A stretch of 64,000 nt of DNA from Phycisphaerae bacterium. GTDB taxonomy: Bacteria; Planctomycetota; Phycisphaerae; UBA1845; Fen-1342. This document shows, piece after piece, positions 1-64,000 of the stretch. Position 1 is the first letter of the stretch, and each line of letters begins with the position of its first letter. The stretch spans positions 372,001-436,000 of the forward strand of contig JAUIEC010000003.1 in NCBI GenBank assembly GCA_030428945.1. The letters are read 5' to 3'. The notes under the pieces are model-generated. The model saw only the letters and a list, made by a program, of their open reading frames with translations, was not told where the DNA came from and did no database searches. Both the position numbers and the translations under genes were made by a program.

Positions 1-1
1 C

Positions 2-70
2 GAGATCGATCAGGACGACCTGCTCGACCTGGTGATCGAGTCGCTCGATCATGCCGCGCAGCGCGACTGA
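2..70 (+). CDS. C-terminal end of an unidentified protein (partial)
   Basis: An open frame enters from the left edge and ends at TGA 68-70. Its last 22 residues are acidic and leucine-rich (ending SLDHAAQRD), typical of a helical C-terminus. Nothing in so short a piece identifies the protein. It points the same way as the following TPR gene, about 110 bases away, so it could be the last gene of an upstream operon. The reading frame call rests only on the lack of stops and on codon use like that of the neighbours. Confidence 0.45.
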   Translation, partial: EIDQDDLLDLVIESLDHAAQRD

Positions 71-180
71 CCACGAGACCCGCGACGCGGCTGTCGGCCG
101 ATGCCGGCAGTCGCGCGACCTTTCCTGACCACGGATGGAACGCACGTTTGTACCGCCACACGCGGTGCGGAGGGCCTGTT

Positions 181-3100
181 ATGCCTGGACGCAACCTGTT
201 TCCCTGCCTGCTGATCCTGCTGGTCCTGCTTCCCGGGCCCGGACGCGCCGACGACGACGCCGGCCTGTCCGGCTACCTGGCTGCCAACGGCCTGCTGCAA
301 CGCGGTCTCTATGACCTGGCCGCCGGCGAGTACCAGGCGTTCCTGGCGGAACATCCGCGGCACGAAAAGGCCGCCCGGGCCCGGTACGGCCTGGCCGTGT
401 GTCACTTTCGAACCGGCGCGCACGCGGCCGCGCTCGAGGCGCTGGCGCCCCTGATCGATCAGGACGACTTCGCGTTCGCGGCCGAGGTCGGCGCTCTGCG
501 GGCCCAGGCGGAGCTTGCGACCGGCAACCACGAGCGGGCCCTGGCCGCCTGCGCCGCGTTCCTCAGGAAGCACGCGCGTCACAAACTGGCCGAAAACGTC
601 ACCGCGATCCTGGTCGAGACCTGCCTGCTGGCGGATCGTCACGACGACGTGATCGAGGTCGCCGACCGTTTCACGCGGCGCTGGAAGCAGTCACCGCTGC
701 GCGAACGGGTCTGGTTCTTCGCCGGCAGCGCGCAGCTTGCCCGCGAGGACTTCGCCGCCGCGGCGGCCGCGTTCGAGCAGTTGCTGGGCGGATTCCCCCA
801 GAGCCCGTATCGCCCGCAGGCGCTGCTGTTCAGCGGCCACTGCGCCGAGCGGCAGGGCGACGCCGGACTGGCGCAGCGCCGCTACGAGGAACTGCTGCAG
901 GTCGATCGCTGTCCGGAACAGGCCGAGGCACTCTTCGCCCTGGCCAGTCTCGCCCGCGACAAGGACGACCGTGCGGCCGCTCTGGCGCGGATCGCGCGGC
1001 TGCTCGAGGTGTTCCCGGAGCACCCGCGCTCGGATGAAGCGCGGCTGCTGCGGGCCGCCGTGCTGCTCGGACAGGATGAGGTTGATGCCGCCCGCCGCGA
1101 TCTGGCCGCCGTCACGTCCGAGGGGCTTGCCGATCGCGTCGCATACTGGCGTGCCAAGGCGGCGCTGCGGGCCGGCGATGCCGCTGCGGCCGCCGCGCAG
1201 TTTCAGCAGGCGCTGCGGGAACACCCGGAGAGCGAATTGCGCGTCGAGATGCAGTACGATCGCTGCGTCGCCCTCCTTGCCGCCCGGGACAACGCCACCG
1301 CGCGACAGGCCCTGAGCGCCTTCTGTCGCGAGCACGGCGACCACCCGCTGGCCGCCGATGCGCTGCTCAGCCTGGTCAACCTGACCCAGGCGGCCGGTGA
1401 TCTCGAACAGGCCGACGAACTCGGCGATCAGTTCCTGCAGCGCTACGGCGACCACCCCGAGGCCGCCCTGGCCGCGCTGCTGCAGGCCGACAACGCCTAC
1501 CAGCAGGGCGCGTTCGAAGACGCGCTGCGCGGCTACAGCCGTTTCCTGAAACGCTTCGCCGACAGCGCTCTCCGCCCGCAGGCCGAACTTCGCCTCGGCC
1601 TGACGCTCTATCGCCTCGAGCGCTTCGACGACGCCCGCCCGGTGCTGCAGCGCAGCGTTCAGCACGAGCCCGTCGCGCCGGCCGTGCTCGCCCTGGCCGA
1701 GATCGACTACGCCGCCGAGAACTGGTCCGCGGCCGCCGACCGCTTCCGCGCGTATCTCACCCTGGCGCAGCAGGGCGCCGCGCGTGGCACCGCGCTGCTC
1801 AAGCTCGGGCTCTGCCGGCAGCGTGCCGGCGATCCGGCCGCGGCGCTGGCCAGTTACGACGAACTTCTCCAGGAGGCCCCGGACGATCCCGCCGCCGAGC
1901 AGGCCCGCTTCGAGCGCGGGCAGGTGCTCGTGGCGCTCGGGCGCACCGAGCAGGCGGACGCCGCGTTCCAGCAGGCGCTGCAGGACGACGGCGATCCGCG
2001 CCTGCGCGGGTTCGCCCGCCGACACCTGGCCCAACTGGCCGCGGCCCGCGGCGACCACGCCGAAGTGATCCGTCTGGCCGGGGAACTGCTCAAGGAAGGC
2101 ACGCCCGCCCTGCAGGCCGAGGCGCACCTGCTGGCCGGACAGGCCCATCTGCTCGGTTCCGATCCCGCGGCCGCCGAACGGCACCTGCGGGCGTACCTGA
2201 AACTGGCTGACGGGCAGCAGGCACCTGCTGACCAGCGGGCGGCGGCCGAACTGCAACTGGCCCAGGCGCTCTCGCGGCAGGGCCAGGTCGAGGAAGCCAG
2301 AAGCCTGTTGAAGCGCTGGCAGCGGACGGCGGTCGGTGCGGTCGACACCGCCACCCGCGCTGCGGGACTGTACGAACTGGGCTGGACTTCGCGGCGCCTG
2401 GGCGATGGTGAGGCGGCGGTTGCGGCGTTCGAGTCGCTGCTGGCGCTCGACCCCGAGGCCGACCTGCGGGCCCGCGCCCTGGTGGAACTGGCCGAGCTTC
2501 GTTCGAGTGCCGGTGATTGCGGCGCGGTGACCGAACTGCTCGCGCCGGTTGAGCAACTCGAAACGGCCGACACGGTCCGGGCCGCGGCCGCGTACCGGCT
2601 GGGGGTCTGTGCGTTCGAAGGCGAGGATTACGAAGCGGCCGCCCGTCGCCTGTCGCGTTTCGTCGAGCGTTTCCCGTCACACCCGCTGGAGCCGTCGGTC
2701 CGGTACTTCTGCGGCGAGGCGCTGGTTCGACTGGGACAGCACAAGGCGGCGATGCCACACTTTCGGCGCATCGTGGGCGACTTCGACAAGCACGAGGTTT
2801 TCGGCCCGAGCCTCGTCCGCCTGGGCGACTGCCTGGTGGTGCTGCAGCAGTGGGCGGCGGCGGGTGAGCAGTTCGCCCGCTATCGCCAGGCGCTGCCGGA
2901 CGGACCGCTCTGGCACGAGGCCCAGTTCGGGATCGGCTGGACGGCCGAGAACCAGGGTCGGTACGAGCCCGCGCTGAAGGCTTATCGCGAACTGGTCGCC
3001 CGCCACAAGGGGCCGACCGCGGCCCGGGCCCAGTTCCAGATCGGCGAGTGCCTGTTCGCGCAGGAGAAGTACGAGGACGCGGTCCGCGAACTGCTGCGCG

Positions 3101-3309
3101 TCGAGATCCTCTACGCCTATCCGGAGTGGAGTGCGGCCGCCCTGTACGAGGCGGGGCGCTGTTTTGAGAAGCTCGGTCGCGCGGTCGAAGCCCGCCAGCA
3201 GTTCCAGGCCTGCGCGGAACGCTACGAGACGACCCGCTGGGCGGAACTGGCCCGCGGCCGACTGGCGGCCGTGGAAGAAGCGCTGTTGCCGGGAAGGTCC
3301 GGGTCCTAG
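181..3309 (+). CDS. Secreted tetratricopeptide-repeat protein, 1042 aa
   Basis: A long periplasmic or outer-envelope scaffold made almost wholly of TPR units. The ATG at 181 is chosen over an upstream TTG at 148 because it is preceded by a GGAGGG ribosome site and starts a clean signal peptide (hydrophobic run LLILLVLL, residues 8-15, then GRADDD). From about residue 30 to the end there are many copies of the roughly 34-residue pattern with paired Ala/Tyr/Leu/Phe positions (for example YEAAARRLSRFVERFPSHPL), resembling the YbgF/BamD class of envelope TPRs. It lies just ahead of ExbB- and ExbD-like genes, an arrangement known for YbgF near Tol and for TPR proteins near TonB-type systems, so a role in assembling or energising an envelope complex is inferred. 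No catalytic motif was seen. Confidence 0.88.
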   Translation: MPGRNLFPCLLILLVLLPGPGRADDDAGLSGYLAANGLLQRGLYDLAAGEYQAFLAEHPRHEKAARARYGLAVCHFRTGAHAAALEALAPLIDQDDFAFAAEVGALRAQAELATGNHERALAACAAFLRKHARHKLAENVTAILVETCLLADRHDDVIEVADRFTRRWKQSPLRERVWFFAGSAQLAREDFAAAAAAFEQLLGGFPQSPYRPQALLFSGHCAERQGDAGLAQRRYEELLQVDRCPEQAEALFALASLARDKDDRAAALARIARLLEVFPEHPRSDEARLLRAAVLLGQDEVDAARRDLAAVTSEGLADRVAYWRAKAALRAGDAAAAAAQFQQALREHPESELRVEMQYDRCVALLAARDNATARQALSAFCREHGDHPLAADALLSLVNLTQAAGDLEQADELGDQFLQRYGDHPEAALAALLQADNAYQQGAFEDALRGYSRFLKRFADSALRPQAELRLGLTLYRLERFDDARPVLQRSVQHEPVAPAVLALAEIDYAAENWSAAADRFRAYLTLAQQGAARGTALLKLGLCRQRAGDPAAALASYDELLQEAPDDPAAEQARFERGQVLVALGRTEQADAAFQQALQDDGDPRLRGFARRHLAQLAAARGDHAEVIRLAGELLKEGTPALQAEAHLLAGQAHLLGSDPAAAERHLRAYLKLADGQQAPADQRAAAELQLAQALSRQGQVEEARSLLKRWQRTAVGAVDTATRAAGLYELGWTSRRLGDGEAAVAAFESLLALDPEADLRARALVELAELRSSAGDCGAVTELLAPVEQLETADTVRAAAAYRLGVCAFEGEDYEAAARRLSRFVERFPSHPLEPSVRYFCGEALVRLGQHKAAMPHFRRIVGDFDKHEVFGPSLVRLGDCLVVLQQWAAAGEQFARYRQALPDGPLWHEAQFGIGWTAENQGRYEPALKAYRELVARHKGPTAARAQFQIGECLFAQEKYEDAVRELLRVEILYAYPEWSAAALYEAGRCFEKLGRAVEARQQFQACAERYETTRWAELARGRLAAVEEALLPGRSGS

Positions 3310-3320
3310 CCGGGGGCAGT

Positions 3321-3376
3321 CAGCAGGTAAGCAAGTAAGCAAGTAGGCAAGTCATCGAGTGAGCAAGTAGGCAGGG
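3321..3376. repeat. Octamer array, AGCAAGT family (7 units)
   Basis: Seven consecutive 8-base units of the pattern AGCAAGTN, with substitutions mostly at one or two positions, fill the gap between the TPR gene and the exbB-like gene. The period of 8 is exact. The same family returns at 12362-12393, 12451-12505 and 55344-55375. Confidence 0.85.
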
Positions 3377-3443
3377 CGCGAGCGTACGGCGCGGGTCATC
3401 GAGGTGGCTGCATTCGTCCCTTGCCTTCGCAGAGGAGTTTGTC

Positions 3444-4187
3444 ATGGAGATTCTGGCCTTCGGTTTTCTCGCCCAGGACGCGGCCTCGGTCGAGGTGCAG
3501 TCGATCTGGGACCTGCTCGTCAAGGGTGGCGTGATGATGATCCCGATCGGGATCTGTTCCCTGATCGCGCTGACCGTGATCGTCGAACGCTCGGTCTCGC
3601 TGCGGCGCGGCAACATCCTGCCGGACCGGCTGCTGCCCGAACTCGAGCAGAACCTGCGGAGCGGCAACACGGCCGCGGCCGTTGCCCGCTGCAAGGCCGA
3701 CGACAGCCCGCTCGCCCGGGTGGTCGCCCGCGTGCTGCACTACCGTCGCGAAAGTTTCGACGTCATCGAGCGCCAGGTCGAACAGGCCGGGCAGCGTGAG
3801 ATTCTCAAGCTGCGCAAACACCTGCGCGTGCTGAGCGTCATCGCGGCCGTCACGCCGCTGCTGGGTCTGCTCGGAACCATCATGGGCATGATCCGCGCGT
3901 TCCAGACGGTTGCCGGTTCGGCCGAAGCGCTCGGACGCACCGAACTGCTCGCCCAGGGCATCTACGAGGCGATGATCACCACCGCGGCCGGGCTGAGCGT
4001 CGCCATCCCGGTGCTGATCGGCTACCACTGGATTACCGGCAGGATCGAGCGACTGGTTGCCGACCTCGACCTCGACGTCACCGAATTCGTCGAACGACAG
4101 ATCCTCGGCCGCGGTGCCCCCGAGCCGGACACAGAGACCGCGGCCGAACCCGAAGCCGTCAGCGCCACGCCGGCCGTCGCCGGTTGA
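3444..4187 (+). CDS. exbB: MotA/TolQ/ExbB-family proton channel subunit
   Basis: Inner-membrane subunit that, with an ExbD/TolR partner, uses the proton gradient to drive a periplasmic client. The 247-residue length fits the family. Membrane segments are visible near residues 28-50 (GVMMIPIGICSLIALTVIVE), about 130-153 (the family-typical VTPLLGLLGTIMGMIRAF) and 178-195 (AMITTAAGLSVAIPVLIGY). A GAGGAG ribosome site precedes the ATG. The ExbD-like gene follows after 16 bases and the large fusion gene 3 bases after that, so the three are surely cotranscribed. Whether the physiological partner is a TonB-like, Tol-like or other client cannot be told from the sequence alone. A Pro/Glu/Ala-rich tail at the C-terminus is unremarkable. 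Confidence 0.92.
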   Translation: MEILAFGFLAQDAASVEVQSIWDLLVKGGVMMIPIGICSLIALTVIVERSVSLRRGNILPDRLLPELEQNLRSGNTAAAVARCKADDSPLARVVARVLHYRRESFDVIERQVEQAGQREILKLRKHLRVLSVIAAVTPLLGLLGTIMGMIRAFQTVAGSAEALGRTELLAQGIYEAMITTAAGLSVAIPVLIGYHWITGRIERLVADLDLDVTEFVERQILGRGAPEPDTETAAEPEAVSATPAVAG

Positions 4188-4203
4188 GCCGAGGAACCGC
4201 GCC

Positions 4204-4614
4204 ATGCTGCTGAAACGAAACACGGATGAAGCGACCGTCACGATCGAGATGATGCCGCTGATTGACATGGTCTTTCTGCTGCTGATCTTCTTCCTGGTCG
4301 CAACCACTTTCCATCAGACCGAGCGCGAGATGCAGATCGCACTGCCGTTCGCCGAAAGCTCCGGCCCGATCAGCGCCGCCCTGCGCGAGATCGTCATCAA
4401 CGTCGACGAGGACGGCCGGATGATCGTCGCCGGCCAGACGATGGAAGCCGACGCGGTCGGCGCCCTGATCGAGGAAGCGGTCGCGGCCAACCCGGAGCAG
4501 AAGGTCACCCTGCGCGGCGATCGACGCGTGGCCTACGGTCAGATCGTGACCGTGCTCGACCTCTGCAAGCGCAGCGGAATCCAGGAACCCTATCTCGATA
4601 CCGTCCTGGAGTAA
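4204..4614 (+). CDS. exbD: ExbD/TolR-family protein
   Basis: A 136-residue partner of the ExbB-like channel: short cytoplasmic N-terminus, a single membrane helix (DMVFLLLIFFLVATTF, about residues 23-38) and a periplasmic domain. The conserved aspartate expected at the start of the helix, which carries protons in this family, is present in MMPLIDMVF. The ATG at 4204 is used rather than the upstream in-frame ATG at 4057, because the latter would overlap the exbB-like gene by 130 bases and add a low-complexity extension out of family. The C-terminal half shows the family pattern with VTLRGDRRVAYGQIVTVLD. It is sandwiched between the channel gene and the fusion gene with tiny gaps. Confidence 0.92.
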   Translation: MLLKRNTDEATVTIEMMPLIDMVFLLLIFFLVATTFHQTEREMQIALPFAESSGPISAALREIVINVDEDGRMIVAGQTMEADAVGALIEEAVAANPEQKVTLRGDRRVAYGQIVTVLDLCKRSGIQEPYLDTVLE

Positions 4615-4617
4615 GCG

Positions 4618-7600
4618 ATGCGGTCTCTCCCGTGGAAGACGCTCGCCGTCGGCGGCGCGCTGCTGCTGCTCGGCGGGCTGGCGACCTTCGCCTGGCTCCG
4701 TCAGCCGACCCGGACGCAGGTCTACACCGACGCGGACACGATCCGCGCCGCGCGCGATACCGTCGAACCGCGTGATGTGCTCTGGCAGCCGCCGACCGCG
4801 CTGGCCGCCGAAATCAACACCACCGCCGAGGACTACGAGCCGCAACTGAGCTGGGACGGACTGACGCTGTACTTCGTGCGCGGCAAGGCGGGGCAGAACG
4901 CCGACCTGTTCGTCGCGCGCCGGACGCCGCAGGGCTGGACCGCGCCGGTCGCGCTCGATGCGCTGAACAGCGAGTACGACGAACTCGGCCCGGAACCCAG
5001 CCGCGACGGGACCGCCCTGTACTTCTATTCCGATCGGCCAGGCGGCGCCGGCGGATACGACATCTGGGTCGCGCGTCGCAGCCAGGACGGCTGGGATCCG
5101 CCCGAGAACCTCGGCGCCGCCGTAAACAGTCCGTACAACGACTACGGCCCGGCCGTCACCCCGGGCGATGACCTGCTCTACTTCGCCTCGAATCGACCGC
5201 TGCCGGAAGACACCCGCGTGCCCGACCCGGACGCCTGGCCCGCGACCGCCCGCGAGCAGTTCCTGCAGCGCACCTACGACCTTTACGCCGCGCCCCGTTC
5301 CGCCCGCGGATTCGGCGCCGCCCAACCCGTGGTTGAGACGCTGACGCCGCACAATGAAGCCACCCCGGCCGTGTCGCCGACCGGCGACTTTCTGTACTTC
5401 GCCTCCGATCGGCCGGGCGGTCTCGGGGGGTTCGACCTGTACCGCGCCCGCCGGATGCAGGGCACGCTGCGCGAACCGGTCGGCCTGCGGTCGCCGGTCA
5501 ACACGCCGGCCAACGAACTCGACCCGGGCCTGACGCAGCTTGGCTACGGACTCTACTTCAGTTCCGACCGGTTGCTGCTGCCGCCCGAGCAGCCAGGCGC
5601 GCAGCCACCCGTCGACGCGGCCGAGACGGTCGCGTCGGGCGCCGAGCGGCCGGATTACAACCTGTACTACTCCGCTTCGCGCGAGGTCTTCCTCGAAACC
5701 GAGCGGACGCCGCCGCCGCCGATCGACTGGGCCGCGCTGCTGCCGTGGCTGCTGTGGCTCCTGCTGGCGCTGTTGCTGCTGGCTACGCTGCTGGCGCTCT
5801 GGGGAGCGCTGCGCGAGAAGCGTCTCGGCCTGCTGGCCCGCTGCCTGCTGGCCTCGCTGCTGGCGCACCTGCTGCTGCTGCTGCTGTTCAGCTTCCTGCG
5901 CGTCACCGAACAGGTCATGTCCGGGCTGAACCCGAAACCCGAGATCCGCATCAGCCTGGCGTCACCCAGTCAGACCTCGATCCTCGCCGCCCAGGTGCGA
6001 CCCGATCACGCCGAGCGACCCACGCAGCCGGCCGAGGCGATCGAACTTCAGCCGACCGAGATCGTCGTCACCCCGCCCGAACCGCCCGAGATGATTCGCA
6101 CCGAGGCCCCGCGGGCAACGCCGGAGATTGCCGAAGTCGCGGCCGAGGCGCCGCGCGAGGCGCAGCCCGTCGCCCGTCGTCCGGAAACGCCGACGCCAGC
6201 GCTGCCCGGCGCGAGCGAGCCCCTGACGATGCCCGTGCCGGACGAGGTTGTCGCCGAGTCGGCTCCCGAGACCAGCACCGAAGCCATCGCCGCCACGCTC
6301 GAACGCCCCCGTCTCGAAGCCTCGCCGCCGCGCTTCGCCACCTCGCAGCCGGTCCGGGCACCGTTCGAACTTGAACCCGGGCGGACGCTTGCCGCGGCGA
6401 TGCAACTGCCCGCAACCGAGCGCGGCCTGTCCGAGGCCCGTCAGACGCGCAGCCCGGAAACGCCGGCACCGCGATCGCTGCCCGCGGCCGCCAGCCTGGC
6501 GCTCGATCTGCCCGAGGAGTCCGCCGCCGTCACGGTTGCGGAGGACGCCCCGGCGCCGACACCCGCCGCGGCCACCGGTCTGCTGACGCCCGCTTCGATC
6601 GAAATGCCGGCGGCCCAACTGCAACGGGCCGTCCTGGTCGAGCCTGTCGACGACACCCGGCAGGCGTTCGCGCTGGCGTCGTCGGTCACGCCGACCGCGC
6701 GCGAGGCACGCCCTTCGATTCCGCGGTCCACCGCGGCGCCGCGCCGGCGTCCGAGCGCGCCACCCGAACTGCCGCTGGCACTGCTTGACGAGGTCCCGCA
6801 GCCGACGCCCGAGGCGGCCGCGCCGAGTCCGGCCGGCTACGCGGCACGACCGGTCGAACTCGCGCCGGCGGATGTGGTGGCCGCGCCGCTGCAGCGTCGT
6901 TTCGAACCAGCATCGCCGCTGCCGGTTGCGCGTGGTCCGGAGGACCTGACGCTGCCTGGCGGGACGCCGCGTGCCGCCCTGCGCGAAGCGTCGGCCACCA
7001 CTCGCCTGCCGCGCCCGACGCCGACCGCCGCCCCGGCGGCGTTGCCGCTGGCGATGGACCTGGCGCTGCCGACCGAGACCGAAGCACCGGCTCGTCCGTC
7101 GGCGCTCGCCCATCGCACGACGCCGCAGCGTCGTGAACTGCTGGAGGAACTGGGCGGCGATGCCGAGACCGAAGCGGCCGTGCGGCGTTCCCTGGCGTGG
7201 CTCGCCCGTCATCAGTCCGACCACGGCGGCTGGGACGGACTGCTCTTTGACCGCGGCTGCGGCGAATGCGAAGGCACCAGCGAGTACGCGATCGACGCGG
7301 CCGTGACCGGACTGTCGCTGCTGTGCTTCCTCGGTGCGGGCCACACGCACACCGAGGATGGCCCGTACCGCGACAATGTCGCGCGCGGCATCGCCTGGCT
7401 GCTGAACCTGCAGGACGACCGCGGCAGTCTGAGCCCGAACGAAACGCTCTACAGCCACGGGATCGCGACGATCGCGCTGGCGGAGGCCTATGCGCTGACC
7501 GGTGACCGGGCGCTCTATCGACCGCTGCAGTCCGCGGTCCGACACATCGACGACGCCAGCAACCCCCGGACCGGCGGGTGGCGCTACCAGCCCGGCGAAG

Positions 7601-8829
7601 AGGCCGACACGTCGGTGACCGGCTGGCAGGTGATGGCCCTCGCCAGCGCCCGCACCGCCGGACTGGCCGTCCCGCAGAAGGCCCTGCAGTCGGCCGAGGC
7701 CTGGCTTGACCGGGCCGAACGGCGTCCCGGGTTGTACGTCTACCAGCCCGGCGGACCGATCAGCGTGACGATGACGGCGGAAGCGATGTTCATGCGGCAA
7801 CTGCTCGGCCGCGACCGCGGCGCCCGCGACATGCGGACCTCGGCCCGGCTGATTGCGAGCGAGTCGCCCGACTGGGACGAGGTCGACACCTACCGCTGGT
7901 ACTACACGACGCTGGCGCTGTTCCACCATCAGGGTCCGGCCTGGTCGCGGTGGAACGAGGCGCTGAAGCGCGAACTGCTGGCCAGCCAGCGGCAGGGCGG
8001 CAAGGCCGACGGCAGTTGGGATCCGGTCGGGCCCTGGGCGGATGTCGGCGGGCGGATCTACCAGACGGCCCTGTGCACGCTGATGCTGGAGATCTACTAC
8101 CGCTACCTGCCCATGTATGCCGAGCCCGCGCCGGTCGCCCGTGCGCCCGGCGACCCGGTCGGGCGTGTCTATGGACGCGTTTACGACAGTGAGAGCGGCG
8201 CTCCGCTGGCGGCGGCCCGGGTGCGGCTTGATCGTCCGGACGGCGATCCGCTCGAGATCGAGACCGACGAGCGCGGCGAATACTCGCTCGACATTCCGCA
8301 GATGCCCGAGCACTTCGCGATCGCGGCCAGTCGCAGCGGGTACCTGCCGCGGGCGCTCGGGGCCGAGGCGGCCGCCCTGGCCGACGGTCGGTTGCAGTTG
8401 AACTTCGCGCTCGAGCCGATCGGGTCGGCGGTGCTCGCGCTGGAGGATCCGCCGCGGGTGCACCACCTCGGCAACGATCGCTGGGAGGGTCGGATCAACA
8501 GCCAGTTCCAGCGCAGCGCCGAGGGGCAGCGCCTCACGCTGCAATTCGAACTGCCGTCCGGCTGGGAGTCGAGCGACATCGACCAGGTCGTCCTGTCGTT
8601 CCTCGCCAAGGGCGTGCAATGCCCGCACCGCGTCCGGATCAACGGCCGCCCGCTGGCCGAGCGCCTCGGCGAGTCACCGGAAGACGGCAGCTATGGCGAC
8701 GTCCGCCTGACGTTTCCGGCCGGCCTGCTGACGGCCGGGACCAACACGTTCGAACTGCGGGCCAGCAGTTGCGCCGGCGACGTCGACGACTTCGAGTTCC
8801 TGAACGTGCAGTTGCGGTTTGAAGAGTAG
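4618..8829 (+). CDS. Multidomain membrane fusion protein: PD40 propeller, TM pair, Pro/Ala linker, squalene-cyclase-like toroid
   Basis: A 1403-residue protein that appears to be the client of the ExbB/ExbD pair encoded 3 bases upstream. Order of parts: a membrane anchor (residues 8-26); five PD40/TolB-like propeller blades (about 60-345, with repeated motifs such as LYFASDRPGGLGGFDLY); two strongly hydrophobic segments (about 366-393 and 401-425); a Pro/Ala/Glu-rich unstructured stretch of some 400 residues; an alpha/alpha toroid like squalene cyclase or prenyltransferase (about 845-1165, with RRSLAWLARHQSDHGGWDG and GGWRYQPGEEADTSVTGWQ); a carboxypeptidase-regulatory-like beta sandwich (about 1182-1265); and a C-terminal beta domain with paired cysteines. 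The membrane-plus-Pro-rich layout recalls TonB, but no TonB C-terminal domain was recognised. The catalytic DxDD motif of true cyclases was not found, so the toroid is probably a binding domain. Confidence 0.85.
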   Translation: MRSLPWKTLAVGGALLLLGGLATFAWLRQPTRTQVYTDADTIRAARDTVEPRDVLWQPPTALAAEINTTAEDYEPQLSWDGLTLYFVRGKAGQNADLFVARRTPQGWTAPVALDALNSEYDELGPEPSRDGTALYFYSDRPGGAGGYDIWVARRSQDGWDPPENLGAAVNSPYNDYGPAVTPGDDLLYFASNRPLPEDTRVPDPDAWPATAREQFLQRTYDLYAAPRSARGFGAAQPVVETLTPHNEATPAVSPTGDFLYFASDRPGGLGGFDLYRARRMQGTLREPVGLRSPVNTPANELDPGLTQLGYGLYFSSDRLLLPPEQPGAQPPVDAAETVASGAERPDYNLYYSASREVFLETERTPPPPIDWAALLPWLLWLLLALLLLATLLALWGALREKRLGLLARCLLASLLAHLLLLLLFSFLRVTEQVMSGLNPKPEIRISLASPSQTSILAAQVRPDHAERPTQPAEAIELQPTEIVVTPPEPPEMIRTEAPRATPEIAEVAAEAPREAQPVARRPETPTPALPGASEPLTMPVPDEVVAESAPETSTEAIAATLERPRLEASPPRFATSQPVRAPFELEPGRTLAAAMQLPATERGLSEARQTRSPETPAPRSLPAAASLALDLPEESAAVTVAEDAPAPTPAAATGLLTPASIEMPAAQLQRAVLVEPVDDTRQAFALASSVTPTAREARPSIPRSTAAPRRRPSAPPELPLALLDEVPQPTPEAAAPSPAGYAARPVELAPADVVAAPLQRRFEPASPLPVARGPEDLTLPGGTPRAALREASATTRLPRPTPTAAPAALPLAMDLALPTETEAPARPSALAHRTTPQRRELLEELGGDAETEAAVRRSLAWLARHQSDHGGWDGLLFDRGCGECEGTSEYAIDAAVTGLSLLCFLGAGHTHTEDGPYRDNVARGIAWLLNLQDDRGSLSPNETLYSHGIATIALAEAYALTGDRALYRPLQSAVRHIDDASNPRTGGWRYQPGEEADTSVTGWQVMALASARTAGLAVPQKALQSAEAWLDRAERRPGLYVYQPGGPISVTMTAEAMFMRQLLGRDRGARDMRTSARLIASESPDWDEVDTYRWYYTTLALFHHQGPAWSRWNEALKRELLASQRQGGKADGSWDPVGPWADVGGRIYQTALCTLMLEIYYRYLPMYAEPAPVARAPGDPVGRVYGRVYDSESGAPLAAARVRLDRPDGDPLEIETDERGEYSLDIPQMPEHFAIAASRSGYLPRALGAEAAALADGRLQLNFALEPIGSAVLALEDPPRVHHLGNDRWEGRINSQFQRSAEGQRLTLQFELPSGWESSDIDQVVLSFLAKGVQCPHRVRINGRPLAERLGESPEDGSYGDVRLTFPAGLLTAGTNTFELRASSCAGDVDDFEFLNVQLRFEE

Positions 8830-8836
8830 CGGAACC

Positions 8837-8860
8837 AGGGAGCGAGGGACCAAGAGAGCG
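8837..8860. repeat. Octamer units, GGGAGCG family
   Basis: Three 8-base units of the AGGGAGCN type follow the stop codon of the fusion gene, with further degenerate units on both sides. They are the opposite-strand reading of the GCTCCCTN family found at 22638-22672, 53394-53473 and 59057-59144. Confidence 0.6.
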
Positions 8861-8884
8861 AGCCCGGCGTCGAAGTCCGAGGGT

Positions 8885-8920
8885 CGTGCCACTGCTCAGG
8901 AGCTCAAGAACAGTGGCACG
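8885..8920. repeat. Dispersed hairpin element, copy 1
   Basis: Inverted repeat with a 10-base perfect stem (CGTGCCACTG and its complement) around a 16-base loop that contains the palindrome GAGCTC. A related copy stands at 53192-53221 with the same core GTGCCACTGCTC and the same central GAGCTC. It lies between convergent genes. A terminator role is possible, but no T-tract follows on either strand. Confidence 0.6.
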
Positions 8921-8964
8921 GGACCGCTCGACGATCGGGGCGCCGCGGCGTTTGAGCCTGGCTG

Positions 8965-9429
8965 CTAGTAGTCCGCGTAGCGGGTGCCGTGGGCATCGAC
9001 GCCCGGAACCTGCGCGCGGATGTAACCCGTGCGGCAGTCGAAGTGCCAGTCGGCCGGCTGATCGTCGGTGACCAGCGGCATGGTGGTGTCGGCCGAGTTC
9101 CGCATGGCGCTCCGCGGAATCGCACGCAGGTACGGGCCGAACAGGCCGTTGCCCTCGTTGCCGTCCACCGGCCTGCCGGTCGCGTCCGTTCGGCCGCACA
9201 ACTGGCGGACGACCAGGTCGGCGGCGCAGTCCACGCCACCCGGCAGCAGACCGTTGTGATCCTGCCGGAACCGCTCGATCGCCACCCGCAGCACCCGCAG
9301 TTGTTCCCGCAGGGTCGCTTCGGGATTCGTCGCGGCGGCCTGCGACCGGCGCGGCATCGCCAGGGCGGCGATCATCGCCAGGATGATGATCGCGATGATC
9401 ACTTCCGTCAGGCTCAGTCCGCGCCGCAT
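8965..9429 (-). CDS. Type II secretion/type IV pilin-like pseudopilin
   Basis: A 154-residue protein with a prepilin N-terminus: MRRGLSLTEVIIAIIILAMI, in which the short basic leader ends at glycine, cleavage before the next residue would leave the conserved Glu at position 5, and a long hydrophobic helix follows. The soluble part contains the GspG-like pattern of a helix (RVLRVAIERFRQDHNGLLPGG) followed by a compact C-terminal domain with GNGLFGPYLRAIP. It would be processed by a prepilin peptidase and assembled into a pseudopilus. Its ATG overlaps the TGA of the upstream HD-GYP gene by one base, so translation is coupled. No other pilus or secretion genes adjoin it; pilB and pilT lie some 20 kb away. 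Confidence 0.82.
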   Translation of the reverse strand: MRRGLSLTEVIIAIIILAMIAALAMPRRSQAAATNPEATLREQLRVLRVAIERFRQDHNGLLPGGVDCAADLVVRQLCGRTDATGRPVDGNEGNGLFGPYLRAIPRSAMRNSADTTMPLVTDDQPADWHFDCRTGYIRAQVPGVDAHGTRYADY

Positions 9430-10718
9430 CAGTCTGCTCTCCAGACATGCTGCGCGTCCGGCGGCGGCCCGTCGGGCTGGCGTTCCCCCAGCGCCTGCCA
9501 GAACCGCTGCGTGAACGCGAGCGGCCGCGTCCGGGCCAGTTCCTGGATCAGTTCGAGGAAGGCGGTGCTGATGCGCGGGTCGAAGCTCTGTCCGGTCTCT
9601 TCGGCGATGACCGCCAGGGCTCGTTCGAGACTCATTCCGTCGCGATAGGTCCGCGTCGAGGTCAGGGCGTCGAACGTGTCGACCACGCGCAGGATGCGGG
9701 CCGACAGCGGAATCGTCTCGCCCGCGATCCCCTCCGGATAGCCACTGCCGTCGAAGTTCTCGTGGTGATAGAGGACCGCTTCGAGCAGGGGCTCCAGGGT
9801 CGATACCGGCCGCAGCACGTCGTAACCCAGTCGCGGGTGCAGCTTGACCTGCGCGAACTCCTCCTCGGTCAGTCGACCCGGCTTGTTCAGGACCGCCTCG
9901 GCGATTCCGATCTTGCCGACGTCGTGCAGGATGCCCGCCCATTCGAGGTATCCGAGTTCCGTCTCCGCCAGGCCCAGCTTCTCACCCAGTCGCCGCGACA
10001 GCCAGCCGACCCGCTCGGAGTGGCCGCGCGTGTAGGCGTCCCGCGCATCGACCGCGTTCGCCAGGGCGCTGACCGTTTCGAGCGCGGACTGCTGAATCCG
10101 TCGGACCATCAGGGCATTGCTCAGCACGTGCCCGCCGTAGGCCAGCACCGTCTCCGAGACAAGCTGATCGCCCGTGTCGAACGGCATCTCGCTCGGCGTT
10201 CGCAGCGCTACCAGGGCCGCCAGTTGCCCCGCCGTCGTGCGATAGGTCCCGACCAGCGCGTGATGCCCCCGGAGCGCCTCGTTCCCGGCCGCACCGCCCG
10301 GCAGGCAGAACGAGCGCACCCGCTCGCTGGCGGCCTGGATCTGCGGCTGAAGCGCGGCCACGATGGCCGGTTCGTCAATCACGGTCTGGGTCTGGTCCAG
10401 CCGGCGGGTTCGCTGGCGATCGACGATCAGCACGATCGGGGCCTGCAGCATCTCGCCGTAGCAGCGGATCAGGGCCAGTTCGATCTGGTCCGGGTCTCGC
10501 TGGCCGGCGATCTTCTCGGTGATCTCGAAGACCATCCCGAGATGCTGATAGCAGCGCCCCAGTTCGTCCCGAAGCCGGGCGTTGTCCTGCGACAACGTCT
10601 CGAGGTGCTGCATCAGAGCCAGCGCGTCGGTCTGCTCGCTCACGCTCTGCCCGGCGGCCGTCGCCCCGGGCAGAACGCCGGCTTCCCCCGAGCCCGCGTA
10701 AGCATCTCTGCGGATCAT
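9429..10718 (-). CDS. HD-GYP domain protein (probable cyclic di-GMP phosphodiesterase)
   Basis: A 429-residue protein with an N-terminal coiled region (about 20-55), a GAF-like middle (about 60-215) and an HD-GYP domain (about 220-400). The metal-binding and signature residues are visible: HDVGKIG, then a HHENFDGSGYP segment and ILRVVDTFDALTSTRTYR. HD-GYP proteins hydrolyse cyclic di-GMP and commonly set the choice between motile and sessile life. The ATG at 10718 is preferred to an upstream in-frame ATG at 10775 because GGAAAGG stands 7 bases before it. The overlap with the pseudopilin gene suggests control of a pilus- or secretion-related output. No receiver domain is seen, so the input probably enters through the GAF region. 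Confidence 0.88.
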   Translation of the reverse strand: MIRRDAYAGSGEAGVLPGATAAGQSVSEQTDALALMQHLETLSQDNARLRDELGRCYQHLGMVFEITEKIAGQRDPDQIELALIRCYGEMLQAPIVLIVDRQRTRRLDQTQTVIDEPAIVAALQPQIQAASERVRSFCLPGGAAGNEALRGHHALVGTYRTTAGQLAALVALRTPSEMPFDTGDQLVSETVLAYGGHVLSNALMVRRIQQSALETVSALANAVDARDAYTRGHSERVGWLSRRLGEKLGLAETELGYLEWAGILHDVGKIGIAEAVLNKPGRLTEEEFAQVKLHPRLGYDVLRPVSTLEPLLEAVLYHHENFDGSGYPEGIAGETIPLSARILRVVDTFDALTSTRTYRDGMSLERALAVIAEETGQSFDPRISTAFLELIQELARTRPLAFTQRFWQALGERQPDGPPPDAQHVWRAD

Positions 10719-11051
10719 GCTGCGCCTTTCCGGCCACCCGTACCCGGACGACCACGGAGACTCCCCCCGAGGCATGGCTGCGCCGCCACCCTACGCTCCC
10801 ATCATCGTTTCGTGGCGGAAACAACTTCGTCCCCGGTACCGTGGCCGCGAGGAGGACAGGTGTCGGCAAGGGGAGCGATTTTAACTGGGACGCAGCGGCC
10901 GGACCCTGTCTGATAAGGGCTCCCGCCGCCGCCGGTTCCAGGGCCGGATAACTCGTCGGCCCGACTGGCACCGCCGCCCGCGACCCGCGTATAGTTCGGG
11001 CGCCGGCGGGGATTTCGCGCCCGCCCGTTCTTGCCAACAGAAAGGCTGGCC
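10719..11051. other. Intergenic leader between divergent genes
   Basis: No gene is supported in these 333 bases. The stretch holds the upstream regions of the HD-GYP gene (minus) and of the UDP-glucose dehydrogenase gene (plus). The part from about 10910 is strongly GC-rich. A candidate plus-strand promoter is listed separately; no repeat array is present. Confidence 0.5.
10965..10995 (+). promoter_or_regulatory. Candidate promoter for UDP-glucose dehydrogenase
   Basis: TATAGT at 10990-10995 matches the -10 consensus at five of six positions, with CTGGCA at 10965-10970 as a weak -35 (four of six) at a wide 19-base spacing. It would start transcription some 50 bases before the ATG. Confidence 0.3.
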
Positions 11052-12374
11052 ATGCGTCTGTGTGTGATTGGTAGCGGCTATGTCGGGCTGGTGACCGCCG
11101 CCTGTTTCGCCGATTCCGGCAACCACGTTGTCGCCGTCGATATCGATCCCGAGAAGGTCGCCGAACTCTCGGCCGGCCGGTCTCCGATCTTCGAGCCGGG
11201 ACTCGAAGAACTGCTGCAGGCCAACCTGAAGGCGGGGCGCCTGCGGTTCACCACGAATCCGGCCGAGGGGGTGGCGGGGGCGGCGGTGATCTTCCTGGCC
11301 GTCGGGACGCCGCCGCGCCCGGACGGATCGGCCGACCTGCAATACATCTCGGCGGCGGCCGAGGCGGTCGGGGCGGCCCTGACGGGCCCGGCGATCATCG
11401 TGACCAAGAGCACCGTGCCGGTCGGGACCGGCAAGCGTCTCGGGGACCTGATCGCGGCGCAGACCCGGCACCCGTTCGAGATGGTCAGCAATCCCGAGTT
11501 CCTCAAGGAAGGCACCGCGGTCGACGACTTCCTGCGTCCGGACCGGGTGGTGATCGGGGCCGACCACCCCGACGCGGCCGAACCGCTGGTCGAACTGCAT
11601 CAGCCGTTCGTGCGCAACAACCGCCCGATCCTGCTGATGCAGCGCGAGGCGGCCGAACTGTGCAAGTACGCGGCGAACGCGTACCTGGCGACGCGGATCA
11701 GCTTCATCAACGAGATTGCCGAGGTCTGCGAGCGGCTCGAGATCGACATCGACGAGGTCCGGCGGGGGCTCGGGGCGGACCAGCGGATCGGGCACCACTT
11801 CTTCTATCCCGGCGTCGGGTACGGCGGAAGCTGTTTCCCCAAGGACGTGCAGGCCCTGGTCGACGTCGGCCGCGGGGTCGGGATTGAACTCGGCATCAGC
11901 GCGGCCGTGCATGCCCGCAACACCAGTGCCCGGGAGCGTCTCGCGCGGCAGGTGATCGAGCGACTGGGGCCGGACCTGTCCGGTCGGCGGGTGGCTTTGT
12001 GGGGGCTGGCGTTCAAGCCGAACACCGATGACGTGCGCGAGGCCCCGGCGATCACGATCGTCGAGCGCCTGCTCGAGGCCGGCGGCAGCGTCGCGGCGCA
12101 CGATCCGCGGGCGCTGGCCTCGGCCCGCCGTGTGCTGGGCGACCGGATCGACTACTGCGATGACGCCTACGATGCGCTGGAGGGCGCCGACGCGCTGCTG
12201 ACCGCGACCGAGTGGATGGAATACCGCAGCCCGGACTTCGACCGCATCCGCGCCGCACTGAAGCAACCGCTGATCTTCGACGGACGCAACATCTACAGCC
12301 GCCGCATGATGCAGCGGCACGGCTTCGAGTACTACAGCGTCGGTCGGCCGCCCTTTACTCCAGTAAGCAAGTAA
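11052..12374 (+). CDS. ugd: UDP-glucose 6-dehydrogenase
   Basis: Oxidises UDP-glucose to UDP-glucuronate with two NAD molecules, feeding polysaccharide or lipopolysaccharide synthesis. The 440 residues contain the N-terminal Rossmann motif (VIGSGYVGLVTAACFADSGN), the bridging helix (EAAELCKYAANAYLATRISF), the catalytic cysteine in GYGGSCFPKD (about residue 261) and the C-terminal NAD/UDP domain beginning LWGLAFKPNTDDVREAP, so it is complete. The ATG at 11052 is used because it begins directly at the Rossmann strand; the in-frame upstream ATG at 11031 would add seven unlikely residues. The last four residues, PVSK, and the stop codon are written by the octamer array that follows. It stands alone, with no sugar-nucleotide partner genes nearby. 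Confidence 0.95.
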   Translation: MRLCVIGSGYVGLVTAACFADSGNHVVAVDIDPEKVAELSAGRSPIFEPGLEELLQANLKAGRLRFTTNPAEGVAGAAVIFLAVGTPPRPDGSADLQYISAAAEAVGAALTGPAIIVTKSTVPVGTGKRLGDLIAAQTRHPFEMVSNPEFLKEGTAVDDFLRPDRVVIGADHPDAAEPLVELHQPFVRNNRPILLMQREAAELCKYAANAYLATRISFINEIAEVCERLEIDIDEVRRGLGADQRIGHHFFYPGVGYGGSCFPKDVQALVDVGRGVGIELGISAAVHARNTSARERLARQVIERLGPDLSGRRVALWGLAFKPNTDDVREAPAITIVERLLEAGGSVAAHDPRALASARRVLGDRIDYCDDAYDALEGADALLTATEWMEYRSPDFDRIRAALKQPLIFDGRNIYSRRMMQRHGFEYYSVGRPPFTPVSK

Positions 12375-12393
12375 GCAAGTGAGCAGGTAGCCA
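12362..12393. repeat. Octamer array, AGCAAGT family
   Basis: Four 8-base units (AGTAAGCA twice, then two variants) begin inside the last codons of ugd and carry its TAA stop. The phase continues from the family seen at 3321. Confidence 0.8.
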
Positions 12394-12404
12394 GGTTTGC
12401 GGTC

Positions 12405-12444
12405 CCCCGCCCTTCCGCTCGCTGTCGCTCGCTCAAGGGCGGGG
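12405..12444. repeat. Hairpin repeat, copy 1
   Basis: Perfect 10-base inverted repeat (CCCCGCCCTT and its complement) with a 20-base loop rich in CGCTCGCT. It lies between convergent ugd and tagF genes and might end transcription in both directions, though no T-tract follows. A degenerate copy with the same CCTTCCGCTCGCT core and the same trailing GGGGCACCCG lies at 59327-59363. Confidence 0.6.
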
Positions 12445-12450
12445 CACCCG

Positions 12451-12505
12451 TGCAAGTCAGCAAGTCAGCAAGTGAGCACGTGAGCAAGTGAGCGCGTCGC
12501 CAGGT
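12451..12505. repeat. Octamer array, AGCAAGT family (about 7 units)
   Basis: About seven consecutive units of CAGCAAGT or GAGCAAGT type, decaying at the right end. It sits between the hairpin at 12405 and the 3' end of tagF. Confidence 0.8.
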
Positions 12506-12544
12506 AATCCCGGCCACTCGGCGCTTCCGCGCCCTCGGCGGCGT

Positions 12545-13531
12545 CTATCTGGTGGCGTGGTTGGCGAGCCAGTCGTAGAAGCTGCCTTCGGTTGGAACGA
12601 CTTTCGGGACGCTTGAGTCGGGGTTGTTCTGGGGAATGCTCGCCAGGCGTTCGACGAAGTTGTAGGCGCTGTCGTCGGTCGTCATCAACTGGAAATCGTC
12701 CGGCAGCAGGTCGCGGGTCAGCAGGTTCAGCGAGTACGGCGGGTGCGCGCCGTCGCCCGGCATGATCACCCAGAACGGCTTGCCCGACTGCTTCGCCGCG
12801 CCTTCCAGCAGTTGCAGCCAGGCCGCCACCTGCCCGTCCAGCGAACCGCCGGCCGCCAGCGGACAGTTCAGGGCCAGGTTCGCGACGACCTTCGGCTGTG
12901 CGTTCCAGCGTTCGACCCGACGCAGCAGGCCCGCGAACCACTCGCCCGCCGGCGGATCGTCGCTGCCGATCGTGTCGCGGTACCAGTCCTCGGCCGACAG
13001 GCCGCGGCCCTCGCGGGCGAGCCAGTCGACCCCCTCGTCCATGTTCTCCGGCCGCAGCGGCAGCGTGCGCTTCTGGAAGTGGCGATAGAAGTCGCCGCCC
13101 TGGCCGACCTTGGAAAGCTCGCGATGCAGTTCGGCGAACCTCTGGTGCAGGCCCATCGCGCTGACCCACCGCTGGACCAGCGTTTCGCCGAGGGCGTCGA
13201 TCGGGCAGACCACGAAGAACGAGAACGGAAAGACGCGGCCGAGGCTGTCGCGGCTGTCCCAGACGGTCGCGACGATCGCCTCCCGCTGGTCCGGCAGTCC
13301 GATCAGCAGGCGGGTCGTGCGGGTCTGCCCGCTGTCGCTCTTGGTCGGGGCGTTGCACCAGGCCAGGCGGCCCGCGTCGAGCCACTGCGAGTACGCCGTC
13401 GGTGTGCCCGGACTGATCTCCAGGCGGCGGTACTCGGCGTACATCGGCAGCTTGCCGTATGCGCGCAGACTCGCCTCGTTCTTGTTGGCGTCTCCGCCGA
13501 ACAGTTTCCCAATCAGGCTGCCGACGACCAT
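12545..13531 (-). CDS. tagF: TagF-like type VI secretion accessory protein
   Basis: A 328-residue protein whose N-terminal half follows the TagF/ImpM (DUF2094) pattern: YGKLPMYAEYRRLE near residue 26, a SQWLDAGRLAW helix, and the core RVFPFSFFVVCP. In characterised systems TagF restrains type VI assembly, acting with or instead of the Ppk/Fha phosphorylation route. It is the last gene of the type VI module, 28 bases after tssM, with the ATG at 13529-13531. The C-terminal half (with GKPFWVIMPGDGAHPPYSLN) is family-typical in length. No PppA phosphatase domain is fused to it, as sometimes occurs. Confidence 0.78.
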   Translation of the reverse strand: MVVGSLIGKLFGGDANKNEASLRAYGKLPMYAEYRRLEISPGTPTAYSQWLDAGRLAWCNAPTKSDSGQTRTTRLLIGLPDQREAIVATVWDSRDSLGRVFPFSFFVVCPIDALGETLVQRWVSAMGLHQRFAELHRELSKVGQGGDFYRHFQKRTLPLRPENMDEGVDWLAREGRGLSAEDWYRDTIGSDDPPAGEWFAGLLRRVERWNAQPKVVANLALNCPLAAGGSLDGQVAAWLQLLEGAAKQSGKPFWVIMPGDGAHPPYSLNLLTRDLLPDDFQLMTTDDSAYNFVERLASIPQNNPDSSVPKVVPTEGSFYDWLANHATR

Positions 13532-13559
13532 ATCGAAACTCGCCGACCCGTCGCGTGTC

Positions 13560-16500
13560 TCAACGACCGGTCAGGTACTTGCTTGCGCCGCTCATCCGCG
13601 GCCGGGCACTACTCGACTGGAACGGAACGATCGCCGACGGAATCTCCGCCGGGAACTGGAACACGATGTCGATGCCGTAGACCTCGCCGGTCGTCGCCGT
13701 GATCCGCGGCTGCACCCGGTAGCGGCCCTGGCCTTCCGAAACGTTCGACCGCAGCATCTGCAGCACCGACCACGGCGTGCTGCCGCCGCCAAGCTGCTTG
13801 GTCTGCTCGGCCGGATACTTGTCCTTCGCCCGGGCGTTCAGGTCGAACAGGCGCATCTGACCCGTCGGCCACTGCCGCGCGGCCACGTTCCAGGTCAGCC
13901 GCCGGGCGGTCGCGTCGGAAAGGGCCGCCTCGGAGGTGCCGGCCAGGCGGATGCCGCCACCGCGTCCGCCGATCTGCTGGGCCGGGGCCGGCGCGCCGCC
14001 TTCGAGCAGCGGCACCGTCACTTCGGCGTTGCCGTAGACGTTCGCGATGTTCAGCGTGCCCGCACCCGGGCGGCAGAAGCCGACCGTCACCGGCTGGGCC
14101 GGCGGCAGGGCACCCTGCGAGAGCATGCCGACATCGGGTCCGTACAGGAAGCGGATCCACGCTTCGCACTGGGCGAAGGTCTGGTTGATCGCATCGCTGC
14201 CGACCCGGGCGTACAACTCGCCGTAGGCCTCCTTGAACTGCAGCACCGCCTTCAGCGTCTGCACCAGGGCCGCCGGATCACTCGCGCCGCCGCTGCCGAT
14301 CGGGTATCCGCCGGCCCGCTGGAAGAGCTGCGAGAAGCGCGTGTTCAGGTGATCGACCAGCAGCCCGTCACTGTAGGCCGCGATGTCGACCAGCGGCGCG
14401 ATCAGCGGGAAGTCCGCCGTGAAGGCCTGCTTGGTGATCATCGCGTTGGCCAGGCCGCGCGAGTCCGGCTGCACGTTCGAGGACGGCTCGTTGTCGTCGG
14501 TCAGCGGACCCAGGGCGACCACCTGCGAGACGTACCGGCCCCAGCCGTCGCCGACCTTGCCCGCGAAACCGATCGCCGGGCTGGCCGATCCGTCCGGCCA
14601 GTTGCGGTCGTTGGCCATCGCCCCGTTCTGGTAGGGCAGCCGGTCGCGGACCGCCTTGTCGATTCGCGAGAAGACGCGGTCGCCGATGTCCGAGGCCGGC
14701 AGGCCCGCGTCGAACAGGATCGCGTCGCTGACCAGGGCCTGGAAGCGGTCGCCCGTGGCGTTGCCGATCCGGGTGCCGTTCTCGCGCAGGTACGCCACGT
14801 ATTCCGGCCAGCTCAACTGGCCGCCCTGCAGCTTCTCGAGCAGCGACAGCGTTTCCTCCGGCAGCAGCTTGCTGTAGTCGCCGTAGAGCGCCTCCCAGTC
14901 GTCGTAGAAGCCGTCCAGGTAGGCCGCGGCCGCCCGGTCGAGGGCCTCCATGACCGGCTGGCCGCCCGGGTGCCTGGCGAGTTCGACGTTGACTTCCTCC
15001 ATCGCGATCAGCGTCGCGTGCAGCGTCTTCATCTCGTGGTACCTGGCCAGCAGGGCCCGCGTGTTGGTCCGCTGCCGGATCTGCTCATCGTCCTGGCCGC
15101 GGCGGCGCCGGGTGGAATCGTCGCGTGTCGGGGCGGGCTCCGCGGGCTCCTCGGTCTGTCCGCGGCGGCGTCGGCTGCCGAAGCCGCTGGACTGCTCCTC
15201 GGGTTCGGGGTCGGGTTCGCGGACGACCGGGGTCGGCTCGGGCTCCGGATCCGGTGCGGGGGTCCGCGTCATCGTGTCGCTGCTGTTGAAGCGGTGCTTG
15301 ACGAACGGCAGGTCGCTGGGCTCGGCATAGCCGGGCATCAGCCGGGCGAGCCCCGGCATCTCGGCGTGGTTCACCGTCTGCTCGGCCCGCTCCTGCATCC
15401 CGACCAGCAGGGCTTCGACCGTGCTGGTCTGCCAGCCGCTGCGCATGCTGCCGGCCAGTTGGTACAGGTCGACCGGCCGCCAGAACATTCGTTCGGACAG
15501 GTGCGACTTGTCGATGATGATGTCGTTGCGGCGGGCGCCTTCGGTCTGGCGGACATCGCTGAACCAGCGCGACAGGCGGCTCGAATCGGACGGCTCGGCC
15601 GAGTTGATCCCGCGGATCAGCGCCGGCCAGCGCGGCAGCAGGTCCAGTTCGTTGGCGCTGCCGTCGCCGACGAAGCCGCGCAGCGTCTGCAGGTAATCCA
15701 GCAGGACGTTGTCGGGTCCGAACGGCTCGCGCGCGATCGCGATGCCGACCTCGCCGTTGAACAGGGCCGGCGGCGAGGCTTCGATCACCTCGAACAGTCG
15801 CAGGTCGCGGTAGTAGTCGAGCGGCTCGCCGTCCTCGCCGACGCCGCACTGCTCGCGAATCGTGTTCAGGCTGACGTTCATCGCCGTCGCCAGGTCGGCC
15901 TGGCTCTGGGCGATCGCGGAGTAGACCCGTTCCTGCGGCTGCATGTCGCGGGCCGGCGCGCCCTTGGCGAGGGCCGCCTCGATCGGGGCGAACTCGGTGC
16001 CCCACGACTGGGCGAAGCCCTGGAGCAGGTCGCGCAGCCGGCGGATGCGCTGGTCGGGCGTCTCCGGCGCCGGGCGACTGCGGAGGAACTCCAGCAGTTC
16101 GTACCAGGCCTCGTTCAGCGTGCCGGGCGTCGGGCGCAGGCGGTCCATCTCGAGGATGTGTTCGATCCCCTCGGTCAGCGCCAGGTAGCGCGTGCTGGCC
16201 TCCTGGAAACGTGCCCCGTCGGTGAAGGCCTCGCGCTGCGCCATGATCTGCCCGTAGCGCTCACGCAGCACCGCGATGCGGGTGGCGAAGTCGCGCCAGT
16301 AGCGCAGGTCCTCGTCGGCGTTGTCCTCCAGGTTGGCGTACTGCAGCCAGGCCGCCTGAATCTGGCGGACCGCCGCGACCAGCGTGTCGGTCGCGACCGG
16401 TTCGTGTTCACCGGTCGCAAAACCGATCAGCTTGCTGGCCAGCAGGTCACGGGCGAAGGCCCGCTCCGAACCGGCCAGTTGCTCGAGCGAAATCTCGAAC

Positions 16501-18374
16501 TGCGTGGCCGCCTCTTCCAGTTGCTCGCCCTGCACGTCGACGAACCGCAGGAGTTGTTCGAACTCGGTCCGGCGCTGGGCCGCCTGTCCGCCGTCGAGGG
16601 CGACCTCGACCGGGCGTCCGACAACTTCGCCGTACCACTGGGCGTAGATCTTCAGGGCCGACATGTAGCGGGCCCGCCCGTCCGCGTCGGCGAACCCCGG
16701 CGGCGCGTTTCGCAGGCGGGTGCCCGCCTCGTCCAGCACCGGTCGGACGATCGCGTTCATCACGAACTGGCTGTGGATGGCGCCGACGTCCTCCTGGGGC
16801 ACGCGGATGTTGGCGCCGATGAACAGCATCTTGGCGTAGATCGCGTTCCAGGCGCCGTTGTAGGCCTCGTAGTGTCCCTGCAGTTCCTTGGCCTGGTGAA
16901 TGTTGCCGGCCAGTCCCTCGAAGGTCGCCGAGCGGGCCTCGATCTGCTCGCTGGCGTCGACGCAGGCCTGTTTCGGCCGCTCGACCAGGGCGCGGGTGCC
17001 GCTCCAGCCGAAGCCGAAGAACGTCAGCATCAGCACGAGCATCGCGGCCGAGCCGACCCAGACCATCCGTCGCATCCGCTGGTTCAGCGAGACGTGCTTG
17101 GCCGAGCGGAACACCAGGCCGTGTTCGGGGAAGACCTTGTTGGCGTAGAAGTCGTGAATGAAGAAGGCCTTCGAGTCGACCGCCTTGGACTTCTGCTCGC
17201 TGATGTGGGCCGTCGTGGTCCGGGCGAAGACGTCGAGGATCGGCGCGCCTTCCTGCACGGCCGAGGTGAAGTAGAAGCCGCGGAAGAAGGGCGGCTCCAG
17301 CAGCGGGCTCTTCTGGAAGACGGTCGAGATGTAGTCGTTCAGCGGGGTTTCGAGTTCGCGGAACGCCTCGGGGAACGTGACGATCATGCCGAGTTCGTCG
17401 TCGGTCGCCTTCCGCTGCAGGTAGCGCATGCTCCAGGCCCGCAGGCGTTCGTGCACCTCCTCGAAGGCGCCGGCGAAGTCGGCCGGGTCGAAGGGTTCCT
17501 GGAACTCGCCCGGGCGTGACCAGCCGACCATCTGGTTGCGCTGCTGCAGGTCGACGCGGATTTCCTCGAAGTACTCGCTGAAGCCGCCGACCAGGTCCAT
17601 CTTCGTGACCAGGATGAAGGTCGGGAAGCGGACGCCGAGCAACTGGTGGATCTGCCGCAGTCGCTCGCGCAGCACGGTCGCCTTCTGGGCCCGTTCCTCG
17701 CTGCTGTCGCGCAGCAGCTTGTCGGCCGGCAGGGCGATGACGATCCCGTTGATCGGGCAGCGCGGGCGGTTCTGCTTGAGCAGCTTGCAGAAGTATTCCC
17801 ACTCGACCTTGTCGGTCGTGCCTTCCTCGTGGAAGGCGATCCGTCCGGCCGTGTCGAGGATGACGCCTTCGTTGGCGAACCACCAGTTGTAGTTGCGGGT
17901 TCCGCCGAAGCCGGGCACCTCGTCCTTGCCGAGCGGGAAGTCGAGGCCGGAGTGGATCAGGCTGGCGGTCTTGCCACAGCCGGGCTCGCCCATCAGGACG
18001 AACCAGGGCAGCTTGTAGACGCTCAGTCCGTTGCTCTTCAGTTCCGACAGTTTGCCGCGGAATTTCTCGCGGTAGATCTGTTCCTGCTCGGCGATTTCGC
18101 CGCGCGAGGGGCCCTGCGATTCGAGTGCGTCGCTGAGCTGCGAGCTCTTCCGCCCGAACAGCAGGCGGCGGATCCCCCAGATCAGCAGGAACAGCAGGAT
18201 GCCGATCCCGAAGACCACCAGGATCCAGATCCGCGCGTTCTTGCTGCGCAGGGCCGGCAGCAGCGTGTAGAGGATCGACGCCAGCGAGCCGAAGCCGGCC
18301 AGGGCGAGCATCATCCGCACGGCCGGCGGCAGCTTGAAGAACTTCATCAGGACGGCATTGGCGCTCATTGCCAT
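13560..18374 (-). CDS. tssM: TssM (IcmF/VasK), type VI secretion inner-membrane protein
   Basis: Large subunit of the T6SS membrane complex that spans from the cytoplasm to the TssJ lipoprotein. At 1604 residues it is longer than the usual 1100-1300. Two membrane helices (about 20-42 and 48-72), a cytoplasmic NTPase-like domain with Walker A GEPGCGKT at 129-136 and VILDTAGR near 170, a third helix (about 437-458, WVGSAAMLVLMLTFFGFG), then a long periplasmic part. A Glu/Pro/Arg-rich insertion lies near residues 1020-1075 (PDPEPEPTPVVREPDPEPEE), which accounts for part of the extra length. The C-terminal region has the beta-rich TssM end. GAGG about ten bases before the ATG is the probable ribosome site. 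Upstream lies tssL, with 60 bases between. Confidence 0.93.
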   Translation of the reverse strand: MAMSANAVLMKFFKLPPAVRMMLALAGFGSLASILYTLLPALRSKNARIWILVVFGIGILLFLLIWGIRRLLFGRKSSQLSDALESQGPSRGEIAEQEQIYREKFRGKLSELKSNGLSVYKLPWFVLMGEPGCGKTASLIHSGLDFPLGKDEVPGFGGTRNYNWWFANEGVILDTAGRIAFHEEGTTDKVEWEYFCKLLKQNRPRCPINGIVIALPADKLLRDSSEERAQKATVLRERLRQIHQLLGVRFPTFILVTKMDLVGGFSEYFEEIRVDLQQRNQMVGWSRPGEFQEPFDPADFAGAFEEVHERLRAWSMRYLQRKATDDELGMIVTFPEAFRELETPLNDYISTVFQKSPLLEPPFFRGFYFTSAVQEGAPILDVFARTTTAHISEQKSKAVDSKAFFIHDFYANKVFPEHGLVFRSAKHVSLNQRMRRMVWVGSAAMLVLMLTFFGFGWSGTRALVERPKQACVDASEQIEARSATFEGLAGNIHQAKELQGHYEAYNGAWNAIYAKMLFIGANIRVPQEDVGAIHSQFVMNAIVRPVLDEAGTRLRNAPPGFADADGRARYMSALKIYAQWYGEVVGRPVEVALDGGQAAQRRTEFEQLLRFVDVQGEQLEEAATQFEISLEQLAGSERAFARDLLASKLIGFATGEHEPVATDTLVAAVRQIQAAWLQYANLEDNADEDLRYWRDFATRIAVLRERYGQIMAQREAFTDGARFQEASTRYLALTEGIEHILEMDRLRPTPGTLNEAWYELLEFLRSRPAPETPDQRIRRLRDLLQGFAQSWGTEFAPIEAALAKGAPARDMQPQERVYSAIAQSQADLATAMNVSLNTIREQCGVGEDGEPLDYYRDLRLFEVIEASPPALFNGEVGIAIAREPFGPDNVLLDYLQTLRGFVGDGSANELDLLPRWPALIRGINSAEPSDSSRLSRWFSDVRQTEGARRNDIIIDKSHLSERMFWRPVDLYQLAGSMRSGWQTSTVEALLVGMQERAEQTVNHAEMPGLARLMPGYAEPSDLPFVKHRFNSSDTMTRTPAPDPEPEPTPVVREPDPEPEEQSSGFGSRRRRGQTEEPAEPAPTRDDSTRRRRGQDDEQIRQRTNTRALLARYHEMKTLHATLIAMEEVNVELARHPGGQPVMEALDRAAAAYLDGFYDDWEALYGDYSKLLPEETLSLLEKLQGGQLSWPEYVAYLRENGTRIGNATGDRFQALVSDAILFDAGLPASDIGDRVFSRIDKAVRDRLPYQNGAMANDRNWPDGSASPAIGFAGKVGDGWGRYVSQVVALGPLTDDNEPSSNVQPDSRGLANAMITKQAFTADFPLIAPLVDIAAYSDGLLVDHLNTRFSQLFQRAGGYPIGSGGASDPAALVQTLKAVLQFKEAYGELYARVGSDAINQTFAQCEAWIRFLYGPDVGMLSQGALPPAQPVTVGFCRPGAGTLNIANVYGNAEVTVPLLEGGAPAPAQQIGGRGGGIRLAGTSEAALSDATARRLTWNVAARQWPTGQMRLFDLNARAKDKYPAEQTKQLGGGSTPWSVLQMLRSNVSEGQGRYRVQPRITATTGEVYGIDIVFQFPAEIPSAIVPFQSSSARPRMSGASKYLTGR

Positions 18375-18434
18375 GGCAGTAACCTCAACCTCTTGCTGAC
18401 TGTGCTGCGGGCCGTTGCGGGCCGCGGTGGCGGA

Positions 18435-19181
18435 CTACTCGCCGGCAGCCTGCTGGGACGTCGGCACCGGGGACTTGTGGGCCAGCGCGTCCAGATCCTG
18501 CACCATCGACGACCAGAGGGCCGACGTGCCGATCATGTACAGCGCGACGAGGACCACGAACCCGATGAACACGTACAACAGGCGCATGACCGGCTCGTAA
18601 TTCGGGTCGATCTCGACCGTGTGGTCATCGACCTCGGGAAACAACTCGCGCGTCCGGGTCTGCGCGTAGGCCGGCAGCTTCGAAAAGACGTGACCCTTGA
18701 ATTCACGCCAGGCGTCCAGGTCGAGCGCGTAGCGGCCCTTGAAGCCGCATTGCAGCGCGACGTAGAACACGGCCAGCACCTCGGCCTGGCCGGCGACGTC
18801 CTGGCGATTCATCTGCTCGGCCGTCTCCAGTTCCTTGATGGCCTGCTCGCAGGCCTCGTAGAACTTCTCGCCGCCGAGCGCTTCCGGGTGACCCAGCAGC
18901 GCGACTTCCAGGCACTCGTCGGCCCACGGCTGACGATGCGCCCAGTTCGCGTTCAGGATCATGACTTCGTCGATCAGGTAGACCAGTGGCACGCGGGCCC
19001 GCGTCCACATCTCCCACAGGCCGGGTTCGCCGTGGCTGCGCTGGTCGAGTTCGCTCAGCAGCTTGAGGACTTCCGCCCGGGTGTCTTCGTACAGGATGTC
19101 TTCGCCGTCGTCGGCCCGCCGCTGGAAGGCGACCAGGTACATGATGACTTCGACCGCCAGATCGTAGACCGACAGCTTCAA
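18435..19181 (-). CDS. tssL: TssL (DotU/ImpK family), type VI secretion protein
   Basis: Partner of TssM in the inner-membrane ring. The 248 residues match the DotU layout: a mostly helical cytoplasmic domain containing PLVYLIDEVMILNANW and FYVALQCGFKGRYAL, and one C-terminal membrane helix (about residues 198-220, RLLYVFIGFVVLVALYMIG). After the helix only a short tail remains, so there is no fused peptidoglycan-binding OmpA domain; anchoring to the wall must come from another protein if it occurs. A strong GGAGGAGG ribosome site precedes the ATG, within a 22-base gap after tssK. Confidence 0.93.
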   Translation of the reverse strand: MKLSVYDLAVEVIMYLVAFQRRADDGEDILYEDTRAEVLKLLSELDQRSHGEPGLWEMWTRARVPLVYLIDEVMILNANWAHRQPWADECLEVALLGHPEALGGEKFYEACEQAIKELETAEQMNRQDVAGQAEVLAVFYVALQCGFKGRYALDLDAWREFKGHVFSKLPAYAQTRTRELFPEVDDHTVEIDPNYEPVMRLLYVFIGFVVLVALYMIGTSALWSSMVQDLDALAHKSPVPTSQQAAGE

Positions 19182-19203
19182 AGGATCGTTCCTCCTCCGC
19201 CCG

Positions 19204-20565
19204 TCAGCGGAGCTTGACCACGAACAGCGACAGTTTCAGTTCCGACAGCTTCGGCATATCGTTGGGCGGCAGGGCGATGAAGATGCCGCGCTCGGTCTCG
19301 CAGTGCTCCCAGTACGGGGGCGTCCGCGAGATCCGGAAGTAGTGCTGGTCGGCACTCTTCGGCAGGTTCGGAACCGTTCCGGCCGTCTTGAACTCCAGTC
19401 CCGGCAGACGCCGGCGATAGACCTCGAGCGCATCCCGCGGCGATGCCAGCTTGAAGTTGATCGTTCGGAACAACGCGACGATGTCCTCGACCTGGTGCTG
19501 GCTGCGAATCCCCAGGTACATTTCGTGGTTCGGCGTGAACCACTCGTAGTCCAGCTCGATCGCGTACCCGTCCGATTTCTGCTCGAACGGCCGCTCGATG
19601 TAGTCCTTCGGCAGCATCCCGTTGACCAGCGCCCGCAGGTACCGGAACAGTTCCTCGAAGACCGGTCCCGCTTCGGCCTGGCTGTAGCCCGGCAGTTCCC
19701 GCGGGCGACGCATGTCGTCCCACAGCGTGACCCGTCCGATCGACTCGACCAGCAGCAGGTACAACTCGTATGGATGCGTTTCCGGCGTCGCGCTCAGGGC
19801 ACCGAACCGGACCGTCAGCTCGTTCAGGGCGCCCAGCTTGACCAGTTGTTCCATGTCGCCCGGTGAACCCGTGGCGAACGTCAGGGCCCGCTCGGCCGCG
19901 TCGCCGCCCAACTGCTCGCAGCGGGCCCGAATGTCGTTCCAGAGCTGATCGACCGCCGAACACAGCGGCGTCCAGGCCTGGATCCGCAGCAGCGGCGGAA
20001 CCTCGTTGCGGGCCAGCGACGGACCGGCCGCCGTCCGCTCGATCTTGCCCAGCCGGACCACCTCGTAGCCGGTCGTGTCCTCGTCGCCGAAGAAGACCGC
20101 CCCGCGATACCGCCGGATCTCGATCGACTGCGGGTTCTCGCCGGTGTTCTCGTCGTAGCGTTCGGTCAGGTCGATCGAGTACCGCGGGGCCCGCCCGTCG
20201 AGCATTTCGCCCGGACGCTGCACGTTCCCGCGGACGGTCTGTACCTCGGGCACGCCGAAGAAGACCGGCATCGGTCCCGACGACTTCTCGAAGGCATCCT
20301 TGAAGTCACGCGGGTCGATCGAGCAGTTCTCCGGGACCTTGACCAGCGTCCCGTCCCGCAGGACCAGTTCGCAGGTCCGGATCTCGAGCAGGTGGTTCTC
20401 GATCGCGTCCGTCGCCAGGTCCAGCGAAATGAAGCCCCAGCCGAACGGATTGATCGCCGCCAGCGTCGCCCCCCGCATCGTCTCGATCTGGCGAAAAGCG
20501 GCCTGGAAATGATGAGGCCGCATGAACATGCCTTCGGACCAATGCACCTCCGGCCAGAATTTCAT
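19204..20565 (-). CDS. tssK: TssK (ImpJ/VasE family), type VI baseplate adaptor
   Basis: TssK joins the baseplate to the TssL-TssM membrane complex. The protein opens with the family signature PEVHWSEGMFMRPHHFQ at residues 5-21 and, at 453 residues, has the normal length with shoulder, helical stalk and C-terminal head regions. The segment YFRISRTPPYWEHCETERGI near residue 410 belongs to the receptor-binding-like head. It lies between the tssJ-like gene, 94 bases upstream, and tssL, 22 bases downstream. A TAGAAT hexamer on the minus strand about 50 bases before the ATG could be a local -10 element, and a GC-rich hairpin (20589-20606) lies in the leader. Confidence 0.94.
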   Translation of the reverse strand: MKFWPEVHWSEGMFMRPHHFQAAFRQIETMRGATLAAINPFGWGFISLDLATDAIENHLLEIRTCELVLRDGTLVKVPENCSIDPRDFKDAFEKSSGPMPVFFGVPEVQTVRGNVQRPGEMLDGRAPRYSIDLTERYDENTGENPQSIEIRRYRGAVFFGDEDTTGYEVVRLGKIERTAAGPSLARNEVPPLLRIQAWTPLCSAVDQLWNDIRARCEQLGGDAAERALTFATGSPGDMEQLVKLGALNELTVRFGALSATPETHPYELYLLLVESIGRVTLWDDMRRPRELPGYSQAEAGPVFEELFRYLRALVNGMLPKDYIERPFEQKSDGYAIELDYEWFTPNHEMYLGIRSQHQVEDIVALFRTINFKLASPRDALEVYRRRLPGLEFKTAGTVPNLPKSADQHYFRISRTPPYWEHCETERGIFIALPPNDMPKLSELKLSLFVVKLR

Positions 20566-20588
20566 GCGTGGTTCCCGTTCCGTGCCCG

Positions 20589-20606
20589 CGCGGCGGAGTC
20601 GCCGCG
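20589..20606. repeat. Hairpin in the tssK leader
   Basis: Perfect 7-base inverted repeat (CGCGGCG and its complement) with a 4-base loop, between the tssJ-like stop and the tssK start. On the minus strand it would lie in the 5' untranslated part of tssK and could affect the ratio of the two products. No T-tract follows. Confidence 0.4.
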
Positions 20607-20659
20607 TTAAGGGAGCTATTCTACCGCTCAGCCCGTTCGGCGAAACGCCGACCCGAAAC

Positions 20660-21217
20660 TTATTCGGGGCAGTTCAGGCACTCGAAGTCTTCGCGACCCA
20701 CGCGAATCCGCAACTCGTGCTCGTCGTTCCAGCCCGGCAGCGGCCGAATCACCAGCGGGCGGCGACTGGCCGTCCCCTCCATGCTTCGCCAGCGGCCGAA
20801 GATCACGATGCTGCCCTTGCCGGGCTCCGGGTGGTTCGTCGCCAGGCGGATCGGGCCCTGGCCCTGGCGGTCGATCCCCGAGATGAACGAGGTCTCCTGG
20901 CGGGTATCGCCGGCCGCACTCTCGCCGCGGCGATAGGCCAGGATTCGCTTGGCTTCGAGTTCGGTGGCGTCGTCGCGATCGCGCTTGGCGAACCACTCGT
21001 CGGACTTCATCGCGCCGTTGAGCAGTTCGGGGTGGGCGGCGGCGTCTTCGGCCTTGAGCAGCAGCACGTCGACGTCCAGTTCCTCACGGGTCAGGTCGTC
21101 GCCGGGCGCGTTGATCACGCGGTCCAGTTCGAAAACCAGCACCGGGGCCTTTGCGCAACCGAAGCCGCCTGTCAGAACGACGAGACCCAGAAGCGCCGCG
21201 GTAACCTTGCCTGTCAT
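20660..21217 (-). CDS. tssJ: TssJ-like lipoprotein of the type VI system
   Basis: A 185-residue predicted lipoprotein. Starting at the ATG 21215-21217 (GGAAG nearby) the N-terminus is MTGKVTAALLGLVVLTGGFGC, a short basic start, hydrophobic core and a cysteine at residue 21; the lipobox GFGC is imperfect. After the cysteine comes a beta-sandwich-like region with VLVFELDRVINAPGDDLTRE and DVDVLLLKAEDAA, matching the TssJ/VasD pattern in outline. Identification rests partly on position, because in many loci this lipoprotein is encoded just ahead of tssK, tssL and tssM. The C-terminus has two close cysteines (ECLNC). Outer-membrane TssJ would dock with the periplasmic end of TssM. Confidence 0.68.
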   Translation of the reverse strand: MTGKVTAALLGLVVLTGGFGCAKAPVLVFELDRVINAPGDDLTREELDVDVLLLKAEDAAAHPELLNGAMKSDEWFAKRDRDDATELEAKRILAYRRGESAAGDTRQETSFISGIDRQGQGPIRLATNHPEPGKGSIVIFGRWRSMEGTASRRPLVIRPLPGWNDEHELRIRVGREDFECLNCPE

Positions 21218-21380
21218 GGTGTCTTCCACTCCATGCTGTGGGGCCAATAGGGGAGAACTGCACGTACCAAACCGGCCCGGATCGGCCGGCCCGCGAACCC
21301 ATGGCGGACCGCCGCTGGGCCCGAGATTCTCGGACTCGTGCAGTATTCGGGCTGGCGGGCCCAAAATCAAGCCGCCCGGC

Positions 21381-21408
21381 TTGCCGGTACGCCTCTCCCA
21401 GCTACAAT
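21381..21408 (+). promoter_or_regulatory. Candidate promoter for the GbsR-like gene and pyrE
   Basis: TTGCCG at 21381-21386 and TACAAT at 21403-21408 with a 16-base spacer fit a sigma-70 promoter. The predicted start falls near 21415, inside the inverted repeat listed next. Confidence 0.5.
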
Positions 21409-21409
21409 T

Positions 21410-21429
21410 CTTTCGAAGATTTCTGAAAG
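21410..21429. promoter_or_regulatory. Possible operator: CTTTC-N10-GAAAG inverted repeat
   Basis: Five-base arms (CTTTC at 21410-21414, GAAAG at 21425-21429) separated by 10 bases lie just after the candidate -10 hexamer and over the likely start site. The AT-rich patch stands out from the GC-rich surroundings. The regulator encoded 40 bases later is the natural candidate to bind it. Confidence 0.3.
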
Positions 21430-21470
21430 TTCATTGTGTTCTGGATGTTCGAACTCCTCGGGAGACCCGC

Positions 21471-22034
21471 ATGGACCCGCTGCAGGAAGCCAGGAACCTG
21501 CTCGTCAGGCGCTGGGGCGAAATGGGCGGCTACTGGGGCATCAACCGCACCATGGCCGAGATCTACGCGCTGCTGTTCGTCACCCGCGAATCGCTCTGCA
21601 CCGACCAGATCATGGATCAACTCAAGATCTCGCGCGGCAACGCCAGCATGAACGTCCGCGCCCTGGTCGACTGGGGCCTGATCGAACGCGTCCACCGCCT
21701 CGGCGACCGCAAGGAGTACTTCAAGGCCGACACCGACGTCTGGCACATGTTCGAAACCATCATGCGCGAACGACGCCGCCGCGAGGTCGAGCCGATTCTC
21801 GCGACCCTGCAGCGCTGCACCGAACTGGTCAACCCCGAGCAGGCCGACCTGAGCAGCCTGAATGACGAGGACGTCGACGAATTCCGCCGCCGGGTCAGCG
21901 AACTGATGACCTTCCTGACGACCATGGGTACCCTGTTCGAAATGGTCCTCGAGTCCGGCGACGGCGGCATGAAGAGCCTCGTCCAGGGATTCTCCAACAT
22001 CGCCCCGCCCGCACCCTCCAAGACAGGAGCCTGA
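21471..22034 (+). CDS. GbsR/MarR-type winged-helix transcriptional regulator
   Basis: A 187-residue DNA-binding protein. A helix-turn-helix is visible around residues 25-70 (ESLCTDQIMDQLKISRGNASMN, then the wing VHRLGDRKEYFKA), and the N-terminal WGEMGGYWGINRTMAEIYALLF is the pattern of the GbsR family, related to MarR, whose members sense choline or other small ligands. The C-terminal half is a long helix-rich dimer region. The ATG at 21471 is preceded by GGGAGA. The pyrE start lies 5 bases after its stop, so the two form one transcriptional unit, which suggests, but does not show, that the regulator controls pyrE. Confidence 0.85.
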   Translation: MDPLQEARNLLVRRWGEMGGYWGINRTMAEIYALLFVTRESLCTDQIMDQLKISRGNASMNVRALVDWGLIERVHRLGDRKEYFKADTDVWHMFETIMRERRRREVEPILATLQRCTELVNPEQADLSSLNDEDVDEFRRRVSELMTFLTTMGTLFEMVLESGDGGMKSLVQGFSNIAPPAPSKTGA

Positions 22035-22038
22035 TCGC

Positions 22039-22560
22039 GTGACCGATACCGAACTCGCCCGCGCCCTCCGCGAAGTCGCCCTGCTCGAAGGCGACTTCAC
22101 CCTCCGTAGCGGCCGCAAGAGCAGGTACTACTTCGACAAGTATCTCTTCGAGACCCAGCCCGACCTGCTGCGCCAGATCGGCCGGCGCCTCGCCCGGCAC
22201 GTCACCGACGAAGTCGACCGCATCGCCGGACCCGAACTCGGGGCCGTGGCCCTCGCGGCCGCCTGTTCGCTCGAGAGCGGCAAGCCGTTCGTGATCGTCC
22301 GCAACTCGAAGAAGGCCGACTACGGCACCGGCAAATTGATCGAGGGTCGCCTCGAACCGGGCGAACGGGTTCTGCTGGTCGAGGACATCGTCACCTCGGG
22401 CGGGCAGGCGGTCGAAGCCGCCAGAACCCTCCGCGCCGCCGGCGCCGAAGTCGTCAAGGCGGTCGTCGTGATCGACCGCCAGGAAGACGGCATGGACAAC
22501 CTGCGGGCCGCCGACCTGGACGTCGCGGCGCTGTTCACCTCGTCCGACCTGGGGATGTAG
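22039..22560 (+). CDS. pyrE: Orotate phosphoribosyltransferase
   Basis: Joins orotate to PRPP to give orotidine monophosphate in pyrimidine synthesis. The 173-residue protein has the orotate side (FTLRSGRKSRYYFDKYLF), the flexible loop (VRNSKKADYGTGKLIEG) and the PRPP-binding motif VLLVEDIVTSGG near residue 113. It begins with GTG, 5 bases after the regulator stop codon, within AGGAGC-type ribosome-site context. No other pyr genes are nearby. It is complete and of normal, compact length. Confidence 0.95.
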   Translation: MTDTELARALREVALLEGDFTLRSGRKSRYYFDKYLFETQPDLLRQIGRRLARHVTDEVDRIAGPELGAVALAAACSLESGKPFVIVRNSKKADYGTGKLIEGRLEPGERVLLVEDIVTSGGQAVEAARTLRAAGAEVVKAVVVIDRQEDGMDNLRAADLDVAALFTSSDLGM

Positions 22561-22569
22561 CCTTCGGAA

Positions 22570-22614
22570 GGGAACAGGGAACAGGGAACTGGGAACAGGG
22601 AACAGGGAACAGGG
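22570..22614. repeat. Heptamer array, GGGAACA family (6 units)
   Basis: Six perfect consecutive units of GGGAACW, then a partial seventh, begin 9 bases after the pyrE stop codon. The period is 7, not 8. Related heptamers lie at 27543-27590 and 60165-60206. Confidence 0.9.
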
Positions 22615-22637
22615 CCTGATCTGTGCGCCCCAGTCTC

Positions 22638-22672
22638 CCTTGCCTCGCTCCCTTGCTCCCTCGCTCCCTTCC
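22638..22672. repeat. Octamer array, GCTCCCT family
   Basis: Four to five units of GCTCCCTN run up to the stop codon of the following minus-strand gene. The heptamer array and this octamer array fill nearly all of the gap between the two convergent genes. Confidence 0.8.
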
Positions 22673-22673
22673 C

Positions 22674-25322
22674 TCAGCATCCGACCCCGAAGTTGGCCAG
22701 CATCACCGCCAGGTCGCTGAGGTCGACGATTTCGTCGCCGTTGACGTCGCCGTCCGCGTTCGTCGCGCCGCCCTGGCCGAAGTTGGCCAGCAGGGTCGCC
22801 AGGTCGCTCAGGTCGACGGTGCCGCTGCCGTCGATGTCGATCGGCAGGACGCTGGCGTCGGCCGGGTCGCCGCAGTGCTCGACTTCGTCGCGGTCATACG
22901 CCCCGTCGTCGTCCCGGTCGATGCCGCTGCGGATCTCGGTTCCCAGCGACACCAGCGTGTAGGTCAGTTCGCTGCCGAAGGCGGCGGTCGCGTGCAGTTG
23001 CGCGGTGGTCAGCGATTCGTCGGCCCGGTCGCTCTGCCACAGGTCACCGCCGATGTAGGTGTAGCCGCGCGGCCCGTCGACCGTTCGCCCGCGGGCGATC
23101 AGCCCGGCGGCCAGGTCGTCGGCCTCGGTTCGCAGCACGGTCAGCAGGTCGGTGACCGCGACGTCCAGCAGGTTGTTCGGATCGAGCGTGACCTGCGTGC
23201 CGACGCCCGCGTGCGTTCCGTTCGGGAACGCCTTGACGAAGGCCGCGACGTCCCGGCGCTCCTGCGGGCTGATCGTGAAGACCGCGTTCTGCAGGAACGA
23301 GATGATCGTCGTCACCGATCCGTCATGCGTCAGCCCGAAGCCCTTGTTCGAGTTGCTGTCGTCCGTGAATCCCAGCTTCTCGTGCACGTTCCGCAACTGC
23401 GCGACCTTCATGCTCTGCGGCGTGAACATCGCCGGACCGGGCGTGATCTCGAAGTTCGTCCCGCCGGTCGGAATCGCGTGGCAGTCATTGCAACTGAAGA
23501 TCCCGTCGGTCGTGACGTTTCGGAACGTCTGGCGACCGGCCGTCGGATCCCCGTTGCCGATCGCGGCCGGCAGGCCGTTGTCGACCGTCCGGAACGGGTT
23601 CGGCGTGAAGCGGATCGTCTCGACGAAGGCCTCGAAGGCATCCATCTCGCCGACCGTCAGCAGGGTGTCGTCACCCAGCAGGCCCATGAACGCGCCGTTG
23701 AATTCGGCCAGGTCGTCGCGATCGCCGCGCCAGTGCAGCGGTTCGGTTCCGATGATGCCCTCGAAGGTCTGCGTCATCATCGGACCCTTGATCGGGTGGA
23801 AGTCCTCGCACAGCCCGGGATTCAACTGGCAGGTCTGGTTGAAGGTCTTCGATGTTCCCGACGGATCCCCCAGGTCCCAGGCCAACTGGTCCATCCGCCC
23901 GTCGACGTGGCAGGCCGCGCACGAGGTCACGCCCAGGCCCGACGTGCGGTGCGCATCGTAGAGGAACGGACGCCCGTCCCGGACGACCGCCGGCGTCGGG
24001 TCGAAGTGCGGCACCTCGGCCACCTGCGTGTTCGTGACGGTGTCGACCACCGAGACGCTGCCGGAGAACTTGTTGACCACGTAGAGCTGATCGCGGGCTT
24101 CGTCCAGCAGCACGCCGGTCGGACCCTCGCCGACGTCGATCTGCGCGATCCGGCCGCCGGCCGCGTCGATCACCGCCACGTTGTTGCTGCCGAGGCCCGT
24201 CACGTAGCCGACACTGCCGGCCGCGTTGAACGTGATTCCGCGCGGATCGGCGATCGACAGGTCGCGCTCGTTCTGCGGCACGGTGTCGGTTTCGGTGGCG
24301 TAGGCGCCGGCCAGGTGCGGGTTCAGGTCCAGCAGTGCCGGGCTGGCCGGCACGCTCAGGTCGACCAGCGCCAGGATCGCACGCACGAAGCGGCCGTTGA
24401 TGTTCGGTTCGAAGCGGATCTCGTTGGTCGCCTCGGTTCCGACGACCAAAACGGTGCCGTCGCTGCGGACCGCCAGGTGCATGTTGATGTTCATCAGGCT
24501 GTCGACATAGCTGACGCCCAGCGTGGCCACGTCAATCACCGCGAGGTCGTGGTCGTGCATGTCCCACGTGACGAACGCGTCCCAGACGCCGCCGTTGTCA
24601 TCCTCGAACTGCCCGGTGGCCGGGTTCTTGCGGACGATCAGGCTCGCGGCCGGGGCCGTGCCCAGGGCGCCGTTGATCGGCGGCGAGAAGCCCGCCCCGT
24701 CATTCGGCGGCGGATTGGTTCCACCGTAGGGGCCGCCGGCGTCCGAGACGTCCGGCTCGCTGACGATCGTGGTGCCGTTGCCGGATTCGAAGATCGCGGC
24801 GATCACGCTGAGGCCGTCGCTGCTGACCGCCAGCGCCCGCGGCTCTTCACCCTCGATCGGAACGATCGTCGGCGCGGCTGCCAGATCGGCCAGGTCATAG
24901 ACCCAGACTTCGTTGGACTGCGAGCAACTGACGAACGCCTGTCCGCCGGCGAAGACCACGTCGGCCGGCTGCAGACCGGTGGCCAGGCTGCGGGTCACGT
25001 GCATGCTGGCCAGGTCGACGATGCTGATCGTGTGTGACAGGTGGTTGACCACCCAGATCTGTCCCGGCGCGTGCACGCGGACCGTGACCGGCTCCACCCC
25101 GACCGGGACGGCCCCGACCGAGACGGGCGTTCCGCTCGACAGGTCGAACAGCTCGACCCGGTTGTCCGGCGTGTTGACCACGTACAGGCTGTTGCCGTCG
25201 GCCGACATCGCGATCGGATTCACGTGGGCCGTTTCGAAGTTGAAGAAGCTGTCCTGGGCGGCGGCGGTGCCTGCGCCGAGCAGCAGGACGATCGTCAGCC
25301 ATGTCGTGGCGGCACGGTGCAT
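22674..25322 (-). CDS. Secreted YVTN beta-propeller and cytochrome c protein with C-terminal EF-hand pair
   Basis: An 882-residue exported protein. A signal peptide (to about residue 22, GAGTAAAQ) leads into a YVTN-type propeller (about 30-440, with NSLYVVNTPDNRVELFDL and repeated PxGVxxD-like turns). Two haem-binding motifs follow, CAACH near residue 467 and CNDCH near 610, so the second half is a dihaem cytochrome of the MauG/peroxidase-like kind. The protein ends in two EF-hand/dockerin-like loops (DIDGSGTVDLSDLATLLANF and DVNGDEIVDLSDLAVMLANF) and a terminal cysteine. An electron-transfer or oxidative role at the cell surface is inferred. GGAG precedes the ATG. Confidence 0.85.
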   Translation of the reverse strand: MHRAATTWLTIVLLLGAGTAAAQDSFFNFETAHVNPIAMSADGNSLYVVNTPDNRVELFDLSSGTPVSVGAVPVGVEPVTVRVHAPGQIWVVNHLSHTISIVDLASMHVTRSLATGLQPADVVFAGGQAFVSCSQSNEVWVYDLADLAAAPTIVPIEGEEPRALAVSSDGLSVIAAIFESGNGTTIVSEPDVSDAGGPYGGTNPPPNDGAGFSPPINGALGTAPAASLIVRKNPATGQFEDDNGGVWDAFVTWDMHDHDLAVIDVATLGVSYVDSLMNINMHLAVRSDGTVLVVGTEATNEIRFEPNINGRFVRAILALVDLSVPASPALLDLNPHLAGAYATETDTVPQNERDLSIADPRGITFNAAGSVGYVTGLGSNNVAVIDAAGGRIAQIDVGEGPTGVLLDEARDQLYVVNKFSGSVSVVDTVTNTQVAEVPHFDPTPAVVRDGRPFLYDAHRTSGLGVTSCAACHVDGRMDQLAWDLGDPSGTSKTFNQTCQLNPGLCEDFHPIKGPMMTQTFEGIIGTEPLHWRGDRDDLAEFNGAFMGLLGDDTLLTVGEMDAFEAFVETIRFTPNPFRTVDNGLPAAIGNGDPTAGRQTFRNVTTDGIFSCNDCHAIPTGGTNFEITPGPAMFTPQSMKVAQLRNVHEKLGFTDDSNSNKGFGLTHDGSVTTIISFLQNAVFTISPQERRDVAAFVKAFPNGTHAGVGTQVTLDPNNLLDVAVTDLLTVLRTEADDLAAGLIARGRTVDGPRGYTYIGGDLWQSDRADESLTTAQLHATAAFGSELTYTLVSLGTEIRSGIDRDDDGAYDRDEVEHCGDPADASVLPIDIDGSGTVDLSDLATLLANFGQGGATNADGDVNGDEIVDLSDLAVMLANFGVGC

Positions 25323-25507
25323 GAGGAGACTCCACCTGTCGTATTAGGAAAGGGACCCCGAATTCCATTCCGTCCGGCGTGGTGGGTCGGAGGCACGACA
25401 CCGGCACGGAAAACCAGCCTACCGGCTGCATTCGCGGTGCGGCAACGGATATTCGGGAAAAGGGGGCCGGGCGCGGGGGCCGGGCCAAGGATCGTGCCGG
25501 GCCACAG

Positions 25508-25533
25508 GTAGGCTGCGTCGGCTTCGACGCACC
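25508..25533. repeat. Short hairpin related to the GACGCACC repeat
   Basis: An inverted repeat TGCGTCG/CGACGCA with a 4-base loop, flanked by GTAGGC and ACC. It matches, in reverse, the GACGCACCCTAC end of the dispersed element at 53229-53339 and 59175-59303. It lies in the 267-base gap upstream of the propeller gene, where no gene is supported. Confidence 0.45.
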
Positions 25534-25589
25534 GTGCGAGCAAGGGAACGGCTGCGAAGCCGGGTGGAAGGGGACCTGTCCAGGCTAGC

Positions 25590-26288
25590 TCACTTCGGGC
25601 TGTGCGCGTTTCTTGACGATGCGATCAGAAGGCCGGGGAGCACCAGCAGCGCGAGACCGGTCGGTTCGGGGACCACGCCGAATCGAAAATAGTCCCAGTC
25701 CGAGTCACTCGCCGTCCCGGCAGTGAGGTCTCCCCATTGGACGAAAGGTTCGTCGTCGATCACGGTCGGCGAGCAGGTCCCCTCCATGACTACTTCGCCG
25801 TTCAGCCGGAGTTCGTACTCCCGCATGTTGGGTGACCGCAACTCCCAAGCGTGGAACGTCGCAGCCGGAAACGACGCCGTCGTTTGCTCGTCCCAACTGC
25901 GGAGCGCCGTCTCGCCAATGACGAACGTAATCATCCAGCCATCATTGCTGCGGACCGAGATTCCGGGATCGTACGGAAAGTTGGGGTTCAGGAACTGAAC
26001 CTGATTCACCCGCAGCCCCCATTGCACGACGAATTCCTCGCCGACATCAGGGTCGAGGTCGCGCTGGAGCTCGTAGTAATCCTGGATCTCGATGTCATCG
26101 AGTCCGTCGATGTTCATGATCCCGTCGTCAAGCGCACGGCGGGCTTGTGGACCGTCCGGTCCGTAGTTGCGCCGGGTCCAGCCTTCGTTCTCGGGGTAGT
26201 CGTTGCCCTCCCAACTCACCCAGTAGGGAGCGGCCTGAGCGGACGAAGCCGCCAGGATCAGCGCGGCGACAAGTGTTCGAAAACGCAT
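25590..26288 (-). CDS. PEP-CTERM secreted protein
   Basis: A 232-residue exported protein of unknown function. Signal peptide at residues 1-19 (ending SSAQA). The middle looks like a concanavalin-type beta sandwich (FVVQWGLRVNQVQFLN; GWMITFVIGETALRSWDEQT; YELRLNGEVVMEGT), reminiscent of laminin-G/LamG domains, but this is only a pattern impression. The C-terminus is a PEP-CTERM sorting signal: VPEPTGLALLVLPGLLIASS followed by a basic end. Such tails are cut by an exosortase, which is not in the window. AAGGA lies about 9 bases before the ATG. Confidence 0.8.
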   Translation of the reverse strand: MRFRTLVAALILAASSAQAAPYWVSWEGNDYPENEGWTRRNYGPDGPQARRALDDGIMNIDGLDDIEIQDYYELQRDLDPDVGEEFVVQWGLRVNQVQFLNPNFPYDPGISVRSNDGWMITFVIGETALRSWDEQTTASFPAATFHAWELRSPNMREYELRLNGEVVMEGTCSPTVIDDEPFVQWGDLTAGTASDSDWDYFRFGVVPEPTGLALLVLPGLLIASSRNAHSPK

Positions 26289-26354
26289 CAGGAGGTCCTT
26301 GACGTAAGACCCGGCGCAGAGACCCGGGGCATGAGAGTTGACCGGGTGCCGGTG

Positions 26355-27224
26355 TCAGCCGCCGTCGCGCATCGCCAGCACACTGACCCCCAGCTTCTTC
26401 GCCAGCACGAGCGTTTCGTCGCGTTGCAGGACGATCGTCTTGCCGGCTTCGATCACCAGTCCCGTGCCGCCGGCCTGGTGCAGGTTCTCGATCGTGTTCG
26501 GGCCGATCGTCGGTACGTCGAACCGCATGTCCTGGTCGGGCTTGGCGACCTTGATCAGCGTCCACCCGCCGGCCGGGCAGAGCGGGCCGGTCCGCTTGAT
26601 CAGGTTGTCGGTCCCTTCGATCGCTTCGACGGCGATCACCTCGCGCTCCTTGACGGCGAGGGCCTGCCCGATGTCGAGGGCGGCGATCTGCTTGATCAGC
26701 GGCCAGCCGAACGCGGCCGCGTCGCGCAGGGCGGGCGGGGCGCTGGTCACCGGGCGGGCGCCGTCGGGGGTCAGCAGGCCTTCCTCGGCGAGGGCTTCGG
26801 GGATGTAGCGGGTCGAGTCGATCAGCGTCAGTCCTTTTCGCTGCATCTCGTCCGCGATGCCGGCCAGGAGCGTGTCGTTGCGCCGGTCGCGGATCGAGAA
26901 GTACCAGATCTTAATGCTGGTCAGGTCGGGCAGGTACTGTAACCACTGGAGCCAGCGGGGCAGGGCGAACATTTCGGCCTTGCGGACGCGACCGACCATG
27001 ACGACTTCGCGGCATCCGGCCCGCCGCAGGGTCCGGATCCAGCCGCCCAGGCGGGCGATCCCGTGCCAGCGGAAGCGGTCGGTCAGGCCGGCCAGGTCCG
27101 GATCGGCGTTGCCGCGGAGCGCGACGCAGATGATCCGCCGGCCGGCGGCGCGGGCGTTGCGGGCGACGAGGCGCGGCAGTTCGCCTTCGCCGGCGATCAG
27201 GCCGAGCGGGGCGGGCTCACTCAT
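26355..27224 (-). CDS. lpxI: UDP-2,3-diacylglucosamine pyrophosphatase
   Basis: LpxI hydrolyses UDP-2,3-diacylglucosamine to lipid X in lipid A synthesis, replacing LpxH in many bacteria. The 289 residues match the family in length and order: N-terminal GLIAGEGELPRLVARNA, VVMVGRVRKAEM near 77, then the C-terminal catalytic part with RDAAAFGWPLIKQIAALDIG, AIEGTDNLIKR and KVAKPDQDMRFDVPTIG, whose aspartates bind metal. Its start overlaps the stop of the upstream 83-residue gene by 8 bases, and lpxD is the first gene of the set. It ends 66 bases ahead of the PEP-CTERM gene. Confidence 0.92.
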   Translation of the reverse strand: MSEPAPLGLIAGEGELPRLVARNARAAGRRIICVALRGNADPDLAGLTDRFRWHGIARLGGWIRTLRRAGCREVVMVGRVRKAEMFALPRWLQWLQYLPDLTSIKIWYFSIRDRRNDTLLAGIADEMQRKGLTLIDSTRYIPEALAEEGLLTPDGARPVTSAPPALRDAAAFGWPLIKQIAALDIGQALAVKEREVIAVEAIEGTDNLIKRTGPLCPAGGWTLIKVAKPDQDMRFDVPTIGPNTIENLHQAGGTGLVIEAGKTIVLQRDETLVLAKKLGVSVLAMRDGG

Positions 27225-27468
27225 TGCGGATCGCCTGCCCGCATTCGGGGCAGCGCTCTTCCGAGCCGCGCAGGTCGTAGCCGCACTGGTAGCAGGCCTC
27301 GGGCTTGCCCCAGTACCAGACGAAGATCACCCCGGTGCTCTGGTCGGACGAGTGCGAAATCGAAATCACCCGTTCGCGGCCAAGCCGCGTCGCGAAGTCG
27401 GCCGCTTCGAGCGCGAGCTTGTCCCACGACCGGAACGTCGACTCGAACTTCTTGTACGCGACCCGCAT
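27217..27468 (-). CDS. Small zinc-ribbon protein between lpxD and lpxI
   Basis: An 83-residue protein, not recognised as a named family. The N-terminal 50 residues form an alpha/beta stretch (WDKLALEAADFATRLGRERV, ISISHSSDQSTGVIFVWYW), and the C-terminus carries a zinc ribbon with CYQCGYDLRGS and CPECGQ, the short CxxC pair seen at the ends of many planctomycete proteins. Translation is coupled to lpxI through an 8-base overlap. The position inside a lipid A operon suggests a role there, but there is no direct evidence. Confidence 0.75.
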   Translation of the reverse strand: MRVAYKKFESTFRSWDKLALEAADFATRLGRERVISISHSSDQSTGVIFVWYWGKPEACYQCGYDLRGSEERCPECGQAIRNE

Positions 27469-27533
27469 GGGAGATCTCGGTCAGTCAACGATGAGCGCGC
27501 GAAGGAGTGCGGTCGGGCACCGGGGGCGCTGCG

Positions 27534-28616
27534 CTACCCGGGTTTCCCGGTTCCCTGCTCCCGGTTCCCGGCTGCCTTCTGTTCCAGTTCCGCCACTTTT
27601 CGCTTCAGTGCCTTGAGCGTCTTGGCCATCTCCGGGAGATGGGCGGCGTGCACCAGGCGGCGCTTGGCTTCGTTGATCGGTACGGCCGGCTGACCGAGGA
27701 AGGTCTCGCCGTCCGGGACGTTGTTGATCACGCCGGCTTTGGCGCCGATGGTGGCGTGGTCGCCGATGCGGATGTGCCCGACCACGCCGGCCTGGCCCGC
27801 CATCGTGACGTGATCGCCGACATGGACCGATCCCGCCAGCCCGACGTGCGCGACGAACATGCAGTGTTCGCCGATCTGCGTGCCGTGCCCGATCGCGATC
27901 AGGTTGCTGAACTTCGTGCCGTTTCCGATCACCGTCCGGCCGAGCGTGGCCCGGTCGATCGAGCAGTTCGAGCCGATTTCGACGTCGTCCCCGATCTCGG
28001 CGATCCCGATCTGGGGGATCTTGACCCAGCGGCCGCCGAGCGGGGCATAGCCGAGTCCGTCCTGTCCGATGACCGTTCCCGCGTGAATCGTCACCCGGTC
28101 GCCGATCAGGCAGTCGTCGTAGACCACCACGTTCGGGAAGAGCGTCACGTCGTTGCCGAGTCGGGCCCGCGGGCCGATGTAGACCCCCGGATAGAGGACA
28201 GCGTTGTCGCCGACGACTGCCTCGCGGTCGATGGTCACGCCGGGGTAGATGGTCGCGTTCTCTCCCACCCGGGCGGTGGGGTCGATCGTCTGCTGGCCCG
28301 TCATCCGCGGCGCCACGTGCTGCCGGTACCCGTGCAGCGCGACGATCATGGCCGTGATCGCCCCGTAGGGCTCTTCGGTCCGGACCGCGTGAATCCCGGA
28401 CGGGACGCGCTGATCGGGGCTGACGACGACGGCCGAAGCCGACGTGCGCGCCAGGGCCCGCTCGTACTTGGGGTTCGAGAGGAAGCTGACCTGTCCCGGA
28501 CCGGCCTCTTCCAGCGTCGCAACGCTGCCCACCCGGTGCTCGGGGTCGCCGTCCAGTTCGGCCCGCATGCCGTACTGGCCGAGCACCTCGCACAGTTCCG
28601 CCAAGGATTTGCTCAT
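27534..28616 (-). CDS. lpxD: UDP-3-O-acylglucosamine N-acyltransferase
   Basis: LpxD adds the N-linked acyl chain in the third step of lipid A synthesis. The 360-residue protein has the N-terminal uridine-binding domain (VSFLSNPKYERAL), then a left-handed hexapeptide helix with many repeats (for example IGPRARLGNDVTLFPN), the catalytic histidine region AIGHGTQIGEHCMFVAHVG, and a C-terminal helix (LPEMAKTLKALKRKVAELEQ). The last 13 residues (AAGNREQGTGKPG) are encoded by intergenic heptamer repeats and are surely not part of the fold. The ATG follows a short leader with a clear minus-strand promoter. Confidence 0.95.
   Translation of the reverse strand: MSKSLAELCEVLGQYGMRAELDGDPEHRVGSVATLEEAGPGQVSFLSNPKYERALARTSASAVVVSPDQRVPSGIHAVRTEEPYGAITAMIVALHGYRQHVAPRMTGQQTIDPTARVGENATIYPGVTIDREAVVGDNAVLYPGVYIGPRARLGNDVTLFPNVVVYDDCLIGDRVTIHAGTVIGQDGLGYAPLGGRWVKIPQIGIAEIGDDVEIGSNCSIDRATLGRTVIGNGTKFSNLIAIGHGTQIGEHCMFVAHVGLAGSVHVGDHVTMAGQAGVVGHIRIGDHATIGAKAGVINNVPDGETFLGQPAVPINEAKRRLVHAAHLPEMAKTLKALKRKVAELEQKAAGNREQGTGKPG
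27543..27590. repeat. Heptamer repeat inside the 3' end of lpxD
   Basis: About five units of GTTCCCG/GCTCCCG with a period of 7 cover codons near the end of lpxD. On the coding strand they read GGGAAC, the same family as 22570-22614. The repeat evidently spread into or became part of the reading frame. Confidence 0.75.
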
Positions 28617-28660
28617 GGAATCCGGTAGACCCCTTTCCGCCGAGATGTTTCGCGAGCGGT

Positions 28661-28690
28661 ATTCTAGAACCCCGCGCCGCCGGGTGTCAA
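28661..28690 (-). promoter_or_regulatory. Sigma-70-type promoter for lpxD
   Basis: On the minus strand TTGACA (28685-28690) and TAGAAT (28661-28666) are separated by 18 bases, about 45 bases before the lpxD ATG. The -35 is a perfect match and the -10 matches at five of six positions. Confidence 0.65.
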
Positions 28691-28848
28691 AAAGCAGGAC
28701 ACCGGCAACTGTCGGGGATCCGGGCGTTTACGATGCCGTGGGCTTGCTTTTGCGCCGCCCCTTGGAAACAATGACCAGTCTTCGAAGACCCGCGGGCGGC
28801 GGCGGCCGCGCTGCCGGAAGACTAACGCCTGAAGAATCGAGTGAACGG

Positions 28849-30570
<1,722 letters not shown>

Positions 30571-30610
30571 GCAGGCTGCCGGATTCGATCCCGCGGTGCA
30601 TGCCGGAAGC

Positions 30611-30681
30611 GTGAAGGAGAAACGGGTAGAAACGTGTCGCAGCGCGCGGCCGCTTTCACCCGACTCGTTCACTTTTTCACG
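30611..30681. repeat. GTGAAAG-family octamers, two opposed groups
   Basis: Degenerate units such as GTGAAGGA at the left and CTTTCACC, TTCACTTT at the right face each other across a GC-rich core, filling the gap between pilB and pilT. The two groups can partly pair. Confidence 0.55.
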
Positions 30682-30705
30682 ACAAGCGGCTGAAAGGAAG
30701 ACGCG

Positions 30706-31833
30706 ATGGCCACTGTCCACATTGACCGACTGCTCGAGACCTGCATTCGCCTCGACGCATCCGATATTCACCTGCACGTCGGGCGCCCGCCGGTGCTCCG
30801 CGTCGGCGGCAAGCTCCGCTCGCTGGACACCAAGACGCTCGAACCGGATGACTGCCAGGCCCTGATGAAGTCCGTCACCCCCGAGCGGAACCAGCAGGAA
30901 CTCCAGGAGGAGGGCGGGACCGACTTCGGCTTCGCCTTCGGCGACAAGGGCCGCTTCCGCGTGGCCGTCTTCCGGGCGAAGGGCAACATCTCGATGGTGC
31001 TGCGGCTGATTCCGTCGCGGATCCTGACCTTCGAGCAGATCGGCCTGCCCGAGATGGTCCGCACGCTCTGCCGCCGCCCGCGTGGCCTGTTCCTGGTGAC
31101 CGGCCCGACCGGTTCGGGCAAGACGACCACGCTGGCGACGATGCTCGACTACATCAACCAGAACTTCGACCGGCACATCATCTCGGTCGAGGACCCGATC
31201 GAGTACTACCACCCGCACAAGAAGTGCGTCTTCTCGCAGCGCGAGGTCGGGGCCGACGTGCCCAGCTTCGCCGAAGCCCTCCGCCGGGCCCTGCGACAGG
31301 ACCCCGACGTGATTCTCGTCGGCGAGATGCGTGACCTCGAAACGATGGAGTCCGCCATCCGGGCGGCCGAGACCGGCCACCTCGTGTTCGGCACCCTGCA
31401 CACCACCGGTGCCCAGGGAACGATCAACCGAATCATCGACGCGTTCCCGGTCGCCCAGCAGGAGCAGATCCGCGTCCAGCTCAGTACGACGCTGCTGGCC
31501 GTGCTCAGCCAGACGCTGCTGCCGCGGAAGGGCTCCAGCGGGCGCTACGCGGCCTACGAGTTCCTGATGCTGACGCCGGCGATCGCCAACCTGGTCCGCG
31601 AGAACAAGACCTACCGGATCGACTCGAGCATCCAGACGGGCAAGAAGTGGGGCATGCAGCTTCTCGACGAACACCTCTGGAGCCTCTACGACAAGGGCCT
31701 GGTCGAAGCCGACGAAGTCCTCGAACGCTGCCGCTTCCCCGGAGACATGCAGGCCAAGATGGACGAGAAGGCCCGTGGCGAAAGCGGCATCGCGGCCAAG
31801 GAGGACCCGATGGACGCGAAGAGCAAGGAATAG
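30706..31833 (+). CDS. pilT: Type IV pilus retraction ATPase PilT
   Basis: Retraction motor that depolymerises type IV pili. The 375 residues include the N-terminal PAS-like domain (LDASDIHLHVGRPPVLRVGG), Walker A GPTGSGKTTTLATM near residue 132, the Asp-box (SVEDPIEYYH), Walker B VILVGEMRDLET and the His-box region (ETGHLVFGTLHTTGAQ), with the C-terminal RYAAYEFLMLTPAIANLVRE helix region typical of PilT. It ends in a charged tail rich in Lys and Glu. It lies 135 bases after pilB, probably in the same operon. No ribosome site stands out except GAAGG some ten bases ahead. Confidence 0.95.
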   Translation: MATVHIDRLLETCIRLDASDIHLHVGRPPVLRVGGKLRSLDTKTLEPDDCQALMKSVTPERNQQELQEEGGTDFGFAFGDKGRFRVAVFRAKGNISMVLRLIPSRILTFEQIGLPEMVRTLCRRPRGLFLVTGPTGSGKTTTLATMLDYINQNFDRHIISVEDPIEYYHPHKKCVFSQREVGADVPSFAEALRRALRQDPDVILVGEMRDLETMESAIRAAETGHLVFGTLHTTGAQGTINRIIDAFPVAQQEQIRVQLSTTLLAVLSQTLLPRKGSSGRYAAYEFLMLTPAIANLVRENKTYRIDSSIQTGKKWGMQLLDEHLWSLYDKGLVEADEVLERCRFPGDMQAKMDEKARGESGIAAKEDPMDAKSKE

Positions 31834-31835
31834 AA

Positions 31836-31935
31836 GCAGGGCGCGAGGGAGCAGGGGCGCGACGGAACCCGAGCAGAGGGTGCCGCAGCTTGATCCAGTT
31901 CCTCCTGCACTCCTTCACGTTTTCACTCTTTCACC
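31836..31935. repeat. Mixed octamer units between pilT and the Mla-type ATPase
   Basis: Units of the GGGAGCN type (31836-31867) are followed by CCTTCACG, TTTTCACT and CTTTCACC (31912-31935), which belong to the GTGAAAG family read from the other strand. The latter end 12 bases before the next start codon. Confidence 0.55.
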
Positions 31936-31947
31936 GGCGAACCCGCT

Positions 31948-32859
31948 GTGTCTGACAAGCCCGAGATCGTGCTGTCTGTTCGTGACCTGGTCGTTCGGTT
32001 CCCGAAGCCGGACGGCAGCGGGCACGTCACGGTCCTGAACGGCGTCAGCTTTGACGTCTTCCGCGGCGAGACGCTGGTCATCATGGGGGGCTCGGGCTGC
32101 GGCAAGAGCACCCTGCTGAACTGCCTGATCGGCGAACTGACGCCCAGCGAAGGCTCGATCACCTACCACCTCGGCAAGACCGGCGAGGTCAATCTCTGCA
32201 CGGCCGACCCCCGGACGGCCGCCCGGCTGCGCAAGGACATCGGCATCCTGTTCCAGTCCGGGGCCCTGTTCAGCTCGATGACCGTGGCCGAGAACGTGGC
32301 CCTGCCGCTGCAGGAGCACACCGAGAACCCGCGCGAGGTGATCGACATCGTCGTCGCGATGAAGCTGCAGCAGGTCCGCATGCTCGAACATCGCGACAAG
32401 AAACCGGCCCAGCTTTCCGGCGGCCAGAAGAAGCGCGTCGGCCTGGCCCGGGCGACCGCACTCGACCCCGAGATTCTCTTCTACGACGAACCGAGCGCCG
32501 GGCTCGACCCGGTCACCTCGTCGGCCATCGACGAACTGATGATGGACCTGTCGAAGAAACTGCAGGTCACCAGCATCGTCGTCACCCACGAGATGGATTC
32601 GGCCTTCCGCATCGCCGACCGGATGGTGATGCTCGACCAGGGCCGCGTCATGCGCGTCGGCACCCTCTCCGAGTTCGACAAACTGCGGCTGGCCGACCCG
32701 AAGACGCTGACCGGTCGCGACGACCAGTTGATTCACCAGTTCGTCAACGGCGCGTCGATCGGCCCGCTGACCGACTCGCAGGGCACGACGCTCTACGAAA
32801 ACATCCTCGTCGGCGGGGAAGAGTCGGGGATCTTCCGGCACGCGGGGACCGGTCAGTAA
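31948..32859 (+). CDS. ABC transporter ATPase of the MlaF/Ttg2A type
   Basis: A 303-residue ATPase. Walker A GGSGCGKST (about residues 47-55), Q-loop FQSGALFSSMTV, signature LSGGQKKRVGLARA near 156 and Walker B ILFYDEPSAGLDP are all present. The SGALFSSMTVAENVALPL stretch after the Q-loop is typical of MlaF, the ATPase of phospholipid transport across the envelope, rather than of sugar or metal importers. No MlaE permease or MlaD MCE protein is adjacent. A C-terminal extension of about 40 residues follows the ATPase fold. It starts with GTG. Assignment to Mla is by family pattern only. Confidence 0.82.
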   Translation: MSDKPEIVLSVRDLVVRFPKPDGSGHVTVLNGVSFDVFRGETLVIMGGSGCGKSTLLNCLIGELTPSEGSITYHLGKTGEVNLCTADPRTAARLRKDIGILFQSGALFSSMTVAENVALPLQEHTENPREVIDIVVAMKLQQVRMLEHRDKKPAQLSGGQKKRVGLARATALDPEILFYDEPSAGLDPVTSSAIDELMMDLSKKLQVTSIVVTHEMDSAFRIADRMVMLDQGRVMRVGTLSEFDKLRLADPKTLTGRDDQLIHQFVNGASIGPLTDSQGTTLYENILVGGEESGIFRHAGTGQ

Positions 32860-32873
32860 GCCCGGTGCGCACC

Positions 32874-32942
32874 TGAGCGGGTGAAGGAGCGAAAGAGGTC
32901 GGCGTCGCGACTTCCCTCGTTCACGCGTTCACCCTTCACTTC
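32874..32942. repeat. GTGAAAG-family octamers, opposed groups
   Basis: Left units TGAGCGGG, TGAAGGAG and CGAAAGAG and right units with TTCACG and CCTTCACT form an imperfect inverted pair in the gap before the next gene. Confidence 0.55.
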
Positions 32943-32959
32943 GCCGACAGGACAGCGCG

Positions 32960-33694
32960 ATGTCGCAGGCCAACCCCGCACCCGATTTCGACGAATGGCT
33001 CGCCTACGTGTTTCAGAAGAAGCACGATGACGAGTCGTTCTATCACCTGCGTCTTTACCCGCATGCGGACGGACCTCGCATCCATCCGGCCGACCTGGCC
33101 GCGCTGGTCGTGCGCTTGAACACGCGGCCGGCGCTGCTGCGGCAACGTTTTGATCTCGAGCAGATCGCCGAAGGATTCAAATTCATCTTCGGCGTCGAAT
33201 CGGAGTACTTCCCGCTCATTCGCCAGGACCCGGTCCCGGAGGAACAGCAGCACGACGTGCTTCGCAGCCTGCTGCCGCTCTACACCGACCTGTTCGACCC
33301 ATTCAGCACTGCATTCGAACAGCAACCCGAATCCGCCGCGGCCGGTTCGGATGACCTGGCGCTGGCGATCTTCATGCTCTGGGACATGAGCGGATTTCAC
33401 CCGCCGGGCGCAGGTCTCGAAGGACTGTTCCCGAACGGCAACCTCTACCAGGTTGGCATCGTCTTCGAAGTCTTCCGGGCGATTCTGACGCGGTGCCGCA
33501 GCGAGAACTGCCGGGCCAGCGCGCTTCACGCCCTCGGCCACATTCACGCGTACCACCCCGACCGCGTCGCATCCCTGATCAACGAGTTCCTGCCGCCCGA
33601 CAAGATCCGCAAACGCACCCGGCGCTCGCGCCACGAACTGCCCGAATCCCTGCACGGCTACGCCCGCTGCGCCCGCGAAGGGAAGATCCTGTAA
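32960..33694 (+). CDS. Hypothetical protein, 244 aa
   Basis: Not recognised. A soluble, acidic-to-neutral protein with no signal peptide or membrane segment. The middle and C-terminal part is helical (DDLALAIFMLWDMSGFHPPG; ASALHALGHIHAYHPDRVAS LINEF with histidines spaced in a HALGHIHAYH cluster), recalling HEAT-like repeats. The tail is basic (KIRKRTRRSRHE). Codon use agrees with the neighbours and the frame is open throughout, so it is a real gene. It is the last of the plus-strand set pilB, pilT, ATPase. Confidence 0.7.
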   Translation: MSQANPAPDFDEWLAYVFQKKHDDESFYHLRLYPHADGPRIHPADLAALVVRLNTRPALLRQRFDLEQIAEGFKFIFGVESEYFPLIRQDPVPEEQQHDVLRSLLPLYTDLFDPFSTAFEQQPESAAAGSDDLALAIFMLWDMSGFHPPGAGLEGLFPNGNLYQVGIVFEVFRAILTRCRSENCRASALHALGHIHAYHPDRVASLINEFLPPDKIRKRTRRSRHELPESLHGYARCAREGKIL

Positions 33695-33747
33695 GTGCGC
33701 GGACCCATGCACCGGCGGGATGGCGGTGGCACGCAGGCACCCGGGCA

Positions 33748-33854
33748 CCGGTGAAAACGTGAAAGAGTGAAAGGGTGAATGGGGGGGAGAGTGTGAAGGA
33801 GGCCGGGTTCGAGGCCGGCCTCTTTCACTCCTTCACGTGTTCACGTTTTCACTG
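33748..33854. repeat. Inverted GTGAAAG octamer arrays
   Basis: Four GTGAAAGN-type units (33751-33782) and four complementary units (CTTTCACT, CCTTCACG, TGTTCACG, TTTTCACT; 33822-33853) face each other around a core with AGGCCGG and CCGGCCT. The right arm includes the TGA stop codon of the GH13 gene. On RNA the region would fold into a long imperfect hairpin between convergent genes. Confidence 0.8.
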
Positions 33855-36338
33855 CGCCATGAGGACCGTGCCGCCGAGGCCCGGCACGCGGACCTTGAGC
33901 CTGCTGTGTTCCGCCGTGAAGTCGAGGCCTTCACCGCTGTAGCTGATTTCTTCGCCGCCGCCTGAGAAGAGGACCTTCCAGTTCTGCGGGGCGCCTTCCG
34001 GCAGCGGGATCTCGATCGCGCGGTCTTCGGCCGACGCGTTCAGGGCGATGATCAGGGCCTCGCCCTCCTCGTGCCGGGCGAAGCTCCAGATGTCGTGCTG
34101 GTCGTCGGTCAGCAGCGTCTGGATGTCGCCGGTCCGCAGGGCCTTGTGGTCGTTCCGCAGTGCGATGATCCGCTTGTACCACTTCAGGTGATCGGTCATC
34201 ACGAAGTCGCGCTGCGGGTCCGCGTACGGTTCGAGATCCGCCCACAGCATCGGCTTGCGGCAGGTCGGATCGTCGGCCCCGAACATGCCGACCTCGTCGC
34301 CGTAGTAGATCATCGGCGCGCCGACATACGTCATCTGCAGCAGCGCCAGAAGGCGGGCCCTGGCGTACGAGATCGCGTCTGGCCGGGCACCGTTGTAGTC
34401 CGGCCCGTTGTCCTGGATCCGGTTGGCGCCGTCGTAGTCGCGGTCCGGGTTGAAGCACATCGAGGCGATCCGGTCCGTGTCGTGACTGTCCAGCAGGTTC
34501 TGCATCACGTAGGTCGCTTCGGCCGGGTAGGCCATCCGCAGTTCCGCCAGGCGACGGTCGATCTGGCTGGGCGTGATCTTCTGCCTGCGATCGACGATCC
34601 AGCGGATGCCGGCCTTGGCGAACTGGTAGTTCATCACGGCGTCGAACTTGTCGCCTTCGAGCCAGGCGTCCGCCCGGTCCCAGACCTCGCCGGTGATGTA
34701 CGCGTCGGGATTGACGCCCTTGACCACCGCCCGCCACTCCGGCCAGAACGGCATCGCGATCTCCATCGGCACGTCCAGTCGCCAGCCGTCGATGCCGTCG
34801 GAAGGATCGCCGTCACCGTCCGGATCCATCCAGCGCTTCGTGACGTTGAAGATGTGCTGCTTGACCGCCTGGCTGCGAAGTCCCTCGGCCGTCTTGGCGA
34901 AGACCGGCAGGGCGTCGTGCCCGGCCCAGCCCTCGTACTCGAACGGGTCCCACGAGGTCACCTCGAACCAGTCGGCGTACTGCGAGTCCCTGCCCCTGGC
35001 CTGCACGTCCTTGAACGCCGGGTGGCGGGTTCCGACGTGGTTCCAGACCCCGTCGAGGATCACCTTGAAGCCCTTCGCGTGGGCCGCCTTGATGAACTGC
35101 AGGAACCGCTTGTCGGCCGTCGTCCACTTCCAGGTGCTGGGATCGTCGAGGTCCTCGGTCGCGACGATCTCCTCGTAGTCGTCGCCGCCTCCGAGGTTGT
35201 GGTCGATGTGCAGGTAGTTCGTCGCGTTGTACTTGTGATGGCTCTCCGACTCGAACACCGGGTTCAGGTACAGCGCGTTGACGCCGAGTTCCTTCAGGTA
35301 GTCAAGCTGCTGCTCCATTCCGGCGATGTCGCCGCCGTACAGTCGCGAGAACACGAACCACTTGTAGAAGGTCTGCCCGTCGGTGCCTTCCCACGGCGAC
35401 GCCTCGAACCAGGCGCTGCGCCAGGGACGGACCGGGTCCGGGTCGTTGTCGGTGCTGCCGTTGCGGAAGCGGTCCGGCATGATCTGGTACCAGACCGCGT
35501 GCCTGGCCCACTCCGGCGTGCGGAAGACGTCCTGGTCGCGGTAGCGGGCGGTGAAGTCGTTGTAGTGGCTGACCGTGCGATGGCCGTCGCGGAGCACGAA
35601 GGTGTAGGTCACTTCGTGGTCGTGTCCCGCCCGGGCCCTTGCGGGAAGCGGCACCAGCGCCTGCCAGTGCGTGAACAGGTCGTCCTCGAACTCGACGTGC
35701 ATGTCGTGCCGGGGGCCGCTCTTCAACGCGACCTGCGCCGTTTCGACATCGCGGGCCAGCGTCCGCAGACGGATCAGCAGGCGACCGTTCGACAGCGGCT
35801 GGACGAAGCGCGGCTTGCCGGCGTCGTGCTGCAGGCCGGCCAGTTCGATCTTCCCGTCGCCGCGGCCGGCGTTGGATTCACGCAGGCTGGCCATCTCTCC
35901 CAGGCGCAGCACCGAGTTCTGGCCGCCGTGATTGTCGGGCACGCCGTCGGGGTTGGCCGGATCGCGGATCCACTCGCCGCCGTTGCGGACGAACTTGTAT
36001 TCGTAGGTGCCGGCCCCGAGCATGATCGTGACGCGCCAGATGCCGTCGGAGCCGCGCTCCAGCGGCTTGCTGCGCGGGCTCCAACTGTTGAACGCGCCGG
36101 CCAGGCTGACTTCGCGCGGCGTGTCTTCGGCCTGGTAGCGGAAGGTCACGTCCCAGAGGCCCTCGTTGTTGCGCTCGGCCGAGACGGACGGCGGCAGGAT
36201 CCCGACCTTCTCGACGTCGGGCTGCGGCAGGCGCGTCGCCGGCGGCCAGTCGGCCTGTGCCAGGCCGCAGCAGGTCAGCGCCAGCGTCAGTGCCGTCAGG
36301 ATGTAACTGTTACGTCCGATTGGGGTACTTCTGTGCAC
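33849..36338 (-). CDS. Secreted GH13 alpha-glucan hydrolase (neopullulanase/cyclomaltodextrinase-like)
   Basis: An exported enzyme that should cleave alpha-1,4 glucans. The GTG at 36338 is chosen because it gives a short start leading into a hydrophobic signal (ILTALTLALTCCGLAQA); no better ATG exists. After it come an AMPK-type carbohydrate-binding domain (VSLAGAFNSWSPRSKPL, about 95-165), a second beta domain, and the GH13 barrel with the four conserved regions: DGVWNHVG (about 427), GWRLDVPMEI (nucleophile Asp, about 521), ITGEVWD (acid Glu, about 549) and SHDTDR (about 619). A C-terminal beta domain closes the 829 residues. The cysteines before the cleavage site (CCGLAQA) make a lipoprotein possible. 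It diverges from the importer genes. Confidence 0.88.
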   Translation of the reverse strand: MHRSTPIGRNSYILTALTLALTCCGLAQADWPPATRLPQPDVEKVGILPPSVSAERNNEGLWDVTFRYQAEDTPREVSLAGAFNSWSPRSKPLERGSDGIWRVTIMLGAGTYEYKFVRNGGEWIRDPANPDGVPDNHGGQNSVLRLGEMASLRESNAGRGDGKIELAGLQHDAGKPRFVQPLSNGRLLIRLRTLARDVETAQVALKSGPRHDMHVEFEDDLFTHWQALVPLPARARAGHDHEVTYTFVLRDGHRTVSHYNDFTARYRDQDVFRTPEWARHAVWYQIMPDRFRNGSTDNDPDPVRPWRSAWFEASPWEGTDGQTFYKWFVFSRLYGGDIAGMEQQLDYLKELGVNALYLNPVFESESHHKYNATNYLHIDHNLGGGDDYEEIVATEDLDDPSTWKWTTADKRFLQFIKAAHAKGFKVILDGVWNHVGTRHPAFKDVQARGRDSQYADWFEVTSWDPFEYEGWAGHDALPVFAKTAEGLRSQAVKQHIFNVTKRWMDPDGDGDPSDGIDGWRLDVPMEIAMPFWPEWRAVVKGVNPDAYITGEVWDRADAWLEGDKFDAVMNYQFAKAGIRWIVDRRQKITPSQIDRRLAELRMAYPAEATYVMQNLLDSHDTDRIASMCFNPDRDYDGANRIQDNGPDYNGARPDAISYARARLLALLQMTYVGAPMIYYGDEVGMFGADDPTCRKPMLWADLEPYADPQRDFVMTDHLKWYKRIIALRNDHKALRTGDIQTLLTDDQHDIWSFARHEEGEALIIALNASAEDRAIEIPLPEGAPQNWKVLFSGGGEEISYSGEGLDFTAEHSRLKVRVPGLGGTVLMAQ
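36302..36314. promoter_or_regulatory. LacI-type half-site pair inside the GH13 gene start
   Basis: TGTAAC and GTTACG separated by one base, like the two operators ahead of the ABC ATPase gene at 42978 and 43004, but with a 1-base rather than 2-base centre. It lies within the first codons of the GH13 gene, downstream of its promoter. It might act as a roadblock operator or be chance. Confidence 0.3.
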
Positions 36339-36408
36339 TTTCGCGGCCTCATCGAAGGGGGTACTTTGCCGACACACAACAGGTCTCCGGCGGGCGAGTT
36401 CGGGCAGG

Positions 36409-36436
36409 ATTATACCCGATTCCCCCGTCGTGCCAG
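36409..36436 (-). promoter_or_regulatory. Candidate promoter for the GH13 gene
   Basis: On the minus strand a perfect TATAAT (36409-36414) is preceded at 16 bases by CTGGCA (36431-36436). It lies about 70 bases before the proposed GTG start, in the 120-base gap between the divergent GH13 and transporter genes. Confidence 0.5.
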
Positions 36437-36457
36437 TTGCCGGTTCGGGAACCCCTG

Positions 36458-38923
36458 ATGTATGCGGCGCTGCAACAAGTCGGGCGGTGGGTGCGCTATG
36501 CGATCGGCCTGCTGTCAATCCTGATCGTGGTCGCCTCGTTTCTGTGGGTGCTCAGTCGGCCGCTGCGCGTTCCGCCCGAACAGCGTGACCAGGTCGAACT
36601 GACGGTGCTGCACTGGTCCGGCGGCGGCGGCCCGCAGGAAGACCAGATCATCATCGACCTGATCGCCGAGTACGAACGCCGCAACCCCGACATCCGCATC
36701 AAGCGGATCAACCCCGGCGACGCCGCCTCGCTCTATACCAAGCTGCAGACGATGATGGCGGCCGACACGCCGCCCGACCTGTTCTATCTCGGCAGCGAAC
36801 GGATCTCGTCGCTGGCCGACAAGGACCTGCTGATGCCGCTGGAGCCGCTGATCGAGGCGGACCGGGCGGCCGGCCGGGAGACGCTCGACCTCGACGACTT
36901 CTACACCGCGACGGTCGACTGTTTTCGTTACGACGGCGAGAAGACCGGGTCCGGAACGCTCTACGGGATTCCGAAGGACTTCACGACCGTCGGGTTCTAT
37001 TACAACAAGTCCGTCTTCGACCGGGCCGGCATTCCGTATCCGCCGGACGACTGGACCTGGCAGGAGTTCATCGAGACCGCCCGCCGGATCGGCCGGCTCG
37101 ACGGCGTGGTCGGGGCCGAGTTCGTCACCTGGCCGTCGATCATCCGCGGGTACCTGTGGACGTATGGCGTTGACGTCGCGTCGCCGGACTTCAGCGCCTC
37201 GCGCCTGCGGGAGCCCGAGGTGGTCGCCGCGCTCGAGCAGCTTCGCAGTTGGCGCTTCGACGAGACCGGCACGCTGACCAGCGGCAAGAGCCAGGTGGCG
37301 ACCGGCGAGGACGTCTTCGTCAGCGGGCGGGTCGGGATGGCCGGTCCGTTCGGACGCTGGGTCGTGCCGCGCTACCGGGTGATCGAGGACTTCGAGTGGG
37401 ACTTCGCCCCGCTGCCGCGCGGCACGGTGAAGAAGAACCTGGTCTTCACGGTGGCCTGGTCGATGGCGGCCAATTCGCGCCACACCGACGAGAGCTGGGA
37501 CCTGCTCAAGTTCCTGACCGGGGCGGACGGGCAGGCGCAGGCCGCCCGCCTGGGGCTGGCGATTCCGACGCTCAAGTCGGTCTCGCGGACCGACGCGTTC
37601 ATCCAGCCGGACCAGATGCCGCTGCGCGACGAGGTCTACCTGCGGCAGGCCGAGTACGCCGACGCGATGATCTGGCCGGGCGAGCCGCGTTACGAGTCGA
37701 TGCTCGGCAACAAGCTCGATGAGGCGTTGCTGAGCGGCAACCTGAGCCTCGCTGCGGCGCTCGATAACGTCGAGGCCGAGTGGGCGCGGATCCGCAACAC
37801 GCCCCTGAACCGGACCGACTTTCCCGCCGTACCGTGGTCGGCCCTGACTCTTTCTACGCTGACCCTGATTGTCCTGGCAATGGTGGCGGGCGTCTTCGTG
37901 TGGCTGCGCGGGCGGGGCGGGTTCGCGCAGCGCAGCGAGGAGAACGCCGGGCTGCTGATGGTTTCGCCGTGGATTCTCGGCTTCGCCGCGTTCATGGCGT
38001 TTCCGATCGCGCTGAGCCTGCTGCTGGCGTTCACCCGCTGGAACGGGGTGGCCGGGCTGGACACGGCCCGCTGGGTCGGGCTCGAGAACTTCCGGCAACT
38101 GCTGGGCTACGACCCGCAGTTCTGGGCGAGCCTGCGGGTGACGCTGTACTACGCGCTGTTCGCGGTGCCGGGCGGGCAGGTGCTGGCGCTGCTCGCGGCG
38201 CTGCTGCTGGTCAGCACCCGGCACCTGTCGGGTTTCTTCCGCAGCGCGTGGTACCTGCCGAGCGTGCTGGCGGGCGTCGGGGTCGCGATTCTGTGGCGGT
38301 ACGTCTTCGACGGCGAGTTCGGCCTGATGAACGCCTGGCTGCTGCAGCCGCTGTGCGATTTCGTCAACGCATACCTGCCGGCGGTGCGCGACGCCGTCAT
38401 CGCCGCGCTGAACCTGGTGATGCGGACGCTGGGGTATGCGGCCATGGAGCCGGGTCCGCTGACGCCGCCGCAGTGGTTTGTCGATGACGCGGCCTGGTTC
38501 GGTCCGCCGGCCTTCGCGATCATGAGTTTCTGGACGATCGGCGGAACGATGGTGATCTACCTGGCCGGTCTGCAGGGGATTCCGCGGGACCTGTACGAGG
38601 CGGCCAGCATCGACGGCAGCGGTCCGCTGGGGCGTTTCCGGAACATCACGCTGCCGATGCTGAGCCCGGTGATCTTCTTCAACTTCATCATGGCGATCAT
38701 CGGTTCGTTCCAGGTCTTCACGCAGGCCTACGTGATGACGGGCGGCAAGCCGGGCGACACGACGCGGTTCTACGTGCTGTACCTGTTCAACCAGGCGTTC
38801 GAGTATCACGAGATGGGCTACGCGTCGGCGATGGCCTGGATCCTGCTGCTGATGATCCTGGGGCTGACGCTGTTCGTGATGCGCGGCACGCGCCGCTACG
38901 TCTACTACGAAGCCCTCAAGTAA
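36458..38923 (+). CDS. Sugar-binding protein fused to MalF-type ABC permease
   Basis: An 821-residue fusion. A first membrane helix (about 15-36, AIGLLSILIVVASFLWVLSR) is followed by a complete family-1 solute-binding protein (about 47-450, with LTVLHWSGGGGPQEDQIIID, DLFYLGSER, and YGIPKDFTTVGFYYNKSVFD), then a helix (about 465-485) and a MalF-like permease (about 500-821) with the EAA loop EAASIDGSGPLGRFRNITLP near 713. The binding protein thus sits where MalF carries its large P2 periplasmic loop, between the first helix and the rest. Free binding proteins of this family are the rule. Substrate: probably maltodextrins, from the adjacent GH13 enzyme. The MalG-type partner follows after 12 bases. 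Confidence 0.9.
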   Translation: MYAALQQVGRWVRYAIGLLSILIVVASFLWVLSRPLRVPPEQRDQVELTVLHWSGGGGPQEDQIIIDLIAEYERRNPDIRIKRINPGDAASLYTKLQTMMAADTPPDLFYLGSERISSLADKDLLMPLEPLIEADRAAGRETLDLDDFYTATVDCFRYDGEKTGSGTLYGIPKDFTTVGFYYNKSVFDRAGIPYPPDDWTWQEFIETARRIGRLDGVVGAEFVTWPSIIRGYLWTYGVDVASPDFSASRLREPEVVAALEQLRSWRFDETGTLTSGKSQVATGEDVFVSGRVGMAGPFGRWVVPRYRVIEDFEWDFAPLPRGTVKKNLVFTVAWSMAANSRHTDESWDLLKFLTGADGQAQAARLGLAIPTLKSVSRTDAFIQPDQMPLRDEVYLRQAEYADAMIWPGEPRYESMLGNKLDEALLSGNLSLAAALDNVEAEWARIRNTPLNRTDFPAVPWSALTLSTLTLIVLAMVAGVFVWLRGRGGFAQRSEENAGLLMVSPWILGFAAFMAFPIALSLLLAFTRWNGVAGLDTARWVGLENFRQLLGYDPQFWASLRVTLYYALFAVPGGQVLALLAALLLVSTRHLSGFFRSAWYLPSVLAGVGVAILWRYVFDGEFGLMNAWLLQPLCDFVNAYLPAVRDAVIAALNLVMRTLGYAAMEPGPLTPPQWFVDDAAWFGPPAFAIMSFWTIGGTMVIYLAGLQGIPRDLYEAASIDGSGPLGRFRNITLPMLSPVIFFNFIMAIIGSFQVFTQAYVMTGGKPGDTTRFYVLYLFNQAFEYHEMGYASAMAWILLLMILGLTLFVMRGTRRYVYYEALK

Positions 38924-38935
38924 CCGGAGATTCCC

Positions 38936-39823
38936 GTGGCCGACCCGCCGCGCCGCAATCCGAGCAGAACCCTGGGCCAGGCCGGGATGTACCTGTGCCT
39001 GACGATCGGCGCGGTGATCCTGATGTTCCCGATCTGGTGGATGTTCGCGGTCAGCGTGGCCTCGCCGGCCGAGGCCCAGAAGGCGGCCACCGGCGGGCTG
39101 AGCCTCTGGCCGACGGCCTGGCACTGGGGCAACTACGGCGAGGCCCTGCGGCAGCTTGGCACCAGCACGCGGCCGTGGGACGGGTTCTTCGATGCGTTCG
39201 CGAACACGGTGGTGGTGACGGTGATGAGCGTGGTCGGGCAGGTGCTGTCGTGCAGCCTGGTCGGGTACGCGTTCGCCCGGCTGCGGTTCCGCGGTCGTGA
39301 CGTGCTGTTCGTGATCATGATCGCGACGATGATGCTGCCGCCGCAGGTGACGATGATTCCGATGTTCATCCTGTTCCGCTGGCTGGGGTGGATCGACACG
39401 TTCCTGCCGCTGATCGTGCCGACCTTCTTCGGCAACGCGTTCTTCATCTTCATGTTCCGGCAGTTCTTCGCGCAGATTCCCGAAGCGCTGGTCGAGGCGG
39501 CCCGGATCGACGGGTGCGGGCACCTGCGGATCTGGTGGAAGATCATGCTGCCGACCTGCAAGCCGGTCATCGCGATCACCGCGATCTTCACCTTCATGTT
39601 CGTCTGGAACGACTTCCTCGGCCCGCTGATCTATCTGCACAGCGAGCAGAACTACACCCTGGCGATCGCCCTGAACAGCTTCCGCAACCAGTTCGGCGGC
39701 GTCTCGAGCGTGCACCTGCTGATGGCCGCCAGCCTGGTCACGATGATCCCGTGCGTGATCCTGTTCTTCGTCGCCCAGAAACAGATCGTCGGCGGTCTGA
39801 CGCTCGGAGCGGTCAAGGGCTAG
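38936..39823 (+). CDS. MalG-type sugar ABC permease
   Basis: Second permease subunit of the carbohydrate importer, 295 residues with six membrane helices (first about 17-40, AGMYLCLTIGAVILMFPIWW). The EAA loop that contacts the ATPase reads EALVEAARIDGCGHLRIWWK near residue 185. Starts with GTG after the fused binding-protein/permease gene, with CCGGAGA as ribosome site, so the two are translated from one message. The ATPase gene is not here but at 43139, separated by two secreted-protein genes. Confidence 0.93.
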   Translation: MADPPRRNPSRTLGQAGMYLCLTIGAVILMFPIWWMFAVSVASPAEAQKAATGGLSLWPTAWHWGNYGEALRQLGTSTRPWDGFFDAFANTVVVTVMSVVGQVLSCSLVGYAFARLRFRGRDVLFVIMIATMMLPPQVTMIPMFILFRWLGWIDTFLPLIVPTFFGNAFFIFMFRQFFAQIPEALVEAARIDGCGHLRIWWKIMLPTCKPVIAITAIFTFMFVWNDFLGPLIYLHSEQNYTLAIALNSFRNQFGGVSSVHLLMAASLVTMIPCVILFFVAQKQIVGGLTLGAVKG

Positions 39824-39830
39824 CACGGGG

Positions 39831-39957
39831 CGAAAGGGTGAATGGGTGAAAGGGTGAAAGGGTGAAAGGGTGAAAGAGTGAAAGAGTGAATGAGGATGCG
39901 CCCGGGGGGGGGCGCTGTGTCCTCTTTCACTCCTTCACGCATTCACGTTTTCACTGC
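39831..39957. repeat. Inverted GTGAAAG octamer arrays (8 and 4 units)
   Basis: Eight units of TGAAAGGG type (39831-39894) with an exact period of 8, then a GC-rich loop with a run of Gs, then complementary units CTTTCACT, CCTTCACG, CATTCACG, TTTTCACT (39924-39955). This lies between convergent genes and resembles 33748-33854 both in layout and in the sequence of the right arm. Confidence 0.85.
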
Positions 39958-39967
39958 CTGCGTGTAC

Positions 39968-41737
39968 TCACGCGGGACAGCTCTGCCCGAAGTTGCCGAG
40001 GACTTCGCCGAGGTCGTTCAGGTTGACGACGCGGTCGTCGGTCAGGTCGCCGTCCGTGCGGGCGGCGTCGCTGGCGCCGAAGTTGCCGAGCACGGCCGCC
40101 AGGTCGGAGAGCGTCACGCTCAGGTCGCCGTCCACGTCGCCCGGGCAGGGTTCGTGGATCGTCAGCCGCTGGTCGACCGGCAGGTCGCGGTAGAGGATCG
40201 TGCGATCGCTGACCGGCCAGTAGATCGTCAACTGGTGCACCGCGGTGGCCGCGCCGCCGAGGCCGAAGTGGGCCGTGTACTCGTTGGCGGTCATGAAGTT
40301 CGCCCCGCCGGTGATTTCGCGGACCTGGGTCGGCCCGTTCGGGTCACGCTGCAGCGTCAGCCGCGCGCCGATCCCGCTGCTGTTGGTCTGATGGCCGACC
40401 AGGTCGACCTGCAGCCAGTGGTTGGCGTTGCCGCCGTCGTTCCGCAGCAGCAGCGGGTAGTCCGCGTTGTTGGCGACGAACACGTCCAGGTCGCCGTCGC
40501 GGTCGTAGTCGAAGCACAGAAAGCCCTTGCCGGCCCCCGGCGCGTTGGTCACGAACTGAACGCCCGACGACACCTCGGTCATGCCGCCGCTGCCGTCGTT
40601 CTGCCACAGGTGCAGCGGATCGTTGTTGAACGAGACGTCGTAGCTGTACGCGCTGAACCGCACGCCCGAGGTCATCCCCAGGTCCAGGTCCCCGTCGTTG
40701 TCGTAGTCCATGAACGACGTGCCCCAGCCCCACTGCCCGTCGCGCACCCCGGCCAGGTCGGTCGCGTCGGTGAAGTTCCAGTCGCCGTCGTTGCGGTACA
40801 GCCGGTTGCCGGTCGTGCCCCAGCCGCAGCCGATCGTGTCGCAGGTGTCGTTCGGGTCGTAGATCGACGTCACGAACCAGTCCAGGTCTCCGTCGCCGTC
40901 ATAGTCGCCGACCGCGCTGCCCATCCCGTTCTCGTCCGTGCACAGCGCCGGGTGCGCCGTCTGCCGGGCGAACGTGCCGTCGCCGAGGTTGCGGTAGACC
41001 TGGCTGGTGCCGAAGTCGGCCGCGTAGACGAAGTCCGGCCAGGTGTCGCCGTCGATGTCCGCGAAACTCGCCGACCAGCCGAAACTGAACAGCATCCAGA
41101 AATCCAGCACGCTCGTCGTTCGCGAGACATACACGCCGCCCTCGTTGCGGAATAGCTGCGTCTGCTGGTTCCAGGCCGCCATCAGGATGTCGAGGTCGCC
41201 GTCCTTGTCGTAGTCGCCCGCCGCGGCCGTCGAGTACAGCGCCGGCGTCGAGAGCGGACTGCCACCCGTCAGGCCCAGCGCCGCCGCCTGGTCGACGAAG
41301 GTTCCGTCCGCCTGGTTCACGAAGACGTGGTTCGGAGAGTTCGGCTCGAAGTCCAGCACCACCAGGTCGAGCCAGCCGTCATTCGTCAGGTCGACCCACA
41401 GGCAGCCCGAGTTCTGACCGTTGTCGGCCACGCCCGCCGCGGCGGCCACCTCGGCGAAGGTGCCGTCGCCCAGGTTCCGATACAGCAGGTTCGGCTGGTT
41501 GATCCGCGTGACGTACAGGTCCGGCCAGCCGTCGCGGTCGTAGTCTCCCGCGGCCGCGCCGGCCGTCATCTCGTTGAACTCGACGACGGCGCCGCTGGCG
41601 TTCGGGTCCAGAACGCCGTCCCAGTGCAGGGCCGAGACCCCGGCCGCCACCGACACGTCCGTAAACGTCACCTGTCCGGTCGCGATAACCGGGAACAGGA
41701 CCGCCAGCAGGGAAACTCGGACCAAAGGTATGCGCAT
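39968..41737 (-). CDS. Secreted FG-GAP/VCBS-repeat protein with ASPIC/UnbV domain and C-terminal EF-hand pair
   Basis: A 589-residue exported protein. The ATG at 41737 has GGAGAGG before it and opens a signal peptide (LVRVSLLAVLFPVIATGQ). The body is an integrin-like propeller with calcium-binding FG-GAP/VCBS motifs (repeats such as GDYDRDGWPDLYVTR and DYDNDGDLDLGMTSG). An ASPIC/UnbV-type domain follows (REITGGANFMTANEYTAHFG, then LTIYWP). It ends with two dockerin-like loops (DVDGDLSVTLSDLAAVLGNF; LTDDRVVNLNDLGEVLGNF) and CPA. Function unknown, probably surface binding or adhesion. It separates the importer permeases from their ATPase. Confidence 0.86.
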   Translation of the reverse strand: MRIPLVRVSLLAVLFPVIATGQVTFTDVSVAAGVSALHWDGVLDPNASGAVVEFNEMTAGAAAGDYDRDGWPDLYVTRINQPNLLYRNLGDGTFAEVAAAAGVADNGQNSGCLWVDLTNDGWLDLVVLDFEPNSPNHVFVNQADGTFVDQAAALGLTGGSPLSTPALYSTAAAGDYDKDGDLDILMAAWNQQTQLFRNEGGVYVSRTTSVLDFWMLFSFGWSASFADIDGDTWPDFVYAADFGTSQVYRNLGDGTFARQTAHPALCTDENGMGSAVGDYDGDGDLDWFVTSIYDPNDTCDTIGCGWGTTGNRLYRNDGDWNFTDATDLAGVRDGQWGWGTSFMDYDNDGDLDLGMTSGVRFSAYSYDVSFNNDPLHLWQNDGSGGMTEVSSGVQFVTNAPGAGKGFLCFDYDRDGDLDVFVANNADYPLLLRNDGGNANHWLQVDLVGHQTNSSGIGARLTLQRDPNGPTQVREITGGANFMTANEYTAHFGLGGAATAVHQLTIYWPVSDRTILYRDLPVDQRLTIHEPCPGDVDGDLSVTLSDLAAVLGNFGASDAARTDGDLTDDRVVNLNDLGEVLGNFGQSCPA

Positions 41738-41837
41738 GCCTCGCCTCTCCGAAATGAGCATGCCGATTATAGGTGTCCCGGCGGCCGCACCGAACCAGAA
41801 AAACGGGATCTTGTCGGGTGCCGGGGCGCCCGCTACG

Positions 41838-41871
41838 AAAAAAGCACGGCCCCTCCGGAGAGGAGCCGTGC
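41838..41871 (-). terminator. Rho-independent terminator after the PEP-CTERM gene
   Basis: On the minus strand a hairpin (stem GGCACGGC-type, arms 41844-41850 and 41865-41871 with an inner CCTC/GAGG pair) is followed by six Ts (41838-41843). It stands about 37 bases past the stop codon of the gene at 41908-42825. Confidence 0.88.
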
Positions 41872-41907
41872 CGGTGTGTGCTCGGTGGATTCCGAACCGG
41901 TCGGGTC

Positions 41908-42825
41908 TTAGCCGCGACGACGCAGCAGGCCGAGGCCGGCCAGGCCGATCAGGGCCAGGCTGGTCGGTTCCGGAACCGTGACGGTGAAGTACTGGTCACC
42001 GGCGAAGCTGGTCCAGTCGATCGGGGCCGTACCGGTGAAGCCACCGGCACCGTCGCCACCCAGGTTGCCGGTGCCGGCCGCGAGACCGCCCAGGACCTGG
42101 TTCGACACGTAGTTGTGATCGCCGTTGTTGACGAACGCCATGATGTTGATGTCACCGGCCGGCAGACCGAGGTCCGACAGGGCGATGCTGAACTCGAGAC
42201 CGGTCGTGACGGCCAGGGCGTTGGCGGTGTTGGCCGCGCCGGTGCCGCCGATGATGCCGGCGATGTTGCTGTTGTCCGAGCCGACTTCGATCGGGCTGCC
42301 GTTGACGCCGGTGCCGGTCGAGCCGGTGCCGTCCTGACCGCTGGCGCTCAGCATGTCCTGGTAGGAGCTGAACGTGCCGGCCTGCAGATCGGCCCAGTCG
42401 AGGTCGAACTTGTCGTTGCCGAAGTCATTGCCGCGACGGGCGACCAGGTGATAGTCGGCGGTGAAGCCGGCATCGAAGGTCATGCCGTTCATGTTGGCGG
42501 TGTTGTCGTTGCCCGCCGAGAGGTAGCTGCTCTGGCCACCGGCGGCCGAGTCGATCAGGATCTCGAGCTTGTTGAAGTTGCCTTCGAGGTTGCCGGTCAG
42601 GGTCAGGTACAGGCGGCCGCCGGAGACGGTGGCGTAGCCGGCATCGAGTTCGCTGCCGTTGCCGCCCAGGCCGTCCTGGTCGCCGAACTGGGTCTGGACG
42701 GTCTGCACCGCGAGGGCGGCCCCGTAGCCGTCACCCGAGATGCTGCCGTCAACGACCGGTGCGGCGTTGGCGGCTACCGAAAGCGCGGCGATACTGGCCG
42801 CTCCAAGCAGAAACTTGCGCATCAT
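41908..42825 (-). CDS. PEP-CTERM secreted protein, 305 aa
   Basis: An exported protein of unknown function. Signal peptide residues 1-21 (AALSVAANA), then a Gly/Asp/Asn-rich beta body (VDGSISGDGYGAALAVQTVQ; LYLTLTGNLEGNFNKLEILI; TADYHLVARRGNDFG), and a classical PEP-CTERM tail VPEPTSLALIGLAGLGLLRR. A GGAGGAG ribosome site precedes two ATGs (42825 and 42822). The body has the look of a DOMON-like or carbohydrate-binding sandwich seen in planctomycete PEP-CTERM proteins. A strong terminator follows, and the unusually regular codon use suggests high expression. It lies upstream of, and divergent from, the ATPase gene with the LacI operators. Confidence 0.85.
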   Translation of the reverse strand: MMRKFLLGAASIAALSVAANAAPVVDGSISGDGYGAALAVQTVQTQFGDQDGLGGNGSELDAGYATVSGGRLYLTLTGNLEGNFNKLEILIDSAAGGQSSYLSAGNDNTANMNGMTFDAGFTADYHLVARRGNDFGNDKFDLDWADLQAGTFSSYQDMLSASGQDGTGSTGTGVNGSPIEVGSDNSNIAGIIGGTGAANTANALAVTTGLEFSIALSDLGLPAGDINIMAFVNNGDHNYVSNQVLGGLAAGTGNLGGDGAGGFTGTAPIDWTSFAGDQYFTVTVPEPTSLALIGLAGLGLLRRRG

Positions 42826-42977
42826 TCACTCCTCCTACGGAACTGAAACAGAATTCCCCGTGTTCGTTCCGCGGCGGGTTTGCTACGACACCGGTGCGGA
42901 ACGGGTTTAAGAGCAGACTGGCTCCAGTCATTGATGCTAGCGACGGGGCAGGCGCGAATCAACGCAAACGAAACGCT

Positions 42978-42991
42978 TGTAACGTGTTACA
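42978..42991. promoter_or_regulatory. LacI-family operator 1
   Basis: TGTAAC and GTTACA around a 2-base centre. The next site is 26 bases away centre to centre, a spacing close to two and a half helical turns. Sites of this shape are bound by LacI/GalR-type regulators of sugar use. Confidence 0.65.
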
Positions 42992-43003
42992 GCGGAAAAA
43001 GCC

Positions 43004-43017
43004 TGTAACGCGTTACA
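43004..43017. promoter_or_regulatory. LacI-family operator 2
   Basis: TGTAACGCGTTACA, a perfect 14-base palindrome with the central CG step characteristic of LacI-family operators, about 120 bases before the ATPase gene. Confidence 0.75.
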
Positions 43018-43138
43018 CGTCCGCGGCGGTTATCGGGCTTCGGGTGTCCGCCTTGACGGCCGTCCGTCCGGGGCCTTATCACATGCGCTCCCGGCGATGG
43101 CCTGACTGCGGCGACCGGCCCGCCTCCACGCTCCGTCT

Positions 43139-44350
<1,212 letters not shown>

Positions 44351-44372
44351 ACAATCGCAACGAGGAAGAGCC

Positions 44373-46154
44373 ATGCGCCGACGGAGCCTGAGGTTTGTGC
44401 ACCGGGTCGCGGTCTGCCTGCTGCTCGCCGGGTCGGCCTTCGCCGACGACCGGCCGCGGGCGCCGTTCGATGCGATGCGCTGGGTCGGCGACACGGTCGA
44501 GGTCCGCGTCGACGCGAGCGGCTGGGTTCGCCTCGAAGCGATCGGCACGCTGACGACCGACACGATCCTGAACTACTGCCGCGAGCAGTACGGCGACCGC
44601 GCCAGGAAGCGATTCCGCGAAGACCTGGTCGAAGTCCTGACCGGCCTGGGCGCGCCGCCCGGCGAAACCGTCTCGCTGCGCGTCCGCGACATCGCGACCA
44701 ACGCGCTGCGCACCCTCGACGAGGTCGCCATGACGGCCGAGCGCCGGCAGAACCTCTGGCAGCAGGCCCAGCAGTCGGAGCCGAAACGGGCCGACCCGCG
44801 GGCGCGGACGATCTCGCGGCAGGCGGCCCGCGAGGACCTCGAGCAACTCGACAAGCGCCTGACCGATCAGTGGTCGTATCTCAAGCGGCACCCGGTCGAC
44901 ATCCGCGGGAACCTCGAAACCCTCGCCCGGGATCTGCCCGAACAGGTGCGCGTCGCGGATCTGGCCAGCGACATCGTCCGCCTGCTGGCGCCGGCCGGTG
45001 ACGGGCACGCCCGGGTCGAGCGGTGGGAGGGGTACCTGCCGGTCGGTTACCTGCCGTTTCTGGTCGCCCCGTTCGGTGAGCGTCTGGTCGCCTTCCAGCC
45101 GACCCGCGACGCGTTCGTTTCAGAGACGCACCCGTACCTGGTCGCGCTCGACGGCCGCCCGGTCGCCGACTGGCTCGAAGCCGCCCGCCCGTTCATTCCG
45201 GCCGGTTCGCCGCAGCTTGTCGAGCAGCGGGCCACCCGCCTGCTGCGGCACGTCGCCTTCCTCCGCGCGCAACTTGGACTTCCCGCCCGCGATGGGGTGC
45301 GGGTCACGCTGGCCGATCAGGACGGCGCCCGGCAGCAGGTGGAACTGGCGCTGGCGGAAGAGAAACCGCTGTTCGGCGTCTGGCCGCGGCGGGCCAACGA
45401 GCGGATCGAGAACTTCGGGTACATCCGCGTCGCCCGGATGGACCGTTCCCAGCCGAGCGCGATCCGGGCCGCGCTGGAGGGCTTCGATTCGACCGACGGC
45501 CTGATCGTCGATGTCCGCGGAAACCTCGGCGGTGAGCGCTCGGCCCTGCAGACGATCTGGCCGCTGCTGGTTCCGGCCGAAAGTCCGCCGGCGATCGTCA
45601 ACCTGGCCCAGTATCGCAAGGCGCAGCGCTTCCGGCCGACGCACCTGGCCAAGCGGGCTCTGTACGTGCCGGACTATCGCGGCTGGCGGCCGGACGACGT
45701 GCTGGCGATGGACGCGTTCCTGGCGACCTGGCAGCCCGAGTGGCAGCCGCCGGTCATCGAGTTCAGCTTCTGGCACTTCATGATCCTGCGCGGGGCGCCG
45801 CATCCGCGCGAGAGCTACACCCGGCCGGTGGTGCTGCTGGTGGACGAGGTGTGCTTCAGTGCGACGGACATCTTCGTGGCCGCCCTGAAGACGCTGCCGA
45901 ACGTCACGGTCGTCGGCATGCCGACCGGCGGCGGCAGCGGGTACGCGCGTCCCGGCAAGCTGGCCAACAGCGAGATCGACGTGCTGCTGTCGTCAATGGT
46001 CTCGTACCAGCCCGACGGAAGACTCTACGACGGGAACGGTGTCGAACCGGATGTGCGGGTTGCGCCGACGGCCGCCTACTTCATCGGCGGCGAGGATGTG
46101 CAGTTGAACGCCGCGCTCGACCTGCTGCGGAAGCACGCTCAGTCGGCCGAGTAG
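44373..46154 (+). CDS. Secreted S41-family (C-terminal processing) peptidase
   Basis: A 593-residue exported serine peptidase. Signal peptide residues 1-25 (VAVCLLLAGSAFA). A helical N-terminal part is followed by the S41 core: GYIRVARMD, LIVDVRGNLGGERSALQ and, near residue 494, VDEVCFSATDIFVAALK, in which the Ser of CFSATD is the expected nucleophile; GMPTGGGSGYARPGKL follows. A canonical PDZ domain is not obvious. GAGGAAGAG precedes the ATG, 22 bases after the ATPase gene, so it may be cotranscribed with it, although no functional link to sugar uptake is apparent. Its 3' end overlaps that of the convergent next gene by 16 bases. Confidence 0.82.
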   Translation: MRRRSLRFVHRVAVCLLLAGSAFADDRPRAPFDAMRWVGDTVEVRVDASGWVRLEAIGTLTTDTILNYCREQYGDRARKRFREDLVEVLTGLGAPPGETVSLRVRDIATNALRTLDEVAMTAERRQNLWQQAQQSEPKRADPRARTISRQAAREDLEQLDKRLTDQWSYLKRHPVDIRGNLETLARDLPEQVRVADLASDIVRLLAPAGDGHARVERWEGYLPVGYLPFLVAPFGERLVAFQPTRDAFVSETHPYLVALDGRPVADWLEAARPFIPAGSPQLVEQRATRLLRHVAFLRAQLGLPARDGVRVTLADQDGARQQVELALAEEKPLFGVWPRRANERIENFGYIRVARMDRSQPSAIRAALEGFDSTDGLIVDVRGNLGGERSALQTIWPLLVPAESPPAIVNLAQYRKAQRFRPTHLAKRALYVPDYRGWRPDDVLAMDAFLATWQPEWQPPVIEFSFWHFMILRGAPHPRESYTRPVVLLVDEVCFSATDIFVAALKTLPNVTVVGMPTGGGSGYARPGKLANSEIDVLLSSMVSYQPDGRLYDGNGVEPDVRVAPTAAYFIGGEDVQLNAALDLLRKHAQSAE

Positions 46155-47656
46155 GCATCGCGGACCGCCCGCGTCAGTTGCTCGATGGCGTCGCGGGCGA
46201 ACAGTCCGTGGAAGTACTCGCGACTGCGGGCGATGGTCGCTTCGGCCACCCGCTGCTGTGCGTCGGGGACCGCGGCCTCGATGCGGGCCACTTCGCCGGC
46301 GTGTCGCTCAACGAGCGCGGCGTTGACGCCCTGCAGGGCCCGGTAGTTCGCCCGGCGGGCCACGCGATTGTGCCGCTCGCGCTCGGCCAGGTCCCGGCCG
46401 GCCTGCACCAGGTCCGCCCGGCGGGCGGTCAGTTCCGGATCGGGGGCTTCCAGTTGCCGCTGCGGGTTGTGCCGCACGTCGCGGGCCCGCCGCCTGGCCG
46501 CGTCGCGTTTCGCCGCGGCCTGCGGATCATGCGGCAGGTCCAGCAGCAGGGCGGCCGACACGCAGGCGAGTGGCTCCGGCGGGCGTCCCCAGAACGCGCC
46601 CGTGAAGGCGTCGGTCAGTTCGTCGTACTTCGCCCCCCCGATGCCATGCAGGAACAGGTTGCCGAGCACCAGGCGGGCGAAGCCCGACAGCGTCAGGGCG
46701 CGCGGACGAAGCTGCCAGCCGTCGCGCTCGCATTCCAGCGGTTCCAGCGCCGCCGACCAGTCGCCCGTCTCCGGAAGCGGGCCGATCGGTTCGCCGCCGG
46801 CCAGCAGCATCACCCTGCGACCGCGACTGACGGCCAGGCGCTGACGGAGGCCGCCGGCACGCCGCACCCAGAACGGCAGTTCGATCCGGGCGGCCGCGAT
46901 CTGCAGCGGCGGCACGGGTCGCTGCACGGTCCGGACGCCATGCCTGGCGCGATAGGCCTGCTGGGCGTCGTTGTAGAGGCTCGCGAAGCGTTCGGCGTCG
47001 CGGGCGATGTGCAGCAGGTACGCGCGGAATTCCGGCCAGGCGCTCAGTTCACTGGTGGCGATGTGCTCGTGCCGGATGTCGAGGCTTGCTTCGCAGGCGC
47101 GCTGGGCCGCGACGAAGGCGTCGGCCAGGCGTCCGCCGTCCGGCACCGCCAGCCAGCCCGCGACGTAGATGTCGAACCAGTCGGCCGGGCCGGGCAGCAG
47201 GTCGCGGACTTCGGCGAACCAGTTCTGCCAGCGGCGTCGACTGAGCGGTGCCTGTCCCTCCAGCGGCAGGCGTGGATCGACGTCGGGCAGCCCCAGGCGG
47301 CGCAGTCGCAGGCTGCGGTCATGGACGAGCGGGACCGGCAGCGCGGCCGTCTTGGGCGTGTCCGAGTCGACCGTCAGGTAGACGCCCGTTCCGTGCGGGG
47401 GCGTGACGGCCGCGGCGGCGATGGTCTTGGCGAAGACGCCCGGGTGAATGAACTCGGCCTGGTGTCCGGTGATCACGACGGGGTCGGACCAGCCGAGTCG
47501 CCGGCGCAGATCGCGCCGCACGGCCGCCAGGGGGCGGTCCAGCAGCGTGCCATCGTCATGGGCGGCGGTCAGGGAGTTGCGCTGCGCCGCGGCGGGCGGT
47601 TCAACCAGCACCTGCCCGTGCCGGCGCGGCGTCGCCAGTTGCTTACGGTCGAGCAT
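46139..47656 (-). CDS. Conserved protein with BshC-like N-terminal motif
   Basis: A 505-residue protein without signal peptide. The segment VVITGHQAEFIHPGVFAKTI near residue 60, a Rossmann-like strand VYLTVDSDTPK, and LFLHGIGGAKYDELTDAF near residue 330 are reminiscent of BshC, the last enzyme of bacillithiol synthesis, and of related planctomycete proteins, but the classical BshC motifs are not matched well enough to name it. The C-terminal third is a long basic coiled coil (RRARDVRHNPQRQLEAPDPE). The ATG at 47656 overlaps the 3' end of the glycosyltransferase gene by 14 bases, so it is in that operon. No bshA or bshB is present. Confidence 0.6.
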   Translation of the reverse strand: MLDRKQLATPRRHGQVLVEPPAAAQRNSLTAAHDDGTLLDRPLAAVRRDLRRRLGWSDPVVITGHQAEFIHPGVFAKTIAAAAVTPPHGTGVYLTVDSDTPKTAALPVPLVHDRSLRLRRLGLPDVDPRLPLEGQAPLSRRRWQNWFAEVRDLLPGPADWFDIYVAGWLAVPDGGRLADAFVAAQRACEASLDIRHEHIATSELSAWPEFRAYLLHIARDAERFASLYNDAQQAYRARHGVRTVQRPVPPLQIAAARIELPFWVRRAGGLRQRLAVSRGRRVMLLAGGEPIGPLPETGDWSAALEPLECERDGWQLRPRALTLSGFARLVLGNLFLHGIGGAKYDELTDAFTGAFWGRPPEPLACVSAALLLDLPHDPQAAAKRDAARRRARDVRHNPQRQLEAPDPELTARRADLVQAGRDLAERERHNRVARRANYRALQGVNAALVERHAGEVARIEAAVPDAQQRVAEATIARSREYFHGLFARDAIEQLTRAVRDAYSAD

Positions 47657-48395
47657 GGGCCGCGCAGCGCGGACAGTCGACAGCCACCTCGGCCAGGCAT
47701 TCGTCGCGGCGCATCGCGGCCAGCAGGACTTCGAGGTAGTGCTGAAGCCGCGCGCTGGGATCGTCGAGCGTCCCGCCGAACTCGCGGTTGCGATCGCGAT
47801 AGATCCGGCGGACGGGGATTTCGTGAATCCGCAGGCCGGCCCGGGCACACTCGGCCCACAGTTGCAGCGGGAAGGCGTAGCCCGGTTCGTCGAGCCGCAG
47901 GCGGCGCATGGCCGCCACCCGGTGGGCCTTGAATCCGCAGAACGAATCGGTCAGTTCGATCCCGAGCAGCGTGCCGAGCAACTGGTTGATGGTCTGGTTG
48001 ATACGGCGGCGGTCTTCCGGCGGGGCATCGTCGCCGGGGTCATCGAACAGGTAGCGGCTGCCGCTGACCAGGTCGAAGCGCCCGGTCGACAGGGCCGCGA
48101 GGAAGTCGGGGATCTGTCGCGGCTCGTGCTGTTCGTCGCAGTCCATCGTGATGACCCAGTCGTAGCCGCCTCGATCAGCGTACCCCAGGGCATCGATCAG
48201 GCTCTGCCCGTAGCCCCGGTTCTCGGGGTGGGTCAGCGTGGTCACGTCCGTTTCGCGGGCCAGCAGTTGACCGGTGCGGTCGGTCGAACCGTCGTTGACC
48301 ACCAGGATGTCGAGTCCGTAGGGACGCACCGCCTCGAGAACCCGCGGCAGGTAACGCTCCTCGTTGTACACCGGAATGGCTAGCAGACACCGCAT
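47643..48395 (-). CDS. Family 2 glycosyltransferase (dolichyl-phosphate mannose synthase-like)
   Basis: A 250-residue cytoplasmic or membrane-associated glycosyltransferase of the GT-A fold. It has CLLAIPVYNEERYLPRVLEA, VNDGSTDRTGQLL, the DxD-type TMDCDEQHEP and the acceptor region SGSRYLFDDPG with DSFCGFKAHR. No membrane helices follow, so it resembles DPM1-type or UDP-sugar:polyprenol phosphate transferases. An ATG at 48395, GGGAG about ten bases upstream, is preferred to a GTG at 48404. It lies 44 bases after the GT28-like gene and overlaps the BshC-like gene. Confidence 0.88.
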   Translation of the reverse strand: MRCLLAIPVYNEERYLPRVLEAVRPYGLDILVVNDGSTDRTGQLLARETDVTTLTHPENRGYGQSLIDALGYADRGGYDWVITMDCDEQHEPRQIPDFLAALSTGRFDLVSGSRYLFDDPGDDAPPEDRRRINQTINQLLGTLLGIELTDSFCGFKAHRVAAMRRLRLDEPGYAFPLQLWAECARAGLRIHEIPVRRIYRDRNREFGGTLDDPSARLQHYLEVLLAAMRRDECLAEVAVDCPRCAAHARP

Positions 48396-48438
48396 GGCTG
48401 GCACGCTCCCACTGGCTCGTTGTGGACGAATTGCGGGA

Positions 48439-49611
48439 TTATAGCGTCAGGGAGGCCGGCGGGCAGCCATGCGCCGGCAACCCGACCAGCTCGGCACAGC
48501 GGCGGACGATCCGCGTGGCCGCGTCCGGGCGACCCAGGGCCCGGGCCCGCCGCCGCAGTTCCGCCACGCGCTGGGGATGGTCGAGCAGGTCCGTCACCCG
48601 CGGGCCCAGCACGCGGATCGGGTTCACCTTGATCGCCGCCCCGTGTTCCAGCACGTAGTCGCTGTTCCGCTCCTCCTGGCCGGGGATCGGCCGGGTCAGC
48701 ACCAGCGGGGTCCCGCAGGCGAGCGCCTCGGCGATCGTCAGCCCGCCGGGCTTGGTCACCAGCAGCGTCGCCGCCCGCATCCAGGCCGCCATCTCGTCCG
48801 TGTAGCCGACCACCCGGGCCCGGTGGCCGTGCCCGTCGGCCACGATTCGCGACAGCCGCCGCCCGAGCGCTGGATTCCGCCCGGTCAGCGCCACCACGTA
48901 GGCGTTCCGCGGGACCTTCAGCAGCTCCCGGAACAGCTCGGCCGTCGGTCCGACGCCGAACCCGCCACAGGCCAGCACGACGACCGGTCCGACCTCGGCC
49001 AGTCCCAGTCGCTGCCGCGTCGCCGGCAGATCCAGCGGCGCGCGGAAGGCCGCCCGCACCGGCAGCCCGGTCGCATCGACCCGGCGCGGATCGATGCCGC
49101 TGGCGATCAGGTCGTCGCGTCCTTCGGGCGTGGCGGTGAAGTAGTGCTCGGTCGGCGGCTGCAGCCAGATCCGGTGCAGCTCGAAGTCCGTCGTGACGGT
49201 CACCTGCGGGCAGTCCAGTCGGCCGCGTCGCCGCAGGCCCGCGACCAGTTCGGCCGCCAGGAAATGCGTGTTGACGATCAGCCGCGGCCGCCGCGCGGGC
49301 AGCCAGCGCAGCAGGCGACCCGCGGACCGGCGCTGGATCCAGCCGCGGAGCCCGTCGGGCAGCGGTCCGCGTCCGCGATCGAGCCGTTCGTACAGCAGCC
49401 CCATCAGTTCCGGCATGCGGTTCGAGACGGCCAGGTAGCCGTCCGCGTACGCCCGGCGAAACCAGCCGGACATCCGTGTCAGCACGTCGACGACCTCGAC
49501 CGTGACGCCGGGGTGCCGGGCCTGGAACTCGGCCCGCAATGCTTCGGCCGCGACCGTGTGCCCGGCGCCGGCCGAGGCGGTCAGGATCAGGATGGATTCG
49601 TCGCGGTTCAC
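48439..49611 (-). CDS. GT28-family glycosyltransferase (MGDG synthase/UgtP-like)
   Basis: A 390-residue glycosyltransferase. The N-terminal ILILTASAGAGHTVAAEALR is the signature of the monogalactosyl- or diglucosyldiacylglycerol synthase family, and the C-terminal LLVTKPGGLTIAEALACGTP with RPIPGQEERNSDYV is the UDP-sugar-binding region. It probably makes a glycolipid for the membrane. It begins with GTG directly after the rnpA stop codon (no gap), an arrangement that forces coupled translation. Sugar donor and acceptor cannot be told from sequence alone. Confidence 0.85.
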   Translation of the reverse strand: MNRDESILILTASAGAGHTVAAEALRAEFQARHPGVTVEVVDVLTRMSGWFRRAYADGYLAVSNRMPELMGLLYERLDRGRGPLPDGLRGWIQRRSAGRLLRWLPARRPRLIVNTHFLAAELVAGLRRRGRLDCPQVTVTTDFELHRIWLQPPTEHYFTATPEGRDDLIASGIDPRRVDATGLPVRAAFRAPLDLPATRQRLGLAEVGPVVVLACGGFGVGPTAELFRELLKVPRNAYVVALTGRNPALGRRLSRIVADGHGHRARVVGYTDEMAAWMRAATLLVTKPGGLTIAEALACGTPLVLTRPIPGQEERNSDYVLEHGAAIKVNPIRVLGPRVTDLLDHPQRVAELRRRARALGRPDAATRIVRRCAELVGLPAHGCPPASLTL

Positions 49612-49992
49612 TCAGCGCTCCGGTTCGCGGCGGGCGAGCAGGTCGGCGGCCCGGCGGGCGAGTCGGGTGAGGGCCTCGGCGGTCGCGTCGCGTTCGAGTC
49701 GTCGGCCAAGCTGCGGGCGGCAGATCAGATCGAGTCCGACCGGCAGGCTGGCCCGCACGTGCCGGAAGGCTTCACGGAGGATGCGCTTGTGTCGATTGCG
49801 GATCACGGCGTTGCCATGTCGCCGGCTGACGATGATCCCCAGCCGGGTTTGTCCGCTCGGACTGCGGGCGGCCCAGACCTGCAGCGTGCGATCCGCGACC
49901 CGTACGCCGCCGCGAATGGCGCGGGTGAAGCTCGCCTGGCACCGGACCCGGCGGCTGCGATCGAACCCGCGCGCGTCGGTGGTGGGCTTCAT
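49612..49992 (-). CDS. rnpA: Ribonuclease P protein component
   Basis: Basic protein that binds the RNase P RNA and helps it cut tRNA precursors. The 126 residues include the conserved helix SRRHGNAVIRNRHKRILREAFR near residues 56-77 (the RNR motif) and a C-terminal helix. It is not next to rpmH, dnaA or yidC as in most bacteria: the ATG overlaps the FIST gene stop by 4 bases and the stop abuts the GT28 gene start. No ribosome site other than that within the FIST gene end was seen. Length and motif are otherwise normal. Confidence 0.93.
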   Translation of the reverse strand: MKPTTDARGFDRSRRVRCQASFTRAIRGGVRVADRTLQVWAARSPSGQTRLGIIVSRRHGNAVIRNRHKRILREAFRHVRASLPVGLDLICRPQLGRRLERDATAEALTRLARRAADLLARREPER

Positions 49993-51164
49993 TCGTCCGC
50001 GACCGGGGCCAGGAATCCCGCGCAGGCGGTGTGCTGGTGGATGAAGTTCTGCCGCCCGATCGGGCCGATCTCCCCGGCGCTGAAGCAGCCCGCCAGAGGC
50101 AGGGCCGCCCGCCGCCGGGTGATCGCTGAGGCATCGTGGTGCGGCCGGGCGAAAAGGCTCGTGCCGCGTCCGGTGCAGGTGAACAGCAGTCCGCCGAGGG
50201 CGTCGTCGATGTGGGCGGCCTGCAGCAGTTCGCGCAGGTCGCGGGTGGCGGATCCCGCGTCGCGGACGTGAAACTGGACCGTCTGGCCGGTGCGGATCAG
50301 GTCGTTGACCGCCATCGCGCCGGTGTCCTTGTCGAAGGCGATCGGGTTGCGGATCAGGAAGTCGCCGCGGGAGAACGTCTGCTGGTACTCGTTGATCACC
50401 CGGCCGAGGAACAGGCCGCGCTGCTGCACCAGTTGCCGGTCCTGCAGCGAACAGTGATCGAGCAGGTCGCTGACCACCTGCAGCGGCGGGCGCCCGCTGA
50501 GCAGGTGAATCACGTTGTCTTCGGCCGCGGTGATCACGCAGTGCGCGCCGATCGGCCGGCAGCCCTGCGAGACGATCGTGTCCATTCGGACGCCTCCGCT
50601 GAGGGCCACGCCGCAGGCCCCGCCCTGGAGGGCGTGCCCGTCGAAGATCAGCACGTTGTCACCCGGATCCGCGCCCTGCGAAGCCAGTCCGCCGATCGCC
50701 GGTCGCTCGGGGTACTCGACGGCCAGCAGTTGCAGCAGGCGGACGACGTCGACGGTGAACGGATCGCCGAGCAGCAGGAAGGACGGCTGTTTCTCGGCCG
50801 GCACGCCGATCAGGTCGGCGAGGGTTTCGTCCTCGCTTTCGTCGAGGCGGACGAGGTCTTCCTGCGAGAGATGGAACGACTGAATGGTGGTGCCGGGCAG
50901 TTGCGCCGTCCACAGCACGGTCGCGTCGTTGTGCTCGTACTCGACGCCATTGCAGATGACCGCCTGGGCGCCCATGCCGATCAGGCAGCGAATCCCGAGT
51001 TGCTCGACCAGCGGCATCGCGACGGCGGACGCGGCCGCGCGGTCCAGGTCCGTGAACAGCAGCACCGCGAGGTCGCTGCGGATCGGCGGATCGATTCCGG
51101 CGGAGAGTTCCGCGACAATCTCCTCCGGGCTGCGGGCGAGACTCGCCGCGGCCCGGACCTGCAT
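49989..51164 (-). CDS. FIST-domain sensor protein
   Basis: A 391-residue soluble protein with a FIST N domain (VLLFTDLDRAAASAVAMPL; GAQAVICNGVEYEHNDATVL; PAIGGLASQGADPGDNVLIF) and a FIST C domain (GLFLGRVINEYQQTFSRGDF; FTCTGRGTSLFARPHHDA SAI; LPLAGCFSAGEIGPIG). FIST domains are thought to sense small ligands, perhaps amino acids, and often occur beside signalling domains, but here it stands alone. It is followed by rnpA with a 4-base overlap and preceded by a small Sm-like gene, 45 bases upstream. Its role in this operon is unknown. Confidence 0.85.
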   Translation of the reverse strand: MQVRAAASLARSPEEIVAELSAGIDPPIRSDLAVLLFTDLDRAAASAVAMPLVEQLGIRCLIGMGAQAVICNGVEYEHNDATVLWTAQLPGTTIQSFHLSQEDLVRLDESEDETLADLIGVPAEKQPSFLLLGDPFTVDVVRLLQLLAVEYPERPAIGGLASQGADPGDNVLIFDGHALQGGACGVALSGGVRMDTIVSQGCRPIGAHCVITAAEDNVIHLLSGRPPLQVVSDLLDHCSLQDRQLVQQRGLFLGRVINEYQQTFSRGDFLIRNPIAFDKDTGAMAVNDLIRTGQTVQFHVRDAGSATRDLRELLQAAHIDDALGGLLFTCTGRGTSLFARPHHDASAITRRRAALPLAGCFSAGEIGPIGRQNFIHQHTACAGFLAPVADE

Positions 51165-51209
51165 GTCGACCCCTGCCGAGATAGCGTGCTCCTTAGGCGG
51201 CCGGCCGGT

Positions 51210-51524
51210 TCACCAGCGGTCGGTTTCGGCCTCGGCTTCGTCCCCCGCGACCACTTCGGAGAGGGCCGAGATGCTCATCACGGCCCGTCGCTCGACGAAC
51301 ACCCGTGTCCGGTTGGTGCGGCGGTTGCCGCTGCGTTCGAGGTTGCAGGCCTCGTTGATGTATTCCTCTTTGGTGCTGTGGCCGTCGTTGCGATCGTGGA
51401 CGTCGGCGTCGCCCAGCCAGTAGCCGCGGTCGTCGAACGCCAGCAGGGTCCCGATGTAGATCGTCGAGGTGTCCGTATCCAGCACCACCCGCTGATCCCG
51501 GTACTGTGCCAGCGATTCGCCCAT
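51210..51524 (-). CDS. Small Sm-like protein, 104 aa
   Basis: First gene of the operon that runs through FIST and rnpA. GGGAGG stands 8 bases before the ATG at 51524, which settles the start; the longer open frame upstream overlaps recO and is discarded. The N-terminal 50 residues have the strand pattern of an Sm fold (QRVVLDTDTSTIYIGTLLAF, GYWLGDADVHD) with a conserved-looking YINEA helix and a VFVERRAVMSISALSEVV end. This is a shape impression, not a firm family assignment. Similar small proteins occur in planctomycetes, to my recollection. A role in RNA binding beside rnpA would be attractive but is unproven. Confidence 0.65.
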   Translation of the reverse strand: MGESLAQYRDQRVVLDTDTSTIYIGTLLAFDDRGYWLGDADVHDRNDGHSTKEEYINEACNLERSGNRRTNRTRVFVERRAVMSISALSEVVAGDEAEAETDRW

Positions 51525-51611
51525 CCGATCAACCTCCCGCAACGCCGCGTTTCCGTGGATGCACCCAGGCAGTATCTTAACACGGTCGGCCATCGCCGCG
51601 TTGAGCTTTGC

Positions 51612-52367
51612 ATGCCTGGTGCCTTTCAACTCGCTGTCGTGCTGCGCGCCTGGGACTACTCCGAGTCGTCCCAGGTCGTCAGCCTGTTTACCGCCGAGCA
51701 GGGCCGCGTCCGACTGCTCGCCAAAGGCACCCGCCGACAGACCCGGACCCTGTTCGCACCCGGCATCGACCTGGCCGAGATGGGCGAGGTCGCCTTCCGC
51801 CTGTCGCGCGGCGGCAGCGAACTCGGCACCCTGACCAACTGGCACCAGGTCGAGGTCTTCCCCGGTCTGCGTCGCGACCTGCCGCGGCTGTACCTGGCGC
51901 TCTACGCGCTCGAACTGACCTGGACCCTGACGGCCGAGCTGGATCCGCACCCGGGCCTGTTCGTCGCGCTGGTCGATCTGCTCGAAGCCGCGGCGACCGA
52001 ACCGCGCGGCGAACTGCCGTCCCGGGCGGTCCGCTTCCAGGCCCGGCTGCTGCGGGCGATCGGACTGGCCCCGAACCTGCGGACCTGTTCGACCTGCGGA
52101 CGCCCGCGCGACCCCGGCCGGTCCGCGTTCTTCAGTCCGGCCAGCGGGGGGCTGCTGTGCCGGCGGTGCGCGCCGCAGGTTCCCGATAAACAGACGGTCA
52201 AGGCACGCCTGCTCGACGCCGCCCCCGGGCAGGCCGAGCCGCAGGCCTGGTTCCACCTGCTTGATTACCACCTGCGGTACCACGCCGGGCGACCCTTCCG
52301 GACCGGCGCCGGCGTCCGCCGCGTCTTCGCCGGGCTGCTGAAAACGCCCGTCGCACCGCCCGGCTGA
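51612..52367 (+). CDS. recO: DNA repair protein RecO
   Basis: RecO loads RecA with RecR at single-stranded gaps. The 251-residue protein starts with the OB fold (LAVVLRAWDYSESSQVVSLF, then GRVRLLAKGTRRQT), then a helical region, and a zinc finger CSTCGRP with CRRC near residues 157-185. The ATG at 51612 is divergent from the Sm-like gene and the two share an 87-base gap. A TATCTT hexamer at 51573-51578 with TTTCCG 17 bases before could be a weak promoter. The LON-domain gene follows after about 80 bases. Confidence 0.93.
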   Translation: MPGAFQLAVVLRAWDYSESSQVVSLFTAEQGRVRLLAKGTRRQTRTLFAPGIDLAEMGEVAFRLSRGGSELGTLTNWHQVEVFPGLRRDLPRLYLALYALELTWTLTAELDPHPGLFVALVDLLEAAATEPRGELPSRAVRFQARLLRAIGLAPNLRTCSTCGRPRDPGRSAFFSPASGGLLCRRCAPQVPDKQTVKARLLDAAPGQAEPQAWFHLLDYHLRYHAGRPFRTGAGVRRVFAGLLKTPVAPPG

Positions 52368-52450
52368 GGTCTATACTCTGAACGTCAGGCCGGTCGAATC
52401 CGGCCAACGTGAGACCCGTCGTGCGACCACTTCGAACCGGAGCCAACCGC

Positions 52451-53119
52451 GTGCACCATCCGGAAGTCGTGGAGATTCCGCTGTTCCCGCTCCCGGATGC
52501 GGTTCTCTTCCCGGGACAGGCCCTTCCACTGCACATCTTCGAACCGCGTTATCGAGACATGACCGCGGCCGCCCTGTCGGGGGATCGCCTGCTGGCGGTC
52601 GGACTGCTGCGGCCGGGCTACGAAGCGACCTACTTCACACGGCAGGCGCCGGTGCATCCGCTGGTCGGGATCGGGCGGATCCTGCACGCCCAGTGCCTGC
52701 CTGACGGGCGGTACAACCTGCTGCTGCAGGGCAGCGCCCGGGCGCGAATCGAGAACGAAGTCGACGGGCAGACCTATCGCGTGGCCCGGGCGGAGACGTG
52801 TCCGACCACGCAGGATCTGGACGCGGCCGGGCGGGCCCGCGTTCGCACCGACCTCGAGCACGCGCTCAGCAGTCCGGCCAGCGGGGTCTGCCGGAAGCTG
52901 TTCTCGCAGGGGCTGGCGCTGCTGCGCGACGCGGTCGACCTGGAGACGTGCGTGAACCTGCTGGCCGGCGCGCTGCCGGTGGCCGGCGAGGTTCGTCAGC
53001 GTCTGCTGGAGCGCGACTCCCTGGCGGCCCGCGCGACGCTGCTGCATCGCACGTTGTTCGACCTGGTGGCCGCCCGCGGTACCGACTACCTGAACCGACC
53101 ACCATCCGGGCTGAACTGA
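52451..53119 (+). CDS. LON substrate-binding domain protein
   Basis: A 222-residue protein formed by the N-terminal domain of Lon protease only (IPLFPLPDAVLFPGQALPLH, LHIFEPRYRDM; VGIGRILHA) without the ATPase or protease domains. Free LON-domain proteins are common and bind unknown partners. The start is uncertain: GTG at 52451 is chosen because GGAG stands nine bases before it and it begins close to the fold, but in-frame GTGs at 52409 and 52421 are possible. A TATACT hexamer at 52372-52377 may be its -10. Confidence 0.82.
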   Translation: MHHPEVVEIPLFPLPDAVLFPGQALPLHIFEPRYRDMTAAALSGDRLLAVGLLRPGYEATYFTRQAPVHPLVGIGRILHAQCLPDGRYNLLLQGSARARIENEVDGQTYRVARAETCPTTQDLDAAGRARVRTDLEHALSSPASGVCRKLFSQGLALLRDAVDLETCVNLLAGALPVAGEVRQRLLERDSLAARATLLHRTLFDLVAARGTDYLNRPPSGLN

Positions 53120-53133
53120 CTTCGCGCGACAGA

Positions 53134-53173
53134 GTCAAAGGGTGAACGGGTGAAAGGGTGGAAGCGTGGAAGG
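53134..53173. repeat. GTGAAAG-family octamers (5 units)
   Basis: Units GTCAAAGG, GTGAACGG, GTGAAAGG, GTGGAAGC, GTGGAAGG follow each other with period 8 just after the LON-domain gene. Confidence 0.8.
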
Positions 53174-53191
53174 GGGGCTCGCGCGATGCGT

Positions 53192-53221
53192 GTGCCACTG
53201 CTCCTGAGCTCTTGAGCAGTG
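53192..53221. repeat. Dispersed hairpin element, copy 2
   Basis: Same GTGCCACTGCTC start and central GAGCTC as the copy at 8885-8920. The stem here is CACTGCTC and its complement (53196-53203 with 53214-53221), so the pairing is shifted inward and the outer arm has decayed. Confidence 0.6.
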
Positions 53222-53228
53222 TCTTCCT

Positions 53229-53339
53229 TGCGCGGGTTGGCTCAACCGGTTGATGGAGTTGCCACGCGGTGCGGCATCGACGCCGGGGGCGTCCGCGCCG
53301 GATGAGGTCGCGGTCGGCCGCGTCGATGACGCACCCTAC
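53229..53339. repeat. Long dispersed hairpin element, copy A
   Basis: A 111-base element. Arms 53268-53283 and 53320-53335 (GGTGCGGCATCGACGC and GCGTCGATGACGCACC) pair over 16 bases with one mismatch around a 36-base loop. Upstream of the left arm the sequence CGCGGGTTGGCTCAA is also shared with copy B at 59175-59303. Confidence 0.75.
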
Positions 53340-53347
53340 GGCCTGGA

Positions 53348-53371
53348 GTGAACGGGTGAAAGGGTGGAAGC
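53348..53371. repeat. GTGAAAG-family octamers (3 units)
   Basis: GTGAACGG, GTGAAAGG, GTGGAAGC repeat in the same order as at 53142-53165, so this part of the gap may be a local duplication. Confidence 0.7.
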
Positions 53372-53393
53372 GTGGGGCTCGCGCAGGATCCTT

Positions 53394-53473
53394 GCTCCCT
53401 CGCTCCCTGGCTCCCTTGCTCCCTGGCTCCCTGGCTCCCTTGCTCCCTCGCTTTCTTGCTCCCTCGCTCCCTT
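53394..53473. repeat. Octamer array, GCTCCCT family (10 units)
   Basis: Ten consecutive units GCTCCCTN with exact period 8, in which only the last base varies except for one unit (GCTTTCTT). It ends immediately before the stop codon of the M48 peptidase gene. Confidence 0.92.
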
Positions 53474-53477
53474 CCCG

Positions 53478-54965
53478 TCAGGCGACCAGGTTTGCGAGGG
53501 CGACGGCGATTCGCCACAGTTTCAACTGCCAGACGACCCAGGTCGTGGCGGCGACCGCGACGATGACGATCACGAGCTTGGTCCACAGCACGCTGCGTTC
53601 GAAGGCCCGGACCGCCTGCGGGTCGCGGGCGTAGGCCTGCAGGACGCGGCAGCGTTCGCTGATGGATCCGTGCCGCCAGGTCCAGACCTCGGCCGGGATG
53701 TTGTTCAGGTGAGCGACATCGTGCAGTGTCTCGCCGAACAGCAGGGCGGCCTGGCTGCAGATCGGCTGTCCGTCGCGGCCGGGCTCGAGTCCGCCGTGGA
53801 CCGCGCAGGGGACCTGGCAGGGCAGGCCGGTCAGTTCCAGCGTGTGCACGCCGAACAGATCGGCCTGTCGCTCGAAGCGTCGCGAGATCCAGCCGAACAG
53901 CACGCCCCACTTGAAGACCAGCAGCAGGCCGAGGAAGGTCATCGCCCACATGGCGGTGTTCTGTTCGAGTCCGCGCATCGCGTGGCCGGCCAGCGTGACG
54001 ACGCAGCCGGTGACGAGCGAGAACAGCAGGAAGTACTGGATGTGGTGGCGTTTGACGTGTCCGGCCTCGTGTCCGAAGACGGCTTCGATCTTGCGGTCTT
54101 CCATCTGTTCGATCATCGCGTCGGTGATCAGCACGTAGCGGAGCGGCGCGAGGACGCCCATGACGGCGGCGTTGATGATCATGCCGCCGGAGCGCCAGAC
54201 CAGGATCTCTCGGCACTTCATCCGCAACTGCCGCGAGAGCACCAGCAACTGGTCCCGCAGCGGTCCGCCCGGGAGCGGCTCGGTCACCCAGGTGTAGCGC
54301 AGCAGGACCGGCGCCAGCAGCGCGACCAGCAGGGCGGCGGATCCCAGCAGCAGGTCGGGTACGAACGGATGCCGCAGGGTCTGCTGCAGGGGGCGCTCGT
54401 ACTGTTCGATCAGGTCGCGGGCACCGAGGATCAGCAGCATCGGGATCAGCACGATCAGGATCTGGTGGCGCAGGTTGAAGACCACGAAACCGCGCAAGGT
54501 CCAGACCGGCTGGACCGGTTTGCCCCGCAGCACGAACGTCTCCAGCGCGATCTCGCGGATCGCCCGGTCGGCCGGGTAGACCGCGATCCAGATCAGCACG
54601 ATCCCGAGCAGCAGCGGCAGGCTCGCCAGCAGGCCCGGAACCAGCGGCCAGGTGCCGACCAGCGGCAGATCGCGGCAGATCGACAGCCAGCTTGTCGTCG
54701 TGATCAGGGCCGCATGCAGCAGCGCCGTCAGCCACTGCACGAAGAACATCCCGCGGCCGAAGCGGTACTGCCCGATGGATGGATCAGCCGGACTGCGTTC
54801 GAGCGCCTCGATCGTCCGCCGCGCGAGCCAGGCCGCCAGCGTGGCCGGCAGCAACGTGGCCACCGCCGCGAGGGTCAGCACCCACTGCGGATCGGAAATC
54901 AGTCGATAAGGGGGTGTCGGCAGGGCCAGGACCAGGCTCAACACCGCGATCGCAACCAGCATCAT
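53478..54965 (-). CDS. Membrane M48-family zinc metalloprotease
   Basis: A 495-residue polytopic membrane peptidase related to HtpX/Ste24. The zinc site is HEAGH in FGHEAGHVKRHH near residue 297, with the third ligand in RRFERQADLFGV about 65 residues later. Four or more membrane helices precede it (for example LVAIAVLSLVLALP, WPLVPGLLASLPLLLGIVLI, LLLGSAALLVALLAPVLL), two lie between the zinc ligands and one near the C-terminus (about 465-485). Such enzymes degrade misfolded membrane proteins; substrate here unknown. It runs towards the repeat-rich gap. Confidence 0.9.
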   Translation of the reverse strand: MMLVAIAVLSLVLALPTPPYRLISDPQWVLTLAAVATLLPATLAAWLARRTIEALERSPADPSIGQYRFGRGMFFVQWLTALLHAALITTTSWLSICRDLPLVGTWPLVPGLLASLPLLLGIVLIWIAVYPADRAIREIALETFVLRGKPVQPVWTLRGFVVFNLRHQILIVLIPMLLILGARDLIEQYERPLQQTLRHPFVPDLLLGSAALLVALLAPVLLRYTWVTEPLPGGPLRDQLLVLSRQLRMKCREILVWRSGGMIINAAVMGVLAPLRYVLITDAMIEQMEDRKIEAVFGHEAGHVKRHHIQYFLLFSLVTGCVVTLAGHAMRGLEQNTAMWAMTFLGLLLVFKWGVLFGWISRRFERQADLFGVHTLELTGLPCQVPCAVHGGLEPGRDGQPICSQAALLFGETLHDVAHLNNIPAEVWTWRHGSISERCRVLQAYARDPQAVRAFERSVLWTKLVIVIVAVAATTWVVWQLKLWRIAVALANLVA

Positions 54966-55147
54966 GGTGGCCGCATGATACGGGCAGCGGCAGGCCAGCA
55001 GGAGGCGCCGCGCACCGGTTGCGCAAAAACCTGCAGCCGGCTGATCTGTACGCGTTGATCGGTCGATGCACAGGATGGAGCCGTGGCCGCGCCGAGCGTG
55101 GCGGCGGCACGCACGTTCGCGGCGAACGCATTTCGAGGTGGCGACTC

Positions 55148-55336
55148 GTGACCCAGCAATCGGCCCCGCGACGACCGTTCATCGGCATTCACTTCGAATG
55201 CTGCAACGTCTACGCCCGCATCTATCGCCGACCCGACCAGACCGAGTACCGCGGCCGCTGTCCGAACTGCCTGCGGCCCGTCCGCGTGCAGGTCTCACCC
55301 GACGGGACCAGCACCCGCATCCTGCGCGCTCACTGA
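55148..55336 (+). CDS. Small conserved cysteine-rich protein, 62 aa
   Basis: A short protein beginning with GTG, GAGGTGG six bases before it. The sequence IHFECCNVYARIYRRPD followed by a CPNC pair makes a zinc ribbon-like Cys-Cys...CxxC arrangement. I recall close relatives in many planctomycetes, ending in a similar Gly-Thr-X-X-Arg stretch, but I do not know a function. It is followed by octamer units. The frame is supported by codon use and by the ribosome site. Confidence 0.7.
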   Translation: MTQQSAPRRPFIGIHFECCNVYARIYRRPDQTEYRGRCPNCLRPVRVQVSPDGTSTRILRAH

Positions 55337-55678
55337 TCGCGGTCAGCAAGTCAGCACGTACGCAAGTCAGCGCGAAGCAATCGGACGCGGGCTGGTGCCG
55401 CTGCATCCGGGCCGTGTCGTTCCGCGCGGTTCGATCCGGAGGCGGTGAACCGCCGCGCCCGCTGCGCGATTGCGGGGCGCGTCCGCGCAGCGCCCGGGAT
55501 CATTCCTAGTTATTCTTGATTGTCACCCGGGGCGCGCGGATTCTGTTGGCGGAAGTGGCGCGCGGGCTGTCGTTGGATCGCTCCGCGCGGAGCAGGCCCG
55601 GCGCGGGAGCGTCGGACGGTGGCATCGGGGCGCGGACCCTGCCGGACGGGGTAGGAAACGGACCTGCGATTCAGTCCG
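55337..55678. other. Gap without genes
   Basis: Apart from the octamer array at its left end and a small hairpin (GGCGGT-GA-ACCGCC near 55441), nothing is supported in these 342 bases. Open frames on either strand here are short and have no ribosome site or recognisable protein. Confidence 0.5.
55344..55375. repeat. Octamer array, AGCAAGT family
   Basis: Units CAGCAAGT, CAGCACGT, ACGCAAGT, CAGCGCGA lie just after the stop codon of the 62-residue gene. Confidence 0.75.
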
Positions 55679-56335
55679 TTAGCGCTTTCTCCTGGTGACG
55701 AGCAGCAGGCTGGTGGCCAGGAGGGCGAGGGTGCCGGGTTCGGGGACGGTGTAGAGGTTGAAGGCGAACGGGACCTCTCCGTCGAAGGACGTGTTGGAGG
55801 TTCCGTTGATCGAGGCGACGAGTTCAGAGTCGGGGCCCGGGGTCAGGGTCAGCGGCAGGTCATTGGTGCCGCGGGTGATCGAGAGGCGGAACAGCGTGAA
55901 CGACGGGCCGATGCCGTCTTCCACACTGCCGGCGGCCCAGGCGGCCTGGATCAGGCGGCCGTTGGCGGCGCCGCTGTCATTGACGTAGGTCGGCGGGCCC
56001 ATGAAGTCGAGGTTGTTGGGGTACTGCTGGGCGGTGGAGAAGAACGTCGAGAAGGCGTCAAAGTCCTCGACCGGATTGGGCGGCGGTGCCAGTTCGACGT
56101 TGCGGATCGTGAAGCCGTAGCGATCGGTCATGCCGGCCGCGATGCTGGCATTGAACGAGGAGAACAGCCATTCGTCGGGGTCTTCCATGTTGATGCCGAA
56201 GTCCCAGCTTTCGACGGAGAGGTCGTTCGGGTCGCCGACCATCGTGCCGAAGCTCGTGCCGCTGTGGAACGTGACGGCCGAGGCCGAGGTGACGATCATG
56301 CCGGCGGCCACCAGGCCGAACATCGCGCGATTCAT
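55679..56335 (-). CDS. PEP-CTERM secreted protein, 218 aa
   Basis: An exported protein of unknown function. The ATG at 56335 has GGGAG eight bases before it. Signal peptide residues 1-20 (VAAGMIVTSASA), a beta-rich body (FGINMEDPDEWLFSSFNASI; FTIRNVELAPPPNPVEDFD; FTLFRLSITRGTNDLPL) and a PEP-CTERM tail VPEPGTLALLATSLLLVTRR ending in Lys-Arg. No catalytic motif. Third such protein in the window; none has its exosortase nearby. Confidence 0.85.
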   Translation of the reverse strand: MNRAMFGLVAAGMIVTSASAVTFHSGTSFGTMVGDPNDLSVESWDFGINMEDPDEWLFSSFNASIAAGMTDRYGFTIRNVELAPPPNPVEDFDAFSTFFSTAQQYPNNLDFMGPPTYVNDSGAANGRLIQAAWAAGSVEDGIGPSFTLFRLSITRGTNDLPLTLTPGPDSELVASINGTSNTSFDGEVPFAFNLYTVPEPGTLALLATSLLLVTRRKR

Positions 56336-56462
56336 GCGGAGTCTCCCAACCGAAACTGCGTACCCGTATCCGACTAGCGTAGCGAACCGGGGGTGCGGAT
56401 CAAACGGCACTTTTGCCCTGGGGGGTGAAAATGTGCCGGGGCGCACCGCGGGAAAAGCGGAC

Positions 56463-59021
56463 CTAGCGGGCTCGTTGCCGCCAGATCTCGGCACGCTGCG
56501 GCTGGTCTGATAAGTCGAAGTGATCGGCGATGCGTCGGGCGGCGTCGCGGAGCCGGTCGGGCGGCGTGGCGTCGCTGGCGGCCAGCGCTTCCCAGCTTTC
56601 GAGCAGGAGCGTTTCGGCCTGTTGGGTCCGGCCGAGGTGGCTGAGAGCGGCCCCGAGCAGGTTGCGGGTGTTGGCGATGTGCCAGTGTCCGGCGGGGAGT
56701 CCCGCGGTACGGATGTCGAGCGCCTCGCGCAGGTCGGTCTCGGCGTCGCTGTAGCGTTGCTGGTTGATGCGACTGGCGCCGCGCAGGGTGAGGGTGCTGG
56801 CGATCTGGAAGTGTCCCGCGGGGAGCACTTCGCGCTGGATGGCGAGGGCCTGGTCGAGGAACCGGTTGGCCGGCGCGAAGTCGCCGAGTTCGCTGAGGAC
56901 ATAGCCGAGACTGGCAAGCGTGCCGGCTCGGCCGGGGTGGTTGTCGGGCTGACACTCGTCCTGGAGGGTGAGTGCGGCGCGGAGTTGATCGCGGGCGTCT
57001 TCGAGGTCGCCGAGTTCCCAGAGGACGTTGCCGAGGTTGCGGTGCACGCTGGCGCGGAGTTCGCGGTGCTGCGGGCGCTGGCCGAGCAGGTCGAGGAGGG
57101 CCTGGTACTGGTCGACGGCGGCGGCGGGCTGGCCGCGCTGGCGTAGCAGCGTGGCGTGGTTCTCGAGCGTGCGGAGGGTCTGTTCGTGGTCGGGACCGAG
57201 CGACTGGCTGAGCAGATCGATGGCGCGGTTGATGAGTTGATCGGCGGCGGCGAAGTCTTCCTGGTGGACGCGCAGTTCAGCCAGGTAACCGCAGGTGGTG
57301 GCGATCAGGTCGTCGCGGACGGGCTGCGCTTTCTCGCGGAAGGCGAGGGCGGCGACCAGGTGCGGTTCGGCCCGGTCGAGGGCGCCGAGTCGCATGCAGG
57401 TCAGCCCGATGATCGCGTGCAGTTCAGCCGCGACGGCCGGCGGCATCCGCTGGCTGCCGCGGGCGAGCCGGTCCGAGGCCGCGGCGAGCGCGTCGAGGAC
57501 GGTGACGTTCTGGCCGCGGGCCTGGCGCGGATCGGCCTGGGTCAGGATCCCGCGGGTGAAGCGTGAGACGCGCAGCGCGCGTTCGCGTTCGACTTCGGCG
57601 ATGCGCTTCTCGTCTTCGGCGCGCTGCCGCTGGAGGGCTTCGGCGGCGCGGGCGTCTTCGGCGGCGGCGCGGGCGTCTTCGGCGGCGTCGCGGGCGGCGA
57701 TGGCGGCGGCCCGCTCGCTGCGCGCGACCGTCGTCTGCTGCTCGGCGATGCCGCGTTGCTTCTCGGCCAGGGTGCGGGCGGCTTCCGCCTGGAAGTACTG
57801 CCAGGTGATGCCCGCGGTTCCGCAGACCAGCAGGGCGAGGACGAGCGCCGCGCTGCCGACGAGCAGGCGGTTGCGGGCGGCGAACTTGCGTAGCTGGTAG
57901 GCGGCGCTGGGCGGTCGGGCGAGGATCGGTTCGTCGCGGAGGTAGCGACGGATGTCGTCGGCCAGCGCGCCGGCCGAGGCGTAGCGGCGGGCGGGTTCTT
58001 TTTCGAGGGCCTTGGCGACGATGGTCTCGATGTCGCCGCGGAGTTGCCGGACCTGGGTGCCGATGCGGGTCGGCGGCTGCTGCTGAATGATCCGGGCGGC
58101 GTCGAGCAGCGAACGCTGGTGCAGGTCGTAGGGCAGTTGGCCGCTGAGCAGTTCGAAGAGGGTCACGCCGAGTGCGTAGACATCGCAGCGGGTGTCGATC
58201 TGCGCGGCGTCGCCGGCGATCTGTTCGGGGCTCATGTAGGGGATCGTGCCGACGATCTGTCCGGCGACGGTGTGGGCCTGCGTGTGCTGCATGTCGGCGT
58301 CGACGGCGCGGGCGACGCCGAAGTCGAGGACCTTGGCGGTGCCGTCGGCGGTGACGAGGACGTTGGCCGGCTTCAGGTCGCGGTGAATGATGCCGTTGCG
58401 ATGCGCGTGTTCGACGGCGTCGCAGACATCGGCCATCAGGGTCAGGCGCTGGCGGGGTGTCAGGGCGGCCTGGTTCGCGTGTTCGATCAACGGGCGCCCT
58501 TCGATGAACTCCATGGCGAAGTAGGCGACCTGCCGGCCGCGGTCGGTCTCGGCGGTTCCGGCTTCGTGGATCAGGGCGATGCCGGGGTGTTTCAGTCGGC
58601 CGAGGACGCTGGCTTCGTACTCGAAGCGGCGGAGTGTCTGGGGTGTCGCGAAGTCGGGTCGGATGACCTTGAGGGCGACGTCTCGGCGGGGCTGTTGCTG
58701 CTGGGCGCGGTAGACGATGCCCATGCCGCCCTCGGCGACGTAGTCGAGGATGCGGTACGGGCCGATGCGATCGGGGTGCTCGACGGGGCCGCGGTTGTCG
58801 GTTTCCTCGGTCGGGGCGAGTTCATCGATCAGCCGCTGCGCGTTGGCGGGCAGGACGGTCTGCTGCTGGCGGAGGTCGTGTTCAAGGAGCGCTTCGAGTT
58901 CGGCGCGAAGTTCGTGGTCGTCGCCGCATTCGTGTTGGATGAAGTCCTGGCGGCTGGCCGCCGGGAGATCAAGCGCGGCGTGGAAGAGTTCCTCGAGTCG
59001 TTGCTGCCGCGGGTCGGGCAT
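56463..59021 (-). CDS. PknB-type serine/threonine kinase with tetratricopeptide repeats
   Basis: An 852-residue signalling protein. An N-terminal helical domain of about 80 residues (RLEELFHAALDLPAASRQ) precedes the kinase: VAEGGMGIVYRA (about 95), VALKVIRPDF, HRDLKPANVLV near 212, DFGVARA and MSPEQIAGD. The catalytic residues are intact. A membrane helix (about 385-405, LLVGSAALVLALLVCGTAG), a charged coiled coil (about 410-470, AEDARAAAEDARAAEALQRQ) and some eight TPR units of the Tpr_12 type (SLGPDHEQTLRTLENHATLL) follow. This architecture is typical of planctomycetes. The ATG at 59021 has GGAG near. Sensing outside and signalling inside is inferred from the layout. Confidence 0.92.
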   Translation of the reverse strand: MPDPRQQRLEELFHAALDLPAASRQDFIQHECGDDHELRAELEALLEHDLRQQQTVLPANAQRLIDELAPTEETDNRGPVEHPDRIGPYRILDYVAEGGMGIVYRAQQQQPRRDVALKVIRPDFATPQTLRRFEYEASVLGRLKHPGIALIHEAGTAETDRGRQVAYFAMEFIEGRPLIEHANQAALTPRQRLTLMADVCDAVEHAHRNGIIHRDLKPANVLVTADGTAKVLDFGVARAVDADMQHTQAHTVAGQIVGTIPYMSPEQIAGDAAQIDTRCDVYALGVTLFELLSGQLPYDLHQRSLLDAARIIQQQPPTRIGTQVRQLRGDIETIVAKALEKEPARRYASAGALADDIRRYLRDEPILARPPSAAYQLRKFAARNRLLVGSAALVLALLVCGTAGITWQYFQAEAARTLAEKQRGIAEQQTTVARSERAAAIAARDAAEDARAAAEDARAAEALQRQRAEDEKRIAEVERERALRVSRFTRGILTQADPRQARGQNVTVLDALAAASDRLARGSQRMPPAVAAELHAIIGLTCMRLGALDRAEPHLVAALAFREKAQPVRDDLIATTCGYLAELRVHQEDFAAADQLINRAIDLLSQSLGPDHEQTLRTLENHATLLRQRGQPAAAVDQYQALLDLLGQRPQHRELRASVHRNLGNVLWELGDLEDARDQLRAALTLQDECQPDNHPGRAGTLASLGYVLSELGDFAPANRFLDQALAIQREVLPAGHFQIASTLTLRGASRINQQRYSDAETDLREALDIRTAGLPAGHWHIANTRNLLGAALSHLGRTQQAETLLLESWEALAASDATPPDRLRDAARRIADHFDLSDQPQRAEIWRQRAR

Positions 59022-59056
59022 CGCGCGGGGCTCCTTTGAGGGGGCATTCTAGCGGG

Positions 59057-59144
59057 AGGGAGCCGCGGAGCGAGGGAGCCGCGGAGCAAGGGAGCCGCGG
59101 AGCGAGGGAGCCAGGGAGCGAGGGAGCAAGGGAGCGAGGGAGCG
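59057..59144. repeat. Octamer array, GGGAGCG family (11 units)
   Basis: Eleven consecutive units with exact period 8, mostly AGGGAGCN alternating with GCGGAGCN in the first seven. This is the longest array of the window and the complement of the GCTCCCTN family. Confidence 0.93.
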
Positions 59145-59174
59145 TCGATGACGCACCGTACAGCGTTCCGTCTC

Positions 59175-59303
59175 TGCGCGGGCTGGCTCAATCGCCGCGG
59201 TCGTTGGTTCCATGCTGACTGTGAGCCAGGCGGTGCGGCATCGACGCCTGATGCGTCCGGGTCGGATGTCAGCGCGGTCTGCCGCGTCGATGACGCACCC
59301 TAC
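59175..59303. repeat. Long dispersed hairpin element, copy B
   Basis: Arms at 59232-59247 and 59284-59299 are identical to those of copy A (53268-53335), with the same 36-base loop length but a diverged loop. The left flank carries CGCGGGCTGGCTCAA as in copy A, with about 17 extra bases between. The right end GACGCACCCTAC also occurs, changed by one base, at 59150-59161. Confidence 0.75.
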
Positions 59304-59326
59304 AGCGTTCCACATCTCCGGGCAGT

Positions 59327-59363
59327 CCCCACCCTTCCGCTCGCTTGAGGAATGGGGCACCCG
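59327..59363. repeat. Hairpin repeat, copy 2
   Basis: Shares CCTTCCGCTCGCT and the trailing GGGGCACCCG with 12405-12451; the stem is shorter and imperfect here. Confidence 0.5.
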
Positions 59364-59378
59364 CGGGGCGCCTGCGGG

Positions 59379-60143
59379 TTACGGGCTCGTCAGCAGTCGG
59401 TCGGACCAGAGGCAGAGCAGTTCGGAGACGTACTCGGCGTCGTCGCGGTCGCTGAGCAGGTGGTCGGCGCCGGGGAGGGCGATGAAGCTCTTGGGCTGTC
59501 GCGCGTGCCGGAAGATCTCGAGGCCTTGCGCAATCGGGACGACCTCGTCGTCGGGGGCGTGCAGCACGAGGACGGCCGGCCTCAGGCTGGCGATGCGGGC
59601 GGCCTGGTCGTGCTGCCGCAGGTCGTCGAGAAACTGCCTGCGGATCGGAAAGGTCCGCGGGCCGATGCGGACGCTGGCCTGCCCGGCCGCTTCGATCTGC
59701 TCGTCCACGTCGCCCAGCAGGTGCTGCAGATGCCGGACATCGGCCGGCGCGCCGAGGGTGGCGACGCCCAGCACGCTGTCGAGTTGCGTCGCGGCTGCGA
59801 GGACGGCCGCGCCGCCGAGGCTGTGCCCGATGAGCACCTGCGGTGGTGCGTGCTGGTCCGCAAGCCAGCGTGCGGCCTGCACCAGGTCGGCGATGTTGGA
59901 CGAAAAGCTGGTGTTGGCGAAGTCGCCCTCGCTGTGGCCGAGACCGGTGAAGTCGAAACGAAGGACGGCGATGCCGCGGGCGGCGAGGCCGCGGCTGATG
60001 CGGGTGGCGGCGAGGACGTCCTTTCCGCAGGTGAAGCAGTGGGCGAAGAGGGCGAAGGCGCGGGGCGGGTCGTCGGGACGCTCGAGGCGGGCGGCGAGCA
60101 GATCATCGTACGCGCCGGGGAACTCGATCCGTTCGGTGGGCAT
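59379..60143 (-). CDS. Alpha/beta hydrolase
   Basis: A 254-residue cytosolic hydrolase. The oxyanion-hole motif lies in FALFAHCFTCGKDVL, the nucleophile elbow is LIGHSLGGAAVL (Ser near residue 103), the acid is in VLHAPDDEVVP and the histidine in LPGADHLLSD near the C-terminus. The pattern HSEGDF near 67 and the small lid resemble the OsmC-associated or DUF-type dienelactone-like hydrolases, which are often found as stand-alone esterases. The ATG at 60143 follows a short leader. The preceding gap carries heptamers. Confidence 0.9.
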   Translation of the reverse strand: MPTERIEFPGAYDDLLAARLERPDDPPRAFALFAHCFTCGKDVLAATRISRGLAARGIAVLRFDFTGLGHSEGDFANTSFSSNIADLVQAARWLADQHAPPQVLIGHSLGGAAVLAAATQLDSVLGVATLGAPADVRHLQHLLGDVDEQIEAAGQASVRIGPRTFPIRRQFLDDLRQHDQAARIASLRPAVLVLHAPDDEVVPIAQGLEIFRHARQPKSFIALPGADHLLSDRDDAEYVSELLCLWSDRLLTSP

Positions 60144-60164
60144 GGGGCAGGCTTCCTTGCGGGC

Positions 60165-60206
60165 ACAGGGAACACGGAACAGGGACCAGGGACCAGGGAC
60201 CAGGGA
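60165..60206. repeat. Heptamer array, GGGAACA/GGGACCA family (6 units)
   Basis: Units ACAGGGA, ACACGGA, ACAGGGA and three times CCAGGGA with period 7, between the hydrolase gene and the next minus-strand gene. Confidence 0.85.
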
Positions 60207-60239
60207 ACCCTCTGTCTGGCGTTGGCGGTTGCGCCGTCT

Positions 60240-60836
60240 TCAGTCGGTGTCGGTCAGGCATCCGATCCAGAGCATATCGTGCTGAGGCCAGGCGGCCAGC
60301 AGGCACCAGTCCCAGGCGACTCCGAAGAACCAGTTGGTGAACAGGTGGCCGTTGTGCCGGCGGCAGATCGGGCAGTTCTGCACGCTGCCGGGCAGCAACT
60401 GGTGGGCGGTGTACGGTCCGGGCTGGCCGAACAGCGTGGCGATCTCCTTCCGCTGGCGAGCGGAGGCGGGCTGCCGGGTGCGGGAGTAGGCGCCGAGCCG
60501 GTCGGCCGCGGCGGAGGCGAGGATCTCTTCGAACGTGTCCGGGCAGGGCTCCAGCCGGGCGTGGTCGTGCAGCGGTTCGATCTGGAACTCGGGGTCGTAC
60601 ATCGGGTCGAACGAATCCCGCAGGAAGCGGTGCAGTTGGGGGTCGGCGACGACGGTGTTGATCGCGGTCCGCAGCCAGAAGTTGGCATCCGTCGCGGCCT
60701 GGGGCGGGTGCTGCCGCCGCCAGGCCCCGAGTCCGGGCAGGTCGTAGGTCTGCCAGGCGAACCGGAAGTTCGAGGACGTTCGAATCGCGGCCGCGAGATC
60801 GGTCAGGCGGAGCGGGCAATCGCGGGTTTGCAGCAC
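60240..60836 (-). CDS. Hypothetical protein, 198 aa
   Basis: Not recognised. The proposed GTG at 60836 has GGAG seven bases before it, and starts near the first well-ordered segment; the longer open frame upstream overlaps the SnoaL-like gene and is not used. The protein is rich in aromatic residues (FRFAWQTYDLPGLGAW; FTNWFFGVAWDWCLLAAW) with one CPIC pair (NCPICRRHNGHLF), and a FDPMYDPEFQIEPLHDHARLEP segment. It might bind metal. It lies 32 bases after the SnoaL-like gene, so they may be cotranscribed. Confidence 0.55.
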   Translation of the reverse strand: MLQTRDCPLRLTDLAAAIRTSSNFRFAWQTYDLPGLGAWRRQHPPQAATDANFWLRTAINTVVADPQLHRFLRDSFDPMYDPEFQIEPLHDHARLEPCPDTFEEILASAAADRLGAYSRTRQPASARQRKEIATLFGQPGPYTAHQLLPGSVQNCPICRRHNGHLFTNWFFGVAWDWCLLAAWPQHDMLWIGCLTDTD

Positions 60837-60868
60837 ACCTGCACTCCGGTCCGGTGGCCGTCCGTCGA

Positions 60869-61252
60869 TCAGGCCGGCATGGGACGGCCGAAGAACTCCT
60901 CGCGGCTGACCTTTCCGCCGGTGACGGTGTAGTGGGCGATTTCGTCGACCTGCATGCGTGGGAAGGAACCGTCCTTTGCTTCGAAGTCGAGTTCGTAGCG
61001 GATGCAGAATCCGTTGGGGGTGACGTACGGGCCATGGGCGGCGCAACCGTGGACGGTCATCATCGACATCCACTGCTCGCACTTGGCCTGGACGGCGTCG
61101 CGTCCGGCGTACTCCTGTCCGTCCGACTCGACCGAGACGAAGTCGGGATGCCAGTGCTGATCCCAGAGGGCGGCGTCGTCGCCGGACCCGCTGTTGACGT
61201 GGTCGATGACGGCCTGTCCGAGGATGGCGTTGGGGTGCTGGGTGTTGAGCAT
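60869..61252 (-). CDS. SnoaL-like (NTF2-fold) protein
   Basis: A 127-residue single-domain protein. LGQAVIDHVNSGSGDDAALWD, then a HPDFVSVESDGQEYAGRDAV stretch and the helical AVQAKCEQWMSM segment match the SnoaL-like polyketide-cyclase/NTF2 superfamily in pattern. These folds serve as small-molecule enzymes or binding proteins of many kinds, so no function is assigned. The ATG at 61252, with GGAG 8 bases ahead, is chosen over an upstream in-frame ATG at 61339. A TATATA hexamer on the minus strand around 61310 may be a promoter element. Confidence 0.75.
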   Translation of the reverse strand: MLNTQHPNAILGQAVIDHVNSGSGDDAALWDQHWHPDFVSVESDGQEYAGRDAVQAKCEQWMSMMTVHGCAAHGPYVTPNGFCIRYELDFEAKDGSFPRMQVDEIAHYTVTGGKVSREEFFGRPMPA

Positions 61253-61588
61253 CGTGCGTCTCCGTGTGTGGCCGCGGTGCGGCCGGTTCGGGGTGTGGTC
61301 GCCAGAGGCGTATATACCCGCAGGGGGTCGCGGGTGCATCGAAAAAACGGTGCCGGGCTCGCCCCTCGGTGGCCGGCTTCCCGCCGGTTGCGAGCGGCCC
61401 GCCCGGCCGGGACGGCGTGTCGGCCGAGACGGTGTCGTGTGGCGGATGGATGCCGGGGGTCGGCGTTTCCGGGGGCCGGGTGTGTTAGGCCTCGTGCGTC
61501 ACCTGCGGCGAGCGATCGGACCAGGCCAGCGTTTTTGCTCGCGAGGTGACGCGGGCGTTTGCCTGCGCGCGCCGCCGAGCGTCCGCGC
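61253..61588. other. Gap without recognised genes
   Basis: 336 bases between two minus-strand genes. Contents seen: the sequence TATATA near 61310, a run of six As at 61344-61349 and otherwise GC-rich DNA. Short open frames on both strands overlap each other and lack support. Confidence 0.45.
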
Positions 61589-61774
61589 CTACATGCGTTT
61601 CTGGCTGCCGTCGTCGTTGTAGCGGATGACGGCGAAGTAGACGGCGAAGCCGCCGAGGAGCGGGTACATCGCGCAGAAGACGGGGTGTACGGCGAAGATC
61701 AGGACGGTGACGACGATGAAGATCAGCAGCCAGAGCCACCAGGTATCGCGGATCATTCCGGAGAACTGCTGCAT
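61589..61774 (-). CDS. Small two-helix membrane protein, 61 aa
   Basis: A protein with two membrane segments (MIRDTWWLWLLIFIVVTVLI and FCAMYPLLGGFAVYFAVI) and a short charged tail (RYNDDGSQKRM). The start is taken at the ATG 61774, which gives MQQFSGMIRDTWW; an ATG at 61825 would add 17 residues rich in Pro and Ala. I recall planctomycete small proteins with the same DTWWLWL opening, but no function. It stands alone, 150 bases from the tRNA gene. Confidence 0.65.
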   Translation of the reverse strand: MQQFSGMIRDTWWLWLLIFIVVTVLIFAVHPVFCAMYPLLGGFAVYFAVIRYNDDGSQKRM

Positions 61775-61885
61775 GTTTCGGTCTGGCTCCCGGGTGGGTT
61801 CTGGCGCGGCCGGTGCGGCCGGCATTCTAGCGGCGTGTCGCGTCCGGGTCAGGGCCGGTTCCGGTGGTGTCGCCGGCGGAGCGGC

Positions 61886-61914
61886 TTGACAGCTTGCGGG
61901 AGGGGGGGTAGTTT
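61886..61914 (+). promoter_or_regulatory. Promoter for the initiator tRNA
   Basis: A perfect TTGACA at 61886-61891 with TAGTTT at 61909-61914 and a 17-base spacer. The predicted start is about 5 bases before the tRNA. Confidence 0.6.
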
Positions 61915-61926
61915 TGACGATTCAGT

Positions 61927-61999
<73 letters not shown>

Positions 62000-62011
62000 T
62001 TGAGCTAAGTG

Positions 62012-62055
62012 ACGCAGGGTCAGGAGTTTAGCTTCTTGGCCCTGCGTTTCTTTTT
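62012..62055 (+). terminator. Terminator after the tRNA
   Basis: ACGCAGGG (62012-62019) and CCCTGCGT (62040-62047) form an 8-base stem, followed by TTCTTTTT. It lies 12 bases after the tRNA 3' end and before the recombinase gene. Confidence 0.75.
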
Positions 62056-62126
62056 GCGCTGGGGGTGCCCAAAAGGTGCCCAAGAATCGCAGGCCCAAAG
62101 CGGTAGCCGCCCATTGGAGCCCTGTG

Positions 62127-63230
62127 ATGGCGACGATCTTCAAGAAGCCCGGGAAGACGACCTGGTGGATCACGTACTACCACGCCGGAAGCCGCGTACG
62201 GCGGTCACTCAAGACGCGCGACGAGCGTATCGCCAAGAAGAAGCTCGTGTTGCTGGAGGCGCAACTGCTCCGGGGAGACACGGCCGAGCCGTCGCGCACG
62301 CCAATTGCGCCGTTGCTCGTTAGCTTCTGCGAGTACTTGGGCACGGTTCGAAGCCGCAAGGCGTACAAGAATGACATCGGCTACCTGCGGGGGTTCTTTG
62401 GGCCGCTGTGCCCGGCTCTTGTCCCGAAGCGCGTCACTCCCTCGCACACTTCCATTCGACCTGTTGCTGTCCGGACGCTTGAAGAGGTGACGCCTGCGCT
62501 GATAGATGCCTTCATCACGCGGCGACTCACGCAGGACGGCATCGCCGCCAAGACGGCCAACCGTTTGCGCGAAGTGCTCCACGTCATGTTCACGTATGCG
62601 ATTCGCCAAGAGGGCTTTCGGTCCGGCGATCCTCGATATCCGAATCCGGTTGCTGCTGTGCCTCGCCGACGCGAGCCTGCGCCGCAGATTCGGTTCTTGT
62701 CGTCGGCCAGCATCCGCACCCAACTTGAACTGCTGAAAGATCGCCCTCTCTTTCGCGCGGCCGTGGCCACCCTCATCTACGCCGGACTTCGCCGTGACGA
62801 AGTGCTCTGGTTGACACCGGCTGACGTTGATCTCGATGACCGGATGATTCGCGTTTGCCGCAAGACTGTTGCGGATCAGTCCTGGCAGCCAAAGACGTCT
62901 CGCAATCGACGGATCCCGATTTCCAGCAGGCTGGCGGGGTACCTCTCGGAGTACGACTCCAAGCGGAATGGACTGTGGTTCTTTCCGACCAAGCGTGGAA
63001 CCCGGTGGGATCCTGACAACTTCTCTGGGCGGCTCCGGAAGCTCAATCGTGCCGCCGGCCTGGATTGGTCGTGCCTGCACTTCCGGCATACGTTCGGAAG
63101 TCACCTTGCGATGAAGGGTGAGTCGCTCTTCAAGATCAGCGAGCTGATGGGCAACAGCCCGGAGATCTGCCGGCGGCATTACGCGGCTCTGGTGCCGGAA
63201 CAGATGCGCGATTCGGTGGAGTTTGGATAG
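62127..63230 (+). CDS. Tyrosine recombinase/phage-type integrase
   Basis: A 367-residue site-specific recombinase. The N-terminal part has a DNA-binding (SAM-like) domain (TVRSRKAYKNDIGYLRGFFG), and the catalytic domain shows the tetrad: Arg in YAGLRRDEVLWL, Lys in the beta turn region, HxxR in HFRHTFGSHLAM, and the tyrosine in CRRHYAALVPEQ near residue 354. The ATG at 62127, with GGAG 7 bases ahead, is used. It starts 128 bases after the initiator tRNA gene, in the orientation common for islands integrated at tRNA 3' ends. Codon use and base composition here look less GC-rich than in the rest of the window. Confidence 0.93.
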   Translation: MATIFKKPGKTTWWITYYHAGSRVRRSLKTRDERIAKKKLVLLEAQLLRGDTAEPSRTPIAPLLVSFCEYLGTVRSRKAYKNDIGYLRGFFGPLCPALVPKRVTPSHTSIRPVAVRTLEEVTPALIDAFITRRLTQDGIAAKTANRLREVLHVMFTYAIRQEGFRSGDPRYPNPVAAVPRRREPAPQIRFLSSASIRTQLELLKDRPLFRAAVATLIYAGLRRDEVLWLTPADVDLDDRMIRVCRKTVADQSWQPKTSRNRRIPISSRLAGYLSEYDSKRNGLWFFPTKRGTRWDPDNFSGRLRKLNRAAGLDWSCLHFRHTFGSHLAMKGESLFKISELMGNSPEICRRHYAALVPEQMRDSVEFG

Positions 63231-63430
63231 GCGACAGGGGTCCGTCGATCGCTGGAGTACGTTGTCTTGCTTCGGACATCCATGTGAGAGGACTGTCTAA
63301 CGGCCTGCGGTTCCGATCCGGAACGCGCTCGGCCAACCTCTGGCCGGTTGGCTAGTTGTGGTGCTCCTTCGGTGTTCTTGCGAGGGCGTGTCCACGGAGT
63401 TGACAGCTGCGACGGAAGTGCCAACTCCCT
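63231..63430. other. Gap without genes inside the island
   Basis: 200 bases between the recombinase and the GIY-YIG gene, of visibly lower GC. Open frames on both strands are short and unsupported. No attachment-site copy of the tRNA end was recognised here. Confidence 0.4.
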
Positions 63431-63898
63431 CTAATGGTTGTCGAAGGCGTTGTACGGCGTCTGGAGCGCAATCGCGACGTACATTTCGAAGAGTGCCTGG
63501 CGTTCCGGGTCGCATTCCTCGACGAAGCGAACATCCATCTGCCCGATCCTCTCTTTCGCTCTTACGAACTCGGCCAAGAACATTGGATCCTTCATCAATG
63601 CCTTACTTGACCCCTCAGGCTTGTACGACGGTTTCGTGCGACCTGTTGATTCCCTGGCCAGTCGGAACGCGAACGCTGATTTCGTCTGCGCGGAGGACGA
63701 TCCACCGTGATCTCGCATCCTCGCCCGGAGGCGGTTGGAGCGACCTGCGTAGAGATGCTCCATGCCCTCGGACATCAGGTAGACCCCTCGCGTTGGCATT
63801 GTCTTGGGTATTTCGCACACTTTGACCGGCACCATTGCAATCAGTTCCTGAAGCAAGCCCGGAAGTGCCTCGACGTGTGCGTTGAATCTCGCATCCAT
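63431..63898 (-). CDS. GIY-YIG nuclease-like protein
   Basis: A 155-residue protein starting at the ATG at 63898. RGVYLMSEGMEHLYAGRSNR is a GIY-YIG motif variant (GVY ... LYAG) and LRARMRDHGG carries the conserved Arg. A Glu in the C-terminal part (about residue 135, RFVEECDPERQALFEMYVAIAL) may be the metal-binding residue. Such proteins are small endonucleases common in phages, islands and restriction systems. An upstream in-frame ATG at 63976 is less likely, as it overlaps the divergent gene start. It is convergent with the recombinase gene and shares its composition. Confidence 0.7.
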   Translation of the reverse strand: MDARFNAHVEALPGLLQELIAMVPVKVCEIPKTMPTRGVYLMSEGMEHLYAGRSNRLRARMRDHGGSSSAQTKSAFAFRLARESTGRTKPSYKPEGSSKALMKDPMFLAEFVRAKERIGQMDVRFVEECDPERQALFEMYVAIALQTPYNAFDNH

Positions 63899-63974
63899 AT
63901 TACGACACCTACCCGGATGAATCGCTGGTCGACTCCGATTGTGCTGCCAGTCCGAGGTACGCTGGGAGAGTCTC

Positions 63975-64000
63975 ATGATTGTTTTTCGCGGCCCTGATGA
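63975..64000 (+). CDS. Start of an unidentified gene (partial)
   Basis: An ATG at 63975 with GGGAGAG about five bases ahead opens a frame MIVFRGPD that runs off the right edge. Divergent from the GIY-YIG gene. Too short to identify. Confidence 0.35.

Follow-up and report, generated by a model that had tools for sequence, protein, structure and literature searches.

A probable ExbB/ExbD-coupled force transducer with exchangeable non-TonB tips in a Phycisphaerae bacterium

The Ser and His of the SxxxH motif are the residues through which TonB and TolA contact their motors. The Leu and the second Ser of the longer SHLS motif are less well conserved in Ton, and in E. coli TonB Ser16 is followed, at a spacing of 29, by the segment 45-ISVTMVT-51 (PMC12215075); the D-box pattern with its flanking prolines has also been described (PMC10907165). 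Force transducers that carry a vWA domain as their tip were reported from the PVC and other phyla by Williams-Jones et al. 2025 (PMC12204202), and PorE is treated there as a putative outer-membrane lipoprotein with an OmpA/Pal-like domain, not coupled to a motor. Our literature search, which covered mainly open-access papers, found no paper on toroid- or propeller-bearing transducers. Planctomycetota have ExbB/ExbD motors, yet the host of the present locus shows no TonB C-terminal domain or TonB-dependent-receptor plug. The operon described here puts a specific and conserved client beside such a motor, whose role thereby becomes testable.

The window, that is, the whole stretch of 64,000 nucleotides that was analysed, contains the following set of genes:

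181..3309, plus strand: large periplasmic TPR protein with CpoB/YbgF-like repeats, first gene of the set (Pfam TPR_16, E 7e-55)
3444..4187, plus strand: ExbB/TolQ proton-channel subunit (PF01618, E 1e-28)
4207..4614, plus strand: ExbD/TolR subunit with the conserved PLID Asp (PF02472, E 4e-27)
4618..8829, plus strand: proposed force transducer, a 1403-residue fusion (ORF, Pfam, hydropathy, structure model)

The fusion gene is a confirmed open reading frame with an ATG start, and it begins 3 bases after the end of exbD at 4614. The preliminary description had placed it there, downstream of a large TPR protein, and the ORF and Pfam results agree on both points. The TPR protein matches the NCBIfam model tol_pal_ybgF with 290 bits; its start at ATG 181 is an inferred one, the ORF itself opening at TTG 148. 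Its N-terminus resembles a signal peptide. The solved chains closest to ExbB are TolQ, the ExbB/TolQ pore region aligns with solved homologues, and by eye a Ser is kept at the likely Ser34 position while Trp38 is not kept. ExbD can be aligned to solved ExbD/TolR, the Asp included.

The fusion runs from an N-terminal membrane helix through a PD40 propeller, a membrane hairpin and a Pro/Ala-rich linker to an alpha-toroid, a CarboxypepD_reg domain and a beta-sandwich. Its part ahead of the tip consists of:

4636..4698, plus strand: TM1, residues 7-27, N-terminus cytoplasmic (hydropathy; helix 4-27 in the model)
4768..5682, plus strand: periplasmic PD40 beta-propeller, residues ~51-355 (PF07676, E 2e-24)
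5728..5811, plus strand: TM2, residues ~371-398, first hairpin helix (hydropathy, model)
5830..5898, plus strand: TM3, residues ~405-427, proposed motor-docking helix (hydropathy, model)
5854..5868, plus strand: S413-L-L-A-H417, the SxxxH of the TonB/TolA SHLS motif, in TM3 (conservation in relatives)
5944..5964, plus strand: D-box-like strand IRISLAS, residues 443-449 (pattern in relatives; strand 443-447 in a low-confidence model)
5965..7140, plus strand: Pro/Ala-rich linker, residues 450-841, ~390 residues (composition)

Because TM1 lies ahead of it and the hairpin behind, the propeller is placed on the periplasmic side of the membrane. Five PD40-like repeats can be counted by eye, and the PD40 part of the NCBIfam PorE model matches with E 4e-40. 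Foldseek ranks TolB chains in the first 16 places, whereas VIA gives Z 20 to five-bladed GH43-type folds and Z 17 to TolB at 19% identity; since five-bladed folds are thus scored above the six-bladed TolB, the likeness to TolB is partial, and we have softened a firm assignment as a TolB-like propeller. The 410 residues that separate the tip from a point just past TM3 are 18% Pro and 20% Ala, and the Pfam scan recognised no domain in the linker. The full-length sequence matched no entry when searched against the PDB. Pfam, hydropathy and the model together bear out the domains listed in the preliminary description (propeller, membrane pair, long linker, cyclase-like toroid and beta domains); that description did not include the N-terminal helix 7-27, the SxxxH motif of TM3 or the D-box-like strand.

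Among 50 propeller-type relatives, the His of SxxxH is present in 50/50 and the Ser in 47/50, and H417 is the only invariant column of TM3 in a 10-row alignment. The motif also occurs in 60/80 membrane-helix-bearing proteins of the wider toroid and C-terminal set, as against 3/289 of the remaining membrane proteins encoded in these loci; among shuffled membrane helices the rate was 1.2%. The SHLS Leu (His+7) and second Ser (His+11) are missing from the fusion, which has F424 and R428 there. The D-box-like strand is flanked by prolines (PKPE-IRISLAS-P) and begins 30 residues past the motif Ser; a strand of this kind stands at Ser+29..34 in 43/50 propeller-type relatives, compared with 2.8 expected in shuffles. 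An initial view of the protein, in which a TonB-like plan marks it as a recipient of proton-driven force, thus gains support from the counts of the His, the Ser and the D-box-like strand in these relatives. In propeller-less toroid proteins the D-box is missing or off-position, and in a first sample of motor-linked proteins it had a TonB-like position in only 4/28, all four of propeller type. Since only the propeller-type fusions show it clearly, the D-box was rejected as a general trait of toroid proteins.

The tip is made up of three domains:

7141..8118, plus strand: alpha-toroid, residues 842-1167 (model pLDDT ~95; cyclase fold)
8167..8412, plus strand: CarboxypepD_reg-like (CPE) domain, residues 1184-1265 (PF13620, E 7e-9, scanned alone)
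8413..8826, plus strand: C-terminal beta-sandwich, residues 1266-1403 (conservation, model)

By sequence the toroid gives a weak SQHop_cyclase_C match, and by structure cyclase and epimerase folds are its nearest neighbours, VIA aligning 281 residues of the model with 2SQC (squalene-hopene cyclase) at Z 27.3 and 2.9 A. Sugar or peptide binding, which the preliminary description suggested for the toroid, would be a putative role. The CPE domain and the sandwich share 41 invariant residues in 232 columns (9 proteins), the sandwich being highly conserved with the motifs VHHLGND and DDFEFxN. A PDB profile search with the pair returned mostly CPE-like and surface proteins, and Foldseek ranked a PL4 rhamnogalacturonan lyase first for the model. 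The sandwich is possibly carbohydrate-binding, an assignment that is weak because the CBM-like PF14683 matches only one member, at E 0.04.

The order TPR, ExbB, ExbD, fusion was identical in 50/50 propeller-type relatives, 40 of which had been picked by propeller and membrane-helix similarity only; hence the fusion and its gene set are not a chance arrangement, and an unconserved gene order, which would have spoken against the preliminary description, was not encountered. The tips of these relatives differ: 16 have the toroid and the beta pair, 15 the toroid only and 19 the beta pair only, and the best tree has 14 changes between these states. Split genes that could account for missing tips were not found in the loci examined. 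Such exchange on one conserved arm is a natural experiment in how force transducers gain new cargo.

In the host genome, which is 94.7% complete, we found no match to PF03544 (TonB_C), PF07715 (receptor plug) or PF04052 (TolB_N), while controls were detected; at that completeness these absences fall short of proof. The fusion protein itself has no Pfam match to a TonB_C or TolA-type C-terminal domain, and a canonical TonB was rejected because TonB_C is lacking in both protein and genome. None of the operon's genes was recognised as coding for an outer-membrane channel, and an OmpA-domain lipoprotein is present at a different locus. The vWA-tipped product of a second motor locus in the host contains SVAVH and FSVGIVS.

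We consider it likely that the fusion is a TonB/TolA-type force transducer driven by the proton motive force and fitted with exchangeable non-TonB tips. ExbB and ExbD would form the motor, TM3 would dock on ExbB via S413 and H417, and the IRISLAS strand would add to the ExbD dimer in the manner of a D-box. The linker may then transmit the pull to the toroid and the CPE/beta-sandwich pair, which presumably bind envelope ligands, and the propeller, which TM1 and TM2 would tether to the inner membrane on either side, and the TPR protein would act as periplasmic partners. This suggests that the motor serves a cell-envelope job so far undescribed in these bacteria. As TonB_C, receptor plug and TolB_N domains all went undetected in the host, the likeliest job is a Tol-like one, maintaining or tethering the envelope, rather than receptor-driven uptake, a preference that we hold tentatively.

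An uptake transducer whose tips engage and pull open non-classical outer-membrane channels as TonB does, for example for glycan import, would show the same motor-coupling features; the weakly carbohydrate-binding appearance of the beta pair speaks for it, as does the variable tip, which would fit varied substrates. We nevertheless regard it as unlikely, since the host has no detected plug domain, the operon has no recognised channel gene, and propeller-type genomes usually hold one copy rather than one per substrate. Still less probable is a toroid with enzymatic activity in the periplasm, as a cyclase, lyase or epimerase of lipids or glycans that is simply anchored beside the motor. Its nearest folds, and the strong conservation of Y945, D997, S999, Y1092, Y1095 and R1146, several of which lie where a predicted inner helix begins, are what such an enzyme might show, but 19/50 orthologous fusions do without the toroid and an enzyme would need neither SxxxH nor a D-box. 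Moreover, the acid motif DxDD[TS] was absent from 89/89 toroids (DxDD anywhere: 2/89), so that an active terpene cyclase was rejected and the catalytic residues that would have contradicted the preliminary description did not appear; the thioester motif CGEQ of complement/A2M-type domains, likewise found in 0/89, led to rejection of a thioester domain.

A role as sensor or structural protein, with nothing but a shared operon to link the fusion to ExbBD and an SxxxH that is inherited or incidental, seems very improbable. Propeller and CPE domains are also found in proteins for which no energisation is known, PorE among them (PMC12204202), but the linkage in 50/50 loci, the His in 50/50 and a D-box-like strand spaced as in TonB are hard to place in such a protein. 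Returning to the force transducer, a bolder version is conceivable, though we would sooner doubt than adopt it: the operon would be the lineage's own trans-envelope machine in place of Tol-Pal, with propeller, docking helix and pulled tip in one chain, the arm would repeatedly have swapped or lost its two unrelated tips, and the related Planctomycetota SxxxH-toroid proteins would be a large family of motor clients with a shared ligand. Toroids of this family occur in 330/392 sampled Planctomycetota genomes, and because of this and the docking motif in the 60/80 proteins above, the SxxxH-toroid class may be large. A cyclase-fold toroid would here serve as the tip of a transducer.

Compared with E. 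coli TonB/TolA and their ExbBD/TolQR motors, the fusion has the same SxxxH membrane helix, a D-box-like strand ~30 residues on, a Pro-rich linker and a gene beside the motor genes; it differs in the two extra membrane helices and periplasmic propeller ahead of the docking helix, in the length of its linker (~390 residues), and in a tip of toroid and/or CPE/beta-sandwich pair where TonB_C or the TolA domain would stand. Unlike in Tol-Pal, no TolB_N domain was found in the host genome, and the OmpA-domain lipoprotein of the host lies outside the operon. The toroid shares the (alpha/alpha)6 fold of squalene-hopene cyclase and other class II terpene cyclases, but lacks DxDD[TS] and is predicted to sit in the periplasm at the end of a membrane-anchored arm. 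The locus draws on the same parts as PorE of type IX secretion (TPR, PD40 propeller and CPE), although here the TPR is a separate gene and no OmpA domain is present. The vWA transducers, to which class the second locus of the host belongs, are similar in their SHLS membrane helix, disordered linker, non-TonB tip and adjoining TPR and TolQ/TolR-like genes (PMC12204202). The present fusion differs from them in its toroid and CPE/beta-sandwich tip and its added propeller and membrane hairpin, and the locus has one ExbD beside the TPR and one ExbB, where PVC vWA loci have a tolR-like pair. Of the proposal of a distinct energised envelope machine, the energised client is supported, but because motor-coupled vWA tips were already published (PMC12204202), the fusion is a variant of this kind of transducer and not an isolated machine.

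The TPR protein, ExbB, ExbD and the fusion form one set with every gene on the + strand, in a host genome of 5.5 Mb (completeness 94.7%) that probably belongs to the Planctomycetota, judging from its named relatives. Pfam matched the motor proteins (MotA_ExbB E 1e-28; ExbD E 4e-27) and, in the fusion, PD40 (E 2e-24) and CarboxypepD_reg; the placement of the fusion reported in the preliminary description was borne out, with its domains matched by Pfam and structure models:
4618-8829, + strand: fusion ORF, 1403 aa, start 3 bases past exbD
Hydropathy and structure models place three TMs at 7-27, ~371-398 and ~405-427. Because the TM2-TM3 loop GALREKRLGLLARC is positively charged, it is probably cytoplasmic by the positive-inside rule, which would put the propeller, linker and tips on the periplasmic side. 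A BlaR1-type M56 peptidase gene lies directly 5′ of the TPR gene on the same strand (host locus L156 11270-14071, ending near window position 70). Short 8-bp tandem arrays (AGTAAGCA-like; chance expectation none) occur at 3318-3373, within the operon in the gap between the TPR gene and exbB, and at 12362-12391 and 12452-12493.

TM3 of the fusion, ARCLLASLLAHLLLLLLF, holds S413-x3-H417, and the Ser and His of such an SHLS-type motif touch ExbB/TolQ in TonB and TolA (PMC12215075). The segment past TM3 reads PKPE-IRISLAS-PS, and the published D-box is a proline-flanked pattern of hydrophobic-hydrophilic-hydrophobic-hydrophilic-hydrophobic-hydrophobic-hydrophilic residues (PMC10907165). The strand IRISLAS begins at Ser+30, compared with 29 residues from Ser16 to 45-ISVTMVT-51 in E. 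coli TonB (PMC12215075), and the ExbB Trp38 contact is seemingly not kept. Among toroid or C-terminal-pair proteins first sampled at about 85 loci, SxxxH was present within a hydrophobic helix in 60 of the 80 TM-bearing members; the rate was 3/289 in other TM proteins encoded at those loci and 1.2% in shuffled TMs. ExbB/ExbD adjoined 29 proteins of this sample, always on the same strand.

Next, 298 genomes of the class were searched with the propeller/TM region alone, and 66 had matches at E 1e-20; most assemblies used in this analysis are metagenomic. Forty loci fetched irrespective of neighbours, motif or tip, and 10 earlier ones including the window, gave 50 propeller-type relatives. TPR, ExbB and ExbD lay in this order, on the same strand, just 5′ of the fusion in all 50 (at L076 the fusion's frame, taken from stop to stop, overlaps ExbD, and ExbD is in place), and gene order is thus conserved in relatives, the check proposed at the outset. 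The TM3 His was kept in 50/50 and the Ser in 47/50, with Ala in the other 3, and a D-box-like strand was present at Ser+29..34 in 43/50 against 2.8 expected from shuffles; these counts support the suggestion in the preliminary description of a TonB-like client of the motor.

Linker length ranged from 266 to 636 residues across all 50, and the tips were toroid plus C-terminal pair in 16 (window included), toroid only in 15 and pair only in 19; neither missing toroids nor missing pairs were found in other frames of the loci. The best propeller/TM-region tree requires 14 tip changes where the least possible is 2, although well-supported branches by themselves force fewer than 14. The arm is therefore the conserved part of propeller-type fusions and the tip the variable part. 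In the toroid tree, the window falls in a supported clade (99/92) of propeller-bearing, motor-linked proteins. Motor coupling of propeller-less toroid proteins is less certain, because these have no clear D-box though SxxxH is present. Many single-TM SxxxH toroid proteins (at L081, L084, L099, L122, L128 and other loci; three in tandem at L122) have neither nearby ExbB/ExbD nor a clear D-box, and may share a common distant motor. Two-TM SxxxH proteins with the propeller absent and a CPE/beta-sandwich pair at the end were also seen (L092 6815-9468, L093 6525-8213, L137 9559-11247), directly followed in L092 by a separate toroid gene.

The structure model of residues 838-1403 (mean pLDDT 89.7) aligns its toroid with squalene-hopene cyclase (Z 27.3, 281 residues, 2.9 A). 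DxDD[TS] and CGEQ were each found in 0/89 toroids, and the distinction from true catalytic cyclases on which the earlier reading depended is thus upheld for DxDD[TS]. Enzymatic activity of another kind than these motifs denote may exist. Strongly conserved are Y945, W988, Y990, D997, S999, Y1092, Y1095, W1109, W1134, R1146, E1158 and R1162, several of them at the N-terminal ends of inner helices in the model, the face on which barrels of this kind usually bind ligands; the toroids likely bind a common ligand, judging from conservation and model. A CPE domain followed by a beta-sandwich makes up the end of the fusion. Foldseek's top-ranked chain for the 838-1403 model was a PL4 rhamnogalacturonan lyase, a match that probably runs through these two domains, and one family member gave a weak PL4 CBM-like match; on this basis carbohydrate binding by the C-terminal domains is only a lead. 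For the propeller (mean pLDDT 72), Foldseek ranked TolB first, VIA scored five-bladed GH43-type folds (Z 20) above TolB (Z 17, 19% identity), and the best NCBIfam models by sequence were PorE and CHU_0125; we call it a PD40 propeller of TolB/PorE kind.

TonB_C, receptor plug and TolB_N were not found in the host genome (94.7% complete), while E. coli and other controls matched. Its MotA/ExbB-family loci are three:
Window operon: TPR-ExbB-ExbD-fusion
MotA/MotB-like pair: MotB OmpA domain found
Host locus L150 (contig G000:C24), 7624-13011: vWA protein, then ExbB, two ExbD, large TPR-like ORF
An OmpA-domain lipoprotein encoded at another host locus is a Pal candidate. Elsewhere in the window, a 1604-aa protein (13560-18374, - strand) carries an IcmF-related_N domain (E 5e-65), which suggests that this planctomycete has a type VI secretion cluster. 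In host locus L157 (10296-13010), the AICARFT domain of a PurH-like ORF is seemingly interrupted in frame by ~300 residues resembling REP-associated transposase and HRRDACAT repeats.

We propose that TM3 of the fusion would dock onto ExbB and strand 443-449 (IRISLAS) would join the ExbD dimer, that proton flow would move or tension the linker and the tip would exert a pull on a ligand in the envelope, and that the propeller and TPR protein may act as local partners. Such a machine could serve receptor-driven uptake, but we consider this unlikely, and tentatively favour a Tol-like envelope role, mainly because receptors are missing and the parts list is Tol/PorE-like.

The fusion is supported as a putative transducer of the TonB/TolA type, whose arm is built of a propeller and a TM hairpin and whose non-TonB tips can be exchanged. 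L150, whose vWA-tipped protein carries both SVAVH and FSVGIVS, the latter D-box-like, has the parts of a published vWA transducer system (PMC12204202) and is a helpful precedent in the same genome.
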